Notes under the pieces: model-generated | Databases searched by the model: none | The model's input: the letters and a program-made list of their open reading frames with translations, nothing else | Told to the model about the DNA's origin: nothing | Made by a program: the position numbers and the translations under genes | Shown here: piece after piece, positions 1 through 64,000 of the stretch | Layout: each line of letters starts with the position of its first letter | Numbering within the stretch: position 1 is the stretch's first letter | Origin: Hysterium pulicare CBS 123377 | Taxonomy: Eukaryota > Ascomycota > Dothideomycetes > Hysteriales > Hysteriaceae | Direction of reading: 5' to 3' | Length of the DNA: 64,000 bases | Assembly (NCBI GenBank): GCA_000467715.1 | Contig: AJFK01000162.1 | Location: 1 to 64,000, forward strand

Positions 1-115
1 GCGGGAAGATGTTTGTGACCTTGCCAGCCTCCTTTGTGATGAGGTTATCCCAGAATTCATTGATAAGGGATTGAGGATCTTTGGTGGGCTTTTCGTCGGA
101 ACCGGCGACCGACAT
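1..115 (-). CDS. N-terminus of a gene cut by the window edge, possibly calpain-like protease
   Basis: The reverse strand opens with an ATG at 115 and stays open for 38 codons to the window edge. The peptide begins MSVAGSDEKPTKDP and continues through a stretch reading INEFWDNLITKEAGKVTNIFP. From memory this resembles the N-terminal lead of fungal calpain-like cysteine proteases, where a similar block ending in KVTxxFP precedes the catalytic domain. No catalytic residue lies inside the window, so the family call is tentative. The start is supported by the conserved-looking opening and by the lack of an upstream in-frame continuation that looks coding. Most of the gene lies outside the window. 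Confidence 0.5.
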   Translation of the reverse strand, partial: MSVAGSDEKPTKDPQSLINEFWDNLITKEAGKVTNIFP

Positions 116-2640
116 TCTGCTAGGCGAGGTATTCGGAATTCAATGATTGCTCGAGAACGGGGAAGAGGAGAGAAGATTGGGAAGGTTTTGCTCTGAGGTG
201 AGGCTGATGAGCGGCTGAGATACATAGCTGTTCGTTAATACTGCACCAAGTAGGTTGGGGGCCGAAACGCACCTCTATCCTAATTGGGGCTTATATCAGC
301 CATCCCAACTGTTGTTGCCTTCGAGATGCAGACTAATAGACAAGACATTTTTAGGCAGGAGCCAAATAGCTTCGAAAGGTTGTGGTATCTTCAGAGGGCA
401 CAATGAGGGATGATCCATCGTGGTGTGGTCGAATCGCTGCGGCGAAAACCGCGGCTGGAACTGTACGTTTTGAGGTTTGGGAAAGTGCATGAAGGCTTGA
501 TTACGTATGCGAGAATGCGCTGTATCAAGGAAGCAGCTCTCGAGATCATTGGATGGTTGTATGTGCTGAACGTGAATTGGACGGATGAAATCTAAGGTGT
601 CAGAGTTCAGTTTCTGCGCAGAAGAATATTGGCTCGGGTTCGGGTGCACAACCCCGCGTCCTTCGGCTATCTCAGAGGTATTCACCATCGGCATGCCGAT
701 TGGGATATGCAAAGCTCGCTCAGGCATGGTCTGCAAATGACTCCGGAATCACGATAAGGCCGATGCACTTAAAGGGTGAGTTGCAAAAGCAAAGATTATA
801 GCCTTGCTCTCGTGTCCCACCAGCTCTCCGTAGAGTCTGAGTAAACGCTCATTCTAACGTAGAAAAAACGTAAATGCGTGCTAATAAGTTCGTGAGACCG
901 AGGAAGCCCACGTTTTGATGCTCATGCTAGACGATTCTCGCATTGATGAAATTACTCGTAGGACTATGATCTCCCCTATCCTTAAGTTGACTTCTTTCTT
1001 TTTCTGCAGGGTCTAATCCATGCTCATCTCCGACAAGAAAAAGTCCGATCCAAGTTTGTGGCTGAAGTGACAAACATCAAGACAAACGTGATGAGGGGGA
1101 AATTCGAGTACGAGACGAGCTTGGCCAAAAAAGGCAGTACTGTCTCCAAAGGGGGGTGAGTTGCAGATAAAACGCATCTTGGCAACTGTCCCTTGATGGG
1201 CCTGGTCGGCATTTTCAAGGTTCTGGATTTCCTAGGTGGAATTCTGGCATCACAGACTCGTGTCGGGCAAAGTGTTGGAGGGGTGAACGGTCGCGCCTCT
1301 TGTGACTAGCCCAACAAGATGGGATGGTATCGCCAATCGAGAGATGATTAGTGCCTTAGGAGAGTTGCGATTGTGTAATGGTCGGAGGAGGGGTCCGAGG
1401 GGGACTTGCATCCGCTGGGCTAACAAAGAAGAGCATGGGATTAAAACAGCGGTCAAGATTTAGCAAGAAGTGTCCATGTCGGTTGGAACGAGAAGGGAGT
1501 TTCAAGGCGGGACTACGGCCGCTAGGATTGAAGGAAGCATTTTATGACGTGTTATAGCAGTGATCTGATATTGCCCAAACCGGAAATCTCGCGTGTGACA
1601 AGAGAGCAAACGCAACTTTCCTGGCGAGAGACGCTTTCGCCGGCGGGTGGCTGCAGCGTCCTGACTGCATCAATAGTCCGGTTGGGAAGAGATGCCCGAA
1701 GAGATCATTGAGGCTGGACTTGAATGAGCATGTTGCCATGAATTTTGTCTACCGAGCTGTCGAGCTACCATATTTCCAGAGAGCACAATAAGCCCCAGCC
1801 GTACCCAAATACCCCGTAAGTAAAGAGAAACTAGGTCGTGCGAGCTGCCCGCAAGCAGACATGAAAAGCCTCGTAGGGCTCCGAAATCCGACGACCTGAT
1901 CTTACATGATGAAACCCAGGTAAGCCAAGGGATACGGTGATTAGGAACTGTTACAGACAACGGAAACAAGCAGGCAGTCGGACAATTAAGGTGTAAGGAA
2001 AGGTAATACAAGAAGCAGACATGGCCTGGGCATCCTGAAACAAGTCGAGTAGCCAATGAGGATGGCAAAGACGGCGGTGAGAGGCGCTGGAATGATTCGT
2101 ATCTAACGGACCACACGGAAGACTCCCCCCACGCCACCACCCAACCACCCAACCCATTCTAGAGCAGGATCGCGAGGTTGCTTTTTGGTGGAGTGATTGT
2201 TGCGAAAGAGAATAACGAGGTAAGCCGCCTTACTCCAGGTATAAACGCGAGCCGTCAGAACGCCGTGCTAGTTTCGATCAAAGTCGACCAGAGTGGTATC
2301 GTTTGTAGAGAAGGCGAAGAAGCAAAAAGTGAAGAACAGCGTGGTGACAAGGCGTTGAAACGACAAGGTTGTGGGAATGCGACAGCGATCCTGGGGATCC
2401 GATAGCGCGGCTTTGGAAATGAATCCCTGTCGCCAAAAGGGCCCCAGACGCAGATCGCCAGAGAGCCTGTGGTGTCGCACAGCCTTTCACCTCCGCTGCC
2501 GTCACTCGTCAGCGCCATCCGAACAATAAATACGTGGTTTTGCTCAACAACAATCCTTCGCTCCCTTTTATTTTAGGGGCCGGTTTTCCACGTGGAGCAT
2601 GCGTGCGAAGAGACGAGCTGAAGCGAGTCATTGACGTACC
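116..2640. other. Intergenic, no gene supported
   Basis: Only short overlapping ORFs in conflicting frames occur here, the longest being 160 codons on the minus strand at 1670-2152. None shows a recognisable domain or a consistent exon structure. The first about 180 bases would be the promoter and 5' UTR of the edge gene. Confidence 0.5.
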
Positions 2641-2805
2641 TTACGCTTTGTATGAGCAGGGCCTGCACGTCTTCAGCTTGCAGTGCTGGCACTCGAAGAT
2701 ATACCAATGCGGGCCCGAATGGCACATGTTGCAGTTCCAGAGGATGAGGTTCGTGTCTGATTTGATCATCTTGAACGAGTGCTCGCAGCTGCCTGGGACG
2801 GCCAT
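2641..2805 (-). CDS. Small cysteine-rich protein, 54 aa
   Basis: A 54-codon reading frame starts at ATG 2805 (MAVPGSCEH) and stops at 2641. Cysteines are arranged as an early C/H, then a CNMC pair, an ECQHC pair and a TCRPC pair, with the linking motif CHSGPHW. Three CxxC pairs plus histidines suggest a compact zinc-binding fold. I recall similar very small fungal proteins carrying CHSGPHW and CRPC motifs, with no assigned function. An upstream in-frame ATG at 2898 would add 31 less conserved-looking residues, so the shorter start is preferred. A longer ORF on the same strand in another frame (2573-2872) is treated as its shadow. It sits alone in a gene desert. Confidence 0.5.
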   Translation of the reverse strand: MAVPGSCEHSFKMIKSDTNLILWNCNMCHSGPHWYIFECQHCKLKTCRPCSYKA

Positions 2806-5800
2806 GGTGTTGGATGGTAAGGCTGACGACAAGCGGGGCGATTGGAGGGATAGGGAGCAACTGCAGATGCACGTTAGTGAATAGTCGGGGCGCGACACAT
2901 AAGTATCCTGAGGCGAGGGTGGCTACGAACAGGCGGACCGTTTTGACACACGGTCGTTTGATGGCAACGTAAGGCGTGGGATGAGCTATCCGCCGGAGTG
3001 CTGACCTGAGTCGTGGCTAAAGAAAAGCAAAGACTGGTACCGTCGGATGAGTAAGGTGAATCGGGGCTTGGTGAAGGCTGCGTCGAGATGAGATGTGCAA
3101 TCAAGTCAAGTAGGGACCAAAGAGTGTGTGATTCGATGAAGTTGACGGTGGACACGGGTCGACCTTATATCTGTTGCTCTCCTTCACCAACTCCTGGGAC
3201 GGGTTAGCATTGCCCAGTATTGATTTCTGCTATCTCCACACCGCGTACAACGAAAGCAAGCGTGTAGCCGTCGCTGTCTTTACAGAATAATGAATTCCTT
3301 GTCACCTCGACAGGCAGGTATGGTTCGTGACCATCCAAAGCGGATGGAGTCTGTACAGATGAAGCAAAAGATACACCTCTCGTCATACATTGGATATGGA
3401 GTGAATCTGTCTACTGCCACCCTATATCTGAACATATTCAACCTCAAAGAGACGACGTCCTGGCCGGAAAGGGAAAGCTCGTCAATCTTGTCAAACTAGG
3501 GCTGGCTGGCCCGCAGCCGCGGTCATGGTAGCATTCCCAGGTCACTGGCCCTTGTTGCAAAGCAGGCAGAGTCATGCTCAGCAGGGCGAGCACGGTGCCT
3601 TGGGTGGTGTTTTTCGAGAAAACTGTTGGCGCATCTTATGTGTCACAGATTGGCAGAAAGTCACGATGTTCTGCTGCAGGGGCTACCCTGAGCGAAAGGC
3701 AATAATCAGCTTTTCCCTACGCAAGTTGCAGCGGGCGGGCTGTTCGCAGTAGTTGGGGAGCATGTCTGAAGCTCTTCCAGGGTCTCTCGTTTGAGGGGAA
3801 CTGGCAGCCAAGCGCAATGAAGGTTAGTGGAAGAGACACATCAACCCAGTGCGGGTCGTGATACGTCCGCCAGAGCTCAACAAGCATCTTCTTCTGGAAT
3901 CTCGATGCTCGCCTTCTTTATGTTCAGGGACCAGCCAATGGCCATGCCGCTACCAGTACGGCGGTTTGGGTTTGGGCTGAGCTGGGGAGCAAAATAAGGT
4001 TTTGCCATTGCTTTTTCGCCCTCTCCCCTCCAGGCCAACCAGCAACTTCACCCTTCGTCAGGCCTGCAATTTCACCCGTCCTTTGATATGTACGGGAAAA
4101 GCATTGTGTGGTCGTATCTCGCAACTCCTGCTATCTTCTCGGAAGGGGCGGGTGGACGCTGATTCGCTTCAGCAGTCGACCCGTTCAGTCAGCCCTTCAC
4201 TTGAGGGTCGCCCGAATTCGGCTTGCTGCAGACGCCTCCATCGCCGTTTTCCAACATCCACGTCCACGGATCGTTCTGCCCATCATACGAAGGCCATTGT
4301 CTGTTTGCTGGGCCTCCCGCCCAGGTGGAAACTTCAGGAGGCGAGAGGTGAGCCAGATCTGACCGATGGCTTGGTCGTGCGACTGCGACACCCGCTGCCA
4401 CTGCTGCCTGTCTCTTCCCACTGTTATCCCTTCGGTTTTTCCCTCTTCTGATATGCCACCAGCATTCCTGAGGTTGACGCGGGCCGCCCTAGCGAGAGGG
4501 CCTCTTTGCTGTTGGCTGGGCGTTCTTGCCGACGTCCGATTTGGGCATCAAAGAGTACGGCCGATCGTCTGCAAGATCCGACCGAAAACCCGGTTCACTT
4601 TGACGGTTACATGCAGCCTCATCTCATGGCAGTCCTGGCGCACTGCAGACCCTTGCCCAGAGCCTCTGCGCCCTTCTTGGGAATCAGCCATGCTGCATGC
4701 GGCGAGCTTCCCTTAACCAACCGACATGTGGCTCAGGGGTGGTATGCAACATGGCATGCCACATTTGTTTATCATGGATCTGCTAATTGTGCTTTACTTC
4801 AAATGAGACGCCAAAGGCGGCAGCTTCATGTAACGGCCCTAAATAGGCATCGGCAACTCTTGGAGATGAATCCGATGCGATCAGGGCGTCATGAGTCTAA
4901 GTAATGCGTAATGTGGACCGCTGACACACCGGAAGAAGAAGCCAAAATGCTCAAATCGCGCTTTTGCATCGAGGAGAAGCTCGGCCAAGGCGAATCACCG
5001 AGGCGTAATCGGGGTGGTAAGCATCACAGGTCCGTCTTGCTTTTATATCTCGACGTCTTGTTATGCTAGTACCTAAATACAGATCCGGTCCCACTTTGAC
5101 TTTGACACATGCCATTTCCGAGCGTTGGTGAAGTAATGGAAAGTATTTCCTTTTTCCATCGGTTCGAATTCAGATAGCTTTACTCGAGAACACTTTTCCT
5201 TTCCATCACAAGCAAACAATGGTTGACCGCATTTTCCACCCCCGGCCAAAAAGTTTCGGAGAATTAACACGAGGCAGGCTGCATTGCATTAAAGTTACTC
5301 TAACCCATCTCGTCAAAACATCCTCAATTCTTCACGAAGGCAAGGGAATGGCCAAATGTGCTCACTGTTCCTCTGGACTAGCGACATCTGACTGTCGGTC
5401 AAACTCTCGCATCGTTTGTTTCACAAGAACAAGACCCGCCCTGGGCGTTGTTCCACAAATGCAAGATCGGTGTCACGTTGGGATCCAATGTGGACACAAT
5501 GGCGTTCGTGGCGTCTTACCGTTCTGGGACCACTGCGCGTCATCCCCTAGTTTCTTTTGAGGTGGGATTTCCCAACGAAAAGAACAAAATGCTTATTTAA
5601 CCAAGTGGAAATATTCCGAGATCTTTGTCTATCATGGTCGGTTCCTGTGATTAGAAGGCTGTGAAGGAATAGGATCATACTATTTCAATCTAACCTAGCT
5701 AGCGAATATAGAGCTGGTGATGCATTGGTCGATGTTTCTTGGCCGAGTAGAATCTGATGTGCAGGGCACCTATGCACATCAAGACGTTCTTGTAAGCCCA

Positions 5801-7083
5801 ATCAAGACGCAATAGAGCATGGCTGACCGTTCGTATGAACTCTAGCCACCATTAGCTCACCAGATCACCAGCAGATATCCAGCCTCAAAAAACTCGCCTT
5901 GCTAGCGATTGACGAGGTTGGATGAAGGCCAGAGAGCTAGATAACAGATATTAACGTGTCAAACAGTGTGTTACAGGTTTAAGGATGCAGATCCATGAGC
6001 CAGTCCTTTGGAATTCCGTAAGGATTAGATGGCGAGGCCACAGTCATACACCTCTTGCTGTTGTGCGTGCCGTTTTCTGTCAGTTGTCCATGACACCTCG
6101 CACATAGCGTTTCTCACAGCGTCGCCTGGATCCGAAGATTCCAGATCGCATCGATATTTTAGAATCGCCACCGGCTTGCCATCTCCCCATCTCAAACGGC
6201 GCAATCCCTACCATGACGGGACAATTCGCCCAAATGGATCGTAGGATCATCGCCACAATCAGCCACACCTGACCTATCAGGCACCCTCAGAGCACCGTAC
6301 ATATTTCCTCATTGCAGAGAAATTTCCCGGCTTTCCCAGGACAGAATTCGTAGCACATATCGGTGGAGACTCAACCGAGTCATAGACAGAGGTGGTAGTC
6401 GGCGTTGAATGGCTCCGCTTTCATTCTTCTCCCTGTCTACTCCTTTGCTCAACGGCAAGGTTGCCTCCCAAGTATTAGGACTAAGGCAATGTCATTTAGC
6501 ATCCGCTGGTCTGTCTATGTGCAATGAGCACATGTGGTTTCAAACTTGCGATGACCGCCATAGCAAGGCTTTAAAGGGTATAGCTGCATGAAGCAATTGC
6601 TCCACCTTCAATGGACTGTCCTAGTTCTGTAGTCAATCATCAGCGAGGGAGTCGAATTCGAAGCGATACCTGTATGTGGAATGGACTATTGCCTAGACTA
6701 CAGGATCATTAAGAGAATCGTGCGAATGACTGCGCAGATTCCAACAAAATATTTCAAAATCTCAAGCATCGAACCTTAATAAGGAATTTCATTCAGAAGA
6801 GAGGATCGAGGTGAGAAGACGTGATAGGAAATCCCGAATTTCATGACCCAGCATGGCGGCCCCTCTCCAACTTTGCAAGAAGAGGTACACTACCCTAACT
6901 ACCATCGAGAAAACTCTCAAGGCTACTATTACTTTGTAGGCCTATTGCCAACTCTCAGTCAATCCTACAGATGAGGGAGCAGGGTATTTCGCCTGGACAC
7001 ACATACTACCAAAGAGCCAATTGAAGAAACATAGTATCAACCCTTAACACGTTAGGGTAGGTGGTTGCACGGAAAGCGGGGAC
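2806..7083. other. Intergenic desert, no gene supported
   Basis: About 4.3 kb with only short ORFs. The longest, 4002-4451 on the plus strand (149 codons), overlaps several equally long ORFs in other frames and looks like low-complexity chance coding. I see no transposon ends, no long tandem repeats and no tRNA. Confidence 0.45.
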
Positions 7084-7623
7084 CTACCAGCGGTCAAGTT
7101 TGTGACCAACCTCCTTCAAGTGACCAACCAGCTCAAAGCCGAAGCCCTCATAAAATTCTTTCAAGCCTAATCCGTTCTTCCAAGTAGTCTCATCGACAGC
7201 CATACATGCAATTACCATTCTAACTTTTTCATCCTCGCTCCGGGGCCTCGGAACGTATTCCGGGAAGTCTTCCGGAGACTTGAGAACCTCAATCAATTTT
7301 TGCAAAAGCTGTGTTCCGATACCTTTGGCGGTGTACTCGTGATGACAGAACAGCGTCAGTTCGACCGTGTGTCTATATCCTCCCTTGGAGCCCCGGTATC
7401 CGTGTGTAGTAGCGAAGCCAATGACTTTATTGGTGCTTTCACCGACAGCCACAATGTAGGGTAGACCAGCAGCGATGGTTTGTCTGAAGCTCTGCAAACG
7501 CTCCGCTTCAGTGGTTGGAGTGATTGAGAACGTTATAACGGTATTGAGAGCATAGTAAGCAATTATGTCGTTGATGGCTGGTACGTCGGACTCGACTGCG
7601 GGGCGGAGCGTGATAGCTTTCAT
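7084..7623 (-). CDS. GNAT-family N-acetyltransferase (phosphinothricin acetyltransferase-like)
   Basis: A single-exon ORF of 179 codons opens with MKAITLRPAVESDVPAIND, the usual first strand and helix of GNAT enzymes. The middle carries VIGFATTHGYRGSKGGYRHT and VELTLFCHHEYTAKGIGTQL. The KGIGTQLL stretch (about residues 102-109) matches the acetyl-CoA binding motif A (Q/RxxGxG/A-like). The C-terminal part has FYEGFGFELVGHL, the typical motif B ending in F-E-x-V-G. Length and order of motifs fit the PAT-like subgroup, which acetylates small amines. The true substrate cannot be told from sequence. The next gene downstream lies beyond a long desert, and two tRNA genes lie upstream. Confidence 0.88.
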   Translation of the reverse strand: MKAITLRPAVESDVPAINDIIAYYALNTVITFSITPTTEAERLQSFRQTIAAGLPYIVAVGESTNKVIGFATTHGYRGSKGGYRHTVELTLFCHHEYTAKGIGTQLLQKLIEVLKSPEDFPEYVPRPRSEDEKVRMVIACMAVDETTWKNGLGLKEFYEGFGFELVGHLKEVGHKLDRW

Positions 7624-8040
7624 ATTAGCATTCGGTTATGATAGCAATAGCGATAGCAGAGCCTCTCTCGAAATTGCTAGGGAGTACTGGGAGAACCTTG
7701 AGCAGGATCGTGAATCATTTGCTGCAATGAGTGCGGCGAAGTAGATATTCTTCCTTATCTGACCTCTTGGCGGGCAAGCCGTTCTTAGTCGCAAGGCAGG
7801 AACTTGGAAGGAGGGCCTATACAGAACATCAAGTCAATCATCATTGTGGTTTTTGAGCCAGGTCTAGACAGACGAGTGCAGATCGCATGGCGCGCTCTAT
7901 GGAATGAGGGGAGCTTGCTGGGGTGCGAAGCGTAAAGAGCAGAGATTTCTATGAAGCGAATTTGAACCTGAGAGCTCACAATGGGATTGTAAAACATATT
8001 GTATACAGATTAAATAAAAAACGAGTTCCACAAATTCTTC
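7624..8040. other. Short intergenic region between GNAT gene and tRNA
   Basis: Promoter and 5' flank of the minus-strand GNAT gene, followed by the AT-leaning 5' flank of the tRNA-Gln gene. No further feature seen. Confidence 0.4.
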
Positions 8041-8126
8041 GGTTGTGTGGTGTAGTGGCAGCACGTTGGATTCTGATGTATTTCTAGAGTCTTCCAACAA
8101 CCCCGGTTCGATCCCGGGCACGACCT
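8041..8126 (+). tRNA. tRNA-Gln (anticodon CTG) with 15-nt intron
   Basis: The sequence folds as a full cloverleaf. The acceptor stem pairs 8041-8047 (GGTTGTG) with 8119-8125 (CACGACC), with one T-G wobble. The D arm is 8050-8064, the anticodon stem TTGGA/TCCAA is 8066-8070 and 8093-8097, and the T arm is 8102-8118 with loop TTCGATC. The anticodon is CTG at 8073-8075. A 15-nt intron occupies 8077-8091, one base 3' of the anticodon, which is the canonical position for nuclear tRNA introns. The discriminator base is T at 8126. Confidence 0.93.
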
Positions 8127-8131
8127 TATCA

Positions 8132-8141
8132 TTTTTCTTTT
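8132..8141 (+). terminator. Pol III T-tract after tRNA-Gln(CTG)
   Basis: A TTTTTCTTTT tract starts five bases after the mature tRNA end, as expected for RNA polymerase III termination. Confidence 0.8.
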
Positions 8142-8686
8142 GGACTTTTTTGCCACATTCAGCTAACATTTTTTACCCTCATACTCTTCTATCACGGCAG
8201 TTCTTTTAATGATTGCGTACTCTAGACTCAATTATATTGCCAAGGGCGTTGCTTGGAAGTCGGTTAGAGCAAGCGCACCAACAGTGTGGGGGCTGGTAAG
8301 GCTGGCCTCCAAGTTGAATAACCTTCTGGACAACCTGAATATATGTAGCCGTTTCTTAGTGACTCTAGATAAATCAAAGGCAGATCTTAAACTGAATTGA
8401 CTTCGGGAGATATGTTTAGACGATAGAGGATAGCAAGCCTTAGCACTTCTGCGAAATGCTGAGCGAGCTTTATTGATGCCAAAGATCTCTAATAACTGCT
8501 GGATAATATGAGAATGTAATGTCAACTTTTAGCGGCCACAAGGAGCAGCAAGCTCGCGTAAGTGCTGCAGGGTTACCGACCCTAGCAGTCTTTACCTTTG
8601 TGAAAAGTAAGAAAAATAACTAATCTTATATCTTCAACTAAAATAAAAAGATTAATAGTTAGGCAAAAAGTAAGGACTAAGTAGTT
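8142..8686. other. AT-leaning spacer between the two tRNA-Gln genes
   Basis: The half nearer the second tRNA (8560-8700) is strongly AT-rich with many TAA/TTA words. Only short overlapping ORFs occur. I see no recognisable element. Confidence 0.4.
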
Positions 8687-8696
8687 AAAACAAAAA
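8687..8696 (-). terminator. Pol III T-tract after tRNA-Gln(TTG)
   Basis: Read on the minus strand, TTTTTGTTTT begins about 18 bases after the tRNA 3' end. This is slightly distant but is the first T-run available. Confidence 0.6.
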
Positions 8697-8714
8697 TCTA
8701 AGCCAATAGTGAAG

Positions 8715-8797
8715 AGGTCGTGCCCAGACTCGAACTGGGGTTGCCGGAATATCAAGATCATCAAAATCCGGAGTGATAACCTCTACACTACACAACC
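8715..8797 (-). tRNA. tRNA-Gln (anticodon TTG) with 11-nt intron
   Basis: On the minus strand the acceptor stem pairs GGTTGTG (8797-8791) with CACGACC (8722-8716). The anticodon stem is CCGGA/TCCGG, with anticodon TTG at 8764-8762. An 11-nt intron (8760-8750) follows the base 3' of the anticodon. The T loop is TTCGAGT and the discriminator is T at 8715. The acceptor stem is identical to that of the CTG isoacceptor on the opposite strand about 600 bp away, while arms and introns differ. Confidence 0.93.
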
Positions 8798-8834
8798 ATT
8801 TTCTGCAGAATTTAGAAACTATTCCCTTATATAC

Positions 8835-9030
8835 TGACTTTAAGCCAACATGCAGCTGCGTTGTTCGCTATTGCCATCTTTCGAAGTAAAGATTCATCTG
8901 ACATGACTGCCCGCATATGATTCACGTATGATTTCAGAGCTAGTGGAGCATAGGAGTACTCGTGGCTTGGATATCTGGTCACCACGTCGGTCTGTGACTG
9001 CGGGGTGGAGCGTGACTCGTTGAGAAGGCA
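8835..9030 (-). pseudogene. Possible relic of a GNAT acetyltransferase N-terminal half
   Basis: Read on the minus strand from about 9018, the DNA gives VTLHPAVTD and then, after a one-base frame change, DVVTRYPSHEYSYAPL and on to AACWLKVS. The first block aligns at DNA level with the start of the intact GNAT gene at 7623 (TCACGCTCC, then CCCCGCAGTC, then CGACGT). The pattern LxPAVxxDV is the usual GNAT opening and WLKV is common at the second strand. No catalytic core follows, so this would be a truncated, shifted fragment. Chance similarity is possible because the matched block is only about 35 bp. Confidence 0.3.
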
Positions 9031-9407
9031 TGATTGGAGAAAGGAAAGAAGTCGTGTGCTGCTTGACGGTGCATAAAGGGAAAGCACACGCTCATAGAAA
9101 CTTCCACCACTTCCCGAGGTCCCCAACGTGCTCACCCGGGCGGAGAGTCGGACGATTGCATAGGTAGACACTCGTCCAGGCTGTGGCTCGTATTCTTTAT
9201 CGACAATCACTGCCCACAGCTGTCAGGGTTGTGGGATTGATCGGTCCTTCATGACCCCAGAAGCGATCCGTGCATTGCCAAGCCTGTGATTCGTCCGCGA
9301 TAACTTAATCAGCAGCCATGGAAACCTCAAAATTATCTCCCCACCAATCGACCAATCGCCCTCCGCTGTCCTTCGACCTCGACACACTCACCCTAGGACC
9401 TCCTACC
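9031..9407. other. 5' flank of the PRPP synthetase gene
   Basis: Contains the promoter and 5' UTR of the downstream gene. An in-frame ATG at 9318 would extend that protein by 30 residues, but the extension does not look like the family. Confidence 0.4.
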
Positions 9408-11223
9408 ATGCGTAACACCCAGATCTTCTCTGGATCTTCGCATCCTGTCTTGGTTGAGGGCATCTGTGACCGATTGGGTCTAAGACCAGGCAATGTCGAG
9501 CTCAGGAAGTTCAGTAATGGGGAGACGAGCGTCCAAATACGTCAGGCTGCCCAACACTCTCCTTCTGCAGGTTTTCACTCACACTGAGAAGATACCTCAT
9601 TTAGAGACCAAGATGTCTTTATCGTCCAAAGCGGTTGCGAAAAGTAGGCCTATCCAGCCAAAGTTGGCCTTCAAAGCTGACGAGTAAAGAATCAACGATG
9701 CCGTTGTAGAGCTCCTCATAATGATTTCAGCTTGCAAAGGTGGCTCCTCAAAGTCAATCACAGGTATGGAATACTCTTCGGCCGATTTTTGATCTACTGC
9801 TGACATCTGCAAGCTGTCATGCCTTACTTTCCCTACTCCCGCCAATCTAAGAAAAAGTCGCACAGAGGCTCAATCACCGCTCGAATGGTTGCCAACCTAC
9901 TCCATGTTGCTGGAGTGAACCACGTCATAACAATTGACCTTCACGCCAGCCAGATGCAGGGTTTCTTCAAATGTCCTGTCGATAACCTCGTCGCCGAGCC
10001 CCTTATAGCCCGCTGGATTCGAATCAATGTACCCAATTGGCGAGATGCGGTGGTGGTTAGTAAGAACCCTGGAGGAACAAAACGTGTTACATCATTGGCG
10101 GATGCTCTGAAATTGAGTTTTGGTATTGTCACAACCGACCGTCGGCGAGCAGCTACCTCGGTTACCTGGAACGAGAGTGCCATATTTGACAGGTTGACCA
10201 TGGATGGGACATACGAAACCCCTGGTCTAGTAGACGCGGAATTAGAGGCAGATGCAAACATCTTGCCAATGCCAGGCACCCCTACTGATAAGGAGAAATC
10301 TAGATCGGAAACCGGCAAACCAACATTACGAATGCGGGCAGTCTCAAATCCGCTTGGTCGCCGTTTCGTCAATGGTGATAAGGAGAATCACCAATCTAGC
10401 CCGTTGTCGAAATCAACACGGATAAACTCAGTGTCCGAGCCCACTGCAGAAACATCAGCCACGTCTGAGAATGAAAGTACGACACCAAAGAGCGCCCAAG
10501 AAGATGGTGTGGACGAGAACGGAGAGGAGTACACTGATGAGGTTAGCTGATCTCACCCATATTATTGACACAGCTAACTCGATCAAGCGTGCTCGCGACG
10601 TGATTCACGGTCGCCTCGTTCACGGTCACATCGTCGACGAAGACCATCCTTCCCCAGCCATGTCCGCAGTTTCCAGCGCGAATTTCCATCGCAGACCCAA
10701 CTCCGATGATGACGATGCTATTCCCGAACATATGTTGTCTTCCTTCATATCCACCGCGTCCTCTCTCCGTCATAGTCGAGAAACAGAACACGCTCTTGGA
10801 GGTACATATGACGCTGCAGCCAGCTCGGAAGAAGAGGAAGAAGACCTGAAGAACCCTGAGATGGAAACAATGGTGACATTAGTTGGGAGAGTTGAGGGTC
10901 GACCGGTCTTCATCATGGATGATATGATCGACAAACCCGGCTCCTGGATTGCGGCCGCAGAGACGGTCGTCAAGAGAGGAGGTGCTACCAAAGTGTACTG
11001 CATGGCCACTCACGGTCTCTTTGGGGGCGACTGTCTCGAAGAAATGGAGCAGTGCGATTGTATAGATGCCATTGTTGTCACCAATGCCTTCCCTATCCCT
11101 CCGCAGAAGGCTGCTAGCACCAGAAAGCTCGTTGTGCTGGGCGTCGAGAATTTGCTTGCGGAGGCGATAAGGAGAAATCATCATGGTGAGAGTATCAGCC
11201 AACTTTTTAACCATTACGATTAA
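9408..11223 (+). CDS. Ribose-phosphate pyrophosphokinase (PRPP synthetase), 5 exons
   Basis: Makes PRPP from ribose-5-phosphate and ATP for purine, pyrimidine, His and Trp synthesis. My exon model is 9408-9540, 9592-9643, 9690-9763, 9814-10541 and 10588-11223, giving 540 codons in one frame. All introns are 46-51 nt, and two or three carry clear CTGAC or CTAAC branch sites. The start MRNTQIFSGSSHP is the usual one for this family. Recognisable blocks are FSNGETSVQI, RDQDVFIVQSG, MPYFPYSRQSKKK, DLHASQMQGFF (metal and ATP site), VVSKNPGGTKR and the PRPP-binding loop MDDMIDKPGSW. A long poorly conserved insertion of about 190 residues lies between DRRR and RARDVIHGRLVHGH, like the non-homologous regions of yeast Prs1/Prs5 and their filamentous relatives. 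The C-terminus RRNHHGESISQLF is typical, so the gene looks intact. Confidence 0.93.
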
Positions 11224-11955
11224 AAAAGTTTGTGTGTTTCTAGGAGAATCGAACGCTTACGATGGTAAGTTTGATAAGTATGATTTCATTTGATTGTGGT
11301 AGGAGCGTAGGAGATGATCTCTAGCCAGCGATTTGCAGATCTTAGCGTGGTGCTTGGGCGTTCAGATTCACTTCAGATTTCGGTGCTTTGCCATCGATGC
11401 CAATTTTCGTTTGCTAAATTGCATGGGCTTGGCAGGAGTTCATGGTTAGTATCAATCACGATACGAATCCGCACCGGGTATGAGTGTAAGTAAGTGTCGA
11501 TGGATCAAACCCATGATTATCAAATTGTTCACTTGATTTGTTCGCCTTCATCTTTCATGTATAAACTTTTTTCTCTTCTCAAGCTCTTATTACCCCAACG
11601 ACGCGGGACCTTGGGTCTCGCAGGAATTCCGTCCTCGTCCTAGAGCGGAGTCTTCCTAACGGAGCGTTGGTAGATGACGAATCCACCTTCTGGTGGTCGG
11701 GAATAGAAGGCAAGACTTTCAATGTCCTTTGGGGCTGTGGAAGTCTGGCAAGAGAACCTCTCGGACATAAGAATTCGAATATCTTTTCAAGAACTATTTC
11801 GCATAATATTCAGATACAAATCCAAAAGCAAGTTGATCTATCAACAATCGTCAACATGCTATTGTATAGTCATCTACTTCAGCGACTTTCCATGACTCCT
11901 TCACGTCGTAGAGTGGAAAGAGTCGGGTGGAGTTCCACAACCAGATATGACTGTT
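11224..11955. other. Intergenic, 3' flank of PRPP synthetase
   Basis: Holds the 3' UTR and then sequence with one 116-codon ORF (11667-12017, plus) that overlaps the O-methyltransferase relic on the other strand and does not look coding. Confidence 0.4.
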
Positions 11956-12200
11956 TCAATCTCTCCGCACGGCCTCCACCATCCCATCTGCATCCTCATC
12001 ATCTAGCCAGAAGTTGACGACCTCAAAGCCTCCTTTCTCAAGAAGATCCCGCTACTGGTTCTGCGAGTGCTCTATTCCACGGTTGAATGCCATGATCGTG
12101 AAGTCGGAGCTCGTTTGAGAAGCGCTTGCTCCCCGGTTAGGTCAAATGAGATCATTAATCAACAGCTTCGAGGACCCTGGCCGCATCGCGTCATGAGAAG
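11956..12200 (-). pseudogene. O-methyltransferase C-terminal relic
   Basis: The minus strand gives, in one frame, MRPGSSKLLINDLI, then PNRGASASQTSSDFTIMAFN, then RDLLEKGGFEVVNFW and VEAVRRD before a stop at 11956. This follows the C-terminal third of fungal SAM-dependent O-methyltransferases (PGxSKLLIND, then MAFNxxxE, then WRELLExxGFEVV). Two in-frame stops interrupt it, one after NDLI and one before RDLLEK. Nothing of the SAM-binding core is readable upstream, so only about 80 codons survive. Such enzymes often sit in secondary-metabolite clusters, but no partner genes remain here. Confidence 0.6.
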
Positions 12201-12845
12201 TGCTTTACTATAAATCGATAACCGAAGTAACGCCTATATACTACTTAAGTCAGCTCTTTATCTTTTGAACCAAATGAGATACAAATTCTCCAGGGTTGGA
12301 TCACTACCACCTGGTGTTTCTCGTATTCTGGCAAAGTCCTTATCAACATGATCGCCCTGGTGTTGATAGAGATAGTACCATTTGACATATTGTCTCTTTT
12401 TCCAGCCATATTCTGCCCACGCTCCAAGACCTGCCGTTCCTGATGAGATCAGATCGTACGGGTCGCCCGTGATGGCAATGGTATACATCACAATAGGGAC
12501 CGCCAATGTTGTTAGTGTCTAGCCTACTTCGCTATTGTTGAAGGCCTATTAATGTTTCAAACAGATTCTGAGAGACATGGTAGATAAGCAGAAGTCGTTT
12601 GCCATGTGATAAACTACTTATACTCCTCCTGTTCGCTCCAAGACTACCGCGTCCTGTGCATGCTGCAAGTTTTGGGACCTCAAAGGCCTCTGACCCTGCC
12701 TATCAGTATGTAGACCGCGACCTTGCACGAATGATGAGCGTCTCCAACTCGATACTCGCAGATTGAAGACGGGTACTAGCGGCAAGGCGGCAGCCAGCAG
12801 AAATAGGGTCACCTCGGCTCGCCCGTCCCGTCCCGCAGTAGATGG
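12201..12845. other. Degenerate intergenic sequence
   Basis: A minus-strand ORF at 12258-12506 contains ITGDPYDLISSGTAGLGAWAE and a WKKRQYVKWYY stretch that look protein-like, but I cannot assign a family or find adjoining exons. It may be another fragment in the same decay zone. Confidence 0.3.
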
Positions 12846-13031
12846 TCAGAACGCTCCTTCGGCTTCCTGTTCATCCCCAGCCAGCCACCGCCCACCGCCC
12901 ACCATGCACAGCGCCACGCCCAACTGCGTACCGAAGACAAGAATGAATTTCGTTGCAAACGATCCCATGACCGGATCCAAGCTCGGCACCTTATCAAATG
13001 CGTAGGTCGTGGTATAGATGGTGCGGATAAG
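12846..13031 (-). pseudogene. Orphan last exon of a multi-span membrane protein (DUF7702-like)
   Basis: The minus strand reads QLIRTIYTTTYAFDKVPS, LDPVMGSFATKFILVFGTQL, GVALCMVGGGRWLAG and ends EAEGAF at a stop at 12846. It is preceded by TTCCAG, which looks like a splice acceptor. The pattern of an R-x-IY helix, a loop with a polar P-G pair, then a last transmembrane helix and a short charged tail resembles the final exon of small fungal seven-span proteins of the DUF7702 type; that family name is from memory and uncertain. The expected upstream exons are absent, because the sequence past 13080 turns into non-coding AT-rich DNA. The gene therefore appears truncated at its 5' side. Confidence 0.45.
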
Positions 13032-13079
13032 CTGGAAGGGTACATTTCAGAAAGTTCACCATTTGATGTTTAGGTAGCC

Positions 13080-13950
13080 GTACAAGGTAGTATAAGTTAA
13101 TCTGTGTCAGCTTTTAATGTACATTTTTATTATGTCTTTTTAAAAGAATGGTATCATATATCTACTTAATCATCGTTTCGCAGTTAACTTGTTGCGGGAG
13201 AAAGCGCCAAAATTGCCATCTAGCATTTCGGCACTTAGACGAACCTCATTTGTCGACTAAAGGTTTACAACCCTCCCAAGGTAGATCTATCATTATTGTC
13301 AGATACTGTGTTTAACATTGTAGGTAAATAATATTTTCTAGATGATTGTTCTAGCCAGCTTGGAGAACATTAACGATACTAGGAGAAGAGCCTAATGAGT
13401 AGTATAGTGAGAAAGGAGCTAGTCCTGTCGTAGAAGGATAAAGAAAGCCCGGGTAAGAGGCACAACCACCGCTCAAGTTCTATTGTTTGGATTTATCGGA
13501 CTAAGCAAGTCGAGGAGACAAAGTTTGTTCCATTTTCGGAAGTATTGCTAAGGCTATTCAAAGAATAATATAACTGCATAATATAACTTCTTGGAGTGAG
13601 CTTACTGCTATATAGATATCCGCAAAGATGCTGCATTCTATATCTGGAATTGCGTTCTCCTGGTTGGGCCCACTCCCTATAATCATCCGAAGATAGAGCT
13701 AGGTACTATCTCGCTTTATCCTGAAGTGGAAGTGCTGCTTTATAAAGAATAGGAAAGAGTGACTCCGAAGAGGCTCATTCATTTGAGAAGCATTCATAGT
13801 AGTTTGAGTAGGAAAGAATCAACCATAATATATAGCCGGATTACTCATATACTCATTCTGTCACTGTTAACGCCCGCTCCCAAAACAACTTTGATTCTAA
13901 AGCCAAAGCTACTCAAAATATTCAACCTTCCAGTCATATCGCCAACCTTC
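13080..13950. other. AT-rich, gene-free block
   Basis: This stretch is visibly richer in A and T than its neighbours and full of TA dinucleotides (runs such as ATATAACTGCATAATATAAC). It has no ORF worth naming. The composition is what RIP-mutated repeats look like in Pezizomycotina, but no terminal repeats or readable transposon domain were found, so its origin is open. Confidence 0.45.
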
Positions 13951-13953
13951 AAC

Positions 13954-15159
13954 TTATAATCCATCATCCCCAGCATAAGTGTACGCTCCACAAAGTCCAT
14001 TACTAACAATAAATCCCTCATTTGGGGCAAGCCCATCAGCTCTGGTGTAATACTCTAGGCTATCGGAGCTCTGCCCGGCTCCACAAGCTACGCTACTAAA
14101 TAGATAGCAAGAACCACCTGCAAAACTGAAGGTACCCGGACACCCGGGGGTTGTGATGCAAGCAACGCAGCAGTCGTAACTGGAACTAGCGGAGACTTCT
14201 GCAAAACTGCCGTTGGCATCGTCATTAACGGTGCCAATACCTTTCCCGTTCACGCTCCCTAGGATGTTGTTTGGTGCACAGGCAGCGTAATATGTCGCAG
14301 TCGGGGCGATCTCCTCAACGACAGTGTTCGTTATAGTTTGTATTTGCGTCAATGTCGACGTTGTAGTAGCAGAGATGGTTGAAAATTGTGTGACCGTCGT
14401 GGTGGACGAGGCATGGATGAGATTTGTAGTCGAAGTGGCCAGGATAGTCGAAGTGGACAAGACGGTCTGGATAGGGGCGGCGGCGGTAATTGTAACCGTC
14501 TTTTTGGCTGTAGTGACGATGGTCGAAGTCGAGACGATCTCGACGAGTTTTTTACAGCTCACAGCAGCGGGATAGGCTATTGGAGTTATGACAGGCTTGC
14601 CTTTGGATATAGTGCAGTGGATGCCCTTCACCGCGCGAGCCTCCAGCTTATTGACATCTTCTCGTTTAGAAATACCACTGTCGATGAGCTGACGACGCTC
14701 GTGCGGAGCAGATCGCTTTTTCTTAGCCGGCACGCTGCTCTGCACAGGAATGAAGCCTGAGGGTGCCGCGATCGTAGTCGTTCCACTCGTCTCGGTGCTT
14801 GTAGTTGTAATTATCGTAAATGCGGTAGTCGTCGTGCTGTCAGTTTCCGTAGTCGAAGTAAGAATAGTCGTGGTCGCCGTATAAACATCTGTGACTTGAG
14901 GCGCAGTCACGATCACAGTTGATGTGGATAAAACGGTTGAAGTGGTTATTACAGGCGGCGGTGTGGTTGTCGTCACTGGAGTTACTGTCGATTTTCGGAA
15001 TGCTAGAAATCGGATTGTGTTTGTTTGGGTGGTCGATGAAATTTTAGCAACAGAGCTTTTCCCAAGTTTGGTCGAGCAGACTATTTGAGAGTAGGTTGAA
15101 TCTGCAAGAGAGGAATACACAAGCATAAGGAAGATTGCTAGAATATTGAATCGTAACAT
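13954..15159 (-). CDS. Secreted Thr/Ser-rich protein with PAN/apple-like C-terminal module
   Basis: A single exon of 401 codons. It begins with a signal peptide (MLRFNILAIFLMLVYSSLADS, cut near residue 20). Two long Thr/Ser/Val-rich tracts follow, of the STSTVIVTA kind, likely heavily O-glycosylated. They are separated by a basic stretch with KKKRS and SKRED that could be Kex2 cleavage sites. The end, from about residue 290, has ATYYAACAPNNILG, DCCVACITTPGCPGTFSF and CYLFSS, followed by a short tail with CGAYTYAG. This cysteine pattern matches PAN/apple-like modules of fungal cell-wall or adhesion proteins, and the general layout resembles many uncharacterised secreted fungal proteins. A wall-associated or extracellular binding role is inference. 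Confidence 0.8.
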   Translation of the reverse strand: MLRFNILAIFLMLVYSSLADSTYSQIVCSTKLGKSSVAKISSTTQTNTIRFLAFRKSTVTPVTTTTPPPVITTSTVLSTSTVIVTAPQVTDVYTATTTILTSTTETDSTTTTAFTIITTTSTETSGTTTIAAPSGFIPVQSSVPAKKKRSAPHERRQLIDSGISKREDVNKLEARAVKGIHCTISKGKPVITPIAYPAAVSCKKLVEIVSTSTIVTTAKKTVTITAAAPIQTVLSTSTILATSTTNLIHASSTTTVTQFSTISATTTSTLTQIQTITNTVVEEIAPTATYYAACAPNNILGSVNGKGIGTVNDDANGSFAEVSASSSYDCCVACITTPGCPGTFSFAGGSCYLFSSVACGAGQSSDSLEYYTRADGLAPNEGFIVSNGLCGAYTYAGDDGL

Positions 15160-15232
15160 TTTGAAAGATCAACTGAATCAGAAAGCGCTGTGTAGGACGC
15201 TAATAAGTCAAAGAGAGTACTGGCCCCGAAAA

Positions 15233-15240
15233 CTATATAG
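15233..15240 (-). promoter_or_regulatory. TATA-like element
   Basis: CTATATAG lies about 75 bases upstream of the ATG of the secreted PAN-like gene, a plausible core promoter position. Confidence 0.4.
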
Positions 15241-16646
15241 AGGGCCCTATTCAAGTCTTTATACCCCGTAACCATCACAAGTCATACCTAGCTCCTCATA
15301 GTCGGACGAGAGCGATCTGCGCTTGGCCCACCCTCTCGCACACGAATGCTAGCGTTGCAAATCTTTCAATCTCTCCTCGAACCCACAAAACTCAGCCATA
15401 GCTAGCTTGGCATGGCTTGCAGTGGCTTGCGAGGCTGAAGGTCGAATTCCGGAAATAGACTGACATGGCTAGCCGCTGCGCTGGATTGAGATCCAGATGC
15501 TACGCTTTGCCGCTTTTTGTTCTGTGAGCGGGAAGCGAGCACTATAACGTTCCCCGGCTCCCCGCCTACTGTCTGCACTACACCCAGAAGTGCCGCTGAA
15601 AACAAGCAGGCTGAACTTATTGTGGAGAGCTGAATGCCAGTGCTGTTAATCTGTCGATCACTCGCAAAAAGCCTAACCCTAAATTCTAAAATGACCTCAT
15701 GGGTATCGTCTAACGTGCTAGAACTTTCCACCTCTCGCACCTACCTAGGTAGTTTAGAAAATCAAACGTCAACATATTTCCGTAGAGAGCATAACGTGGA
15801 TGTAACAGCGACAGGAGGTAGAAGGATATGTGAGACTCGTGTAATGCCAAGCTGATGCATTGCCTTCATGGAGAGCTGAGGGCGAGAACGTCGAAAGACT
15901 GCAGACTGCGGGCGCCACGTTATAGTTTAGAGCTGAGGCTGAGAAGGCTTACTGGCCTTGTGCATTTTGAGTTAAGCTTTCCTTTCGCTTGGGTATTACG
16001 CGAAGCTTTTCTACGTAAGCGGCTCTTCGTGGGCATCGGTTAGGCGTAGCGGCCGTGCCTTCTTATGCACAACCACGTTAGTGGCCTTGTGAGGACCGTG
16101 GTCGAGCCCGATATACTAATTCCGTCGTTCCAGAACGGAATATAGCCCTGTGCAGGTCATGAGTGACCTTTGTTATCCTCAAAGAGTTCCATTTGCAACG
16201 ATAAGCGGGGATTAGCAGGAGCTTACAATGCCTGACAAGGGCATTGACCAATAACAGTAAATGTCTCCTCAGAGGCGAAAATATGGTATATTCCGAAGAA
16301 CTCTCAAGCTGCTGCTATGCACTCACATGCTCTCAACTCCCCCGAAATCTGGGGAATATCCTAATTGGTCCGCACGGCAGGATGATTTCGCAACCTGAAA
16401 GGCTTTCTGTTCTCGTCAGCAAAATAGTGGGTGTTGCTTCATGGAGAACGGTTATAATAGGTCTCATGATTTGCATAAGTTAAATTTCTTGCTAGTGGCT
16501 GTAATTGTGCCAGAGTGGAATCAGTAACAGTCACCTGCGCCATCATCAGAAAGTAATTCATCGAGCTTTGATCACTTGTTTTGGATGAATGTTGTATTGG
16601 AAATGGGCACCATTGTGCTGTAATTCGAATGCGGTTCTTTTTCAAT
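15241..16646. other. Intergenic, no gene supported
   Basis: Short ORFs only, the longest being 112 codons at 15402-15740 minus. The right end is the 3' flank of the SAT4-type gene. Confidence 0.45.
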
Positions 16647-18001
16647 TTACTTCTCTTCTATAATAACGTGTGTTTCTCTCAATATGTGATTCTCTTTCAC
16701 ACTGTGAGCAGTAGGGCTTGGAGTATGTTGGTAAAGATGATACTCATCATCTAGGCGAGTAGAGAGGGACCCGACAATGATACTAGTCGGTTCGAGATCG
16801 CAACCCGGAATAGGCGTAACCACTTCTTGTCGGGCAGGCATGTTTGAGTTCGGCGTAGCGGTGCTGTCTTGCTTGTCTGAAAGCCTCAGCCAGTTTCGCA
16901 TCCGACTCAGCACTCCATTAGAACCCCCTGGCCGTCTTCGATCCCGTAGGTGGCCCCAAAGGCCACGAATTGCGGTTGCCGAACTCATCCATATGGCCAC
17001 GCACGCCTCAATATATAGCCATACAGTCATCCACACCGTATCAAAGTCGCGCTTGGCGCGAATGCTTGGCCGAATGCCCGCGACGATTCGGACTAAGGCA
17101 ATAATAACCATTCCTAGGGAGAGGCAAAGGAAAGCGGCTACACTGAAAAGTTGCCCTCTCCGGAGACTTGCCATCCGGAGGATAATGAATGGGATGCTGA
17201 CCACTGTAGACTTTAGCACATGTATGCTGGTGGCGGTATGATACTTACCCATGAAATCGGAGACGATATCAAATCCAGTGATCGAAGCTGTTAAATGGAG
17301 ATTCAACTCGTACGAGTTTGCAAAGTCGCACTTGTCTTTATGGAGATGAGATGTTAGGTAGTCGATTGGAGTAATCATGTTAAATAACTTACTTGAGCTT
17401 TGATCATCATAGCAAATGAAGTACGTGCCGAGGAAAAAGAGCAACCAACTCAAGATCAGGGTCCACACGACGAACCGATAATATAGGTCCAGCCGCTTTG
17501 ACACATTCTGAATCAAACGGCGGAAAAAGGCAAGGAAAGAAAGCTTGATAGCGAATATTGCCGTCCAAAGGAGTGCTACAAAGGTTTTACTCAAGAGCAC
17601 ATAAGAATTAGTGAATGTTTCAAATAGATCTTCCAGTGAAACCCCGATATTGGGATCTATGTTGAAGGCCTCGATTATGAATAGTCCATCACAATAGTGA
17701 TATATGATACCCGTGGCGACTGATAGCGAAGTCCAGCCAAAGAGAACAAGATAGTCGTCCAGGAAGAGACTATTGCGGAGCCTAATTCGAAGTGCCAATC
17801 GACTAACAAGAACGATAGTTGTGAGGCCGAAGAAAACGGCAATGAGGGGCTAAGAATTATACATTCAGCTGCGTTTGATAACCGTAGACAAATGAGACAG
17901 ACCTTGAAGACATCTTTGTCGATTCTGCCGGCATGATCAATCTTCCACTGCTTGGTTCGCTCCTCCAATGACTGGGGTGACAAAGGCAAGGAAACCGACA
18001 T
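16647..18001 (-). CDS. SAT4-type rhodopsin-domain integral membrane protein, 4 exons
   Basis: My model reads complement of 17903-18001, 17393-17849, 17335-17249 and 17203-16647, giving 399 codons. Introns are 53, 57 and 45 nt; the last two are multiples of three and would be read through by an ORF finder. Donors GTAAGT and branch sites CTAAC/CTAA are clear. The protein has a short N-terminal tail, then about seven hydrophobic spans, including IAVFFGLTTIVLVSRLALR, LDDYLVLFGWTSLSVATGI and VWLYIEACVAIWMSSATAI. These match the fungal rhodopsin-like (SAT4/PTH11-related) family: the R-x-R-x-R-N-S-L-x-L-D-D block after the first span and the E-A-C-V-A-I block near the last are characteristic. A polar cytoplasmic tail follows. 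Function is unknown; relatives are often discussed as GPCR-like. Confidence 0.85.
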
Positions 18002-18658
18002 ATCAGTCACTCAAGAACACTCCTTCAGAAGTTTGACAGTGCAACGTTGCTGGGAACACATCTTTTAGGGGTGTCCTCGGGAACCATGTCGGACTTTCAA
18101 CTGGTACTTGGTATACGGGCGTGGCTGCAGGGTTTTTCCACGTGTGTTGTGGCGTCTGCCATCTACGGCCGAGAGGAGCATTGAGATGAGAGGCCTTGCA
18201 ACATAACTCGTGAATCCAACATGTTGCTAGAATTCGGTGTTGGCATTGCGTTCTAGAGGCAAGCCTATCAGCCCGTAAAACGGACACCGGAGCGCGTCCG
18301 TCCGTAGAGATAAGAATCCTTCAAGCCCCAACTCCTAGGCCCGCAAGAACCTTATCATGAACCATCGGCTGTCTTTCGTGATGACCGTCATTGAATACAG
18401 TGTTGATGAATGTAAACGATGAAACGTCGTCTTGACCGAGGCATGCGGGGCACTCGGGGGTATAGATGCCAGGAATGCCAAGGCTGGTACGATATAATCT
18501 ATGCCACCTCATGCTGAAATATACGCGACCCGAAATAGATTTTTCGTGTGGGTTGCTTGCTATGTCTTATGGATTTCCATTATTTTATAAAAGAACTTCA
18601 GCGATACTGATGGGTATATTAATTATTGATCGCGCGAAAGCTATTCTCTCCAACAAAG
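18002..18658. other. Intergenic between two membrane-protein genes
   Basis: Promoter and 5' UTR of the SAT4-type gene plus the 3' flank of the RGS gene. No additional gene seen. Confidence 0.4.
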
Positions 18659-20585
18659 CTATACAATTTCACGCCACCCAAGGAATTTCTTCGCATAGCC
18701 AAAAACGTCGGACTGTCTCCTCTGATCCGTGTGATTAGCATAGCCAGAATTGACAAATTTCGGCCACGTGTTGGTAAGAACCAGATATTTTATCTCCGCC
18801 TCGGCGAGATCGAACACTTCCGGAGAGAGTGTGGAGGGGATAGGAATGTCTTCGAGGCCTTCTCCCGTGAGCTCGGTCATCCTCGTCACAGATTCTAAGT
18901 TCGCTTGACCCAATCCTTCAAGATCGAATACGTTTTTCAACGATGTTGTGGAATTGCTAGCAGAGATTTGGTCGAAAGGCGTTGCTGAATCTGATTGAAT
19001 GCTCCTACTTCTGTTGAGCAAAGCTGCTGATGTCTCAAAGATATCCTGCAGTTGACGAAAGCTTTTCGAAGAAATATTAATTGGGAATTCCGAGTAGTCA
19101 AGGCTGATAAATGAAGAGTAGATTCGAACTGCGCGGATGAACTGTTGGCGAAGTTGCTGTCCTTCCTTTTGTGGTTTGGATGGAATCCACCCGCTTTTCC
19201 AGTGGGTGACATGCGTTAGAAAACTGACATTCTCACCGGAGAAGTCTTTCAACGCGGCGAAATGCAACAGCGGCTCTGCATTGGATTTCAAAGCATTCTC
19301 CAGAGCAACCATGGTAAACATATCGCTCTTTCGAGAATCGGCAGTGACTTTACTTGTCGCACTTTGAATGCCGGATTTGTAGGTAGTACCTGAGTAGTCT
19401 GTGCTCTTAGCTGAGTCAGATGCTCCGTTACCAGTGTCCTGGTTTCTTTTTTCCCATGAGGCGATAGCATCAAGCGTTTCTTGCCGCAAGTTGTGGCTTT
19501 TGACGACTTGCCAGCATGGAATGCCGATTACAACCACTTCTATCAGAAATATCGATACCGAGAACCTTGCTTTAGGTGAGATCTGGGTCAAAACTTTGTA
19601 ATCAGGACGCTTACCATTGAGGAGGGATGAAGTATTTATTAACGGGTGCCATCGCTGGTGCATACAATCCGACAAGCCACATCGGGGATGCAGGTAGTCT
19701 AATTTCATGAGCTTATGGTCTTGGGAATCAGAGGACTGATTGTCTTACCCCGCTAAACAACAAAGAATGGTTTGAATACGCCAGCCATGAGTATCATGAA
19801 TGCCGCGAGCCTTCCAAAGTATGTATGGCGCATATATCCATGCCCAGAAAAATTGCCATACGATGGATAGCCACCTAAGGAGAATGAGCTTCGCAGGAAA
19901 AATTGGTGGGTTCTGGGTTTAAACATACCATTCCCAACCTTGGTCGCACTGCATCCTTTGCTCCAATGCGGTCCCTTTCAAAGTAACGTTGAAGAATCCA
20001 TAGCCCGGATGAAACCTTTTGGATCCGAAATAGACGAACAGAGTAAGTGCAAACTGCGCGTATTAGCTACGTAAATTAATATACATTGGGTTGGCTTACT
20101 TGAATCACAAGTCCAACCGCAATGAATATGGTCATTCGAGTGATTTTATCTGCACTCCACAACCTCCGAGTAACCTGCTTCCACCGACTTGACGTTGGGT
20201 CAACCGAGGGCGTCTTTTCTCGGATGATCCTGTCGTCAAGACTGCTGAGGTGGGCAAACTTTCGTTGCTGGCTGGCAACATGAAGGAACTGGCTGTTGGC
20301 CGCTTGCAACAATGCAATACCACAAGGCAAGTAAATGCTCATGAGCCAAAACTCTGCTGTGCAGGGAAGAAAGGGCATAATGACATAACCGAGCATAACA
20401 AGAAATGCGTAGACATGGAGGAGAGATACGGCCGCAAAGACTAAGGGTAACCTTCGTAGCTGAAGAGAAGGAAGTTGTCGGTGATAAAATAGGAAGAGGA
20501 TGCCGCTGGCAAGCAAAACGGTCCATCCGACTGCGAGGCCAATCCAGGTTCTTCCCATAGTATCGAGGTTGGGTTTGGGTTCCAT
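18659..20585 (-). CDS. Seven-span membrane protein with RGS domain, 5 exons
   Basis: Joining complement 20100-20585, 19929-20053, 19749-19874, 19615-19698 and 18659-19565 gives one frame of 575 codons; introns are 46-54 nt. Hydrophobic spans include [96 protein letters not shown] and [17 protein letters not shown]. The soluble half carries [20 protein letters not shown], then [12 protein letters not shown], then after a variable insert [20 protein letters not shown]. That order (membrane half, LLHFAA, ENVxFL, IxYLVLxNTWPKF) is the fungal 7TM-RGS layout seen in A. nidulans GprK-type proteins. RGS domains speed GTP hydrolysis by G-alpha subunits, so this probably tunes heterotrimeric G-protein signalling at the plasma membrane. 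Confidence 0.85.
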
Positions 20586-22607
20586 GATGCGATATTAGCC
20601 TCGCAGGATGCGAGGAATTGCGCTTAGGTTGTTTGTCGGAAGGGAATGAAGGCCGAAGGTGAGGTCGTGCAAGATCGCACAGTTACTTATATCAAGTATC
20701 CAAAAGCAAGTGCCGTGTGTCAAGATCGACCACCACGCGGTCGATGCCAATGCTTGCGCGTGGGGACCAAAGGAGCAAACTGGGAATACTGGAGGAAAGC
20801 GGAACATACTGAAGGCTTATTGGTAAATCCAATGATCTATGACGCCCAGTACATTCGTTCCGCGTGTGCCGTGCATACAAAATGGGCCCCTCAAACTCTA
20901 TCAGACTGTCTCTAGTACCTAACCAGCATTTTTGGGGAGGGGGAGCCGAAGCTAAGTGCAGATGATTGGCTATTTGGCAACATGCGGCAGCTCGGACGAG
21001 GATCGCCATGTAAGATCTGTTAGGCTAACTTTGTTTTGCTGTTCAACAGATCTTCGGGTCACACGAGGCCCCTGGTACCTTACATTGACAATTAGCCAAG
21101 GTATTGTTTGATGCGAATCCGATGGTCTTCAGATCAATCTCAGTGGTGTTCGGCGACCTGTAAGAAAAGATGGGTCGTGGTCGCCTGCAGGAGATTACTG
21201 ATCAAGCTGAAAGGACAGCAACAATGAGCGTCTTCGTCCGTTCTTGCAGGACGGCGCAAACTCCGGAGAGATGCAAGAACGTTGAATTGAGCACATGGAA
21301 TTCAAAGATCGACCTCGTAACGCGGGTTCATCATTGGATGGCTCATTTGTGCGTCGTAGGCCGGTGGTGCTGGTGTGGCCAGGCTTCAGCCTTTATCGTG
21401 AACCATGGATCTGACAGCCAGCCACTTCCCCTGTCAATCTTGGGGCTAGAGGCCGCCATGTGGGGTTTTTCGCGATTGGTGCTGGACCTGCATGATAGCG
21501 CGATCGTGGAGTGGCCGTGGACTCGTGGAGGTGTTTCGGTGGCCGAAGTTAGATAGATCTTCATCAGGTCTGCATTGCGGCAATACGAAGGGGTTGGGAT
21601 GAATGGCGCATCGTTGATAAATCGCTTGATTCCCAAAACCAGTACTTTCGAGAAATCTCCGGTCGCGGTTAATCTGCGGGCTCCTGACGTCGGCTTCTGG
21701 ACTGAAGGGAAAGAAACCACAGTTCGAGAGGCCAACAAACTTCACGTTCCGTCTCGCTCGGAGGAGACTCCAGGAAAGCAGGGAGTCTTCTGGGGAAAAA
21801 GTAAGGTGTGGCAGCGTCAGACCAAGGCGGTGGCTGATGGACCGGCCGTTTCTGAACTGTGGAATACGATCGGAATTTCCGGGTACTTCGGAAGCATGAA
21901 GATGGCGGATGCTGGGTCGATGGACGGCAATGGAGATGGGAACTTAAATTGCGGTCTCGACCATAGATATGCTCCAACGAAGTAAGATCTGTTCGAGTCA
22001 TGTTCGTGATGGAAGACACGAAAATTGGGCGTACCTAAGAGTTGAGCATGTTCAAGCACGGTTTACTAAGCTTGGATCTAGAACTATGCCCTTCTGAGCT
22101 AGGCTTGCGATTTCCTGCTTCCTGTATTATGTTCTCCGACGCCTTGGAATACTCTGTGCTATTGATACATGATTCTGCATTGGAAGTCAACTGATGAGTC
22201 GGGATTTACTGACATGCTGCTGGAGGTTTCCTTCCCCCAAAGTTCCACAAAGTCATCACAAGGGGATTCGGCCACCCTGAGCGAATCAGTGCTGATGCCC
22301 TTATCTAGTAACTACTCCAAAGAATGCCTGGACAGGTAGTGATACGAGAACAACCTCTCACATATCCAAAACCATCTCGCAAATGACGCGTCCTGGCTGC
22401 GCCCCGGAAGGATTGTTTGGTGTTTTAGCGAGGCGTACTCACAGCCTCATTAGGAACAACAGCAATGGAACCCCACCTAGCTGAGAATCTTTACTTTAAC
22501 CACACCCATCCCGCAATCAAGTAGTTCTTCCCCGCAAAGATCTAGTGTTTTCGTGACATACCATCATCTGCTTGTCTTCCGAGTCGAAATAGCATACCCT
22601 GTTGACA
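20586..22607. other. Intergenic, no gene supported
   Basis: Two kb with several 100-136 codon ORFs in conflicting frames (for example 21170-21556 and 21575-21985 plus). None has a recognisable motif or clear splice partners. Confidence 0.4.
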
Positions 22608-23945
22608 ATGAGAGATCCGACGATCGATTACCGCCATCATGGTACGTACCCTCGTCCAGGTATCGTAATTGATCGCTAACGTCTTCGCAGATGGTGGTGG
22701 CTCTCCGCAGACCGATAACGATGTCCCTCCACAATATCAGAACGAATCTATTCTGAGTAGCGATGACTCGCACCATGTTACTCCACCGGCATCACCACCG
22801 GCTTATCAGAGCACTCCTATCGCCGCGCAATACTACAGTACAGACGTCAAGAGAAGGCCATTGCCGGCCACTGGTTCAGCCCCCGACATTGTATCTGAAG
22901 TGAATGCTACGGCAGAGGCTGCAACAAGCAGTACCCCAAACGCAATACCTGATGAAGGCCCTTCGACTCCTCCTTCTGGCCTGAGCTCTGTAAGCTGCAG
23001 CCTGATACCCGAGAAGCCAGCTATGTTCGAGGTCAAGAAGCACGACGTTAAGCTTTCCGGACTAGCAGCCACAGTACTGCTGAAGGAACAGATTTTAAAA
23101 GCCAAGGACCTGGAAGTGTGAGTTTCAAAGCTGTATGCCATGATGTACATACAGCAAATTGCTGAAAATTACCCAGACTCCCACATTTGCAGTATGAAGC
23201 CGAGAGAGACCCTACAGACCCATTATCGGGAGTATTGCTAGCAACGTATGACACGGTCGAGCAGATCGCTTACGGCGTGGCTGAAGGACCCATCACAGCT
23301 GCGACCTCCAAAAATCCAGTCAAAGGGATTGCAGTTGGGGCCGGGAAGGGGCTTGGACGGATCATAGGTACGAGCCTCAAGGCTCCGATGAGCATTAGCT
23401 ATGGCATTACTCGAGGGTTTCATAATACACCTAAGCTGTACGGCGATGAGGTTAGAGACGTTGGGAAGGTTACGGATATTGCGACGGGTTTGACGGCAGC
23501 TGCGAAGGTAAGATTCTTCTTCGTATCAAAGGGTTTTAATATATGCCTGACATCGAGTAGGGTTTTGGTTGTGGTTTATACGATGGCATCTCCGGACTTT
23601 TTGTACAGCCCTACAAAGGAGCTGAAAAGGAAGGTGGTGTTGGCTTCATCAAAGGCGTTGGTAAGGGTCTTGGTGGAGTGGTATGCAAGCCTGCTGCAGG
23701 TAAGTCGGAAGATCCCTTCAATTATGTGATAATATCACTCACTGATCAATTTAGGGGCTGTCGGCATTGTAGGATATACATTCAGGGGCGTGTACAAAGA
23801 AATTCGAGGGGAAGCGGATGCGCAGTCAGCCAAATCCCTTGCCGCAGTCCTTCTTTCATTGGGCGAAGAAGAGTGGAGTCGATCAACGAATGTGGAACGT
23901 CTTGAAATTGTTACGAAGTGGTACAGGATCAGGTCCCGTCAGTAA
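22608..23945 (+). CDS. Stand-alone protein with sterol-glucosyltransferase C-terminal-type domain, 5 exons
   Basis: Joining 22608-22641, 22691-23117, 23177-23507, 23561-23699 and 23755-23945 gives 373 codons. Introns are 49-59 nt with good donors and CTGAC or CTAAC branch sites. The start MRDPTIDYRHHDGGGSP is chosen because the short first exon splices in phase. Residues 1-120 are Pro/Ser-rich and probably disordered. From DPLSGVLLATYDTVEQIAYG onward comes a glycine-rich repeat-like region: NPVKGIAVGAGKGLGRIIG, FGCGLYDGISGLFVQPYKG, GFIKGVGKGLGGVVCKPAAG and GYTFRGVYKEIRGEAD. This resembles the tail region of fungal UDP-glucose sterol glucosyltransferases and a similar block in VPS13-type proteins. 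No glycosyltransferase catalytic domain is present. A membrane or lipid contact role is inference only. Confidence 0.75.
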
Positions 23946-25723
23946 TTCGTTGAAGAGAGTAAAGAACAGTTTCTAATAACTTGATGAGCTCCTTTTCTCC
24001 AAGTGTGTAAAGATGTTTCGGCGGGAACGGCGACGACCAGTTCGTGGGGCCATAGGGCTTGCTCATTCGTGAGTGGTCGACGACAATCTCTGGGATTGGG
24101 AGATGTGGGTCGACGTATATGGAATTCTGGGATAACAAAAACCACCGCCGGTGTTGGGCAAGTGTAAGCTGCGACCTGAGGTGGCATGCTGGTTCCGCAG
24201 CTGTTCTTATGAGTCGCTATTGCTAGAGATTGCGCTGTCCTCACTTGCCTCACCCTCTTAATCGTAAGTTGCTTATCCTACCCAAGAGCTGTCACTATCT
24301 TCATCAATCTAGCCTCACATTGTTTTTCTGCTGCTTTGGCGAAACCATCACATTAGCAACCTCAATTACCGTCGTCTGAATCATTGTCTCTTCAATCCCA
24401 CGCTTTAATGGACAACCACCCCATTCCCAGCAAAACTCAGGACCAGCCAACCTCAGAGACTGGCGCCGGTCACCAGTGGAAGGGTGCCACGAAAGGGATC
24501 AACAAGCCCCTTCTCAGTACCCGCAAGACGGTTCACATAACAGCGATAAATAACCTGTCTTGTCGAGCAGCGAAGCTGTTCCTTCTCAAAGCACCATGCC
24601 GGGTTCCAGGCCGGGAGAAGATATATCTTCAACGATGAGTGGTGAAGGGGAGAACCGATCGGCATCGCCAAACAGAAGAATCCTCACAGAGGACCCCCGC
24701 CGCCAACTAGAGAGCGATCACCTTATCTACTACATATAGGCCATGCAGGTTCTTGGACAGAGGGTGCATCGTTGCACAGGTAACCGAATAGTTCGGGTCG
24801 AAGGGCTGTGTGATCGGTGAGTGCAGTGTGCTGGTTCGTGAGGCAGATGAAGAGTCGATGAGTTTCATGTCAGAACCAGGGACTGACAATGACGATTCTG
24901 CCCAAAAATGATGATGACTGATAGCATTTCAATCGAGGACACGTGGGGTTGGTGATATTGCGATGGAAGGATTTCGTTGACTCGGATCGGAAAGTTGTTT
25001 CTTCCGGACGAAAACTGATCACGTGGTCGACAAGTCCTTCCTAAAAGGCTTCGTTTATGAACAATTCAAATGGGAGAGGTGTAGAGCCGAACAAGATTCA
25101 TCTTTGGTGAGCTTTGGTGCATGCTGGCTACTCTTTTCACGTGGGCTAGAGCATTATGGGATGCAAGTAAACAATGTTCAATTTGGATGATTAGATATCC
25201 TTGACGCCACGAAGTCCTTCATCACTTCGATTTTATATAGGGCTTATGTACGTCGTAACTTCTCACTCGGTGGAGCGGGAACACCTAAGTTTTCAACATT
25301 TCTAAACCCTATGGCGTTATTTTGGCTTATTCCTGAACCCACCCGGTCAGTCAAGCCAGAAAATCTTGGTGTATAAGACTGTAGCACACGACCAAGGGCG
25401 CTAACCTGGTCAAAACAACCTATTACACGATTTTTGTCTCGTCATCAAGAAGACTTGCAGATACGGTCGGTACCATGCTTTGAGATATTGTAGGCATGTG
25501 TTAGATCTCAGACTCTTTAGCTAAGGTTTGCTCAACGCGCGATGAGAAAGGACCTCGTGTAGGAGCGGATAGTGCTCGGTACACCGCTAATTTGGCGTAA
25601 AATGCAGAGAGTCTTAACACGAGCGAACTTTATAAGCTCCTTTTGCTATGGTGAAACTCGCCCAAGAAACGTGTCCTCGGCACATGGAAAACTACCCCCC
25701 GTGTAGCCCGCGGATTCTTCAAG
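23946..25723. other. Intergenic; one doubtful small ORF
   Basis: A minus-strand ORF at 23929-24138 reads IYVDPHLPIPEIVVDHSRMS and onward with protein-like composition. It overlaps the stop of the gene on the other strand and has no clear upstream exon, so it is not called. The rest (24150-25720) holds nothing recognisable. Confidence 0.35.
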
Positions 25724-27125
25724 ATGGTCATCCTAAGCTGCCTTCGAGGTCTGTTCATATCGTTATTGTCTCTTTCATTGCTTTTTGGCTTCGTTTCCGG
25801 GGATGCGGTCGATGATCTTGCGGCCACTGCTTTGGTCAACGTCTACAAGATCTTGAATGGCTCGGTGTCTGATGGAGCCTCTCGCACTTCCTGTATCAAG
25901 GGTACCTTTATTTATCGAAGGGAATTGTAGGTCCAAAGTAGTCCTATGGCTTATAGGACGTTGACATACGATGTGGTGGCAACCTTACCACTGACGAAAG
26001 AGCCGCGTACATCAAGGCTGTGCTTTGCTTACAGCCCAAGCCGTCCAAGCTCTCTGCGAGCATCGCACCGGGAGCAAAATCTCGTTACGATGATTTCGTT
26101 ATACATCAATCAAACCACGTTGATACATGGAACAGTAAGAGACCAATCAAGGCTATGACGAAACTCTGCTGAAAATATTCCGGGCCAACTTTCTCTCCTG
26201 GCACAGGTATTTTACTTGGGCTTATGAGAGAGCTTTCTAGATGAGTGTGGTTATGCAGGATACCAGCCATACTGGAACTGGGCGAAATATGTAGATATTC
26301 GCAACTCCCCAATTTTCAATGGAGATGGGTACAGTATGGGTGGTAATGGTGAGAACGTAGCGCTGGAATGGCAAATGTGGTTGTACCAGCCGAAAATGGC
26401 GGAGGATGCGTGTCGACAGGCTCATTTAAAAAGTGAGTATCCACAAACTCTTTCGTACAAAGCCATGTTTGCTGAAATCCATTAGCATGAGCATAAATTT
26501 AGGACCAATGGCAATAAGCATCGATGTAAAGATCAAAGCCAATCCGAACTCAAATGGTCTGGGTTACAACCCACGTTGCCTCCGGCGGGATTTGACAGAT
26601 TATTTCACCAAACTTGTCTTCGCGTTCAGGATATTCAAAACTTGATCACGTAGCTAACAAATATTGGAGACTTTCGAAGTAAAATGCAGACTGACACCAC
26701 GTCTGGTATGTCCTTTCTTTTCAACCAGAGTTTATACGATCGGCAAGTCTTCGGATTTGAGGCTGACTTGTAAATGGTTTGCCGTGCACAGTGCAGGGCA
26801 TTTTACGATCTGGGGAGATGCGGGCGGTGATTTGTACGTCTCTCCTGGGGATCCAGTCTTCTGGCTCCATCATGGTAATGATTATTTCGCTCTTTATCTC
26901 GCATTTCTAACCAGATTAACAGGTATGATCGACCGAGCCTGGTGGATATGGCAGAACCAGAATCCTTCCACTAGGGTGCAGACTATCGCCGGATCGACCT
27001 CGATGTTCGGTGAGAAGCAGGGTACATTGAATGACATTGTATATCTCGGAGTTGTTGCATCGGCATTCAAGATTAAAGATCTCGTGAGCTCAACCGGAGG
27101 ACCGTTTTGCTACGCCTATCAGTAA
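25724..27125 (+). pseudogene. Decayed tyrosinase (copper oxidase)
   Basis: Pieces of a secreted fungal tyrosinase appear in order but not in one frame. They are a signal peptide (MVILSCLRGLFISLLSLSLL), TDERAAYIKAVLCLQ, SRYDDFV, the CuA block NFLSWHRYFTWAYERA with ECGYAGYQPYWNWAKY, GLGYNPRCLRRDL, then MQTDT, the CuB block HSAGHFTIWGDAGGD, SPGDPVFWLHHG and DRAWWIWQNQNP. The tail is STGGPFCYAYQ, the usual family end. Some jumps are plausible introns, for example 26877 to 26920 next to LHHG. Others are not: there is a frame change just after the CuA block (about 26236), another near 26610 and an in-frame TAG at about 26651. Intact relatives oxidise phenols to quinones. This copy should not give a full enzyme. 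Confidence 0.8.
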
Positions 27126-29051
27126 ATGCAGTAGTGGATTTAGTACGACAAAGAGATGTTAGTAGGTGGTGCAAAGTGGGAAAGTGCCAATAGGCGCCCA
27201 AATTGAAAGATATTAGAGACTTTATGGGTTTGATGAATTCAATAAACCACTCCAGGGTGTAGCGCACGCATATGAACCACAGCGCGCGCTTGACGTGACT
27301 GTTGGTCACACCAATTGAACTGGCCATGACCACCCTTCTAACAGCTAGGTCAAATTGCTCGTGTAGCTGAACAAGAAGGCAACCTTGCTTAAGTATGTGC
27401 AACCTTCTTTTATGTTAGGACCGCAACAGAGCAAAGCCTTCAAAGACGTTGACTCGTCTTATTCACGAGAGAGAGAAATCCAATCACTATTTCTGGCATA
27501 GCCAAGACCCAAGAAACTCGCCACTGCGGGGCCCCGCATTTAGATACTACCGAGAAGCAGATCACGATCAACCTGCGCTGCAGTTGCCTCCCCGGCTGTC
27601 CAGTAAGAGATTCGAGATCCTCTTCATATGGGGTAGTTGGAGCATCCATTAGCATTGCGATTGTGTTCAAGCCCTGATATTAACCGAACAAATAGCCACA
27701 TTGGTCGCAAGGATTGCGGCCTTGGCGTACTATGTTCGCAACGGCTTGGTGAGATGAAAATTGGAACGTTGAAGTTCTCAATTGGTTGAAGAATTCCCAG
27801 CGCAAAAACGTCGATGGGTGTTCCCCATACTTTGCTCTTTCGTCATTTTAGTCCACGTGCAGCCGATGTTGTGGCCAAGCCGAATGTTACATCGGAGAGA
27901 GTGAGGCCATACATGACTAACAAGCGCGTGGCACTGTCCACAAACCAGTATTAGTTAGATGAGGAAGCAATTTCTCGACTTTTGGGGTGAATCTATTAAG
28001 AGCCGATGGCCGAAGGACCTGATGGCGTTTCCCTCGTGTGATGAAAAGTCGCAGAGTGCTCGAGCTAGCCTGGTGGCGTGATCGGGGGAGAACAGGCGCC
28101 TTTGTACAACTTAAGATCGATAGGATATGGACTACAATACTAGTCTTCAGGTTATGCAAGATGAAATGGTGACAGTGAGACTCTCGTAGAGATAGCAAGT
28201 AAGATAAAGGAGAAGTTGGATTAAGCTTGTCGGCTTCTTGCGGTCCGGGCTGCTTAGTCACACCCTTTCGGTTCAACCCCATCTCGAGACTTACCGTCTC
28301 CTTTGACTGAGCAACACCAATCCCAGCATCTGATACCCGATCAAAACCCCAATGTACTCCAACATCCCAGCACCATGGAGATTCTGGAAAGAATCTTAAT
28401 AGTCTCTTTCCTTTTCGCCGTTAGGGCGCGCTTCGATATGCCGGAACCCCGTACAACGGCCGTCTAAACAATCTACTCCACGCGTGCTTGTCACCTGCCA
28501 GGATGCAGAACTGGATAGAAGCAATTACCAAGGCTCAGTGGCAACATACTGGGTACACCTAAACAATTGCTCTGAAATAAGCTCGCCGAGTAAGACGCTT
28601 GCTTGAGCTCACAAACAGAACACCCATTCAAGATGCCACGAGGACTGTGCTTTAACCGCTGGACCGTCTGGGGAATCATGTCGTACAACCAGTCATCTCG
28701 AACGTATTAGAGACCGTAACTAATTGCGTCAGGCATCACGACCAGGGACTACCTCGTCTCTTGCCCCGCAATTGAGAGACATATCGGCATTCCTTTTTTC
28801 TCAGTCAAATGCCAAATAGAATGGTCATTAAGGTCCTAGACTAGGATTGGTCTGGGCACTTAGAGAGGCGCAGACCATTCGCAGTATCAACGAGGTTTTT
28901 GGTCAGACAACCTCCAAGTTTGCGCGGCTTCCGGCTAAAGTCTTAGTCGAAAGATTTAAAAACTTCTTGCGGTAACAGATCTTAAGATCTTTCTTGTGGG
29001 TTGAACGTTTGTCGAATTTTTCCCGTGTCAGAGACTGTCTTCACTGTCAAC
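27126..29051. other. Intergenic, fragments only
   Basis: Minus-strand stretches around 27700-27950 and 28280-28470 look faintly hydrophobic and protein-like, but are broken and not assignable. The last 200 bases hold the promoter of the dioxygenase gene. Confidence 0.35.
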
Positions 29052-30493
29052 ATGGTCAAGGTCTACAGTGCTCTCACCGCATTAGTGGTTGGCTTCCTCG
29101 CCAGCTCGGTTATTGCTCACCCGGGAGAGAACCCAGCGGACGACTTTGCTCAGCGCGAAGCATATTTGGCAACGCAAGACAGGCGAGACGTTGGCCACTG
29201 CAATGCAGAGGAGGTCAAAGATGGGCGCCACGAAACAAACATCCAAAGGCGAGCAAACATGATTGCTGCTCTCCGTCGTGAAGCGGATCTCGACCATGGT
29301 GAGGTGGATCATCTCCGTCAGATAAGATTTACACTGACGTGATGAATTAGAGCCATTGCTCAGTGCTCGAGATATCAAAGGGGTTTTGGGCAAGAACCAC
29401 AAATCCAGCCAGCCATACAATCCTAGCACCCCAGAGGCCACTATCTTTGCCTCAAATTCCACATGCCTTCTGTCTCCAGAGATTTATGAAGGCCCTTACT
29501 GTAAGGTTTCCTTGGTGTGTTTGAAGGATGAACCATCGGAGCTGATTCTTCTAGACGTCACTGGTGAAGTATACCGGCCAAATGTCACCGAGCATGAAGT
29601 GGGGGTCAAGAATACATTGGAGCTTCAGATCGTCGATAAGTCTACGTGCAAGCCAATCCCAGGAGCTTTTGTTGAAATCTGGTCTTGTAATTCGACTGTA
29701 AGCCAATCTGGCCTTCATTAATCTTCGTTTCTAACACACGTGCAGGGTGTTTACGGTGGTATTGTTTCCAGTGACAATGGTAACGGCAACGATCAAACCA
29801 ATATTAACAACACCGCTCTTCGTGGTGTTCAAAAGACTGACGCACAAGGTGTTGTCACATTCAACACAATTGTACCTGGCCACTATGCCGGCCGCGCAAA
29901 CCATATCCACGGTATGTCTAATAACTTTCTCTCAGAGTTCCTAATACTCGACGTTATTTTCACATCCTGCCCATACTAATTACATCTAGTTGTTGTGCAC
30001 ATCGGTGCCACGCTACTCCCCAACAATACTCTCTCTGGCGGTACGCTCTCGCACATTGGGCAAACGTATTTCGATCAGTCTTTCCTGGATGCGGTCGAGA
30101 AGACTGCCCCGTACAGTACCAATAAAATTGCCAAGACTCCAAACAGCGGTGACTCGTGGATGACTCAAGGTGCAAACGGCGACGATCCAGTCTGGAATTA
30201 TGTCCTCCTCGGCAATACTGTAGGGCAAGGAATATTTAGCTGGATGACAATGGGCGTTGACGTGACAGCACACCGAACAATCAGCCATGCCTCCGAGTAT
30301 GGCGCAAATGGTGGTGTCAAGAACCCGAACGGAGGTAAGTGTTTACCCAAGTTTCTATCATATGGGTTCTGCTAATGGCATTCACGCAGGTGGTTTCCCT
30401 GGTTTCCCTGGTGGTTTCCCTGGCGGCTTCCCTGGCGGCTTCCCGGGATTCGGTACCCCTCCAACGACCACCACTCGTCGTGCTATGGAATGA
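29052..30493 (+). CDS. Secreted intradiol ring-cleavage dioxygenase, 6 exons
   Basis: Joining 29052-29298, 29351-29500, 29555-29697, 29746-29911, 29990-30334 and 30390-30493 yields 384 codons; introns run 48-78 nt. A signal peptide (MVKVYSALTALVVGFLASSV, then IAHPGE) sends it outside the cell. The catalytic region has SPEIYEGPYYVTGEVYRPNV, VDKSTCKPIPGAFVEIWSCN, GVVTFNTIVPGHYAGRANHI and then HVVVHIG. The Tyr in EGPYY, a later Tyr and the two His of HIHV fit the two-Tyr two-His iron(III) site of intradiol dioxygenases, which open catechol-type rings. This is the extracellular fungal subgroup, usually linked to lignin or plant phenolic breakdown. The C-terminus is a GGFPGGFPG repeat followed by a Pro/Thr tail, which is unusual. 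The last exon encodes only that tail. Confidence 0.9.
30390..30452 (+). repeat. GGFP coding repeat
   Basis: Near-perfect 12-bp units (GGTGGTTTCCCT and variants) encode about five Gly-Gly-Phe-Pro or Gly-Phe-Pro units at the end of the dioxygenase. Likely to vary in copy number by slippage. Confidence 0.8.
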
Positions 30494-31677
30494 AGGGTCG
30501 TGAAGGGCAGGAATGATGATAGTGAATATTAGAATGGATGGGCTTTGGGGATCAAACTAGTTCCTTTCTTTCCTGTACACAACCACTTGACATGATCTAT
30601 CTATTCTGCATTGAATTCGATGTTGCGAATTGTGATTCAGTAAAATAAATGTAGGAGTTCAATAGGGAATGATTAATCCCGAACGATCTATGTCCTTGCG
30701 CATCTTCGTGTAACGCAAAGATAAAGATTCACACACAGGAGGCTTCAGATGATAGCCTCACTTTTCCAACTTCACATAATGATGGAGGAAACTTATTACG
30801 CCACATCCAAGTGTGCAGGCCGATGCTTCGAATAACTCTTACAACAAGCTATACCTAATTAATAAAGTCACGAATGCTATGTAGTCACTAAGTTAAGTCT
30901 TTTACTCTTTGCAAGCTCATACACCAGACGTAAAAAAATGCGGTCTTCCGATTGGTGGAATCATTATTCCAGCATCCTCCTACTTGGGTCCATATCGTGC
31001 ATCCAAACCCCCCTACCCAATCAATCTTATCTAAGAGATCAATGAGATCTGATGAATTCCGACATTCTTTTGCCGCTCTTTTGGTAGTTCCATGCTCCAG
31101 GTTATGGGGATCGGTCTCAGTGCGTATCTTGCAGGACGATGAATGACGGGACGGGATCCTTGGGTACATCAAACATTTCAAGCTTTTAGACTTTTTGAAA
31201 TTGCGAGGGTTAAACTTGGCGTAGAGCACGTATGAGGCTAGGTGTTAGGTAAACTCCCAGTTTTAGACTTATTGAGATGAATCGACTTTCCGATTTACTA
31301 AAGTGGGCGTATGCTCCTTATCAGGATATGCATATCAAAGGACTAGTCTACCAAAGGCTTCCCACTGTAAATACCTAACTAGTCGTCCGCTTCCATGGGC
31401 TCCCGAATTCCTCGTCGTGCTCTTGAATTGCTCGAACATCTAGGGGTCATCGTCAGCCAAAGAGCATTGAACGACGTCGAAAGTGAGTTGACGCAGTGTG
31501 AATCTCCTGTACGTCAAAGCTTAGAGGTACCTTGCTAATCCACATTCCGACCTATGTGGATGGGGAGCCTCCTTAGATCCCCGCAAGATTCCGATTCTAA
31601 TTCTTCCCCCTTGCATTCCCTTATCGTATTCAATCTTACAACTTATGTTGACACTCCAATCACCTAGCAATAAAGTT
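30494..31677. other. Intergenic, no gene supported
   Basis: Contains 3' flanks of two genes. A short plus-strand ORF from 31395 (MGSRIPRRALELLEHLGVIV and onward) is protein-like for about 30 codons and then fades; I cannot place it. Confidence 0.35.
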
Positions 31678-32690
31678 TCACGGGTCTTGCGGCTCTCGCG
31701 CGCCAGATTCCTCTTTTATAAGCTGGCGTTGGGAACTTTCAATGACCACTTGGTCTATGAACCATGCAGGTAGTTGGGTGGTTCCATGATCCGAATGAAG
31801 TGGGTCGTTCTTGTAGAATGCCGAGACAGCTTGGTTCACTCCGTCCATATCCATGGTGATCGGTGCACAGAGATCGAAGTCCAAAACCCACAGTTGTATT
31901 TCGTTTGGCGTGCCGTCTTCGCAATTGGGATTTGGACCTTCCCCAGCAACTGTGCATCCCATAACTTCAGATCGAGTCGATGAGTCCTTCTCTCTTTGCT
32001 CCAGCTTATGAAATATTGCGCTCGTTTTCATTTGTCCAATGACAATTTCAACATCGTTCCCATCTATCTCGGCCTCCCAATGCATCATTGCTAGCGCATC
32101 CGCCATGCCTAATACGATACTTTCAACATCAAGCCCGATTTGCTCCACCTGATCCATTCACAGAGGGACGTTCCTCAAGGAAAAGAAAAGAGAACTAGGT
32201 TGCTTCACTCGCCGTTTTGACAAGTACAGCCGTCCTAGGCAATCACGGTTCTCCTGGCTGGTCCGAGCAGTCTCTTTCCCTCTTTCGGGACAATATCGAT
32301 CGATGATCTGCAGTCGAAGATCTTCTGGAACTGGCGGTATACGTTTGGAGCACATGATGTTGCAGGCTAACGCGCCTTTGAGGGGAAATCCTGAGAGATG
32401 TTCGTCCCACCATTCCTGATCCTGGGCGTTGGTGTACCAGTAGTAGCATAGTACGAGGAAGTTGAGGGGTCCAATATTCTCCAATCGTTTCATGGCACCG
32501 ACCAAACGAGTCTGCATCTTGTATTCGTTCCATGATTATCTCAATGTCCCACGTCTTCTCGTTTGACGACATAGGGAGTGCCAGCTTGCTCCCAGACGGT
32601 CCCACAGTTCCCGGCGCCTATTCTTCGAAACGAGGACGTACTTTTCTTTTTCACATTCCTACAATCAAGGTGTGACTTTTGATGGGGTTC
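31678..32690 (-). pseudogene. DUF3669-domain gene with few breaks
   Basis: The minus strand reads, in order, FRRIGAGNCGTVWEQAG, YVVKRED, then in another frame SWNEYKMQTRLVGAMKRLEN, NIMCSKRIPPVPEDLRLQII, NRDCLGRLYLSKRR, FFSLRNVPL, a TGA, then DQVEQIGLDVESIVLGMADA, LAMMHWEAEIDGNDVEIVIG, WVLDFDLCAPITMD and VNQAVSAFYKNDP. This is the whole fungal DUF3669 layout: a kinase-like GxGxxGxV start, the RNxPLxxDQMEELGLD block, AMHWxAxxDxNDVE and a WVLDFDxC motif resembling a kinase D-F block. Breaks seen are one frame change near 32555 and one in-frame TGA at about 32160, exactly between PL and MDQ where the family has an ordinary residue. Expression as two pieces or a recent loss are both possible. The function of the family is unknown. 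Confidence 0.7.
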
Positions 32691-33026
32691 GTTTTGTGAA
32701 CTTAAAAAGACTGCAGTGAGTCATCAGTAAGGAAAGTCCGGGTCGCTTATAAGGTAGGTAAGAGGTCTAAGATTACTTAAGGTATTTTCTCATGGCTTTG
32801 CACGGTATTCTCTCTGGCTCGAAACATACGTCGCAAAACTTCAATGTCTATCGGTATCCTAAAAGGGCTAGAGTGGGTATGCATAAGCTGCGCCACTGCC
32901 TTGCTCAGCCTCATACGGACGATCATCTATCCCAGCACCTACGTCTCTGAGCTGTGCGACAAAATGACAGCCTTTCCCTCAACCACTACTCCGGTCAACA
33001 TTTGACATACTGCAGCATAAAATGCC
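32691..33026. other. Divergent promoter region
   Basis: Separates the minus-strand DUF3669 gene from the plus-strand ubiquitin-like/Myb gene, so it could serve both. No specific site recognised. Confidence 0.4.
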
Positions 33027-36000
33027 ATGTCTGTCGGCTTTGGCTTCTCCGTTGGAGATTTTCTAGCCGCCCTCAAGCTTGTCGGAACGGTGATCGATTC
33101 CTTGCGCGAAAGCGGGACCTCAGGCACCCAGTATCGTGAACTGATTCACGAACTATACACCCTCGAGTCTGCCCTCCTCCGAGTCAAACGAGTCGAGCTC
33201 GACGAGTCCCAGAATGCAGAGCGAATCGCACTTCGGCAAGCAGCAGCGCAGTGTCAGCGAACGATCGATGTCTTCTGGCAAAAGATACAGACGTATCAAC
33301 CACACCTGAGATCGGGAGGGTCAGGGTCAAGGTTGAAGGATGGATGGATGAAAATAAAATGGGCAGTTTGCAAGAAAGACGATGTGGACAGGTTTAAGGC
33401 AGACCTAAGAGCTCAGACTAGCTCGATTGAGGTGCTGCTATTAACCGTCCAAATGGATAGTAGTTCTCTGCATGCTCGAAGACAGGATACTCAGCATAAG
33501 AGTCTAGCGACAAAGCTTCAGTCCGTGTCGGGTCAGTGGATGGCCAAACTTGCTTCGATTACAGATAGCATCGCAACGTGCGTCGAACACGGAAAACGGC
33601 TTCTCGAATCTACAACGCAAATAGTTAGAACCAACATCGCAGTCTTCCAAGTCATGATGGATATTCAAAAATTCATAACGCGTATTCCGGCTCAAGTTGA
33701 TCGGCAGCAACCTGTGTATCTCATCGACGCATTTGGAAAAGCCTCACCATTTCACCTTGAATTCGTCAGATCTGCAGAAGCCCTCACGGCAGTATTGAAA
33801 GTCAACTTTAGAGCGTCTAAAGTTGGCCCAGAAAAGATAGACAGGGGAGAATTTGTGCTCGAAGAAACAGCAACCCAAAAATTGATCAACCTTGACCGCG
33901 AATGGGACGAATGTTTCTTTCCTGGACAACGAATTGCCATGAGCATGACATTTGAGGCCAATTCATCCATGTCCAAATCCACCTGCCCGAAATGTGGAAC
34001 TGGGGCCTTGCAAACGCCAGATGTCGAAATCGAATGGTATGAATATTTCTTACCTGCCCATTCTCTATACCGCATCATCTAAAAGTGCGCTCGACGCTTA
34101 CTAATGTCCCATAGCGAGAAGTGCGGTATGATATATCGTAGGATAGAAGAGGAGTTGCCTTCCTTTATACCGCCATCAATGCCACTCGCGACAACTCCTG
34201 AAACAGTCCCAGAACGGCCGCGGTTACCGTCAGTGTCCTTGAAGTCCACGTCTAGGCGCATTGAAAAGCGCAAGCTTCCTGCCGACTTCGATGAAATTGG
34301 TAGGTTCCGTCGAGTGCGTATCATTGATTTTAAGTTTGCAGTGTCGGATGACGACGATCCTGCGCCTGACCCAGGCATCCATGTAATTGCAAAACGTGCG
34401 AGTAGTCGACCTGAACTAAACGTTCCGGATCCAATTATCCGCATGCTTGCGCAACGTGCGGGAGCAGATCCTCATCTCCTAGCTGTAATGAAGGGTGTTG
34501 CCACAGGACATGGAAGTCCGACGCAGCTTGCTTCCTTCCAGAGCCATATTAGCGATTTAACAGGCATTATGGATGCGCGAAGCACAGCATCAGACCATAC
34601 TCTCTGCACGTTGTATCAACTTGTCGATGATCAGTGGAAACGCCAGGAAGATGGGCATTATCAACTTGTCTTGGTTAGCGTGCCACTTCTTAAAACCTGT
34701 GGAAGCAACTACTTACACGTACAGGGTCATCCCGAAATTAGGTTCCTCGGTGTGCAAAAGGATTCAACCTTAGCACATAGCATTCCTATACTCAACGAAG
34801 GCGTCGATCTCCAGTTCCAGCAAGGTGAGCAGCTTAGACATGCAGCAGTTGATGCTCTCTCACATTCCCCAGGCAACATTCTTATCTGGACAACCCCTGA
34901 TGGCTTAGACTTTGCGCTGCATTTTGGCGCTGAGAAAGCTTTTCTGGAAATCAAGTGAGTCGTCCTGTTTTCAATTGGTGGAAGTCTGATAAGACTGCAT
35001 CGCAATACCAAATGTCATTTGTGCTTCATTTAAGCTGACTATTTCTTTAGGGAATATGTTCTGAATCGCACCATTCCACCAAGATTGTGCGGTAGGTCAT
35101 TCTGGACTCATAGTAATGGAACCTGTCAGTCTTGCAAAACGTCACAACGTGCTTGCGATGGTTCTTGGCCATGCTCGGAATGCATTGCACTCGGGGAGCA
35201 AGAGGCATGTCGGTATGGTCAGGCACAAAAAGCGGTAGTCCGCCTACCAGAAGACCCCCAGAACGAGGTTGGCCACCATAGGCGCGGGCCTTGGTCTCAA
35301 CAGGAAGATAGCTGGTTGCTAGACCTTGTTCGTCGGGACGGACCTTACAATTGGGTTCGGATTTCGCAAAGTATGCAGACTCGATCACCAAAACAGTGTC
35401 GCGAACGATATCAACAGAACCTAAAGGCCACTCTGAATCACGGGCCTATCACTCCGGAGGAGGGTAAGCAAATCGAGCGTTTTGTCAAAGTCGCAGGGAA
35501 AAGGTGGGCAGACATTGCTCGCCATCTTAGCGGGCGCAGCGAGAACCAAGTCAAGAACTGGTGGTACAGTTCACGGGACCCTGACGAACGGGAGGTTTTA
35601 GTATCCGAATCAGACACAGAGGACGAAATAATGGACGATGCGTCTGCTCAAGCATTTTCAGGCCCCACTCAACCGGACAACTTGTTCGCATATAGTAATT
35701 ACACATCAACGTCCCAGGTGGCGGCCGGACCTCTCAAACAGTACACCCAGCATCATTTGACGTCGCAGAGCACGCAATCACTGATGCGATCTGCGCAGAT
35801 CCAACAAAACCCGCCGTACACAGCCCCGGCTGCCCTACAGGCTGCCGATAACTTTGATGCTCTTTACAACACCATGTACCACCTCGAACAAAAACCGCCT
35901 GCCCTACAGTCTGTCGATAATCTTAGCAACAACGTCGATGCTGCATACACCACGCCGGACCACCTCTTCGACCCCTACAATCCAAAGTTCGATGCAGATC

Positions 36001-36287
36001 TGACCGCTAGTATGTTCTTTCCGGCTATCATACAGCCTGCCGACAATAGCAGCAACAACATATTCGACCCTTATGATCCAATGCTCGATGCAGATCCATT
36101 CGGTCTGTCCGCCAGTATGCTCTTTCCGGCTACCATACAGCCTGCCGACAATAGCAGCAACAACATATTCGACCCTTATGATCCAATGCTCGATGCAGAT
36201 CCATTCGGTCTGTCTGCCAGTGTGCAATTCCCGACGCAGTTCTCCTTCGACGCGCGACGAGGTAGATTATCAGAAGAATATGCATAA
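33027..36287 (+). CDS. Fusion: NLR-type helical domain, ubiquitin-like domain, zinc ribbon, Zn2Cys6 finger and two Myb repeats
   Basis: Three exons, 33027-34036, 34115-34954 and 35051-36287, splice into 1028 codons. Both introns (78 and 96 nt) have good donors, branch sites (ACTAAT, GCTGAC) and phase-2 joins that rebuild CEKCGM and KEYVLN. Residues 1-225, starting MSVGFGFSVGDFLAALKLVG, form the helical lead found in fungal NLR-like and ubiquitin-like-domain proteins. Residues 227-310 (VYLIDAFGKASPFHLEF to FFPGQRIAMSM) are a ubiquitin-like fold. CPKC (320) and CEKC (337) make a zinc ribbon. After a poorly conserved middle comes C642-x2-C-x6-C-x5-C-x2-C-x8-C670, a Zn2Cys6 finger with the usual CDG. 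Two Myb/SANT repeats follow (about 693-742 and 746-793), with WSQQED, NWVRIS, CRERY, RWADIA and QVKNWW. The tail has a 35-aa tandem repeat. A DNA-binding regulator is likely; the sensing role of the front half is inference. Two fused neighbouring genes is the main alternative. Confidence 0.75.
36018..36227 (+). repeat. 105-bp in-frame tandem repeat, two copies
   Basis: Copies at 36018-36122 and 36123-36227 differ at only a few bases and encode a 35-residue unit with IQPADNSSNNIFDPYDPMLD. An older, more diverged partial unit lies just before (about 35910-36017). All are in frame within the Myb protein's acidic, Asn/Pro-rich tail. Confidence 0.85.
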
Positions 36288-36339
36288 ACTTCAGGCGGAA
36301 GCCATGCAAGCATAAAGCAAGCTCAGTAAACACAACATA

Positions 36340-36700
36340 GTTGATGACGGGGCTTGGCCTCAACATGAAGACAGCTGGTTGCTCTACCTTGTTCGTCGAG
36401 ATGGGGCTTACAAAAAGAACGCATTTCCGAAGGTATTCAGACTCGATCACCAAAAAAAAAGCCTAAACTGCTATCATTAGTACCTAAAGCGAACAAATTA
36501 TGTGGGGGTCACCCCAGAAGAAGACAACCAAACGCAGCGTTCAGTCACTGGCTGTAAATGATCGGCAGACGTTGCTACTAAGCTGAACGGGTGCGGTGAC
36601 ACCTAAGCCGGGAACTGATGGTACTGTTCACGGGAACTTGACAATCAGTAACCAGTCACATACAGACAACGAATTAGACGATGCGTAGATATCATCAGCC
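36340..36700 (+). pseudogene. Decayed second copy of the Myb exon segment
   Basis: Starting near 36351, the DNA follows 35287-35640 of the upstream gene base by base with many substitutions and small gaps. Matching landmarks include AGCTGGTTGCT, CCTTGTTCGTCG, CAGACTCGATCACCAAAA, TGGTACTGTTCACGGGA (original TGGTACAGTTCACGGGA) and GACGATGCGT. Weaker similarity may run on to about 36850. Stops occur in all frames, so it no longer encodes a protein. It looks like an old tandem duplication of the Myb-coding part that was not kept. Both transitions and transversions are visible. Confidence 0.75.
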
Positions 36701-36953
36701 AAGTAGATTGGTAGAAATGGACAACTACAGCCAGCTACGGCCTCGGTATCGGCTGCTATAAGGTTACGATCAAACTTCTAGTACAGGGCTATCGTGGCTA
36801 AACGTACGCGTCGCCCGTATTCCCTAACTAGAATGTTGAGTCATAGCATCTAGGCATCGACATTACATATCTTATCAAAACTAGGCTACAGGTCTCGGAC
36901 GTAACACAATTCCAGCCGACTCACCCTACCAAGAGAGCAGTTTGCCTCACTAA

Positions 36954-37376
36954 GTGGAAGTTCAAGACAGTTCCCCACCAAAGCAATTCACTACTCGCAG
37001 CAATGGCAGTTCCTACCTTCACATCCGCTCCAGAAACCTCCTCAAGTATGTCGCTCAAGCCCACTTACATCATCAGACCCTTAACGAACCCCCAGCCATC
37101 TACCCGACTTTCACAAAACGTCTCCCCTCCGGAGATGCGGAGTTCCCCGTCCGTATCATGTGGCAAAACCTCGAATCCGAGAGTTCCTTCAACGGTTTCC
37201 AAAAGATGTCCGAGGAACCTATCGAACGCGTCCTGATCGATTTTGCCGAAGCGCTGAAGACAGGCTTGATCGATGAGGTTGTAAGCGTGCAGGCTAGTAG
37301 GCACTTGTTTTGCGTTACTGTTGTTTGTGAAAAGGATTGGGAGGAGGTTGAAGAGGCCATTTTCAGAGTGCTGTGA
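36954..37376 (+). CDS. Hypothetical protein, 140 aa
   Basis: A single ORF from ATG 36954 to 37376. The N-terminal part is Ser/Thr-rich and the C-terminal part (VRIMWQNLESESSFNGFQKM to DWEEVEEAIFRVL) has a regular alternation of hydrophobic and charged residues typical of a folded domain. I do not recognise the family. Competing ORFs on both strands are shorter and have poorer composition. No signal peptide or membrane span. An in-frame ATG after codon 60 could be the real start. Confidence 0.45.
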   Translation: MEVQDSSPPKQFTTRSNGSSYLHIRSRNLLKYVAQAHLHHQTLNEPPAIYPTFTKRLPSGDAEFPVRIMWQNLESESSFNGFQKMSEEPIERVLIDFAEALKTGLIDEVVSVQASRHLFCVTVVCEKDWEEVEEAIFRVL

Positions 37377-38173
37377 ATGAGTGAAGCTTCGAAGAGGGGG
37401 GGACGGAATGACGAGGTTGCGTTGACGAATAAGAGAGTGCGAGACGTGAGGTCAGAGCTGCAAATCATTCGTTCACGAAGGTGGTTGTTGCAAGGCTAAG
37501 GCATACTGAGTAATGAGAAGTCATATTATCAACAAATTCTATTCATCTTCTATCCCAGTTGCATCCTCCAAGTCAATATATCTTCTCCTTTCCCGAAAAG
37601 CTTCTGCAGGAACTGCGGAAAATGCGGAAATAGCCCCGCTCATTCACTGCTTTCACCCTCGCCAACAACGTGAATGCAGCCACTAGACCCATAACCGAAG
37701 CGCGCTAGTGCAGATCAGCCTCGCACCTCGAAACGCAGCAACTGCCCTCAGTAATCAACACTTTTTGATGCATTACCGGATTAGGAAGGAGTTTGGATTA
37801 TGCATGCTTCCCGCGGCCAGGAGTCAAAGTTTGCACCGCCCATGGCTTGGAGATATCTCGCATGCCAATCCGGTTCCCCAATATCCCATCTACTACCAAT
37901 CATCAGCCCAACAACGCTCGGTCCTCGCCAATGAATGGTGTTGGCCAGCACAGAGAGGCCTTGAGCGCATGCCAGCCCTCTATTTGCTGTCGCAACAGGC
38001 GAAGTTGGCATATGAGCCGCCATATCCATATCGGATTCATTCGGCAGGCTCACCAATGCTCTAAAACGAGAAAGTGATTGGTGGCTGTTCGCCTTCGTGT
38101 ATGCGATGATGCGCCTCGGGCACCGCCGCTACACTCTCTTCTAGAGGCTGGTTGAGTTACTCGGGTGAGCCCA
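37377..38173. other. Intergenic, no gene supported
   Basis: Several 90-118 codon ORFs overlap each other on both strands without motifs. Contains the 3' ends of the flanking genes. Confidence 0.4.
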
Positions 38174-39352
38174 TCAAGGTTGTCCTCTTCCTCTCTCCTC
38201 CTCTTTCACCTTCTTCACCCATTGTTTCTGGTTCTTATTCTTCCCCATGATTTCCACCGCTGCAATAACTATCCACCATATCAAGAACATAATCCCGAAG
38301 GCTACACTCCAACCAATAGCTTCCGTCCCAAACCAAGTGAAGAATTCCAACCCTCTCTTTAACCCTTTGTTTTCTGTCTCCCAAAGCTGCTTGGCTCCTA
38401 TTATGACCTGCATTGCGGAAAGCGCGACGGATAGTAAGGCGAAGATAAATAACACGGCGGGGAAGAAACGTTCGAAATAAGCGGAGTACCGTGACTCATA
38501 GCGATTCCGGTGCCAGCGTCGCAGGATGAAGAGGCTGTAGAAGTTCAGTGGGTCGAGAGGTATGAGACCGTAATGCCATCGCGGGCTCATTGCGCTGTGT
38601 GGGAGGGTGAAGAAGCCAGCTATAAATTGCGTAAAGCTCTCGAATGTGATGGAGGGATCGGAAGGAAGGAGATTGTGTTTTCGAGCGATGAGGAAGTCGG
38701 ACCGGCGCTGGATGAGGACGGAGTACGTCCAAAGGAAACCTAATGCTGTAGCAATCAACTTCTTCCTTTCTTGCTTTTCTTCTTCTGCTGCACCTCCTCC
38801 TATACTCTCATCCCCGGTAACGGTATCTAGAAGCCATTCCCAGTATGCGTAGGAGCACAGATATGCGGGAATTGGTTTTATGAATAGCAAATCCTCGGCC
38901 CAAATACAATGCATCCCAGGATCCTCTGTCACTTGGATCTTCCTCCCCAGGGTCAATTGCTCGGTCAAGGCTCCAACGTGCGGTGAGGGTTTTGTCCACC
39001 ATATTTTCGCATCTAATTTGTTCAGCGACGGTGTATCCAAATCTTCCAGGCTGTAGCTCAGGATGCAAGAGGAGTGGAGAGGTGTTCGAGGCGCGTCGGG
39101 CAGGGTTTGGTGTTTGCCGGAACTTTGAAGATAACGCGGTTGGAAGGGTGTTTGCGATTGAGATTTCTCGTCGTCAGTGTCGAATTTGGCATACGAAAGA
39201 TCATGACATAGCTCGTCGCATTTGTCAAAAAGTGGGGTGTTGGTCCAGGTCATGGTTGCGGACGTGGTAGTGCGAGAGATTGGTGAAACCTCGGTGGGTT
39301 GGGGACGATTGCTGAAAACTGGCAATTCCATGGCCAAGATTGCATCGTCCAT
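38174..39352 (-). CDS. DUF6601-family membrane protein
   Basis: A single exon of 392 codons. The middle has HVGALTEQLTLGRKIQVTED, LHxVW-like HCIWAEDLLFIKPIPAYLCS and YWEWLLD, then FLWTYSVLIQRRSDFLIARK and ISPRWHYGxL-like MSPRWHYGLIPLDPLNFYSL. The end has two strong spans, FFPAVLFIFALLSVALSAMQ and WSVAFGIMFLIWWIVIAAVE. The blocks GREIxVTE, W-x-FIKPIPxYL, RSYxxLxxxxxDxxIA, YGxLxLxRLN and the C-terminal hairpin TxMQVxLAT match the widespread fungal DUF6601 family, which has no known function. The start at 39352 gives a Ser/Thr-rich lead; an ATG at 39253 is an alternative. The basic tail KNKNQKQWVKKVKEEERGRG follows the last span. Confidence 0.8.
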   Translation of the reverse strand: MDDAILAMELPVFSNRPQPTEVSPISRTTTSATMTWTNTPLFDKCDELCHDLSYAKFDTDDEKSQSQTPFQPRYLQSSGKHQTLPDAPRTPLHSSCILSYSLEDLDTPSLNKLDAKIWWTKPSPHVGALTEQLTLGRKIQVTEDPGMHCIWAEDLLFIKPIPAYLCSYAYWEWLLDTVTGDESIGGGAAEEEKQERKKLIATALGFLWTYSVLIQRRSDFLIARKHNLLPSDPSITFESFTQFIAGFFTLPHSAMSPRWHYGLIPLDPLNFYSLFILRRWHRNRYESRYSAYFERFFPAVLFIFALLSVALSAMQVIIGAKQLWETENKGLKRGLEFFTWFGTEAIGWSVAFGIMFLIWWIVIAAVEIMGKNKNQKQWVKKVKEEERGRGQP

Positions 39353-39846
39353 TCTTGCGAAGAACGGGGTTGTTGGAATAGTTCAGAGCCATAAGAGGGT
39401 TTTGTGGAGGCGACATGATCGTCCAGGTCAGAAGCATGATAGCACTTGCACACCATACTATTTCAGAGCTAGCTTGATGCTAAGCCACCACCACGACAGA
39501 TCGACCACATCCTTGACTACCTTGGAATGCATTCACTATCTATAAAAGACCATACTATGGGTTACTTGCGGAAGAGCCTAAAATCCAGATAGGGCCAATG
39601 CACGTGGAAGTTGAGCTCTTCGTGGGCTATTCACGTTCAAATGAGTTAAACACCAAATCGAAGACTCACATATATTGAAAATAAAATGCATAAAACTAAG
39701 CCGTATTTATAGAAATGGACGAAAGAAGAAGTTCGAGAACAAAAGGATCATCCCGAAGCTGTCTGAAGTAGGGCGCCAGATCCTTTAGAAGGATTGAAGT
39801 CGACATTCCCTACGCCTGTACGTAACTGGCAAAAGTTACCTCATTA
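39353..39846. other. Intergenic between two minus-strand genes
   Basis: Promoter side of the DUF6601 gene and 3' flank of the next gene. A plus-strand ORF at 39222-39545 overlaps the DUF6601 start and is treated as a shadow. Confidence 0.4.
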
Positions 39847-42467
39847 TCATCCATATTCGCGATTCGGTCTGACCATCGAGGCTCCCGCTTTGGTGTCCTG
39901 AAATACTATCTCAAGATGATCATCCTGCACACTGATCTTGACGTTCTCTTCGAATATCTCACGCGTGATGATCCCCGCTCCTGTATTATCCAATATCTTC
40001 GAAGGGGCGGAATTCATAGCTAGAGCTACGACTTCCGGGGCAGTGTCCCAAGCGTTTGAAGTGTAACCTGTGCATGTTGAATAACCCAGGTGTAGGATCG
40101 CAATGAGGCAGTAGACTAAAAGCACCGCCATTGCCGCCTTCTGGGTAATGCCATGGTAGCTGTATGCATAGCCAGTCAAGGTGACGTGAGCAACCAAGGT
40201 CGTGACATCTGGTAGCTGGTCAGATGGAATGTCATATGCGTTGCCACCCCATCCCATATAGCGTTCAGGTAGGAACTCATTCATGAACTCGTCGGACCAA
40301 TCGTAGCCCGGATCCAGGACGTCGCTTCCCTTAGCCGTTCCGGCCATTGGGATGTCGTAGCTCGCCCGAGATATTCCATTCAGTACCATCTGCGTGATAA
40401 TAGTTTCCACAATTATCTCATTATATGCAGGATCCGGTGAACCCGAAGAGTTCCATAAACCAGCTGTCGTTGCCATTTGTGCGAAAATCGTGGTAGTATT
40501 CTCATTTCGCAGCCTAGGGTTCAAGTATTTGGCCCAAGCAGCTGACATATAGATCTTTGTGTAGTCGGTATTGATCGTCCCTGTATCGTGCCAATCCCCA
40601 GTGTCACTGTGTGCTATTTTGAACACCATTCTATTCGAGGACATCGAGGCCGGGATGTAACGACTGTCAATTGAACATGAGTAAGTAGCATCCTCTGCAT
40701 CTTCTGCATCGTTGTTGCTACCAGCAAATGTTGCTACGACTTGAAGGGTGCTATTAGTCTCATTGAGCGACTGTACGTCGTCGAACCAGATCAAATTCGG
40801 TTGGCTCCCAGAAGTGAGTGAAGAACGCGCTGCGTTGACAATCGGATCGTCGACGTGAGTAATGTTTGTGCATGAAAGCTTAGGAGAGTCGGAAGCTGAT
40901 CCCTTTGAAGCAAGGCTTTTCAAATCTGGAAACGAAAGTTGGAGATAATCAGGTTGAGATTGTGTCGAGTTATGGGACCATGTTTGACTTATACACCTCG
41001 TAAATACTGCGGGCTGTTGACTTACGACTGTGTAGGTAGCTTCCTGCCGAGACCGGAATCGTTTCTCCGGCTGGTAATTGGCAGCAGCATACATGTACCA
41101 ATGCCCAATTTCGACAATGCTGTCAGCGATTGCCACAATGGGCACCGTTGCCATGGTGTACGCGTTTGTCAGAGCCGGCCGTAAGGAGTCTACATCTGTC
41201 CTTCTAACAAGGTTCCGACAGCCCTTTGAGAGAATTTCCCGTCCAGTAGGATTTCTAAAGGAACATAATCCGCTGGTTTGAGCGTCCGGAGATAGGAGCA
41301 ATACCCTTTATCAATGATCTCCCATCCACCATGAGGGCACGAGAGATCACCAGTATCTTGGTCGCAATGTGCTAGGTTGTCTGAGCTATTCAAAGCTGTC
41401 GGAAATAGCTCGTGAGGCGTTGCATTGATGTAGTAAGTTGTTCCGCCTGCGGGCCAATCAATTAAGGCCGGCCTCATAAGCTGAGCAGTGGAAGGACCGA
41501 CGGAGACTCCAAGAAGGGTACATAAAACCAAAATGCCAATGAGTGTCCATTTCTTGTGTTTCCGAGTCCATTGGTAGTGTATCGTTCCGAGAAACTCCTG
41601 AGACCACAGAAAGCTGAGATCACTAAACTCAAGCCCGGCGAAGAGCGCACCGAAGGGCAGGCCTTCCCCAAACGTAACTTCACGGCGGATATAAGTAAAG
41701 AGAGCTGCAGTGATGGATGCTAACATCAGCAATTCATGAATTTTGGCCGCAAATTGTAAAGCTGCCAATTTCTGCGTATCTTCTCCGACATGACCCGTGA
41801 GTTCACCACCGATGTAAAACTGATGCCAATTGATATAGACCAGGCCGATGGCGGCTCCAACAGGAACGATGTGAATGATATTTCGAAGAAGCGCGTGGAC
41901 TTTAGAGTGGTAGATTGCGACCTTCAGAGGCTCCTTTGGTATCTCTTTCGGTATCTCCTTTTTGCGTTGACCGCGGCAACAACAGCACCAGCACCAGCAC
42001 CAATACAACAAAGAGATGGGACCATACAGCCGGAGGGTTCTGATGGCTGTTTGTAGATAAGGGATTATCCAGTTATATAGTCTCGTTCCGATGGACCTTT
42101 GAGAGGATTCGGTGGAGCATCCCTCTGTGGGAATCTCACGCTTAAACTCATGCTCTGGGTGTTTGATTAGGCTGCTAAGTGATTAGAACATGTGGAATGA
42201 TACGAGCTGACAGCAGCATTTTTCATCCGAATAAGGCCGGGAAGACAATACTTACTTGACGTTGTCGGAATGCCTTCCATTACTAGACACTGAACCCCAT
42301 GATTGTCGAGCCTCAGAAGGTACGCAATTCTCTTTAGTGACGTAACGACTACATGCGAACGAAGGGTTTGCAGGCCGCCCGGAGAAAAGCCCATCTCCAG
42401 ATGTCGGTACGAGCCTTCGAGAGAGCTTTGGAGGACGTGTAACTTCAGGGGTGATGGGGCTTGCCAT
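39847..42467 (-). CDS. Large multi-span membrane protein of unknown function, with one apparent frameshift
   Basis: Exon 1 is complement 42256-42467 (MASPITPEVTRPPKLSRRLV and onward). A phase-2 intron of 81 nt with branch CTAAT joins it to exon 2 starting at 42174 (SLIKHPEHEFKRE). Exon 2 has TLRLYGPISLL, then a run of alternating Trp and Cys, then helices including LLRNIIHIVPVGAAIGLVYI, KLAALQFAAKIHELLMLASI and WTLIGILVLCTLLGVSVGPS. The region then continues as a large extracellular-looking domain with many N-x-S/T sites, and ends with one more helix (AVLLVYCLIAILHLGY) and a tail. This order matches a common uncharacterised Pezizomycotina family (LQFAAKLHE, GEGLPFGALFAGL, GPSSA, WPAGGT). The frame changes by one base near 41190, between LLEGQ and VDSLRPALTNAYT, with no usable intron. 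It is either a real break or a sequencing error. Confidence 0.7.
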
Positions 42468-44001
42468 GAATCACTAAGTTAAATGAGATTTTCTGCGACT
42501 GGCGATTTATCGATATGAAAAAGTTTATCGACATAAAAGGGAGTCCGAGGTTGATCGTACATATATCAGCAATTTTAAGCCCCTTGTATCTCGTCGAGAG
42601 AAAGTAGTCGTGCCATTCTTGCTATGGTACACGAAGTGGCAATGATGTGCATGAAAGCTAACTTTAGACGCTGTCGTGATGACCAGAACTGGCGGAGCCT
42701 ATACTAGTAAAAGATTAATGAGGCAGTGAAGAACTAGGGACCTCATTGGAGTTATATCGTGGTGGATTGACTGGCGACAGCTAAACATAGATAGCCTTGT
42801 TCCCTCTGGTATCTCGAGTATGAAACGTACTAAATCAAAATCGTCAAACGCATATCGGTTCAGATGGACAAACGAGGCTCCAGTGACTTACACCCTTACT
42901 TTAATTCCCGTCTTAGTAAAACGTAGGTCTGCGAAACCTTAGTTAATCTGAACTCTTACGTGTCAATCATCACACTGTAGCTTTCGACGCTTCTTGCTAA
43001 ATCACCACTTTGACCACCATTTCTTAAACACCAAGCCATGGTGTCGTGTTGGGTGCTGGGGGGGAACACTTTTGAGAGACTTGTGGACAAGGTATGCGTG
43101 GAAGAGGAATGAGAATGCAACCAGCTGGAGGTGTCGTATGGGAACAATGACTGGTTCATCATAGATCGTGCTAGCAGGAAACTTAAGCCCCATATGCAAG
43201 CGTCCTAGCCTTCAGACTATCGATTTTGGGAAACGTATACAGTTGCTTAATATAGGACGAGAGAGATCACAAGCACCACGGCGATGATCCGAGGTTGCTG
43301 GTTTGGAAACCCATCCTCATCTCATCCCTGACAATCTTGCGAAAGTAGTGCATTATGTTTGTCTGATTCCTTACAATTTCCAGCTGAGCTTCTATGGTAC
43401 GGTTTCAAAGTTGATGGATTACTCACAACTGACTATACTAGTTCAAGGCGATTGTAAGTTACGTCTAGCCGACGAAATATACGGAGTACAGACATTAGCG
43501 GCTTTTGGAGAGCGATAATCAGGCGAAAGCCATGACCTACGAAATCATAAGCAGGTTTTGGGCATTCAACGGGTCGCGCAGCGGTGAACAAACATTGATG
43601 AATTGCTGTTACAACGAGCTGTTGTGTGATTTGGCGTTGTGGTCTTCGATGTTTCAGGCCACGGAAATAGCTCACAGCTCCGCAACCTTGGGAGCCGACA
43701 TTTCACCGGACACGTGATTCGACCAAAATTGTGAATGACGAGTTCATAGTAGTGGGAGAGGGGATGTTAGCAGCAGGGAAGTTTTCATAGAAAAGTGCAC
43801 TGATAGTTAACTAGTAGCTACTGCAAACTAGAATCCTATTTTACGCTTCTTCCACACTGCTCTTAGATGAGTATAGGACTGTGAGTCCATAGCGCAGCTG
43901 ATGATTGTACCGCGTGGCATCACCCTAAACTATGATACTAAGGTAAATGGTACAATAATGGGCCTCATCAAGATTTACCTTCAAGGGTGGCTTAGCTTTG
44001 T
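42468..44001. other. Intergenic, no gene supported
   Basis: 1.5 kb with only ORFs below 90 codons. The 5' flank of the preceding gene lies at the left and the 3' flank of the GT8 gene at the right. Confidence 0.45.
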
Positions 44002-45033
44002 CTACGCCTTTGAGAAGTACTGCTCCATCTTCTGTTTCTGTTCCCACCAAAGATTTCTTAGTTCCGGCGGCCCTGTACTCCAAAACTTCTCATGTAATGT
44101 GATCACATCTCCATTGACATCTCTATGGCTCGGCCAAGTAGCGCTCCATTTGTAGTGTATCTCCCTCCACGGCATAGGCCCATTCCTCCGGAACGCGTAG
44201 TTTAGCAGACTCTGTTCCATGGTATGAGGGTCGAAGCGACGGTAATGACCCATGACCGACAAGAAGTAGGAAAACAGTTCCGGTGAGGGAGCTGCTATCC
44301 AGAATCCAGCACTGAATACATCGGTTTGAAGGGGTGGGAAGGGGTGGTCGCGCTCGCCAGTTAGAGCGTTGTCGGATCTGGCAGCAAACATGTATTGTGC
44401 AGGCAGAGGAGCCTCATCTGCCCTTTTCTGTCGTCCGTATAGGGTATCCACGGGCCTTTGCACCTCTAGCTCGTCGAAAATATGATCTACTTTCCCTCTA
44501 ATGAGTGTGTCGGCGTCGATAAAAAGGATTCGATCGAACTCAGTCATCTCAAATAGACGCAGTTTCATAAATTGATCCTTCCATCTAGTAACTCCAGTCC
44601 TAATCCACCAATTCAGAGCGATATCCTTTGCCACTACCACTTGTGCCCCATCCGATTCCAATTGCTGTTTGGCTTCTTCGGAAAGGGCGGAGGTAGCCAA
44701 AACAATAAAGGAAACCGAGCCATTGCAGCGTGTATCAGGGGAATGTAGAAGCTGGTACGCAAGGATACGAGTGGCAATGTAATAGTAGTCGGTATCCAGA
44801 TCTTTGTGGCCTCCTGTCAGAAAGGTTGCGATGGCATAGTGAGAAGAATCAGACGTTTCGTTGATGAGTCCATTTGGGCTCTGTGCCGCGGGAATTCGTC
44901 CGGAAGGCAATAGGAGATAAAGGCAGAAAAGACTCAAAATGATGAGCAGAATCTTGGGCCGTGGGAAAAGAGATCTAGGACTATTCCTCGACTTCATCAT
45001 AGTTGAAAGTCTATAATCGATCTCGGACAACAT
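44002..45033 (-). CDS. GT8-family glycosyltransferase, type II membrane protein
   Basis: The open frame reads upstream to 45117, but the first ATG is at 45033 (MLSEIDYRLSTMMKS); a second ATG at 45000 is also possible. A short cytoplasmic stretch is followed by the anchor ILLIILSLFCLYLLL, placing the enzyme in the Golgi or ER lumen. The catalytic domain has YAIATFLTGGH, YIATRILAYQLLHSP, then WKDQFMKLRLFEMTEFDRIL leading to the DxD metal site in FIDADT. A second landmark is QTDVFSAGFWIAAPS and the acceptor-side block PMPWREIHYKWSATWP. These fit fungal GT8 proteins related to glycogenin and Golgi GlcNAc or galactosyl transferases. Donor and acceptor cannot be fixed from sequence. Single exon, about 343 residues, apparently intact. 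Confidence 0.85.
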   Translation of the reverse strand: MLSEIDYRLSTMMKSRNSPRSLFPRPKILLIILSLFCLYLLLPSGRIPAAQSPNGLINETSDSSHYAIATFLTGGHKDLDTDYYYIATRILAYQLLHSPDTRCNGSVSFIVLATSALSEEAKQQLESDGAQVVVAKDIALNWWIRTGVTRWKDQFMKLRLFEMTEFDRILFIDADTLIRGKVDHIFDELEVQRPVDTLYGRQKRADEAPLPAQYMFAARSDNALTGERDHPFPPLQTDVFSAGFWIAAPSPELFSYFLSVMGHYRRFDPHTMEQSLLNYAFRRNGPMPWREIHYKWSATWPSHRDVNGDVITLHEKFWSTGPPELRNLWWEQKQKMEQYFSKA

Positions 45034-45649
45034 TTGCTCGAGATTCAGCGATGCAGCCTGCGAGCTACTGCGGAACCCACATTGGAGGCGAACCGTAACG
45101 CTGGCGTTTGGTGTCACGTCGTACGAAATTGTGTAGCGTTAAAGGGTTTTAGAAAGACTCCTATCCCATAATTAGCTTTCAAGCAAAAGGGTCACTCAAG
45201 CAAGGCGCAATACCTCCAACTGGTTTCAATAATACCCAAAAATCCAAACTTCCTCCGTGAAAGTCTGTCAGTGAATCTTGAAGGCCAAAACCTCGGCCGG
45301 CATGGCACTATTTCCAGCTTTCAATTTGGCGTGACGCAGGCCTTAGGAGGATGCAAAACGCCTCGAAAAAATGACTCATATACATCTTGGCCCATTGAAC
45401 TATCCAAAGGCCAGTTTTAATCGGATATTATTACGGAATGAAACCTATTCATGTACTCCGTCGTTAGCCCCGAAAGCATCTTTCCCGGTTTGCCTAAATC
45501 ACATTCTGATCGGTCAAATCTCTTGATCGTTCACATGTGAGGCAAAACCTGACTTTGGAGGGTTGATGCGAAGTAAAGAATTTACATTGCTGGCATTCAC
45601 TGGAAGAATGAGTGGATCATCAAAAGGCAGTGAAGGCTAGCGTTGCAAA
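45034..45649. other. Intergenic, 5' flank of the GT8 gene
   Basis: No ORF of note; upstream pieces of the neighbouring decayed mannosyltransferase may begin here but are not readable. Confidence 0.35.
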
Positions 45650-46525
45650 ACCTAGTAATGAGACTGGGATCTGGCAATATTCACGTCAGCACTTATGAGA
45701 ACGAAAGCCTGGGAAGATATGAAGGAGTCTCTAGGCACCTGAACTCGAACTTGGTAAGTTGAGCTCCCGAAGGACATTTGCGTTCGACGAGACAACTCAT
45801 CAAGAGGAACTCTCAAAGAATTCCAAAGCATCTGGATGGATTGACACCTTGGAGCAAACCGGAACATAGAGGCATCTCGTATGGTTTGAAGCTACGAAAA
45901 CGATCCTTGGAGCTGTTGACGAAGCTGCAGAATACGGGCAGACATTTCGATAAGATCCTCGTTCTGAAGGAGGTTGTCTTCTCCGTAAGTAATTCGCTGA
46001 CCCGAAATTAACAGGATATCGAATAACTTACCATGGAGAAAATCAAAGACATTATTTCACTCTTCCGAACCAACTACGTCGACTACGTAGTAGCAGGTTC
46101 CTTGAATATCTCGAAACCTCCAGACTTCTACGCCGCCTTCGCCCTTCGAGATGATACTAGGAGCATTTGATGCCAGTTTGGCCATACTTCCGATCGCCGG
46201 TATCACGAGCAGCGAAAGTAGGTGTACCAGTGCCTGCAGCGAGCTGCTGGAACAGTATGGGTATGTAGAGTACCTGTGCTGTCCTCAAAATGGAAACCTT
46301 ACGGCTAACTAAGATCAGTTGTCATAAATGCTGCATCTTCATACAACTCCGCGATTGGAAGTGCCTTTGCATTTCCGTGGTATTCCAGATAGCCTTACAT
46401 CTTCGTATCTAGAGACTTCGGAATGCTGCTTCAGTTATGTCGACAGCCTTTGTCGTAGGGTAAAGAAGTATGGTTGAATCCGAACTTGTGCGTAGCATAC
46501 GAATTATTGGTTTTTTTCATATGAC
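45650..46525 (+). pseudogene. Decayed CMT1-like mannosyltransferase (GT69)
   Basis: Plus-strand fragments in changing frames follow the fungal CMT1/alpha-1,3-mannosyltransferase family in order: NIHVSTYENES, then DETTHQEELSK with GWIDTL, HRGISYGLKLRKRSLELL, HFDKILVLKEVVFS, VDYVVAGSLNISKPPDFYAA (followed by FALRD), PVWPYFRSPVSRAAKVGVPV with SCWNSMG, then PLHFRGIPDSLTSSYLETSE (then CC) and WLNPNL. One jump near 46260-46318 looks like an intron (GTATGT to ATCAG), but others are frame changes and there are in-frame stops, for example after GWIDTLEQTGT and after FALRDDTRSI. The upstream membrane anchor exon was not found. The intact family member transfers mannose in capsule or glycan synthesis. 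This copy is a host-gene relic with at least four breaks. Confidence 0.7.
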
Positions 46526-47280
46526 ATCCTTCCCGGTTTGTGGGTGAGGCTTAACTCGTTTGACCGCTGGAAAGTCCACAAGGTAAAAGCGACGAACTCG
46601 GCATCTTTTGCTTGCCCAATGGAGTGCGAGTTCTGGTGTCTAACGGGTGGGCACATTTTTGAGGCTGAAGAGTGAAGCTGGCTCAGTCCACGTCCAAATA
46701 GCTATCGTCACCCGTGGTTTAGCGTCCCTTGCATAAATAACGCTAGTCCAAACTAGGGCCCGTTCTATCACCCTTCACACTATTTTGCACAAGCAATCAT
46801 TCATCTGCTATCTCTTTTGACTTATGGTTTATGTACAAGAAATTCGAATTAGACCACCATCGATACTGGCGTACCAACACAGCGATAGCTCTTGGCGTTT
46901 CACGTCATACTCCCCAAGCATGAGTTGTACTATCCGCATCATCGTTTATACACAACTCGTGACCCTTCACTTGTCAAGGAGAGGTACCACTGTCCCAGAG
47001 ATTCATGTACATGTAGCTGTCAAGGGCGTGACACAGTGGTTTGATTTATACCCGCTCACTAATTATGAAATACATCTAAGTAGATATATATAACATAAGA
47101 AAAAGAATTATATACTTTTAAGAAAGACGTATCCCTCCCGCCCGAACTCCATATAAACAATTTCCCCACTTAACCCATTTCCCGCCAAAAAAGTAGAAGT
47201 ACTTTCGCCCCACCAAACCCTTCTCTATTCACACAAAATCCAAGGATCTCCAAACCACCCTCCCAGTCCCCTTCCCACGC
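46526..47280. other. Intergenic, 3' flank of CSF1
   Basis: The last 200 bases are C- and A-rich on the plus strand and form the 3' UTR side of the giant gene. A 89-codon plus ORF at 46824 shows no motif. Confidence 0.4.
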
Positions 47281-50200
47281 CTAACTAGACCCCAAAATCC
47301 TCTCATAAGCATCCTCAACCTCCTTCGCAACCTCCAAAAGCGTCACAATAACAATCTGATGCGTAACATTCGGCAACCGATCCCTATGCAACCCAATCCA
47401 TTCCAACGGCGGCGTTGCCTCACCCATATCTCTTAACTGCGGCGTTTCAATCAGCGGCGGCTCCATAGCCGTATACTCGTATTTGCTTTGCGGGACATTG
47501 ACCACCGCGGTAATTTTCTCTCCTTCAGGAGGAGAAGGCTGATCGGAGGAAGTCCCGGGACGAGAGGAATCACCGCCAGAGGAGGAGGATGTAGTAGGGG
47601 AGGTAGAGGATTTTTGTTCGGCGGTTGTGATTTTGACGGCGGATTCGGGGAGGGGTTTTCCGAGACGGGAGGCGAGGGAGCGGCAGTGGTTCGACCACAT
47701 TGTGCGGATGAAGGAGATGCGGGAGTAGTTCCAGCCCACGTCTACTTTACCTTCCAAGAAGCTCTTGAAGATGTAGTCGATGTGGTTTGAGTCTGGTTGC
47801 TGCCATGTCTGCATTGTTGCGATGACTTTTGGGACGCGGAGAATGGTGCCGCCTCGCGCTGAACGAGCGTTTGTTACTACGTCGTCGACCGTGAGGTCGC
47901 CTACGGTTTTGGGTCTTTTGGGTTGGGATATGGATGCTAGGGCGACGGAGAGTTGGCCGAGTGTCATGCCGAGTCCTGAATGGATCTTCCCTTCCTCGAG
48001 TGCGACGGCGAAACGGGCTTGAGCGTCAGATGCCTCAAGCATAAAAATTTGATTGTCAGCGAAGGTCGATGGGAACGCGCCAATGTTGATAGATCGCAGC
48101 GTTACGACTACGTCTGTGTGGAGTGAGATGGGTGTTTTAGAGTCATCAGTGTTTGGCTTAGTGATGATATGGGACTGAGATGCAGTACGATAAGGAGTTA
48201 CTGTTGAGTTCCGGCGTAGAAACTTTTCGATGTCTTTAAGAGATTGAGCATATGCTTGTTGGTTTTCTTGGACAAGACGCTCCATGGCTTGGAATAACGC
48301 AAGACCTTGTGCCGCACTCGTAGCTGTACAGAAGACATGAACTTTATCTCCATCAAGGATGGCTACCAGGCGGTCGCGAGAGCCTCGAATTTGCTCCCGC
48401 ACGTTGTACATTAAGAAATCGAAGTTGGCGATATCCGCAATGACGAAGGCTTGGTAGTCAAACCCTGCTTTGACTCGAAGCTGCTGGAAGCCGAGAGACG
48501 CTTGGATGAGAGGTGTCTGCCGAATTCCAATGGTCTGAGATGGCCAGCTTATAGAGGTTCGTACTTTGACGCCCGCCAAGTCTACAAAACCACTGGTCCG
48601 ACCAGAGCTCACAATGCCAACCTTTTCAATTCCAATGCACAGGTTTTGCTCCCAGTCAGTACTCTTCCTTGATGACGCCCAAAGGTTGGTGATGGTGAGC
48701 GAGGTCTTTCCAATTGCTTGACCAAGATCAAGCTCTACGAACACATTGGCTACTGCAATATTTGCGTTCCAAGGAAAAGCAGTTGCTGCCGAGACTTGTT
48801 GATAGCGTTGGATCAGATATTCCTGCGGTTCTGTGCTAGTGGATGGCGCTGGGGTCTTTGAGGCCTGGCGAACTTCTGGAGGTATCCAAATCTCCCGGAA
48901 TAACAGAAAATCTTGCAGTTGACGAGCATTGATCTGAAGTCGCGTGGGGTCAACTTTGAGAATTGCTGAGATTCCACTGGTGCCACTCAAGTGTTTACTG
49001 TTCATCATCGAGAGAGTTATGGAATCAACATCGAATCCAAGAGTGGATTCTCGAGAATACACATGCTGCACTGATGCTTCTAACTTTTCGAAGGCTGCAG
49101 AAGCTGCAAAGAAGTGGCCATGCTCTTGGGACTTTACGCTGTTGACTGTGATATAAATATCCTCGATACGTGCAACGGCAGCGACCCTAGCGATCGGCTG
49201 ACAACTGAGGCTAAATTCTTGCTTGCAGATTCGAATGCCAAGATTAAGGCGTGTCCGCCCCAAAATAGCACTGGGGTCAGCAGTGATTAGATTTTCTTCA
49301 TCAAGTAGCTTGACGGAAGGCTTGGTAGGCGAGGTTTGTTCTGTATCTTCGGATTCATCGCTTTCCCTAACGACTTCCTTGACGCTGTCCGAGATGTCCA
49401 TTACTAGCGGGACGACCGACGGATATAAGGTATTGTTCGATGCGTCGACCTTCAGTTCAGCATTGATAGATGGATCTCGACCATCGTCCTTGTACTCAAT
49501 TCTCAAGGCTACACCCGGCGCTCGAAGTGAAGTGCTATTTGCGGAGCCATCATTCACGAATTGGCCATATCGACCTTTCTGCGGGAGACGGCTTCCTCTG
49601 GGACTCTGCGGGCTTTTATTTGTACCACTACTGTACTTGTTATCTTGCAGGTGTACGACAGCGCCTGCAAAATCGGCATCTATCAATAGCGAGGACAATC
49701 TTTTATTGCCGAAAGGATTTGCGCGCTGGGCACCGCTCGTTGTCGGAGTCATATTCCAAGTAGCAGAAGCCGCGCGAAATTTCTTTACTGCCAGAACGAT
49801 TGATTGCTCAATAACCTTGGCCGGCAAAATGAAGCGTGATTCGAGTCGAACATCGAGCGACTTCCCGGCAGCTTGGAAGGCCAGTTTGCGACTTTCTTTC
49901 GTCGAGCCGTAAGCAACATTAAAGACCACTTCTGGAAGGAGAGCCGAGTTCAGTGATCGCTCCGCTTTATCGGCGGATGTTGGGACCATTTGTAACTGCA
50001 TGTCTTCAATCATTAAACGAGCGGCATCATCCTTTCTAGTAGACAAATCAATTCGCCTAAAGGACAGCACAAGATCCTCAAGCTCTGTTCCAGGATACGG
50101 TGGAATTGCTGAGCTCCCTACTATCCAGCTGACTTGGATATTCAGTAACTCAAGCGAATATGATGATGTGAACAAGGCGCCGGAGCTAACGCTGTCTTGT

Positions 50201-53200
50201 TCACTTCCAGTGTCTCTTTTCTCGTTGGTTGAGTTCCGACTCTTCGCGTGACGAAGCCTTCGGAGGTATTTCTTCTCTTTTGACAAATCCAGGTCTCTAA
50301 TTTTATCTTGAAGATGGTTGAAGACATCAACGACCGCTGAGGCTGTATCAGCGAAAATATTCACCTCAAGCCCAGAGCTTTTGACTTTGTATACCCTCCG
50401 GGCTGGTACTGAGTCATCTTGCACAGTGGCGTGGAAACTCGCTCCAAAGGTTACATTCCCACATCGGCGAACATGATCTTTGTCCGACAAAGCCATCTCG
50501 ATGCTGATTTCCTGTAATCGTGCCGTAACTTCTGGAAGAGTCAAGACCGTATCATCCGTCGGAGATAGATTCGTGGCTTTGAGCTGCATGGAAGCCAATC
50601 TCAATGCTAGGGTTGCTGAAGTTGATCCAGGTAGTTCTCCAGGGGCACTGGCTAAGATGTTGAGCCCCGCAAAAGTCAAATGTACTTTGAAAACAACATT
50701 TCTGCTAGACTGTGCTTGAACAGCCGCTGGGGACTTTTCTGATTGGGGGAAGATTTCATGGAAATGCGTTTCAAGGATGTTTATATCATCTTGGACGGCA
50801 TGGAAGACTGTGGACATTTCAGGCTTGTTGATAGTACTTAGTAATCCTTGAATTTCGGATGCTTGGACGGTGATGGCGTCAACGAAACCCGATGCCATGA
50901 TAGTCGTCTGTTTGCTCGTTTGCATCAAATTGAGAGTCCCATTAACTGGAGGCAACTCTAATGTGGTGATGACATTGGCACCATCGATTGTGCTGCTATA
51001 CATCTTGTGTGTGTGCATATTGAGCTCATAGTCAACTTGTAGCGTAATTTCCGGACCAACGACAGGTGAGACTGAGATACGGCCAAATGATCCAGATATT
51101 GACCACATCAGTGGTTGGAGTAAGCCCACTTCAATGAGATACTCATCCATAAACAATGCGACAGTGATGTTTGGCAAATGACGGCCTGGCTCCTCATGTA
51201 CCGCTGTCTCCGGCTTGGTTGTGGGTTTGAAATTCACAGCTTGCTGATGGAAATATGCAACTTCATCACGCAGGACTGAATCCAGAACCTCGATGAAGCC
51301 CAATATATCTTCTTTGATTTCAACTGTAAGCATCCGGCTAGCACCTGCGATCTTTATCTCATCCGAGACCCTGCCAACTTCACTGGCATTCTGAGGATGA
51401 TAGTGCGAGAAGTAGACACTTGGTTGATCCAACTTCGATTTCAGCATGAGACGTGAGCGGGAAAGTAACTCTGTTGCAGCAGACTCGAGATGGAGTAGTA
51501 CAGTCGTTGTCGTGCCCTGGTCGGAATGCGATGGTTCAGAGCCAGCGAGCGAAAATCTTAATTGTCGACCAATGGACACGCTATGGATGTTGATGCAATC
51601 AAGATTGAAGCTTGCGTTGTCCGTCACATAGATTACTTGAAAGTCGTGGTGTTCTTTCTTCCCGATAGGACTATGGACATGCTGCACAAGCTCTTGAGAA
51701 GAATAGTCAGCCGTTGCAGGTAGTCCTGTCTCATCACTTCGAAACTTATCACCCTGGAGATCGTCACTCTGGAACATCTTGATGAGTGTCTCGATGAGCT
51801 CACAGACCTCCCAGTTGAGGCTCACAGCGGTGTCTTTCGCGTTGATTTGGACGATCGTAGAACGTATTGGGGCTTCAGCGTCCATGAGCATGAGGCCTGT
51901 CGGTTGGGGTGGAGGACGAATGGCCAGATTGACAGCCACTATGCTTAGCGATGCTTGACTTTGTTTTGGACCAGGGTCGATAATCAGCTTGATGCCAGCC
52001 AACTTGACACTGAGATAGATTGGGATGGGATGAGAAAGTTTCTCGATGCCAGCCATGGAGCCATAGAGTGTTCGCATGGCCAGACTCTTCTTGACATGAG
52101 CCAAATCCCAGGTACGCCATTCATCCCACATCGATATGACCTTTTGCTCTGCATCGCCAGGACATGAAAGCTGACGCTTAGCACAACTATGCTTAACTTT
52201 GGTCTTTTCATTGCCCGGCAAACACTGCCAAATGAAGCGGAACCGAGAGACAATCTTCCATGAATCATGAGTTCGGAGGTGGCCCTCGGAAGCACGCATA
52301 GCGTAGGATGGTCTCGTTAAGAAAGCTGGGTCCGGAAATTGGGCTTGAGATGTTGTAAGAATCCAGGCGAGGTATCGAAGGTGTTTTTGTTGCTCGATAC
52401 TGATATTTTCGAATGTTGCTGCAAGTTCTTGACCCAGCAGCGTAGTACGATGGATAAGAGAAGCAAGGTATTCAACCTTGCTGCTCGCAGTAGCAGTTTC
52501 AAACCCTCGGAAGGATAGATTGACGGACATTTCTCTATTCTTCAATATCCAGAGGAGTATATCCTTCACATCCACTTGAATGGCAACGTCATCATTGGGC
52601 GTATTCTGAGATCTCTCCTTAATGGACAGGGTAAGTGATCTCAAAGTAGTATGGAGGGAGATTGTGTCTTTATCCGCCCGTTGTCCAGGATAGTCTTTTT
52701 TCCGTGCTACGACTTTCAGCCTATCCAGTATGAGGTCGTACTGATCTTTTTCGAACTGTGTCTCTTCACCAGAATGCTTTGTGAATTCATTCACAAAGCG
52801 GACATAAGTAAACGGAACGCAAATGCTGAGTTCATTCGATTTGCCTTTCCCTGCTCGACGTTTCTGGTGGTCCAAAATTTTGGTCATTACGCCAATATGA
52901 AAGCCATCCAGTATATCTTCTGGGCGATGAGGGTTAATATGATCCACTAGGTTTGCGGCCGACCTAATTGCCTGAGGTGTACAATGGACCCGGATTCCAT
53001 TCTCAGCGTTCACTAGGAAGCTGGTGTGAGCAAAATCCTCATTGAGATGCTTGGTCGAGATGTCATTGAATTCAGGAAGATCCTCGTCAGAATCTGCCAA
53101 TGCAGACACGGCAGGCAGCACGGGTACATCGGATAGATCGGGTTCGATCGGATTCAAAGGAAAATATGGCGTTGCTAGAGGACTTGACAACGCAAAAGAT

Positions 53201-56200
53201 GAAGGAGGTAAACCTCGCTTTCCTATTTCCTCTTCACTAGGAAGTACATAAGGGTAATCAAGACTCTTTGTGCGGGATAACGATCGTGCTAGCAATGTTC
53301 TGCTCTGAGAAAATTCGACTGAGTTCCCATGAGCTTGAGGCTGATGGATATTGCGAATGCTTTGAGACAGAGAATTAAGAGAGGACGATCGTAAAGGCGC
53401 TGGTCGCAGTGTACGGCCTCTATTGAATGACTGTTTCGAGGAGTAGCTCGATGATGTAAATGAGCTTTCATCGGAAATATGCTGAAAAATTGATATTGGG
53501 GGGGGTAATGGTGGGAACTGCATTGCTGGGGGTTGGATATTATGTTGAGACTTGGCTGTGTGTGGTGGAATGGGTGACGACCTCTCTTCGACAATGAAAT
53601 ACGGTGTACGATTCGTTCGTTGGTCTTCTACTCGCATGTGAGATTGTTGCTTTTCGCGCTCGAGGGAGAAGTCAAGCTTCTTTTTAAGCACCGTCAGAGA
53701 GAGGGTAGTCTGAATGAACGCGTGTGTATTGACAAGATGTTTCTCTCCGGCACGAGTTCGATGGCGAGATGCCGATCTTGCATCTACGCAACCGACTGTG
53801 AGGTCAGGCACTAAAATTTTGAGGCGCTGAGAGAAAGCGTTGCCAGCCAGGTCGTTAAAATTGACCGTGACAGGACCAGTATGTACTAGAAGAGCTTCTT
53901 CTGCAACATGTATCCACACATGAACTGTGTCTGTCTTGAGCCGTAGAAACGTCGAGTCATGGATGATCAAGGGCGGTACTGGCAAGGCGTTTTCATCGTC
54001 ATCCAGTGTGAAAGCAAAGCAGCGTGCTGCGCCTGCCGCCCTTTTGAGAAAGTCAGACGAGCACTCCCCAGATACTTTGCCGACATCAAAGTCCCAGTTG
54101 CAGACGTAAGTAGGTTCCGTAGGAGGAAGGCCAAAAAGTCGATGGCCGAAAATATCAATAGACTCAATGAAGACCTCTGTTCGGCTGCTGGAGTCAACGT
54201 GCACACCTGGGCTCAAGGCTGTACCGCCAAGTGACAAGCTGAGAGGGCTGAAATTGACCATAAGATCCATGTAGTAGTTGGTAAACCTTAAGTCTGCCGA
54301 AGCGTAGGGCAGGTCGACCCGAATACTGCTCTCTGCAGAGTACAGATTTGCGGGGACGAGAATGGTGACTTCCTCTGCCGTGATACAAAGAACGACATCA
54401 AGATCATTCGACTTCTTCACATGCTGGCCTAGGGGTGTAGTTCCGTCTACGGCTAGATTTTGACTTGGAAGACCCTGGAATTCTTCAAGAGTCTTGAAGT
54501 GCATATCTTCGCCGAAGTAGTTGTCCTTGATCTTCATAAAGTGACGGATAAGAAAGCCATACAGCTCTAATGAGAGCTTTGTCCCATTGATCTCGAGATA
54601 CAATCGGTCAGTATTCATGGAAGAAGTTTCGGTCAAGTAGGTATGACTGCCTTTGACGCTTACGCCCCCTAATCGCGCAACATTGTTGGAACGAACAAAG
54701 GTATTCAAGGTATTCTTTGAAGGCATGCATAATTCAAGCCCCAAATCCTCGCCATGAACGTCGAAAGGTATCTCGTTCTGGAGGGGCCTGTATTGATCTA
54801 GGGGTATCTTCAATTCCGCATGAAGATGCTGGCCGTAGAGGATGATGAAGTTATTGTCATCCAACTCAGATGGATTATTAACAATATTTGACTCATTGGT
54901 ATTAAGATAGAGCTTGAACTTGTGAAAGTCTACGTTCAAAGAATATTGAAATGGGACAAAAGTGAAGTAATTTGGTGGTGGTCCAGAGCTCCAGTCCGCA
55001 ACAAGATCTGTGAGTAGGAATAAATGGTCACGCAACAAGAATAATTCCAAATCCTGACAAGATATGTTGAAGGTCCACTTCCGTAGGCTGTTCCAGCTAA
55101 GTGGGTTGGAGAGATCGCAATCGAGAGTTAGAGGACCGGATCGCCACAGTAAGCCGTGGTTGACGCTGGAGAATATTTCAGCGCCGCGGAGATCGACATC
55201 CAATTTGTTATGAAAGCCGTTTTGCGAGGCAACCATATCCATTATGTAGTTGACCGAAGAATTGGAGGCAACTTTGATATCAAGCCACGCAAATGGTCGA
55301 ACATTGGCTCCTGAAGTACTATTGTCGCGTTGTTTGCCTCTTATTGGCTTTCGCTTGCCTCGTCCTCTTCCTTTTCCTTTCTCTGATTCCTTCTTCCCGT
55401 GGCCTACCACGGCATGCGCTTTGCCCTTCCATTTCCAGTCTTTCGAGGACTCTCGCATAGGGATACGTAGCACAGTATCATCCTCAATACTCAGGTAGAG
55501 TTTGAATATTGACAACACTCGAAGCTCGCCGGTCGAAAGAGAAGAAGCTGGGTGAGCATCGACGTGAGCGCTAGGGAAGAAGAAGTTCTGAAAAATCACT
55601 CGGTGTCGATCCGTCCAAGGACCATAGTTAATCGTACCTCCGTAGACCTGAATGTCCATCCCATATTCAGGAGGTATGCCACCATTGATGTCCCCTTTAT
55701 GCGCAGGATGGAAGTCTACACTCTGATCCAACTCTGATGGTATCGGTCCAGGGACGTCCCAGTAGAAGCTCACATTGATACATGGACAATCAGCGATCAA
55801 CGACGTTTTTGCGTATTCAATCGCATCCCATTCATCGTGACCGTCTTCCTGGCTTTCGTCCAGGTAACGCATCAGCCCTTTCCACCGATCTTGGCCGGGT
55901 ATATCCGTTTGAGGCAGGAAACTTTTCTCGCCTTTACCATCTTTACCGCCGCTCGCTTTCGAGTGAGCAGTAATTGAGTCGGTCGATTTAGAGAATAAAG
56001 TTGATAGGCCGAGAAGACCACTCCAAGGCTTCCGCCTTTTCTGGGGATGAATGTGTTTCCCATCCTGAACTTCGTCCAGCCCATCTCCTTCGGCCTCTTT
56101 CTTCAACCGCGCCGCCGAATCAAGCTGGAGCGATTTGAAATCCTCGTTCGGTTTCATATGAACAACGGGATGTGTGAATTGGAAGTTGAAAAGCTGTTGA

Positions 56201-57223
56201 TACGAATCCAATGGTCCACATGGAGCAGCGTCGAACTCCCCGCTGGCCTTCTCAAACTGCGCCGTTATTACAGCGCGAGTGTTTTCGTTACCAACAACGA
56301 TCGCGCCTTTATTACAATCAACATGTATCGGCAATAGTCGCAAGAAAGCAGGCGGTTCTGCTGGCTTTGAACCTCGAATAGGAAGTTGCTCGCTCTCGAC
56401 ATTTTCGAGCTTGTCCAGTCCGCTGCTTCCAGTGGTTCGAGACTTTCTTAATCGATTATGCTGCTTGTCACGATTGTCATCAGTAGAGAACCTTATCGAA
56501 CTGGTCCGAACGCTTTCCGGCCCCTGATGCTCTGGCTTAGTTTCTTCCTTATGATCGTTGTCGTCGCTTTTGCGGAGCATAGCTTCGATAATGCCATCGT
56601 ATGCAGGGCTTCGGTTATACAAGAATGCTTCGACGCCAGAAACTTTGATAGAGATTCTGCATGGCAGGGTTTTCTTATTTTCAATGCCACCCTTTTCGGC
56701 CCTGTCTAAGCTTCTGTTTCCACTTCTCTGAGGACTTCCCTCGCTGCTTGGTGTAGTCGCGCCATCCGATTGGGGCGGCTTACTCGAATACAACTCCGCA
56801 TCCTTGACTTTGCGAATCCAGTATTGCCAGGTAATGTATCCACCGTGAATGAATATTGTCTCGTTGTGGCCATGGTACCGAATGTCTTTGAAAAAGATGC
56901 GGCCTCCCAAGAGCGATATTTGTAGGGCTTGTATGTCGATATAGGCGTGAAACGTGTGCCAGGTGTAGGCCCTGATCCCGTACGAGACCAAGGTCGCGAA
57001 GAGGCGGTTGAAGTAAAACAGGAAGAAGACGGTCCTAGAGATAGTTAGGCTTCGACAAATGCAGTTGTACTTTGAGGAACTTACAGGATACCGCAAACTA
57101 GCAATTCAACCAGGAAGACCCTGAACGAGCGTCAGTAAGAATGAAAAGAGACGGCAAGGAAGCGACAAACCAGTTGAAGCCGGATTCCGGGTTCAGAGGC
57201 TCGGAAGAAATTCCTCCAGCCAT
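47281..57223 (-). CDS. CSF1: Csf1/BLTP1 (Tweek, KIAA1109) bridge-like lipid-transfer protein
   Basis: Three exons, complement of 57171-57223, 57085-57120 and 47281-57034, give 3280 codons; introns are 50 nt each. The two small first exons supply MAGGISSEPLNPESGFNW and the membrane anchor VFLVELLVCGILTVFFLFYF. The third exon continues NRLFATLVSYGIRAYTWH, IDIQALQISLLGGRIFFKDI and HGGYITWQYWIRKV, the hallmark N-terminus of Csf1. The very long middle is beta-rich, as expected for a repeating-beta-groove rod, with charged disordered loops (for example GKGRGRGKRKPIRGKQR and an Arg/Ser-rich loop near residues 1200-1400). The end PPLEWIGLHRDRLPN, VTHQIVIVTLLEVAKEVEDA and YERILGSS is the conserved FSA_C tail. 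In yeast Csf1 sits at the ER and helps move phospholipid for GPI-anchor synthesis and cold tolerance. Looks intact. It is divergently transcribed from the TMEM184-like gene. Confidence 0.96.
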
Positions 57224-57648
57224 GTAGGCTATAGATTGATGCTAGCAGCCAGGCGAGGGTCATGGTGCTTCAAAGACGAAGCTCGAAGTGATACGCATCA
57301 CATGAGTACGATTTGGCGAACATGTAGCGTTGAAGGTCGAAGAGGCAGCAAATGGGTTCACGCTTTGTTGGTGGTGGTTTCCGCTGCTGCGTGACGCGCA
57401 TCACGTCGTGGTCTGCCACCGCCCTTAAGTAGCGTCAAAGCTCCGATGGATCTTCACCAAGCTTTGATATCATGCTCGTCTGCCTACTACTACCACATAT
57501 CTGCACAGCAAATGACACAGAGAGAAACAGCCCTTTAAAAGTTCTGATCTTTCTTCTCCTACCATGCTCTGCTTGTCGTAGCACTGCACTGTGATTTTTG
57601 GGGCATTTTCGTCCTTCCTCTTCACGACGTCACACGCCCTCCAACAAT
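57224..57648. promoter_or_regulatory. Shared divergent promoter of CSF1 and the TMEM184-like gene
   Basis: Only 425 bases separate the two start codons, so both promoters and 5' UTRs must lie here. No TATA box is obvious. The inverted pieces TGACGCGCATCACGTCG (57392-57408) and the nearby CATCACATGAGTACG hold CACGTC/CACATG E-box or bZIP-like words. Confidence 0.5.
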
Positions 57649-59948
57649 ATGGCGGCCTCAACTAAAAACTCAGGTGGCACTGGAGATCGTTTTGTCCGCG
57701 CTGTTACCATTACCACAGGTATTGCGGCGCTTGCTGCAGTTATCATTACATTTGTGTACGTGCCTTTCGAACTTTAACTCCTCCGCTGCCTGGCTTATCG
57801 TACTGACATCTAAACGCAGGTCCGTATGGCTACAGACGTAAGCAATATAGCCGCTCAGTCCGTCACCGAGGTCCTGATTAACTCCATCCAGGAAAAACTA
57901 TCGAAAGCCCTTGTTACAAAGATATGTGGTGCGGATATTGCTCATGTGAGTTGAGGAGGTCCGCTACGGGGACACGGCTTATAATGACCTAGGGTGCCTA
58001 TTTTCTGTGCCGCTTCATGGGCAAGTGTAATATCGTTGAAGGTTGCATTCTGGATTGAACCGATCCGAGACGTGTATGAGGTAGGCCTGCTTGACTCCCC
58101 GCAAACGAGGGGCATTTTTATAACGCGCACGAACAGGCCTTTACAATCTATACATTCTTCCAATTGTTGATAAACTTCATTGGGGGCGAACGATCTTTGA
58201 TCGTTTTGATGCATGGACGTCCTCCAGTCTCACATCTCTGGCCTTTAAATCACTGCCTTCCGAAAGTCGACATATCCGATCCTCACACCTTTCTTGCCAT
58301 AAAGCGTGGCATTCTACAATATACTTGGATAAACCCGACTTTAGCTGTTGCATCTATTGTCATGAAGGCTACCGGGACCTTTCAAGAGGGTTATATAGGC
58401 CTGACTTCCGGTTATCTCTGGAGTGGTATTATTTACAACATCAGTATCACCGTCTGCCTCTATGCACTCGCCATGTTTTGGGTCTGCATGACGCACGACC
58501 TGCAGCCTTTTCGACCCATGCCCAAATTTCTCTGCATCAAAGGAATCATCTTCGCTTCCTATTGGCAAGGTTTCTTCTTGTCGATCCTCGTTTGGCTGGG
58601 TGCTATTCCAGGTGATGTTCCCGGCTACTCCCCGAAAAATCTTGCGGCTGCCATACAAGACGCCCTCATCTGTTTCGAAATGCCTCTTTTTGCGGTAGCG
58701 CATTGGTATGCTTTCTCGTGGCATGATTACGCCGACGAAACGATTTCGGCCGCTCGGATGCCGGTGAAATTTGCTTTGCGTGATGCATTTGGCCCTCGTG
58801 ATTTAATCGAGGACACAAAAGAAACATTTGGAGGAGGCCAGTATGAGTATCGGCAGTTCGATGCCCAGGACAATGTCTTGGCTCATGAAGAGTCGTCATC
58901 TAGGACAGCACGGATGTCGGAAGGCATGAGATACGAAAGAGGAGGCAAGGGAAAGTATTGGATACCCAAACCTGGTCACGAGCATGAGCCGTTGTTGGCA
59001 AAAGTAACAACCAGCCGGGCGAGGACAATGAGTCCAGGGGCAAATCGTGCTCTTGACGGAGCCAGCTATGGAACCACTTCAAATGACGAAGATCCAGCTT
59101 TGAATCCAGAGGATGAAGAACTCTTCGACAGTGCAAGGGCTTTAGAGTTTGGCGATTGGAACGTAAGTATAGTTTCTATGCTTGGAATGAATTCAATTAT
59201 CTCACACAACACAGTATCCGGTCATCACCGCTCATACAGCAACTCGAGAGAGTCGACTCTACTCGACCCCTACTATATTGACAGCAAGTGCAAACCGAAA
59301 TTTATTACAGCCCACCAAAGAGAATAAGCAGAGACGCAAAAGCCGAATAAGGGAAATCCAGGATTCGGTAGACAAGGGAAAGCATCGAAGTGACTCCAGT
59401 GATAGGGAGGAGGAGGCATCAAGCTCGAAGACTCGAATACCTATCATTGGCAACCTACTACGTAAAGATTCTTCGTCATCCAGCTCGGCCAAGTCGGATA
59501 AAAGTCAACTGGTGGACTTGGTGGTTGAAGATCACGATGCAGAGGATGTCGAGCGGGTGCGGGCCCGCAAAGAAGGGGGAGCTGGTTGGAATGAGACTGA
59601 AACCAAGCATTTCGTGTAAGTAGCCATTCCGAGGGCTCTGCTGCAGCAATTTCTAACATTCGATACAGGCATGCCTATCCTCAGGACGGACAAGAAGAGG
59701 AGGTTCGCGAAGGATTTAACCCAGACGAGCCACAGCCACATAATCCCGAGCAAGCCCACAATCTAGACGATCCGTTCACAGTTGGCGATGGTGAAGAGGA
59801 AGGAAACAAGGACCGCGCCCCACCTGTATCAGAAGAGGCGGAGCGTTGGGAGACGAGGGACTATAATGATGAAGACGACCCCAAGAGTCCGCAGTATGGA
59901 AGCTTTCGCGAAGAGCGAAATGCTTGGGGTTCTGGGGATGATGGATGA
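57649..59948 (+). CDS. TMEM184/DUF300 (organic solute transporter alpha-like) membrane protein, 7 exons
   Basis: Joining 57649-57755, 57820-57837, 57892-57945, 57993-58080, 58137-59162, 59215-59615 and 59669-59948 gives 657 codons; introns are 47-64 nt. Exon 2 has only 18 bases, but splices in frame to give SVWLQTKNYRKPLLQRYVVR. The family blocks are KPLLQRYVVRILLMVPIFCA, DVYEAFTIYTFFQLLINFIG (then GERS), FLAIKRGILQYTWINP, LYALAMFWVCMTHDLQPFRP and MPKFLCIKGIIFASYWQGFF, followed by DALICFEMPLFAVAHWYAF. Together they make the seven-span Solute_trans_a (DUF300) domain. A long acidic, Ser-rich cytoplasmic tail (residues about 320-657) follows and ends REERNAWGSGDDG. Yeast and plant relatives sit on vacuolar or endosomal membranes; transport activity is not proven. 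Intact. Confidence 0.9.
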
Positions 59949-60858
59949 AGCAGAAACAAAGTATCAAGTCGGAGGATTTTATTTGCTATTCACGATGAAA
60001 CCAGTGGCGTCAGCAGTGTTTGCATGGGCCGCGTTCAAGGTGCTGAGCAGGCGTTTTGAAACTTCGTTGCACAGCTTTATACCCTGCTGCTGGGACCATC
60101 CATTAGAAAGCAGGCCTGGTTCGGTTTAAAGCAATCATGTAACTCGACGCTAAAACATTCCCAAGATTATTCCCAAGATTGCGGGAGTAAGAGCTAAATG
60201 TCAAAGTGCGATGGCGAGCAATCAAGACGCAGGAACGCTGGTTTTCTGTATGGGTGCGTTGTCTCCCATTTTAATCACGGCTTCAGCCTCGAGCGCTTTG
60301 GACAGATTGACTTGCTCTGAGTGCTCGCCAGGTTCGCTGCATTTCAATCTAACCGCCAGCAATGCAGCCAGGGCACCCGCACCAACGCCCAATCACGCCG
60401 CCCCTCCACCACCCAGTCTCCCTCCAGCGCAATCCACCCCAACACCAAAGGAGCATTGACAGGCGCGCAGTACTCTGGCAGCAAGACCATGGCCGCTGTG
60501 ATTGGCATCCTCCCATCAACCACGTCAACCCCATGATATGCCACTCTGGAAGAATCATTGGGCGCGTGCGGAAATGCTACAGCTGGCCGTTCCCCACCTG
60601 CTGCAGCATTATACCCATGGTTCGCACCCGCATCTCTCTGCTTCTTGTTCCTGGATGGCTCTCTTCCAATCCCGCCCTGCTCCTCGCTCTTTTCCCCGTT
60701 TCTCAAAGACTTGACTTTCGCTCTTGAATGCTGGTGCTAGTCACAGCTTGCCTTTCTTTCGGCCTTTGTGTACATTCTCTCCTTCGTCAAACGCGTGCGC
60801 AAGTCTTGATAGATAGCTGGGAGATGTGCGCCTGATTTATTTTTTGTGAGAAGGAATC
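59949..60858. other. Intergenic, promoter of the following gene
   Basis: Proline- and Cys-rich short ORFs on both strands overlap one another (60211-60740) and look like chance coding in GC-rich promoter or 5' UTR DNA. The last 100 bases lead to the ATG at 60859. Confidence 0.4.
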
Positions 60859-62919
60859 ATGGCATCTCAGCAGTCTGTCAAGCCGCCGCTCTCTCCATGG
60901 CTGGCCATATCGTTTGGATGCTGTGCATCCCCGGATAATCGTGAGAATGAGGATGAGGTGGGCCTGAGGGGAAATCGTAGGTTCTTTCTTTCCTCACACT
61001 ATCTCTATAAGCTTCATCGAGTTGCGGGCAATGAGAAGCAAGGCTGCAGGTCAAGCTTCTCCGAGCATGAAGTCTTCCATACTCCTGTCGTGGCGTCAGA
61101 GAACGACGTCAAGTATGTTTATTCTATCATGCATCTAAGCTAACCTCCACTCCTAGCTACCGAGATGCGCATATGCTACGATCAACCGCGCATCGTCCCA
61201 GCACCACGCGCTGAGGCCGAACACCCACGACCACCAACGAGTCATTCTATGAGCCAACATATCTCACAATGGGTCTCAACTAGTCGTGAAATGGCCTCTC
61301 GCGCATCAGTCCGGACAAGTTTCTCCCCGATCAATCGGCCACGGACGTCTCAATCCAAAGCTCGCCCAAGCATCTCGCGCCCTACAGACTTTAGGAGATT
61401 CGACGGGCTGGATAACATCGAGGGCCTCGACAGCATGGTCGAAGAAGCGCCCGAGCCCATCCGACGTAGAAGAAGCTTCAGACCATTGGAGCTATCCATC
61501 TACCTCCCTGAAAACCGCCTATCACCACTCCCAGATTTCGCCCAGATCGAATGGGACAATTTACCAGCAGAGCTGCCAATTCCCGCGCAGGCACGCATCC
61601 GACAGTCATCGAGGACCAATTCGATTGCATCTAATCCGTCAACTTATCTCATCCAACGCAAACCCGTTGGATCTAATAGATCGAGCATCCAGAGTTCTAT
61701 TTCTCGTCCGACTTCCGTTTTACTTCACCAAGAAGAACCACGACAATCAGAGTATCTAGCCAACACTTCCATCCAGCGCTCAAACACCCAAACCAGTTCT
61801 CTTACTTCTCCCCGCCCGCTAATATCGCGCATCCCATCCCCCTCCCCCTCTCGTGCCCGCTCAAACACCGAACCCGCCTCCCTCCTCTCCCGCCGCAGTT
61901 CCCTCCGCCGCGCAAAAACAGACGTAGACGAAGCCATCCGCGAACTCAACACGATCGTCGAAGAACGACGCGCCGACGCCCTCTTGAGATCCGGAAACCC
62001 GTCCCCCGCATTCTCAACCATGCCTCCTCCATCCCCATCCCACCACATCCCAGCCATAGCGCCCAGTCTACGGATGCACGTCCGCTCGGAAACGCTCTCA
62101 GATATCGGCTCTGCGTTTTCCGTACCGCTGACTTCGAAAGCGCTGCCCGGGACACCCGAGGCTCTGTCTCCTTCAGGGATATACACGCAATCGACGAGTC
62201 ACAAACAGACGAAATTGCGACTCGTGCCGCCGGCTCTACCACGCGCGAATACAGCGCCTGGGCCCCTGACGTCAAATCCGATAACGCCGCCTACGCCAGG
62301 ACTACCCACGCCCACAACACCAATAGCGCGTCTAGGCGCCTGGTTAAAACGCTCGCTACCATCAACACCCACAACCCCTTCCTTCACCTCTTTCTCCTCT
62401 TTCAGATCCCCCCAGGATAAAAACTCCCCGCCCGTCCCACCCCTCCCTTTCTACCAGTGCACCATCCCCGGAAGCTCCCAACCGGGCATCTTGGGCATGC
62501 AAAACAGCAGACCATCAACAGGCCGTTCCTCGCCCTCGCACATGCGCCAACATTCCACGGAAACGGCTACCGTGACGCTGAATTCCTTCCCCAGCACCCC
62601 GGCCCTGAGTTCGCGCGCCGCGTCTCCGGAGCCGACTATCTTGACTACGCCTGGGAGTCCCGAGACGCCGGCGACGGAGTTGGGAGAGTTGGGTGCGGGG
62701 ATGGAGGGGATGGAGAAGGAGAGGATTATTCGAACGGGGGAGGTGCTTAGGGGAAGGGGCAAGGCGAGGGGCTTGAGTATTGATGTTGTTGGGGATGACA
62801 AGGAGATTGAGCGGGGGTTGGAGACTGTGAGGTTGGTGAGGCCGCCTGTTTATGAAGTTGTGAGCAGGGGTGGGATGATGGGACCGAGTCCTGTTAGTCC
62901 TGTTGGTGTGGCGTTTTGA
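60859..62919 (+). CDS. Large Ser/Pro-rich, mostly disordered fungal protein
   Basis: The main exon is the open frame from about 61157 to 62919. An upstream exon starting at ATG 60859 (MASQQSVKPPLSPWLAISFG, CCASPDNRENEDEVGLRGN) is joined to it by an intron with acceptor CTCCTAG at 61156. The simplest in-phase model ends exon 1 at 60976 (GGAAATC, donor GTAGG); an extra middle exon (about 61040-61110) is possible, so the 5' structure is uncertain. The protein is rich in Ser, Pro, Arg and Thr, with islands VRTSFSPINRPRTSQS, PTDFRRFDG, SFRPLELSIYLPENRLSPLP, DVDEAIRELNTIVEERRADA and LGAWLKRSLPS. These islands look conserved while the linkers do not, as in a phosphoregulated scaffold. No enzyme domain. 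I recall similar hypothetical proteins in many Pezizomycotina, function unknown. Confidence 0.7.
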
Positions 62920-64000
62920 GGGGGTGAGAAGGGAGGGAGGGAGACGAGGGAGTGATTGGGTTGGGGTGAGAAGCATGAGATGTGTTTGGAAGTGCGAAAT
63001 TTGAAGTCAGTGGTGGAAGAAGATCATCTTTTGACGAGGCGGGCCTGCTTGTGGTGAGGTGAGGTGAAGTTCACAAGATCATCGTCATTCATCCCTCCTT
63101 TCTATCCTCTCCTCGTCATCTCAAACGACACAGATCAAGACCAGGATTCAGCAGGAAAAGAAAGGAGGAGAACGACCGCCTCACCCTTTGCCCCACAAAG
63201 CCCCAACTTCCCCTACATCAGTGGCCGGTGAAACAGGCTTATACCCTCCGCTTGAACCAATCAAAGATCAGCGGAATGCCTGCCAGCCCCCTGATTATCT
63301 ACTTGCTTATTTCCCGCAATTGTTTACTTCTGCGAAGTTGTGCCTTAGGATTTAGAAATAGTGAGATTTCTATGAGTTACTTAATATGATTGATTGATTG
63401 TTTTCCAACCTTGGGATGTATTAAGTGCTTGGCTAGAGTGGTGTGATAGCTTGTTGATTACCGCAAGAGTGCAGAGAAGAGGCTGGGAAGTTCAGAGGGA
63501 GAGATTTCAGGGGAATAGGTGCGAGGCAAATGAATGTGTACGCCGGGAACGTTCGATATGAGGCTCCGTGCGAGTACGAGAGACGTAACAGTTGCCTCTT
63601 TTTTGTGCCACCGATCGTCATTAGCTGAATCAGTTGCCTCGGTGGTTTGGAAAGAAGAATTAAAGAGATCTCAGATGAAAGCGGTCATGTCCGTGAGCGT
63701 GAATATCACCTGATTTCAGAGAGAATTGACTTGAGCGCTGCGTTCGGGTGTTTTACTCCGGATCATCAGAGGTGAGTGGTCTCAGAAAAGAAGAATGAAT
63801 GCAGCGTAATGATGAGTTGTAATCGAAGACACTGGCAAGAATTCTCTTTTCCCTAGGTAAATGGAACAAGTGAATGAGGTAGGTATGAAGTCCCCATGCT
63901 GGGCACGGTGCGAAGTATGGAATCTAGAGCGTAATAGAAACCACTGTGCCCGAAAGGCTCGCAACACTCATATCAATTCCAGGATTACTCAGCTCTACCG
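62920..64000. other. Intergenic to window end, no gene supported
   Basis: 3' UTR of the preceding gene, then about 900 bases with ORFs below 65 codons. Nothing recognised. Confidence 0.45.

What the first reader, a model, noticed from the sequence alone, without database searches (positions are those of the whole stretch)
33027..36287. NLR-type front end and ubiquitin-like domain fused to Zn2Cys6 plus double Myb DNA-binding region
The frame shows an immune-receptor-like helical lead, a ubiquitin-like domain and a zinc ribbon, followed by a Zn2Cys6 finger and two Myb repeats, all in one spliced frame of 1028 codons. The two introns join in phase and rebuild conserved residues at each junction. 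From family knowledge, the front part usually stands alone or heads NLR-like proteins, and the Zn2Cys6 plus Myb part is a known pair in Leotiomycetes. The two together suggest a regulator in which a signalling or protein-interaction module directly controls DNA binding. The middle segment (about residues 350-615) matches nothing I know and may be the real novelty.
Basis: partly seen in the sequence, partly recalled or inferred. Interest (0 to 1): 0.75.

Follow-up and report, generated by a model that had tools for sequence, protein, structure and literature searches.

The report
Fungal transcription factor with signalling front
This fungal gene appears to encode one protein that joins a death-signalling-type front part and a ubiquitin-like fold to two different DNA-binding modules, so it is probably a gene switch with a built-in interaction domain, made of known parts in an unusual order.

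Summary
Three exons (33027-34036, 34115-34954, 35051-36287) splice into one 1028-aa frame with codon bias like other ORFs of the window (0.14 bits/codon; nine others 0.05 to 0.18). Pfam finds PF17111 (HeLo-like; now named PigL_N), ULD_2, two Myb repeats, and a Zn2Cys6 cluster that is just below cut-off on the whole protein and above it on a fragment. No NTPase or receptor repeats were found, so "NLR-type" fits one domain only.

Best reading: a nuclear dual-DNA-binding transcription factor whose HeLo-like/ULD/zinc-ribbon front serves protein contact or self-assembly. Three c-Myb base-contact residues (recalled) align with K731, K785 and N786. The tail is acidic and aromatic.

Zn-cluster plus homeodomain-like factors are known (35 of 191 fungal genomes; PMC5415576). 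The papers searched showed no such front on one, but no fungal protein set was available, so rarity is untested. The middle (about 350-640) has no Pfam match and no significant PDB match. A decayed Myb copy lies just downstream.

The parts
33027..34036 (+). Exon 1: residues 1-336 and two bases of codon 337
   Evidence: codon bias 0.16 bits/codon in frame, negative in the other frames
33117..33602 (+). PF17111 (HeLo-like / PigL_N), residues 31-192
   Evidence: 36.0 bits, cut-off 27.2; 39.5 bits on exon 1 alone, from residue 30. The first 29 residues lie outside the match; the most hydrophobic 19-mer of the protein starts at residue 5 (KD 1.6)
33702..33953 (+). PF22893 ULD_2 ubiquitin-like domain, residues 226-309
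   Evidence: 55.1 bits, cut-off 24.5
33984..34124 (+). CX2CX13CX2C zinc ribbon, residues 320-340, third Cys codon split by intron 1
   Evidence: read from the sequence; no profile reached its cut-off
34037..34114 (+). Intron 1, 78 nt, GTATGA...CTAAT...TAG
34115..34954 (+). Exon 2: end of ribbon, basic stretch, unassigned middle
   Evidence: codon bias 0.15
34242..34277 (+). Basic stretch, residues 380-391, candidate nuclear localisation signal
   Evidence: 6 K/R in 12, the highest count in the protein, shared with the 12-mer at 379; signal function inferred
34287..34952 (+). Middle segment, residues 395-616, no known family
   Evidence: no Pfam match to E 10 for 338-617, none in NCBIfam to E 1 for 400-617, best PDB E 0.12 for 400-617; single-sequence model pLDDT 40.6
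34955..35050 (+). Intron 2, 96 nt, GTGAGT...CTGAC...TAG
35051..36287 (+). Exon 3 with stop codon: Zn2Cys6, two Myb repeats, acidic tail
   Evidence: codon bias 0.01 (35052-35600) and 0.18 (35601-36287) in frame, negative in the other frames
35124..35210 (+). Zn2Cys6 cluster, CX2CX6CX5CX2CX8C, Cys 642 to Cys 670
   Evidence: best PDB matches PUT3, 1ajy and 1zme, E 0.11 and 0.13, not significant
35283..35423 (+). Myb repeat R2-like, residues 695-741; K731 aligns with c-Myb K128
   Evidence: c-Myb numbering recalled
35442..35573 (+). Myb repeat R3-like, about residues 748-791; K785 and N786 align with c-Myb K182 and N183
   Evidence: c-Myb numbering recalled
35577..36284 (+). Acidic, aromatic C-terminal tail, residues 793-1028, candidate activation domain
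   Evidence: net charge -26, 44 W/F/Y/L in 236 residues; 105-bp tandem repeat x2.2 at 35999-36225; activation inferred

Best explanation
The locus is one three-exon fungal gene for a 1028-residue nuclear transcription factor with two kinds of DNA-binding domain. Shown by sequence: HeLo-like (PF17111) domain, ULD_2, zinc ribbon by spacing, basic stretch, unassigned middle, Zn2Cys6, R2R3-type Myb pair, acidic and aromatic tail. Inferred: the Myb pair binds an AAC-core Myb site, since the base-contact residues are kept; the Zn cluster, 24 residues before it, adds contacts to the same site; the tail recruits the transcription machinery; and the HeLo-like/ULD/ribbon front acts as a protein-contact or self-assembly module that receives a signal from a partner and sets the factor's activity, location or stability. 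The last step is the least certain.
For: Open spliced frame of 1028 codons with GT...AG introns, branch-like sites and C337 rebuilt. Codon bias 0.14 bits/codon against -0.29 and -0.44 in the other frames; nine other ORFs of the window 0.05 to 0.18. Pfam matches above cut-off for PF17111, ULD_2 and Myb and for Zn_clus on a fragment. c-Myb R2R3 alignment over 97 residues without gaps (1h88_C), with K128, K182 and N183 kept. Basic stretch 380-391 and tail of net charge -26. Zn-cluster plus homeodomain-like factors exist in 35 of 191 fungal genomes (PMC5415576 Table 3, passages).
Against: No transcript and no relative seen: five scans found none, in viral and prokaryote collections and by patterns that reach close relatives only. 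Zn_clus is below its cut-off on the full protein (19.1 against 21). Codon bias dips to 0.01 over 35052-35600, where Zn cluster and Myb lie. The c-Myb N186 equivalent is Y789. Single-sequence AlphaFold models are poor (pLDDT 40.6 and 39.5), so neither the fold of the front nor of the middle is tested. HeLo-like domains are known as membrane-targeting cell-death domains (PMC12881547, passages), which does not fit a nuclear protein easily.
Confidence: 0.6

Rival explanations
1. Two adjacent genes: a HeLo-like/ULD_2/ribbon protein ending at the TGA at 34956-34958, and a separate Zn2Cys6-Myb factor.
For: Reading on from exon 2 gives a stop at once, FLEIK then TGA. The front part can exist as a gene of its own (recalled); the KK-1 locus table lists a 253-aa ORF with PF17111 as its only domain (PMC10512319, passage).
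Against: The exon-3 frame opens only at 35034, 17 nt before the splice point, and has no ATG before 35373, after the Zn cluster. The stretch 34955-35050 scores negative for coding in all three forward frames, and donor, branch-like site and acceptor are all present. A leader exon elsewhere was not searched for.
Confidence: 0.12
2. The front is a working cell-death or membrane module, and the protein is a bifunctional death effector whose DNA-binding half only holds it in the nucleus or regulates its own gene.
For: PF17111 match; hydrophobic N-terminal stretch at residues 5-23, KD 1.6; HeLo and HeLo-like domains kill cells, and an extreme N-terminal helix matters (PMC12881547, passages).
Against: The PF17111 match starts at residue 30-31, so the N-terminal stretch is not matched by the profile. 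KD 1.6 is only borderline (threshold recalled). No NLR domain was found among the 20 ORFs scanned of the 51 listed. Amyloid motifs were not searched for.
Confidence: 0.1
3. A factor in which the front is a passive leftover of a fusion and has no regulatory role.
For: The neighbourhood holds decayed sequence: a broken Myb copy at 36348-36686 and a possibly broken DUF3669 gene upstream, so rearrangement has occurred here.
Against: Exons 1 and 2 keep an open frame and normal codon bias (0.16 and 0.15), and both Pfam domains and the ribbon cysteines are intact.
Confidence: 0.13

Closest known systems
Zn_cluster+HD dual-specificity factors (Shelest 2017, PMC5415576)
   Same: Zn2Cys6 and a homeodomain-like domain in one fungal protein; IPR009057 Homeodomain-like is in its Table 1, and I take Myb to fall under it (recalled). 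35 of 191 genomes, at most 3 per species
   Different: The passages read describe no HeLo-like or ubiquitin-like front; single proteins of this class were not seen, so the same architecture could be among them
R2R3 Myb proteins (c-Myb, PDB 1h88)
   Same: Two Myb repeats aligned without gaps over 97 residues; base-contact K128, K182, N183 kept (role recalled)
   Different: Zn2Cys6 cluster next to the repeats; N186 replaced by Y; first Trp of R3 replaced by Ile
Fungal HeLo-like (PF17111) proteins and NLR N-termini (PMC9815663, PMC12881547)
   Same: PF17111 domain at the N-terminus
   Different: No NOD or sensor repeats found; DNA-binding domains downstream instead
Fungal ULD_2 (PF22893) proteins
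   Same: ULD_2 followed by a CX2C...CX2C ribbon; that such ribbons often follow ULD_2 is recalled
   Different: Ends in a DNA-binding region; the paper search gave no paper with the accession PF22893

Membership tests
Fungal NLR | N-terminal effector domain such as HeLo-like PF17111 | tested here: met
   36.0 bits, cut-off 27.2
Fungal NLR | NACHT or NB-ARC NTPase | tested here: not met
   no Pfam match up to E 1 in 1028 aa
Fungal NLR | C-terminal WD40, ankyrin or TPR repeats | tested here: not met
   none in Pfam up to E 1; only a 105-bp tandem repeat in the tail
Zn2Cys6 transcription factor | CX2CX6CX5-12CX2CX6-8C | tested here: met
   one match in the window's six frames, 0 in 100 shuffles; consensus spacing recalled
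Zn2Cys6 transcription factor | Pfam Zn_clus above cut-off | tested here: inconclusive
   19.1 on the whole protein, 20.2 on exon 3, 23.3 on a 93-aa piece; cut-off 21
Zn2Cys6 transcription factor | fungal-specific middle homology region, common but not universal (recalled) | tested here: not met
   no such Pfam match
R2R3 Myb DNA-binding protein | two adjacent Myb repeats | tested here: met
   PF00249 two stretches, 85.7 bits
R2R3 Myb DNA-binding protein | base-contact residues K128, K182, N183 | tested here: met
   K731, K785, N786; role of these residues recalled
R2R3 Myb DNA-binding protein | binds DNA | not testable with these tools
   needs EMSA or DAP-seq
HeLo-like membrane-acting domain | amphipathic or hydrophobic N-terminal helix | tested here: inconclusive
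   residues 5-23 KD 1.6; outside the profile match; model pLDDT 39.5
ULD_2 ubiquitin-like domain | PF22893 above cut-off | tested here: met
   55.1 bits, cut-off 24.5
One gene rather than two | transcript joining 34954 to 35051 | not testable with these tools
   no RNA data

The most novel reading that the evidence does not exclude
An immune-type signalling domain is wired directly to gene control: a signal makes the HeLo-like/ULD front assemble or bind a partner, and this switches a built-in Zn2Cys6-Myb factor, so that a domain family known for killing cells at the membrane gives a transcriptional output instead, with the middle segment as a new sensor or regulatory fold.
Probability: 0.2. 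Interest if true: 0.75.

Novelty: new variant of a known kind. Interest (0 to 1): 0.45.

Why it matters
How fungal cells turn recognition signals into changed gene expression is, as far as I know, poorly mapped; in the passages read, HeLo-like domains are described as membrane-targeting killers. A single protein that carries such a domain and a DNA-binding half would make that link directly testable by deleting one half. It also gives a case where two DNA-binding modules 24 residues apart may read one composite site. If the same architecture proves common in ascomycetes, it is merely an unannotated family.

Tried and rejected
NLR: rejected, no NTPase and no sensor repeats. Mobile element or Starship cargo: considered because fungal giant elements carry NLR-like and Myb genes (recalled). 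The Pfam scan of 20 of the 51 ORFs listed (E up to 0.001) gave GNAT acetyltransferase, phosphoribosyl synthetase (two ORFs), fungal rhodopsin, RGS (23.1 bits, below its cut-off of 23.9), DUF6601, Csf1, Ostalpha transporter and DUF3669, and no recombinase; 11 of the 20 matched nothing. Three more of the 51 are the exons of the finding; 28 were not scanned, so an element is not excluded. The one paper search on Starships asked for all five terms and returned 0.

Relatives: five scans of viral contigs and genome contigs with pieces of the protein matched 5, 1, 6, 15 and 53 stretches by pattern, none of which encodes a relative. This is expected for a fungal gene in viral and prokaryote collections and says nothing about rarity. 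Fold search: not run, since both models were poor. Weak Pfam hits Acyl-CoA-dh_C, Phage_cement_3, DUF3275 and Ecotin (below cut-off) I took as chance; HTH_23 and Myb_DNA-binding_7 (below cut-off) as echoes of the Myb repeats. NCBIfam gave one hit, TIGR01708 on exon 1 (11.3 bits, cut-off 80), taken as chance. PDB hits of residues 400-617 (4 up to E 10, best 0.12) were taken as chance; exon 1 had none. RIP as cause of the decayed Myb copy: 53 transitions to 56 transversions; dinucleotide indices of 36288-36900 lean to RIP (1.18; 0.98) but the stretch is only 613 nt (thresholds recalled); left open.

Papers: nine searches. Searches returned nothing; 14 (12 papers), 40 (5), 41 (4), 42 (15) and 57 (2) were listed whole, 21 showed 20 of 48 and 56 showed 15 of 273. 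No paper was seen to describe this architecture; passages of PMC5415576, PMC8637145, PMC9815663, PMC10512319, PMC8905617, PMC12881547, PMC8396895 and PMC5470089 were read, no whole text; the rest were seen as listings.

Full report
Gene model. The frame begins at ATG 33027 and ends at the stop at 36285-36287. Exons 33027-34036, 34115-34954 and 35051-36287 give 3087 nt, divisible by three: 1028 residues and a stop. Introns are 78 and 96 nt with GT...AG ends and branch-like CTAAT and CTGAC 10 and 12 nt from the 3' end. A codon-usage score trained on the Csf1 and DUF6601 genes of the window gives the spliced CDS 0.14 bits/codon in frame and -0.29 and -0.44 out of frame; nine other ORFs (or parts of them) not used in training give 0.05 to 0.18 (five of the nine have no Pfam match at E 0.001), and Csf1 halves scored against each other give 0.13 and 0.12. 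Both introns and 36288-36850 downstream score negative in all three forward frames. One weak spot: 35052-35600 scores 0.01, still best of its frames. So the model is a normal gene by these measures; no RNA was seen.

One gene or two. Reading on from exon 2 meets TGA directly, as the donor GTGAGT contains it. The exon-3 frame opens after TAA at 35031-35033 and has its first ATG at 35373, beyond the Zn cluster (35124-35210) and inside the first Myb repeat. A separate downstream gene would thus lose the Zn cluster and part of a Myb repeat, unless it has a leader exon elsewhere. I hold one gene at about 0.85.

Domains. Pfam on the whole protein: PF00249 Myb 85.7 bits (two stretches), PF22893 ULD_2 55.1, PF17111 36.0, all above cut-off; PF00172 Zn_clus 19.1, cut-off 21. 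On a 93-aa fragment Zn_clus scores 23.3, on exon 3 20.2. The cysteine spacing CX2CX6CX5CX2CX8C fits the recalled class consensus and is found once in the window's six frames, with 0 in 100 mononucleotide shuffles. The PDB sequence matches of this piece (11 up to E 10) include PUT3, Pho7 and CBF3 subunit B, which are Zn2Cys6 proteins (recalled), but also ribosomal proteins; none is significant (E 0.11 and above). The ribbon CX2CX13CX2C at 320-340 is read from the sequence; no profile reached cut-off.

What the front is. This Pfam copy calls PF17111 "PigL_N"; [quoted passage not shown] PMC8905617; passages). HeLo and HeLo-like domains target the plasma membrane and kill cells, and an extreme N-terminal helix matters (PMC12881547, passages). 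Here the profile match begins at residue 30-31, leaving the first 29 residues, with the most hydrophobic 19-mer of the protein (start 5, KD 1.6), unmatched. Whether it can act on membranes is open. No NACHT, NB-ARC or sensor repeat was found, so the protein is not an NLR.

What the back is. The Myb pair aligns to c-Myb R2R3 over 97 residues without a gap. The residues known (recalled) to contact the AAC core, K128, K182 and N183, are K731, K785 and N786; C130 is C733; N186 is Y789 and S187 is S790. DNA binding with a Myb-like core is therefore likely, by inference. Twenty-four residues lie between the last Zn-cluster cysteine and the first repeat. The 236-residue tail has net charge -26 with 44 W/F/Y/L and holds a 105-bp tandem repeat of 2.2 copies with 95% matches; it resembles an acidic activation domain by composition. 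Residues 380-391 have 6 K/R of 12, a candidate nuclear signal.

The middle. Residues 338-617 match no Pfam family up to E 10, and the whole-protein scan shows nothing between the ULD_2 match and the Zn cluster up to E 1. NCBIfam has no match for 400-617 up to E 1, and the PDB none below E 0.12. A single-sequence AlphaFold model of residues 400-617 has mean pLDDT 40.6; blocks within its residues 21-90 reach 51-67 and are mostly helical. That is too poor for a fold search.

Known or new. Fungal dual-specificity factors are an established class. Shelest (PMC5415576, passages) lists Zn_cluster+HD in 35 of 191 fungal genomes, at most 3 per species, with IPR009057 Homeodomain-like among its domain families; that Myb falls in it is recalled. 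A Botrytis cinerea and Trichoderma atroviride catalogue lists 16 and 10 dual factors, none Zn-cluster plus homeobox-like (PMC8637145 Table 2). Paper searches joining HeLo-like, ULD, Zn2Cys6 and Myb terms showed no report of the front on such a factor; they cover open-licence PMC text only, one search showed 15 of 273 papers, and I read passages, not whole papers. No fungal protein collection was on hand, so whether the order is common cannot be said. I file it as a new variant of a known kind.

Mechanism. Shown: the parts and their order. Likely: nuclear DNA-binding regulator. Inferred: front as contact or assembly module. The rival that the front acts at membranes, the rival of two genes, and the rival of a passive front are kept with lower weight. 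Surroundings: the Pfam-matched neighbours (9 of 20 ORFs scanned) are ordinary chromosomal families, with a broken copy of the Myb part starting 60 nt after the stop codon (tblastn 40% over 102 residues, E 1e-11; 81% over the first 109 nt) and, upstream on the other strand, a DUF3669 match in an ORF that may be part of a broken gene. The copy shows that the Myb part has been duplicated here at least once.

Noticed in passing
36348-36686 (+): Decayed copy of the Myb repeats starting 60 nt after the stop codon of the gene: 246 of 360 aligned positions identical (68%), stops in all three forward frames. RIP indices lean to RIP but the stretch is short.
   Followed up: partly
31678-32620 (-): DUF3669 match (43.0 bits, cut-off 22; profile positions 1-31 of 66) in ORF 31681-32157 on the other strand. 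Text that I recall as the upstream part of this family appears in more than one frame, with a stop between ORFs: a decayed gene, or unrecognised introns.
   Followed up: partly
35999-36225 (+): 105-bp in-frame tandem repeat, 2.2 copies with 95% matches, doubling an acidic-aromatic stretch of the tail.
   Followed up: yes
47284-57105 (-): Uninterrupted 3274-aa ORF with Csf1_N, Csf1_C and BLTP1_N matches, a bridge-like lipid transfer protein by family name.
   Followed up: no
39850-42182 (-): Two overlapping long ORFs (486 and 330 aa) with coding-like codon use (0.10 and 0.06) and no Pfam match at E 0.001.
   Followed up: no
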